Assembly (NCBI GenBank): GCA_030628225.1
Contig: DAOVRJ010000072.1
Coordinates: 1-10,291 of the forward strand
Reading direction: 5' to 3'
DNA: 10,291 nt
DNA from: Candidatus Zixiibacteriota bacterium
GTDB lineage: Bacteria > SM23-81
The notes below the pieces were generated by a model that saw only the letters and a program-made list of their open reading frames with translations, had not been told where the DNA came from and searched no databases. How positions within the stretch are numbered: position 1 is the first letter of the stretch; each line of letters opens with the position of its first letter. The translations under genes were made by a program, and so were the position numbers. Shown here piece by piece: positions 1 through 10,291 of the stretch.

Positions 1-823
1 CATCAATGAAAGCAGTTTTTAAACCTATATCAAGCGAATCCTCAAGCGAGTTTATGACAAAGGCGGGAATAGTATCCATTTCAACTTCGCCGTAAAATAT
101 TTTTATGTAGGGGTAATCCCTATGCTCCCCTTGACGCCAACCACTTATCGCTATGTCGTCGTAACCGTCACCATTTATGTCCCCATCACCAGTAATCTCA
201 GCTCCAAAATAGTGATATGCAGAATCCCCTACCACTGACCAATCTGCGATACTGTCCGGCTCTGCTCCGCCAAAGTACAGGGTAACCCTTCCTTGACTTG
301 AGTGCCAGTTGATATCCGATCGCAAGATGTCATCGTATCCGTCACCATTCACATCACCAGCAGCACATAGCCTTGCTGCATAAGGAAGAATCAAATCGGC
401 CAGAGTGTCAAGCTCAGCCCCCCCCCAGTAGACCATCACTAGCTCAGTAGAACCAATGGCGAAGTCGGCAAAGGAATCACCATTGACATCGCCCAAATTG
501 GAAATGCGACAACCAAATAAATTTTCATTTTCCTTAGAGAAAACCACATCCGGGATCGTGTCCATGGGATTGCCACCAAAGTATATGAATGCCTTTCTAT
601 CCCCTGGTGCGCCGACCAAAATGTCATCAAAGCCATCACTGTTTTGATCCCCCAAACCTGCAACTTGATATCCCAACTTGGAGCCTGCACTATCACCTTC
701 AGCCAAGAAAAGCTGGACGACATCTCGGTCTGATTGGGCACTTGGTGTTTGGTATAAAAGCAGAATCATGAGAAACATCAAGCTAGTGGCAAAATTCATT
801 CTGATCATCTTCACATTTCTCAT
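1..823 (-). CDS. Secreted FG-GAP/integrin-alpha-type beta-propeller protein, C-terminus beyond window
   Basis: The frame is open from an ATG at 823 to the window edge: 274 complete codons, no stop. Residues 1-29 form a signal peptide (basic MRNVKMIR, hydrophobic core to about residue 23, likely cleavage after PSA-29). Four FG-GAP-type repeats follow, each with a calcium-loop pattern DxNxDGxxD: DQNSDGFDD 59-67, DVNGDSFAD 112-120 (third loop Gly is Ser), DVNGDGYDD 157-165 and DINGDGYDD 215-223. After each comes a sister motif of the form YFGGxxxDxIxD. These are propeller blades, so a surface or secreted protein with binding or structural roles is expected; no enzyme motif is visible. The SD-like GAGAGG lies about 11 nt before the ATG. 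The gene is AT-rich: three 60-base lines I counted gave 35-48% G+C, against 55-72% in three lines from other genes here. That hints at transfer or relaxed constraint. A 9-G run sits in frame at codons for YWGG. Function and cargo are unknown. Confidence 0.85.
   Translation of the reverse strand, partial: MRNVKMIRMNFATSLMFLMILLLYQTPSAQSDRDVVQLFLAEGDSAGSKLGYQVAGLGDQNSDGFDDILVGAPGDRKAFIYFGGNPMDTIPDVVFSKENENLFGCRISNLGDVNGDSFADFAIGSTELVMVYWGGAELDTLADLILPYAARLCAAGDVNGDGYDDILRSDINWHSSQGRVTLYFGGAEPDSIADWSVVGDSAYHYFGAEITGDGDINGDGYDDIAISGWRQGEHRDYPYIKIFYGEVEMDTIPAFVINSLEDSLDIGLKTAFID
418..426 (-). repeat. 9-base G homopolymer inside the FG-GAP propeller gene
   Basis: Nine consecutive C on the plus strand read as nine G in the coding strand and encode part of YWGG. 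The equivalent position in the other blades is YFGG, encoded without a long run, so the frame is right as read. A tract of this length is prone to slippage and would switch the gene off if one base were lost or gained. No evidence of actual variation is available here. Confidence 0.9.
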
Positions 824-931
824 ATGATGAATTTCCTCTCTAGCAAAGGAACGATCCCGATTCAGCTCTATCAACCGAATCAAAGCCAATTAAACGGGGC
901 AGGCTTACAAAATTCTTAGCAGTCTGGAATA

Positions 932-962
932 ATTATAGAATCTGCCAGGAATAAGCCCACAA
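932..962 (-). promoter_or_regulatory. Candidate promoter for the FG-GAP propeller gene
   Basis: A perfect TATAAT -10 word occupies 932-937 on the minus strand. The best -35 is a weak TTGTGG at 957-962, with a long 19-bp spacer. It would give a leader of about 100 nt before the ATG at 823. It lies in the 207-bp gap downstream of the PorV-like operon, which fits independent transcription of the propeller gene, but the region is AT-rich and the word could be chance. Confidence 0.3.
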
Positions 963-1030
963 CCTGGTCCCCGTATACCAGTATAGTAGATGCTCGTTGC
1001 GATGTAAAGGGAAATAACAGAGAGATGACC

Positions 1031-1954
1031 CTACAGCTCGATCCCCAGGGATATCCGGTGCGTATCGCCCAGATCGGAGGAGTGGGGCACGAAGGCGTAG
1101 TCGATGCGGAATCTCTTCTGCCTGAGGCCCAAGCCTGTTGAGAAGCCCTTCTCATCATAGCCTGTTTGATAACCGCACCTCAGGGCAACGAGATCATATA
1201 GCCGGAGCTCGCCTCCGGTGTGGACCCGCAGCCTGTTGTCCGCGGGTTTGCTCAGGTCCATGGCCAGGGTTACATCTGTGCTCTGGAAGCTGAGCAGACC
1301 AGGGCGGTAGCTCAGACCCAGCTTGTAGATGGCCGGCAGGCTGAATTTCTCAGAGCGCAGCTTCATCTTGGGCCCCAGGCTGAGAATGCTTCCCCCCGCC
1401 GTCAGGCCATCCACGAAGGTGTCGTACTGGAATCCGGCGTCCACGGCCCATCCCCAGCCATCGTCCAGATAGATCTTCTCATACAAAATCTTCAGGGAGC
1501 CGCCCAGATTCCATCTCGAGCCTATTTTTCTGGCATAAGATAGAGCCAGGGCCAGGTCGTGGGAGCTGAAGGTGCCCAGAGGTTGGTCTGAGGCTTTGAC
1601 CCGTCTCTCGATCTGGGCTACGGTGTTGAGGGTCAAGCTGAGGCCGTAGGCATGTGTGTCCCGGCTCAGGACAGCGCCCAGGTATTCGAAGCGGATGTCC
1701 TGAAACCACTCGGCGTGCATCATGGTCAATTGACTTCCCTGAAGTTGGCAGATACCAGCGGGGTTCCAGTACAGAGCGGTGGCGTCATCGCTGACGGCCA
1801 CAAAAGCCTCGCCCATCCCGGTGGCCCGGGCTCCGATCCCTAGCTTCAAAAAAGCCAGGCCAGCCGTGCCGGCCTCAGAATAGGGCGCGCCCAGGGCCGC
1901 TAGAGGTAACAGGGTGATTATGAGCAGGGTCAGGGCAGTGGTCTTTCTGGCCAT
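1031..1954 (-). CDS. PorV/PorQ-family outer-membrane beta-barrel protein (second copy)
   Basis: 307 residues. A signal peptide covers about residues 1-23 (MARKTT, then a Leu/Ile-rich core, cleavage near ALGA). Residues 29-67 carry the family's N-terminal signature: AGTAGLAFLKLGIGARATGMG, then a DDATALYWNPAG segment. The rest is alternating polar/hydrophobic strands with aromatic girdles, and the chain ends in ISLGIEL, as expected of a FadL-like barrel. In Bacteroidetes, PorV is the outer-membrane partner that accepts C-terminal-domain cargo in type IX secretion; other members have no known role. SD TAGGAG lies 6 nt before the ATG, and its TAG is also the stop codon of the preceding gene, so translation is probably coupled. 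It is third and last in the operon. The family call is firm; the T9SS role is inference. Confidence 0.85.
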   Translation of the reverse strand: MARKTTALTLLIITLLPLAALGAPYSEAGTAGLAFLKLGIGARATGMGEAFVAVSDDATALYWNPAGICQLQGSQLTMMHAEWFQDIRFEYLGAVLSRDTHAYGLSLTLNTVAQIERRVKASDQPLGTFSSHDLALALSYARKIGSRWNLGGSLKILYEKIYLDDGWGWAVDAGFQYDTFVDGLTAGGSILSLGPKMKLRSEKFSLPAIYKLGLSYRPGLLSFQSTDVTLAMDLSKPADNRLRVHTGGELRLYDLVALRCGYQTGYDEKGFSTGLGLRQKRFRIDYAFVPHSSDLGDTHRISLGIEL

Positions 1955-1963
1955 GATTTTCTC

Positions 1964-2920
1964 CTAAAACTGGAAGTGCAGGGTGAAGATGTGAGAGCTT
2001 TCCTCTGTGACCGAGTCGAAGAACAGAGCGTAGTCCAGATGGACGGTGTTGGTCGAGATGGGCTTGATCAGGCTGGCCCCGAAGGTGGGGGTGCTTTCTT
2101 CCAGACCCGCCCGGAGCATGAGCACAGGATGGACGGAGAACTCAGCTCCCAGGTGTGTTTTCAAACCTTGCTTGTGGTTCTTTTCCAGATCGGCGGCCAC
2201 GGTAAGCCGCTCCTGGAGAAGCAGGTAGGAGGCTCCGAATCTGGTGTTGACCGGAAACTCGTCGTAGGTGGTGGTCCCCTTATCCCATACCTTTTCAGTG
2301 TCCCAGGTGTATTTGGCGTTCAGATCCTGCACTAAAAGGCCCAGGTTCAAATTGGAAATGGGGGAAGAGAACAGGCCCACATCGAAGCCGAAACCGGTGG
2401 CCGATGTGTCCACCAGCTTGTAATACAGGTACTTCATACTCAGGCCCGCGCTGAGGAAGGGGGCCATTTTAACACTGAAGGCCAGGCAGAAAGCGTTCTC
2501 CGAGCTGGTCAGCTCGCCCGTGGGCTGGCCGTTGTGATCCCGGCCCACAATGTCGCCTACCCCGGCGTGCATCCAGGCCAGGCCCAACCCTGCCGTTGGC
2601 TCCACGGGTATCACTGCACCCGTGTAAGCCAGCCGTCTGTCCCAGGGCAGTTGGCTGTAAGAAAAGGTAACTTCCCGGATCCGGTGATGGGAGATCGCTG
2701 CTGGATTCCACCCAATGGCCGAGGCCCCATGGGCCAGGGAAACATAAGCCCCGCCCATTCCCAGAGCCCGGGCGTCGGTCCCCATGCGCAGGGCGGCGCC
2801 GGCCCAGCCGGCATCTCCCTCATCGGCCCAGAGACCGGCCACCCCCAGGAAAATGGCCAGCATAAGACCGAAGAGAGCCAGAGCTCCTGATTTTATTAGC
2901 CCCTGCGAAGTTCGCACCAT
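1964..2920 (-). CDS. PorV/PorQ-family outer-membrane beta-barrel protein (first copy)
   Basis: 318 residues. The signal peptide spans residues 1-32 (MVRTSQGLIKSG, hydrophobic core, cleavage after LWA-32). The PorV/PorQ signature is at 38-75: GWAGAALRMGTDARALGMGG, then ASAIGWNPAAIS. Strand-like alternation runs to the end, and the last residue is Phe (TLHFQF), a typical outer-membrane barrel terminus recognised by the BAM machinery. It is a paralogue of the next gene and shares the RALGMG and WNPA motifs, but the two have diverged enough to suggest separate roles. SD GGGAAGG sits about 5 nt before the ATG. It starts 18 bp after the propeller gene and ends 9 bp before the second barrel gene. 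The substrate is unknown; a general lipid or hydrophobic-compound porin remains possible. Confidence 0.85.
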   Translation of the reverse strand: MVRTSQGLIKSGALALFGLMLAIFLGVAGLWADEGDAGWAGAALRMGTDARALGMGGAYVSLAHGASAIGWNPAAISHHRIREVTFSYSQLPWDRRLAYTGAVIPVEPTAGLGLAWMHAGVGDIVGRDHNGQPTGELTSSENAFCLAFSVKMAPFLSAGLSMKYLYYKLVDTSATGFGFDVGLFSSPISNLNLGLLVQDLNAKYTWDTEKVWDKGTTTYDEFPVNTRFGASYLLLQERLTVAADLEKNHKQGLKTHLGAEFSVHPVLMLRAGLEESTPTFGASLIKPISTNTVHLDYALFFDSVTEESSHIFTLHFQF

Positions 2921-2938
2921 TTTTCCTTCCCTTATGAT

Positions 2939-4369
2939 TCAGTCCAAAACGACGATTTTGCTGGAGCCCATCACGTTACCGTCCGATTCGATTTTATAGA
3001 AGTAAACCCCGTTGGCCACCACCGTGCCATTCTCATTTTTGCCGTCCCAGAACTCCCAGATCTCCTCGCCGCCGGACTGATGCTTTGGGCCAATGATCCT
3101 GACCAGATCCAGGGCGAAGTCATAGATCTTGATTGTCACCTGGGCGTCTGCTGGCAGACTGTAGCGGATCTTGGCCCCCAGTTCCTCCCGGCTGGGAGAG
3201 AAGGGATTGGGGTAGGCGTAGGTCAGGTTCTGGCCCAGAGTGGGTGGGGAGAAACGGAAGAAATCCCACGTCTGGCCGCCGTTGGAGGTGTAGGCCAGGC
3301 CGTCCAGGGTGCCCGCCCAGACGATGTCATCCAATACGGCCACCGAGTAAACCTCGCTGCTGGGCAGGCCCTGGCTGGCAGTGTACTGCATCCAGGTTTG
3401 TCCCAGATTTGAGGTTTTCAACAGTCCGATGCTGGTGGCCACCCAGACGGTGGTATCCTCAAAGGCGAAGTTCCAGGCTCCCTCGCCGATAGAACCTCCC
3501 AGGAGAACCTGCCAGGTCTTCCCGGTGTCAGCGCTCATGCTGATGGCGGTGAACTGGCCGGACCCGGTGGGCTTGGTGCCGGCCCAGATATTGAACTGAT
3601 CTCCCAGGTACTGCGCGGCCAGAGAGACCACGAAATCTCCGGAGATGCTGGAATTAGAGTGGTTACTGACCACCCAGGAGGAGCCGGCGTCGGCGCACTG
3701 GTAGATGCCGCCGGCCGTTCCCACCCACACCCAGTTATCCCAGGCGATGACCGAGAAAGCGACATGTCCGCGGGGATCGCTGGGATCTATGGGGCCGGAC
3801 TGCAGAACGGCCTTCTGCCAGGTTTCTCCAGCGTCTGTGGATCTCCATAACCCGGTGTACGGCGCGCTCAGGCAGCCGCCGCCCCAACTGGCCACCCATA
3901 TGGTATCCCCGTTGATGGCCATGTCGTAGGTGACGTTCTGCATGGGCGTATCGCCGGTTGGCGGATCGCAGGTCCACTCCTCGTAGGGAAACGATGCATG
4001 GCTGAATCCCATGCCGTAGAGCAGCTCATCCTGGCCGATGACGGTGTCTCCCACCGAAGCGGCCCAGGCCTCTTCTGACCCCACGGCGATGGCGCTGATG
4101 CTGTTGCCGCACAGGCCATGGACCCGGGTGTAGGTGATCCAGTTCTCCAGATTAGTGGGCTCGCCGGCGGACCGGGTGATTCCCCCGCCGGTTCCGGCCC
4201 ACAGATGCTGTCCGTCGGAGATCAGGACGCTGATGACGTTGTCCGTGAAGCCCTTGATGGGCTCCTCTCCCGTAAGACGAAAGGCCGTGGGCACGGCCAG
4301 GGATTCCCCCGAAAACAAGAAAAGGGCGATCACAGCCGGGACCAGAGCGCCCTTAAATCTTCCAGCCAT
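2939..4369 (-). CDS. Secreted BNR/YCF48-like propeller protein with FlgD-Ig-like C-terminal tail
   Basis: 476 residues from the ATG at 4369. The frame is open to an ATG at 4423, but that codon overlaps the promoter -10 element. The 4369 start has an AGAAAGG SD 8 nt upstream and begins directly with a signal peptide (MAGRFKGALVP, core to about 20, cleavage near ESLA-25). The body holds repeated propeller units of the form (V/I)WxGTxxG...S.D.GxTW, at about 56-60, 157-184, 214-232, 261-286, 308-326 and 350-368, as in BNR/sialidase-like or YCF48-like repeats. The sialidase catalytic set is not apparent, so an enzyme call is not justified. Residues 384-476 are a FlgD-Ig-like domain: YAYPNPFSP, KIRYSLP, VTIKIYDFALDLVR, WDGKNENGTVVANGVYFYKI and a terminal KIVVLD. 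Such tails resemble type IX sorting domains. It is first in an operon with two PorV-like barrels. Confidence 0.85.
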   Translation of the reverse strand: MAGRFKGALVPAVIALFLFSGESLAVPTAFRLTGEEPIKGFTDNVISVLISDGQHLWAGTGGGITRSAGEPTNLENWITYTRVHGLCGNSISAIAVGSEEAWAASVGDTVIGQDELLYGMGFSHASFPYEEWTCDPPTGDTPMQNVTYDMAINGDTIWVASWGGGCLSAPYTGLWRSTDAGETWQKAVLQSGPIDPSDPRGHVAFSVIAWDNWVWVGTAGGIYQCADAGSSWVVSNHSNSSISGDFVVSLAAQYLGDQFNIWAGTKPTGSGQFTAISMSADTGKTWQVLLGGSIGEGAWNFAFEDTTVWVATSIGLLKTSNLGQTWMQYTASQGLPSSEVYSVAVLDDIVWAGTLDGLAYTSNGGQTWDFFRFSPPTLGQNLTYAYPNPFSPSREELGAKIRYSLPADAQVTIKIYDFALDLVRIIGPKHQSGGEEIWEFWDGKNENGTVVANGVYFYKIESDGNVMGSSKIVVLD

Positions 4370-4411
4370 AAAAAATGCCTTTCTCAAAATTGCGTGAAGG
4401 ACTTGAGAGGG

Positions 4412-4440
4412 CAATAGGAACATAAAATACCCAATAGGAA
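4412..4440 (-). repeat. Direct repeat around the operon -10 box, possible operator
   Basis: The 9-bp word CAATAGGAA occurs at 4412-4420 and again at 4432-4440, exactly 20 bp apart, or about two helical turns. One copy lies in the promoter spacer and the other at the expected transcription start, so the pair brackets the -10 box. This is the geometry of a repressor site with two same-face half-sites. No regulator gene is nearby. Confidence 0.45.
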
Positions 4441-4452
4441 ATCCGTTGTCAA
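4424..4452 (-). promoter_or_regulatory. Sigma70-type promoter of the propeller/PorV-like operon
   Basis: On the minus strand, TTGACA (4447-4452) and TATTTT (4424-4429) are separated by exactly 17 bp. Transcription should begin near 4417, giving a leader of about 48 nt to the ATG at 4369. That rules out the in-frame ATG at 4423. The flanks CTTGACAACG and GGGTATT recur in the promoter at 6611-6639. Confidence 0.7.
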
Positions 4453-4508
4453 GGCAGATTTTTTCAGAAGTGGAGTTGAGAGCGGACCCCCCGGGTCAAA
4501 GAAAAATG

Positions 4509-4537
4509 TTGACTAAGGCCTTTTTTCTGCCTATTCT
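4509..4537 (+). promoter_or_regulatory. Candidate promoter for the methyltransferase
   Basis: TTGACT (4509-4514), a 17-bp spacer, then TATTCT (4532-4537) on the plus strand. It is divergent from the operon promoter, which is 56 bp away. The leader to the ATG at 4846 would be about 300 nt and would include the whole heptamer mosaic. The match is good but less complete than the two minus-strand promoters. Confidence 0.45.
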
Positions 4538-4603
4538 TCTTGGGGCTGGATGTGTTTTTGGATGTATTAAAAGTGGCATCTGGCGGCCTCGCTCTTTTCC
4601 AGC

Positions 4604-4683
4604 GGCAGTAGGCAGTAGGGGTTGATGGCAAAATGAAAAATGAAAAATGAAAAGTGCAAAGGGCAAAGGGCAAAGTGTAAATG
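4604..4683 (+). repeat. Heptamer tandem array, GNAAADK family, with GGCAGTA lead-in
   Basis: Two perfect GGCAGTA units (4604-4617) and a variant GGGGTTG are followed after 3 bp by eight consecutive 7-bp units in unbroken phase from 4628 to 4683. The units vary around GNAAADK: GCAAAAT and GAAAAAT at the left, GCAAAGG and GCAAAGT at the right. Bases 4637-4660 match 10226-10249 exactly on the opposite strand (24 bp). Phase is preserved although the sequence drifts along the array. Confidence 0.85.
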
Positions 4684-4696
4684 GCAGTCAAACTCT

Positions 4697-4811
4697 GCTT
4701 TTATGAATCTTGAGTCTCGAATCTCGGCATTCAGCTTTTACTAGTCTCTAGTCTCCAGTCTCTGGTCTTGCTTTTACCAGCATCCAACATCCAGGATCCA
4801 GAATCTCAATA
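4697..4811 (+). repeat. Three-module heptamer mosaic with GCTTTTA spacers
   Basis: The word GCTTTTA occurs at 4697-4703, 4734-4740 and 4770-4776, that is at 37- and 36-bp intervals. After each copy comes a run of 7-bp units specific to that module. Module one has TGAATCT, TGAGTCT, CGAATCT and CGGCATT. Module two has CTAGTCT twice, CCAGTCT and CTGGTCT. Module three has CCAGCAT, CCAACAT, CCAGGAT and CCAGAAT, and then decays. The spacing superficially resembles CRISPR, but the shared part is only 7 bp and the 'spacers' are themselves tandem repeats. Confidence 0.85.
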
Positions 4812-4845
4812 CATCAGCTCCTAACATCCCCGAAGGCACCAATTC

Positions 4846-5949
4846 ATGCGCTACATTGGCAACAAGACGAAGCTTTTAGGATTCATCGACGAAGCCATGG
4901 AGACACTGGGCGTCCGCTCCGGGATCTTCTGCGATATCTTCGCCGGCACGGCCAGCGTGGCCCGGCACATGAAGAGCCGGGGATTCAAGGTTATCTGCGG
5001 CGATATTATGCGCTATTCCTTCGTCCTGCAGTGGGCCTACGTTGTGGTCAACACATATCCCCGCTTCGCCAGGCTGCCCCGGGAGGTGGGCATCAATGGC
5101 TCTTGGGCTGAGGGCCACACCCCAGGACCGCTGCAAAAAGTGGTCCAGTTCCTGAATCAGCAGACGGATGGAGAGGGGGGATTTATCTACCGAAGCTACT
5201 GTCCCGGAGGCACCGATGGCCGCCGACTCTATTTCACCGACGAGAACGGCAAAAGGATCGACGCCATTCGCCAAACTCTGGACGATTGGCGGTGCCAGGA
5301 GCGACTCACCGATGATGAGTACTATCTGCTTTTAGCCGCCCTGCTGGAGTCGACCGACGCCGTGGCCAACATCTCCGGGGTCTACTGCGCTTTCCTCAAG
5401 GAGATTCAGCCCAACGCAGACCGCCGGCTGTGCCTTCGTTCGCCGGCCCTGACCACCGGAAATCCCCAGCGGCACCAGGCTTATCAACGGGATGCCAATG
5501 AGCTCATCGCCAGGATCCACTGCGATATCCTCTACTTGGACCCGCCCTATAATCTACGCCAATATGCTGGAAACTATCATCTTCTGGAGTCCATCGCCGA
5601 GGGTTGGTCCTGTGGCGAGCCGGAAATATACGGAAAGACAGGATTGCGTCCTTACAAGCATCAGCGCTCCCGCTACTGCTCACGCAGAGGAGGCCAAGAG
5701 GCCCTGGCGGACCTGGTGGAGAAGGCCAGGGAGAAAGCCGGCTGTACCCATCTGCTGCTGAGCTATAATGACGAGGGAACCATTCCGGCACAGAGCATCG
5801 AGGAGATTCTCCGTGCGCAGGGGAGATCGGGGACTTACCGGAAGTTTCAGAGGGCTTACAAGCGTTTTCGCAGCGACTCCGATGGTCCCAACCGCCGGTA
5901 CCGGGGAGATCAGGTCACCGAGTGTCTGTACTATGTCCGGATCAGGTGA
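4846..5949 (+). CDS. Orphan D12-class (alpha) adenine-N6 DNA methyltransferase
   Basis: 367 residues. It would transfer a methyl group from S-adenosylmethionine to adenine N6 in a short DNA target. Motif X is at the N-terminus (RYIGNKTKLLGFI, 2-14) and the AdoMet-binding motif I is DIFAGTASVA (30-39). Motif IV is DPPY at 232-235, followed by NLRQYAGNYHLLE, the form common in D12 enzymes. A late strand is seen at LLLSYNDEG (303-311). The region between motifs I and IV (about 60-220) is probably the target-recognition part. The order X-I-recognition-IV is that of the D12/alpha class, and the length is in range. SD GAAGG lies 9 nt before the ATG. No restriction endonuclease is recognisable beside it, so it may be an orphan regulatory or defensive methylase. 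Its target cannot be read from the sequence. The gene converges on the unknown gene at 5987-6565 with 37 bp between them and no clear terminator hairpin. Confidence 0.88.
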   Translation: MRYIGNKTKLLGFIDEAMETLGVRSGIFCDIFAGTASVARHMKSRGFKVICGDIMRYSFVLQWAYVVVNTYPRFARLPREVGINGSWAEGHTPGPLQKVVQFLNQQTDGEGGFIYRSYCPGGTDGRRLYFTDENGKRIDAIRQTLDDWRCQERLTDDEYYLLLAALLESTDAVANISGVYCAFLKEIQPNADRRLCLRSPALTTGNPQRHQAYQRDANELIARIHCDILYLDPPYNLRQYAGNYHLLESIAEGWSCGEPEIYGKTGLRPYKHQRSRYCSRRGGQEALADLVEKAREKAGCTHLLLSYNDEGTIPAQSIEEILRAQGRSGTYRKFQRAYKRFRSDSDGPNRRYRGDQVTECLYYVRIR

Positions 5950-5986
5950 AGATGGGGAATTAAGGCTGGTGCGAGCGATCTTATCC

Positions 5987-6565
5987 TCAGGACAGATTTT
6001 CACACAGCCGGGCCAGCCGGGCCAGTTGTTGCAGGGTGGTCGCCAGATTTCTGGCCACGAAGATTTGATGAGAGGTGATTGGACGGCGCAGGTAAAGGTT
6101 CCGCTCCGTGAGTTGGAGCGAGTGGAAGGAACTCAGTTGAAGCAGTAGATTCTTGATTTTCCTGTGAGAGAGCAGACGCCGCGAGCGGGGTCGCTCGGCA
6201 GAGGTGATGGCATACATATCATCTATGATTTTATTCCCTGTGCGGATGTGCCGCCACCAGATCAGCCTGTTCAGCCAGCCGAGCCGGTTTTTCGGCCCTA
6301 TCTTCATCTCCAGGGAGCATGAACAGCGCATGCGGATGAGCAGGTATTTGTCGGTGCTCAGGGGATCGGATCCGGCCTTGGTGGTCTGCTGAGCGATCTC
6401 GACTCCCACCGGGCGCCTCTGGAAGGTGCCGGTGAGCCGAGGATACGGTGAGGTGGTCTGGGATCCCGGACCACTCGCCGGATGGAGTTCTCCCTCCAGC
6501 AGCGCGGTCAGGATCTTAATTTGATCCGCATACTCTTTCTGATAGGGTATGAAGGGAATGGGCAT
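5987..6565 (-). CDS. Conserved-looking hypothetical protein, 192 residues
   Basis: I do not recognise this as a named family. The predicted protein is soluble and basic, with no signal peptide or membrane span. Residues 50-90 look beta-rich (RRPVGVEIAQ, DKYLLIRMRCSCSLEM). Residues 107-120 (HIRTGNKIIDDMYAI) resemble the TGDxxFDxxF-type segment of various uncharacterised proteins. The rest (125-190) is helical and rich in Leu and Arg. A strong promoter 46-74 bp upstream in the right orientation is the best sign that the gene is real; the ATG itself lacks a good SD. Convergence with the methyltransferase, and separation from the operons, give no functional hint. It is not an evident restriction enzyme: no PD-(D/E)xK, HNH or GIY-YIG motif is visible. 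Confidence 0.65.
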   Translation of the reverse strand: MPIPFIPYQKEYADQIKILTALLEGELHPASGPGSQTTSPYPRLTGTFQRRPVGVEIAQQTTKAGSDPLSTDKYLLIRMRCSCSLEMKIGPKNRLGWLNRLIWWRHIRTGNKIIDDMYAITSAERPRSRRLLSHRKIKNLLLQLSSFHSLQLTERNLYLRRPITSHQIFVARNLATTLQQLARLARLCENLS

Positions 6566-6610
6566 GATTTTGGGCCGGGAAGGAGTTTGTTGAATATCGG
6601 GAAACAGTAA

Positions 6611-6639
6611 GTAATACCCTTTTTCGAGGTCGTTGTCAA
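6611..6639 (-). promoter_or_regulatory. Sigma70-type promoter of the 192-residue hypothetical gene
   Basis: On the minus strand, TTGACA (6634-6639) and TATTAC (6611-6616) are separated by 17 bp. Transcription should start near 6604, about 40 nt before the ATG at 6565. The -35 flank CTTGACAACG and the -10 flank GGGTATT are identical to those of the promoter at 4424-4452, although the rest of the spacer differs. Confidence 0.7.
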
Positions 6640-6656
6640 GGGAAAAGTCCTATGAA

Positions 6657-6691
6657 GGGATTAGGGATTGGGGACTAGGGGTTAGGGAAAG
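6657..6691 (+). repeat. G-rich heptamer array, GGGRYTR family
   Basis: Five in-phase 7-bp units: GGGATTA, GGGATTG, GGGACTA, GGGGTTA, GGGAAAG. Five G-runs of three or four separated by 3-4 bases satisfy the usual G-quadruplex pattern. The array is in the 270-bp gap before glmM. Bases 6676-6688 match 6762-6774 as a 13-bp perfect inverted repeat. Confidence 0.8.
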
Positions 6692-6761
6692 GCAAAGAAA
6701 AGAGATTAGGGGACACGGAAAAATGAGGCATAGGTGTTGAAAGCTTTGGGGTTGGGAAGGG

Positions 6762-6783
6762 TCCCTAACCCCTAACCCCTTAT
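6762..6783 (-). repeat. Inverted partner of the G-rich heptamers (CCCTAAC units)
   Basis: Two exact CCCTAAC units and a variant CCCTTAT run from 6763 to 6783; on the minus strand they read as GTTAGGG. They belong to the same family as 6657-6691 and could pair with it to form a stem enclosing about 73 bp. They lie 50 bp before the glmM start. A short six-base repeat (CGAACA twice, then CGATTC) follows at 6794-6811. Confidence 0.75.
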
Positions 6784-6835
6784 TTCCATTTCACGAACAC
6801 GAACACGATTCCCTCCACTTCAGAAAGGTTATCTC

Positions 6836-8218
6836 ATGAAGCCTTTGATGGTCAGCATTTCCGGCGTCCGGGGTGTGGTGGGCCAGAGTCTGACCCCGGA
6901 AGTTCTGGTGAACTATGCCTCCGCCTTCGGGCTGCTCTGCCGCGGAAGCAAGATCGTCGTCGGCCGTGACTCCCGCGTCTCCGGCCAGATGGCCCGGCAT
7001 GCCGTTCTGGCCGGGCTTCAGGCCGCCGGCTGCTGTGTGGTTGATCTGGGGATGTGTCCCACGCCCACGGTGCAGTTGGCCGTGGAGGACCTGAAGGCAT
7101 CCGGGGGCATCGTCATCACCGCCAGCCACAACCCGCAAGAGTGGAATGCCCTGAAGTTCATCGGGCCCAGCGGACTGTTTTTGGGCCCCAAACAGAGCGC
7201 CCGGCTGTGGAAATTGGCCGGCAAGTCGAAGAAGACCTACCTGCCCTGGGACCGTCTGGGCACACTCTCCACCGACTCGGAGGCCATCGGCCGGCACATC
7301 GAGAAGATCCTGGCCTTGCCGGATATCGACGTGCCGGCTCTGCGCAAGCGGAAGTTTCGGGTAGCCTTGGATTGTGTAAACGGTGTGGGGGGGCTCATCG
7401 CACCCGGGCTTTTGAGGAAGTTGGGCTGTCGCCTGACGGATATCAACACCGAGCCAACCGGCCGGTTTGCCCACGGAGCCGAACCCCTGCCGGAAAACCT
7501 GGGTCAGCTTGGCCAGGCCGTTCGCAAGGCCAAAGCCGACATTGGATTCGCCACCGACCCGGATGTGGATCGGCTGGCCGTGGTGGACGAGACCGGGCGG
7601 CCTCTGGGCGAAGAATACACCCTGACCCTGGCCGTTCAGTTTGTGTTGAAGCGGCGCAAAGGCCGGGTGGTTATCAATATGTCCACCACCCGGGCCATCG
7701 AAGATCTGGCCAGGGAGTTCGGGGTGCCCGTGGTGCGCACCCCGGTGGGGGAGATCCACGTGGCCCGGCGGATGAAGAGGACCAGGGCGATTATCGGGGG
7801 AGAGGGGAACGGCGGGGTGATTCTGCCCCAACTTCATTTTGGCCGGGATGCGCCGGTGGGAATGGCACTGATTTTGCAGCACTTGTTGGACTGCGGGGGA
7901 GCTGTTCGCCAGATGGCCGATGCATTGCCTCGGTACGTGATGATCAAGCGGAAAATGCGCGTTCCCCGGGAGAAGATGGGGGTGGTGGAGAGGAAGCTCG
8001 TCGCCCAGTTTGGCGACCAGAAGATCAATCGCGCCGATGGCATCCGGGTGGACCTGCCCACTTCGTGGGTGCATGTGCGCAGGTCCAACACCGAGCCCAT
8101 CGTGCGTATCTACACCGAGGCACCCTCCAAAAGGGAGGCTCTGAGTCTCTCCCGGGATGTGATTGGCCGGGTGAAGGCCGTTTTGACGCCGAGAGCTTCT
8201 GGCTCAGGCCGGAGCTAA
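6836..8218 (+). CDS. glmM: Phosphoglucosamine mutase, archaeal-type (alpha-D-phosphohexomutase family)
   Basis: 460 residues. It interconverts glucosamine-6-phosphate and glucosamine-1-phosphate in the cytoplasm, on the path to UDP-GlcNAc. The N-terminal SISGVRGVVG opens the fold. The catalytic phosphoserine loop is TASHNP with Ser97. The metal loop is DPDVDR with Asp241, Asp243 and Asp245. The sugar loop is GGEGNGG (321-327), and the phosphate-binding loop is RRSNTEP (415-421), followed by VRIYTEA. Classical bacterial GlmM has a GEMSGH-like sugar loop. The GEGNGG form, with RTPVGEIHV before it, is closer to archaeal-type GlmM and phosphomannomutase-like members, so phosphomannomutase or phosphoglucomutase activity is an alternative. 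The neighbouring glmS favours the glucosamine role. SD GAAAGG lies 7 nt before the ATG. No convincing promoter was found in the upstream repeat-rich gap. The length is normal and the frame intact. Confidence 0.85.
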   Translation: MKPLMVSISGVRGVVGQSLTPEVLVNYASAFGLLCRGSKIVVGRDSRVSGQMARHAVLAGLQAAGCCVVDLGMCPTPTVQLAVEDLKASGGIVITASHNPQEWNALKFIGPSGLFLGPKQSARLWKLAGKSKKTYLPWDRLGTLSTDSEAIGRHIEKILALPDIDVPALRKRKFRVALDCVNGVGGLIAPGLLRKLGCRLTDINTEPTGRFAHGAEPLPENLGQLGQAVRKAKADIGFATDPDVDRLAVVDETGRPLGEEYTLTLAVQFVLKRRKGRVVINMSTTRAIEDLAREFGVPVVRTPVGEIHVARRMKRTRAIIGGEGNGGVILPQLHFGRDAPVGMALILQHLLDCGGAVRQMADALPRYVMIKRKMRVPREKMGVVERKLVAQFGDQKINRADGIRVDLPTSWVHVRRSNTEPIVRIYTEAPSKREALSLSRDVIGRVKAVLTPRASGSGRS

Positions 8219-8233
8219 TTCAGGGAGTCAGTT

Positions 8234-10060
8234 ATGTGCGGGATCGTTGGATATGTGGGCAACAGAGAGGCGGTGCCCTTGCTCATTGAGGGTTTACACC
8301 GCCTGGAATACAGGGGGTACGACTCGGCGGGTCTGGCCATCATCGGGCCGCAGGGAATCATCTGCGAGAAGGTGGTGGGCAAGGTGGCTGTTCTGGAGGA
8401 GACCATCAAGAGCGAGGATTTTCGAGGACACATGGGCATCGCCCACACCCGCTGGGCCACTCATGGCGAGCCGAACCTGGAAAATGCCCATCCTCATCTG
8501 GACTGCAAGGGCGAGATCGCCGTGGTGCACAACGGCATCGTGGAGAACTATGTGGCCCTGAGGGAGTTTTTAAAGCGCCAGGGGCACACCCTTACCACCC
8601 AGACGGACACTGAGGTCCTGGCCCACCTCATCGAGAGCAACTACAAGGGCGACCTTTTGGAGGCCGTGCGCCTGGCTCTGGTTCAGGTGCAGGGCACTTA
8701 CGGCCTGGCCGTCATCAGCAAACACCATCCCGATCAGATCGTGGTGGCCCGCAACGGCAGCCCCCTGGTCATCGGCAAGGGGATAGGGGAGCATTTTGTG
8801 GGCTCCGATGTGGCCGCCATCCGCCGGCACACCAGCCAGGTGGTATACCTTGAGGACGGAGAGGTGGCCTCGGTGATGGCAGATGACATCAAGGTGCAGA
8901 CCATCGATAAAGTAGCAGTGACCCCGGAGGTTGAGGAGATCACCGGGGATCTGGGTATCATCGAGAAGGACGGTTTTTCTCACTTCATGCTAAAGGAGAT
9001 CTTCGAGCAGCCCATCACCCTGCGCAACACCCTCAGGGGACGCCTGGATTACGAAAACGGCACGGCCCGGCTGGACGGCCTGACCAATTACGAGCATAAG
9101 TTGCGCAACGCCGAGCGCATCGTCATCACCGCCTGCGGCACCTCGTGGCACTCGGCTCTTATCGGCGAGTATCTGCTGGAGGAGTTCGCCCGGGTGCCGG
9201 TGGAGGTGGAGTACGCCTCTGAGTTCCGCTACCGCAGCCCGGTGGTGGACGACCGCACCGTGGTGCTGGTCATCAGTCAGTCCGGAGAGACGGCGGATAC
9301 CCTGGCGGCCATGAGGGAGGCTAAGCGAAGGGGGGCCATTGCCTTGGGCATCTGTAACGTGGTGGGCAGCAGCATCGCCCGGGAGACGGATGCCGGAGTT
9401 TACATCCATGCCGGTCCGGAGATCGGGGTGGCCTCCACCAAGGCCTTCACATCGCAGACCATGGTCCTGGCCATGATCACCCTGCTGCTGGGCCGCATGC
9501 GGACGCTCTCCGTGGCCGAGGGGAGAGAGATGGTCGAGGCTATCCTGAAGGTTCCCGAGCAGGTGGGCCTGATTCTCAAGAACGAGGATCAGATCAAAGA
9601 GATCGCCGCCCAGTATGCCAAGTCCAACAACTTCCTCTATCTTGGCCGGGGGTACAACTTCCCCGTAGCCCTGGAGGGGGCTCTGAAGCTCAAGGAGATC
9701 TCCTACGTCCACGCCGAGGGGTATCCTGCCGCCGAGATGAAGCACGGTCCCATCGCCCTCATCGACGAGAACATGCCCGTGGTATTTATCGCCACCCGGG
9801 ACAGCGTCTACGAGAAGGTGCTCAACAACATCGAGGAGGTCCGCGCCCGCCGGGGCAAGGTCATTGTCATCGCCACCCAGGGTGATGAGCGGATCAAGGA
9901 GAAGGCGGATCACATAATCTACATTCCCCAAACCATGGAGTTCCTCAGCCCGCTGCTGACGGTGATACCGCTGCAGCTTTTAGCCTACCACATCGCCGTT
10001 TTGAGGGGCTGTGCCATCGATCAGCCGCGGAATCTGGCAAAAAGCGTGACGGTGGAGTAA
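8234..10060 (+). CDS. glmS: Glutamine--fructose-6-phosphate aminotransferase (isomerizing)
   Basis: 608 residues, full length. It makes glucosamine-6-phosphate and glutamate from fructose-6-phosphate and glutamine, the first step of amino-sugar synthesis. The class II glutaminase domain starts at MCGIVGYVG with Cys2 as nucleophile after Met removal, then HTRWATHG (71-78), HNG (99-101) and TDTE (124-127). The isomerase half has two SIS domains. The first contains CGTSWHSA (301-308), SQSGET (348-353) and STKAFTSQ (401-408). The second contains LGRG (470-473), EGALKLKE with Glu488, EMKHGP with His504, and the C-terminal DQPRNLAKSVTVE with Lys603. These correspond to the catalytic residues of the E. 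coli enzyme. SD GGGAG lies about 9 nt before the ATG, and the gap from glmM is 15 bp, so the two are co-transcribed. That gap leaves no room for a glmS ribozyme. Confidence 0.97.
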   Translation: MCGIVGYVGNREAVPLLIEGLHRLEYRGYDSAGLAIIGPQGIICEKVVGKVAVLEETIKSEDFRGHMGIAHTRWATHGEPNLENAHPHLDCKGEIAVVHNGIVENYVALREFLKRQGHTLTTQTDTEVLAHLIESNYKGDLLEAVRLALVQVQGTYGLAVISKHHPDQIVVARNGSPLVIGKGIGEHFVGSDVAAIRRHTSQVVYLEDGEVASVMADDIKVQTIDKVAVTPEVEEITGDLGIIEKDGFSHFMLKEIFEQPITLRNTLRGRLDYENGTARLDGLTNYEHKLRNAERIVITACGTSWHSALIGEYLLEEFARVPVEVEYASEFRYRSPVVDDRTVVLVISQSGETADTLAAMREAKRRGAIALGICNVVGSSIARETDAGVYIHAGPEIGVASTKAFTSQTMVLAMITLLLGRMRTLSVAEGREMVEAILKVPEQVGLILKNEDQIKEIAAQYAKSNNFLYLGRGYNFPVALEGALKLKEISYVHAEGYPAAEMKHGPIALIDENMPVVFIATRDSVYEKVLNNIEEVRARRGKVIVIATQGDERIKEKADHIIYIPQTMEFLSPLLTVIPLQLLAYHIAVLRGCAIDQPRNLAKSVTVE

Positions 10061-10068
10061 AAAGTAAA

Positions 10069-10100
10069 GGATTCGAGGATTCAAGGGGTCAAGGGTTCGA
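10069..10100 (-). repeat. Octamer tandem array, TYGAATCC family
   Basis: Four 8-bp units in phase on the plus strand: GGATTCGA, GGATTCAA, GGGGTCAA, GGGTTCGA, then a decayed GGGAAAGG. On the minus strand the unit is TYGAATCC, one base longer than the YGAATCT heptamers at 4704-4724. The array starts 8 bp after the glmS stop, inside the transcribed 3' end. Confidence 0.75.
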
Positions 10101-10150
10101 GGGAAAGGGCGAGACTCGAAAAATTGTCAACCTTTAGTTTATATCTGTAG

Positions 10151-10181
10151 GGGCTCAATATATTGAGCCCTTTTGTTTTTT
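10151..10181 (+). terminator. Rho-independent terminator of glmM-glmS
   Basis: A perfect 20-bp palindrome, 10151-10170 (GGGCTCAA, TATA, TTGAGCCC), gives a stem of at least eight pairs. It is followed at once by a T-rich tract, TTTTGTTTTTT (10171-10181). It lies about 90 bp after the glmS stop in the right orientation. Confidence 0.92.
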
Positions 10182-10202
10182 GTGGGAGGTGGGGGAGAAT
10201 TT

Positions 10203-10251
10203 GCCTTTGATTTTGCATTTTGCATTTTGCACTTTTCATTTTTCATTTTGC
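10203..10251 (-). repeat. Heptamer tandem array, GNAAADK family, inverted copy
   Basis: Seven in-phase 7-bp units on the plus strand: a divergent GCCTTTG first, then ATTTTGC (three), ACTTTTC, ATTTTTC and ATTTTGC. Read on the minus strand they give GCAAAAT, GAAAAAT, GAAAAGT, then GCAAA-type units, the same order as at 4628-4683. Bases 10226-10249 are the 24-bp exact inverted match to 4637-4660. Confidence 0.85.
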
Positions 10252-10254
10252 ATT

Positions 10255-10278
10255 GGGGGGGCTGGGGTTGGGAGGGGG
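10255..10278 (+). other. Potential G-quadruplex motif
   Basis: Four G-tracts of 7, 4, 3 and 5 bases (10255-10261, 10264-10267, 10270-10272, 10274-10278) are separated by loops of only 2, 2 and 1 bases. This is a very favourable quadruplex pattern. It directly abuts the heptamer array and lies beyond the glmS terminator. Confidence 0.6.
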
Positions 10279-10291
10279 AGGTTTCCCCCTC
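10272..10291. repeat. Hairpin at the window edge
   Basis: GAGGGGG (10272-10278) and CCCCCTC (10285-10291) form a perfect 7-bp stem around a 6-base loop. The stem may continue beyond the window. No T-tract can be seen on either side, so a terminator role is undecided. It competes with the quadruplex motif for the same G bases. Confidence 0.5.

Follow-up and report, generated by a model that had tools for sequence, protein, structure and literature searches.

The window, that is, the whole stretch of DNA analyzed (10,291 bp), is the entire contig C224 of a draft genome (2.34 Mb, 306 contigs) of an uncultured Candidatus Zixiibacteriota bacterium. In it, a stack of 7-bp tandem repeat blocks has a divergent 494-aa ORF on one side and a gene for a D12 class adenine methyltransferase on the other. 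The nearest relative compared, Zixibacteria bacterium SM23_81, belongs to the same family but to a different genus. The features of the window, with the means by which each repeat was located (TRF, word search, lag-7 matches or the sequence itself), are as follows.

4509–4537, + strand: putative sigma-70-like promoter of the D12 methyltransferase gene, TTGACT-17-TATTCT
4546–4573, + strand: weak, candidate GGATGTN block, degenerate, on the purine strand, ending in the spacer TTAAAAG (sequence)
4604–4619, + strand: GGCAGTA units (family G, found in SM23_81 too; TRF)
4627–4681, + strand: TGAAAAR/TGCAAAR heptamer block (family C; TRF)
4697–4703, + strand: spacer GCTTTTA (word search)
4704–4727, + strand: TGARTCT/CGARTCT-type block (family A; lag-7 matches)
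4734–4740, + strand: spacer GCTTTTA (word search)
4741–4769, + strand: CYRGTCT block (family F; TRF)
4770–4776, + strand: spacer GCTTTTA (word search)
4777–4805, + strand: CCAGNAT block (family B, core also written CCARNAT; TRF)
4846–5949, + strand: D12 class N6-adenine methyltransferase gene, 3' of the array (PF02086, E 4e-31; SM23_81 ortholog 75% identical)
6654–6784, no strand assigned: inverted pair, an element of the system, with GGGATTA arm 6656–6676 and CCCTAAC arm 6762–6783 (TRF)
10067–10103: RGGRTTCR array of period 8 that follows glmS (TRF)
10206–10255, − strand: second TGAAAAR/TGCAAAR block, within a many-copy repeat (10203–10291) that reaches the contig end (TRF)

The first-pass annotation had described three copies of GCTTTTA at 37 and 36 bp, each leading its own heptamer block, and they lie just so, at 4697, 4734, and 4770. 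Elsewhere in the window the word occurs on the plus strand at 4872, 5328, and 9976, inside ORFs, and once on the minus strand, at 761; the chance that three of the six plus-strand copies fall inside 73 bp is about 0.003. Over 4697–4811, lag-7 matches number 62 of 108, whereas 2000 shuffles averaged 28.4 (sd 4.5) and never exceeded 43. The three blocks individually reach lag-7 identities of 0.65, 0.82, and 0.73, with 0.1–0.33 at lags 6 and 8. The period is therefore shared, as had been claimed, but one common register is not: the spacings of 37 and 36 are 2 and 1 modulo 7, so that the A, F, and B blocks stand out of register with one another. The blocks reported within 4697–4811 are all present, but the array begins further upstream, with GGCAGTA (4604) and TGAAAAR (4627–4681). 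The ends of the whole stack (4546–4805) are weakly inverted, 4546–4573 against 4770–4805, and the 4546–4573 block is possibly an outer arm facing the CCAGNAT block. The predicted RNA fold of the methyltransferase leader is unremarkable (z +1.5).

The two ends of the window recur elsewhere as well. Positions 1–813, apparently a duplicated coding stretch, have a counterpart on contig C27 (L028, 7964–8782) with 77% identity. The repeat at 10203–10291, with up to 20 matches in the sampled contigs, comprises a C-type heptamer block and then GGGAGGGGGAGGTTTCCCCCTC, with which a GC-rich hairpin-like repeat begins; that repeat is present at L010, L062, L072, and other loci.

Heptamer families and their spacer across the genome

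We compiled array statistics for 121 of the 306 contigs (780 kb, about one third of the genome), together with pattern counts for the whole genome. Intergenic DNA shows the excess 7-bp autocorrelation that the first-pass annotation had predicted, with peaks of 0.292, 0.275, and 0.274 at lags 7, 14, and 21, other lags of at least 4 lying mostly at 0.25–0.27. Lag-7 arrays number 18.3 per 100 kb over the 780 kb (other periods from 4 to 12: 0.1–5.5 per 100 kb), and in the sampled contigs 87 are intergenic and 14 coding. Being tandem 7-bp units that are mainly intergenic and exceed other periods, they belong with the heptameric short tandemly repeated repetitive sequences (STRRs), or long simple sequence repeats. 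The same words come back again and again: the 140 arrays draw on just 36 consensus words, where random words of flanking DNA would give 121–128, and GAGATTC alone is the consensus of 20 arrays, any random word reaching at most four. The main families are, on the pyrimidine strand, A (CGARTYT), B (CCAGNAT), F (CYRGTCT), D (CCCTRAY), and E (GTTCCGM), and on the purine strand C (TGMAAAR). Arrays of period 8 and period 9 are minor families, and such families (period 9, GAGAGTTNA) accompany the heptamers in both genera.

Placement of the arrays is that of repeats present in many copies. About 20% of intergenic DNA has a repeat elsewhere in the sample, and 58 of the 140 arrays (41%) are no more than 300 bp from a contig end, in regions that make up 9.4% of the sequence, a crowding typical of multi-copy repeats. 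Density is 1.3 per kb in convergent gaps and 0.8–0.9 per kb in the other gaps, divergent and codirectional; these similar densities led us to reject placement at promoters or terminators. RNA folding was likewise rejected as a general function (array regions have a median z of −1.5 versus −0.5 for controls, with 21% versus 13% below −3), and so was a CRISPR array. CRISPR arrays have identical repeats of tens of bp with unique spacers between them; here the repeats are degenerate 7-bp units, and what the blocks have in common is the spacer.

That spacer is looser than GCTTTTA. Its conserved form is CTTTT[AC] (on the purine strand [T]AAAAG(C)), and it adjoins blocks of the A, B, F, D, and E types. 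Purine-strand spacer words (AAAAG[CA], AAAGGC, or AAAA[AC]CC), counted next to 110 non-C blocks, lie just downstream of 40 and just upstream of 32, with 4 expected; the corresponding numbers for the opposite strand are 10 and 6. In pyrimidine orientation, [CT]TTTT[AC] stands just upstream of 42 of 161 pyrimidine blocks (4.2 expected) and, in SM23_81, of 9 of 49 (1.75 expected). Genome-wide, 26 A/F blocks are led by [CT]TTTT[AC] and 6 B blocks by CTTTTA, with none in reversed controls, and the shared spacer thus belongs to the system and not to the window locus. As a genome-wide signature the exact word GCTTTTA fails, preceding a block only four times in 780 kb, three of them in the window; the further spacer-led blocks that had been anticipated exist, at these 32 places, in the looser form. 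The combination of spacer and B block occurs at five places besides the window. Not all blocks have a spacer or an inverted partner.

Dispersed elements and their relatives in other genomes

Several families, as the aligned copies indicate, build discrete dispersed elements that consist of a purine-heptamer arm, a core, and a pyrimidine-heptamer arm. Six E elements share the core CACTCCATCCCAGATATTATTGTTTTTGCTTTTC, flanked by a GGARCTC arm and by an inverted GTTCCGM arm; the DNA around the copies is unrelated. Two of them (L103 and L010) have a right arm one 7-bp unit short, and the left arm of L010 is one unit longer. The five D elements read GGGTTAGGG-AAAAGCAAGARGACC, core, CCCTAAT arm, and their copies differ in length by 7 bp; the five C elements are longer. 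Within this one genome, then, E and D copies differ by single 7-bp units, the variation in unit number that slippage produces. Inverted same-family pairs with the purine arm leading number 8 in B, 6 in D, 6 in C, and 5 in E, and the opposite order was found once. Block orders recur too. The commonest order of like-oriented neighbors is A then B (10 cases; B then A, 5), and parts of the window's own stack are found elsewhere: the C-spacer-A part at L111 (78% over 92 bp with window 4628–4719), L089 (79% with window 4638–4709), and L124, the last copy standing directly before a start codon as in the window, and the F-spacer-B part (window 4743–4801) at L066 (84% over 61 bp).

The E, D, and C copies, all short, non-coding, and dispersed among unrelated flanks, are built as miniature inverted-repeat transposable elements (MITEs) are, and have terminal inverted repeats: E ends in TTGAGCGCGGAG...CTCCGCGCTCAA, and D and C contain inverted pairs. 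We nevertheless do not file the system under MITEs, because target-site duplications were not seen and a parent transposon was not found. Inspection by eye of the ends of the six aligned E copies gave no matching direct repeats, a weak test since the copies are nested. REP elements, which are moved by RAYT (Y1) transposases, have hairpins on either side of a RAYT gene. None of the four Y1 transposase genes of the genome could be tied to the heptamer elements; two have heptamer blocks nearby, probably not beyond chance. The IS200-like gene at L122 (1280–2150, contig C221) has the palindrome CCCCGCTCGTGAGCGGGG on either side and lies directly between TGAAAAR/TGCAAAR (C) blocks, and the RAYT-like gene at L124 (1290–2010, contig C179) has repeated GCCTCTCCTGAGGCG palindromes upstream and a CGARTCT (A) block just downstream; the genes' own palindromes are different sequences.

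In SM23_81 the methyltransferase leader is also full of blocks, behind a promoter conserved with that of the window (84% in alignment for 4499–4547), but the families and their order are different: period-9 GAGAGTTNA, GGATNCT, and GGCAGGA, then CGARTCT. The following gap (6566–6835) has the GGGATTA inverted pair in the window and a period-8 GGATTCGA pair in SM23_81. The content has turned over, the slot itself having been kept. Cores of E, D, and C did not turn up in those parts of SM23_81 and of two other genomes (G002 and G003) that were examined.

Beyond the family, (CGARTCT)3 is found in more than 103 genome stretches from many phyla, often next to arrays of other words, as against 2 of 2.9 million viral contigs, on which ground carriage by phages was rejected. 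In 4 of the 189 genomes from outside the phylum that were searched, GGATNCT is found with each of the four bases at N. We rejected a universal RRRRYYY rule for heptamers, since the reversed control was equally frequent in 186 genomes. Several Vibrio genomes have long pure arrays of GAGATTC, the commonest word in the window's genome, including a perfect one of about 30 units in Vibrio sp. Isolate32 (L197, 2230–2460). In a genome of another phylum (G097; L284, 785–1597, and L288, 1034–2170), heptamer blocks lie in frame within conserved genes, encoding KQILDTGSWMLDF (GGATNCT) and NAKCKMQNAKCKI (TGCAAAA) in DapF and SRIQDPGSRIP (GGATNCT) in RibD, in loops that differ in homologs or are shorter there by about 3–5 residues; these blocks are reminiscent of the Rickettsia palindromic elements.

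Origin of the stack and comparison with known systems

Occurrence of the words and the spacer at many places in the genome points to a small dispersed repeat system and not to one local copying stutter. We favor, with moderate confidence, the reading that the stack consists of short, non-autonomous, non-coding repeat elements of one system, dispersed among intergenic sites, with slippage-prone heptameric arms. A typical element would consist of a core peculiar to its family, with a purine-heptamer arm before it and an inverted pyrimidine-heptamer arm after it, and would carry the A-rich spacer (T)AAAAG(C)AA on the inner side of an arm. New copies would land at other intergenic sites, often next to or within older ones, producing composites such as G-C-A-F-B, and slippage in 7-bp steps would let arms grow, shrink, and change word. 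The window would then hold three pyrimidine arms (A, F, and B), each with its GCTTTTA spacer, in the methyltransferase gene's 5' leader, which probably tolerates the array without needing it; the array presumably has no function. A mobile repeat element, one of the origins proposed at first reading, is thus the origin we prefer, with movement read from the pattern of copies and not from an enzyme or target-site duplications; copying may be due to a trans-acting transposase or to recombination, and the families may all descend from a single ancestor. A bolder version, in which dedicated trans-acting machinery recognizes the AAAAGC spacer and spreads or extends the arms, and lineages carry heptamer "dialects" of one kind of system, strikes us as rather unlikely; unrelated phyla do share degenerate words (GGATNCT, GAGATTC, and TGCAAAA), in some cases in frame within dapF and ribD.

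Local replication slippage of 7-bp units, independent at every intergenic site and involving no movement, would account for copies that differ in unit steps and for arrays of their own words in many phyla, and period 7 is said to be favored among bacterial long-unit repeats (Mrazek 2007, as cited in PMC4679880 and PMC4692102). It is nonetheless unlikely, as independent births should have given about 128 distinct words instead of 36, and as the same words, spacer, cores, and multi-block orders stand at unrelated loci, which also bears out the earlier judgment that a single local slippage event is insufficient. If the array were instead regulatory, providing sites for a protein or RNA-binding factor at 7-nt spacing in the methyltransferase mRNA, its position after a conserved promoter and ahead of the start codon in both genera would be explained, and Beggiatoaceae heptamers before start codons have been proposed as translational sites (PMC4679880). 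We regard this as quite improbable: word content differs between the two orthologous leaders, array density in convergent gaps is about that of other gaps, and the leader RNA has no unusual fold. Protein sites every 7 bp, which the first-pass annotation had raised, gain no positive support, and registers break from block to block.

Nor does positive support exist for its other suggestion, a templated element, in which an RNA-templated or terminal-transferase-like enzyme would write heptamers onto DNA ends with AAAAGC as the priming or restart site. One spacer before unrelated words, words that change in phase within arrays, and an identical degenerate word (GGATNCT) in unrelated phyla would fit such synthesis, but mutation plus slippage account for the word changes, and no candidate template or enzyme is known, the search having covered Y1 transposases; we hold it very unlikely. 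An artefact of assembly or binning, which the fragmented draft and the arrays at contig ends might suggest, is hardly credible given that the independently assembled SM23_81 has the same families and spacer and that arrays also lie inside contigs with ordinary genes on both sides.

Several known kinds of repeat stand close to the stack. The likeness to cyanobacterial heptameric STRRs noted at first reading is apt, and the nearest cases also include the Xanthomonas (GGGANTN)n and Beggiatoaceae TAACTGA repeats. Xanthomonas heptamers (GGGAATC, heterogeneous as GGGANTN) and those of Nostoc (GGGGAYT; Rehm et al. 2015, PMC4692102) are likewise intergenic 7-bp units with fixed and variable positions and some inverted pairs, at intergenic sites that are kept between species as sequence and length change, but the description is of one word family per genome and includes neither a shared spacer nor cores nor modules from several families stacked together. 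TAACTGA direct repeats of Beggiatoaceae, cyanobacteria, and Bacteroidetes (MacGregor 2015, PMC4679880) are also intergenic heptamers, often near start codons and patchy over phyla, and in Microcystis are mixed with other heptamers; they consist of one exact word in short sets, and a spacer or hairpin element is not described. Filamentous cyanobacteria such as Calothrix PCC 7601 (cited in PMC4692102) have several tandem heptanucleotides per genome, and for these STRRs the literature covered does not report modular blocks with a common spacer. MITEs and the pneumococcal BOX/RUP/SPRITE clusters (PMC10969869) share the build of short, non-coding, dispersed inverted-repeat elements that nest intergenically; here, in contrast, the arms are tandem heptamer arrays, and neither a target-site duplication nor a parent transposase was found.

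In many bacterial genomes heptamers are reportedly the most abundant of the long-unit simple repeats. With a shared spacer, cores, and exact 7-bp steps to follow, comparison of strains of this family could separate the multiplication of units from the travel of arrays. In the open-access literature searched, neither a shared spacer nor elements with heptamer arms turned out to be described, though a description could exist outside it; within that literature, heptamer repeats are already known, and the shared spacer and the anatomy of the elements are what appears new here.
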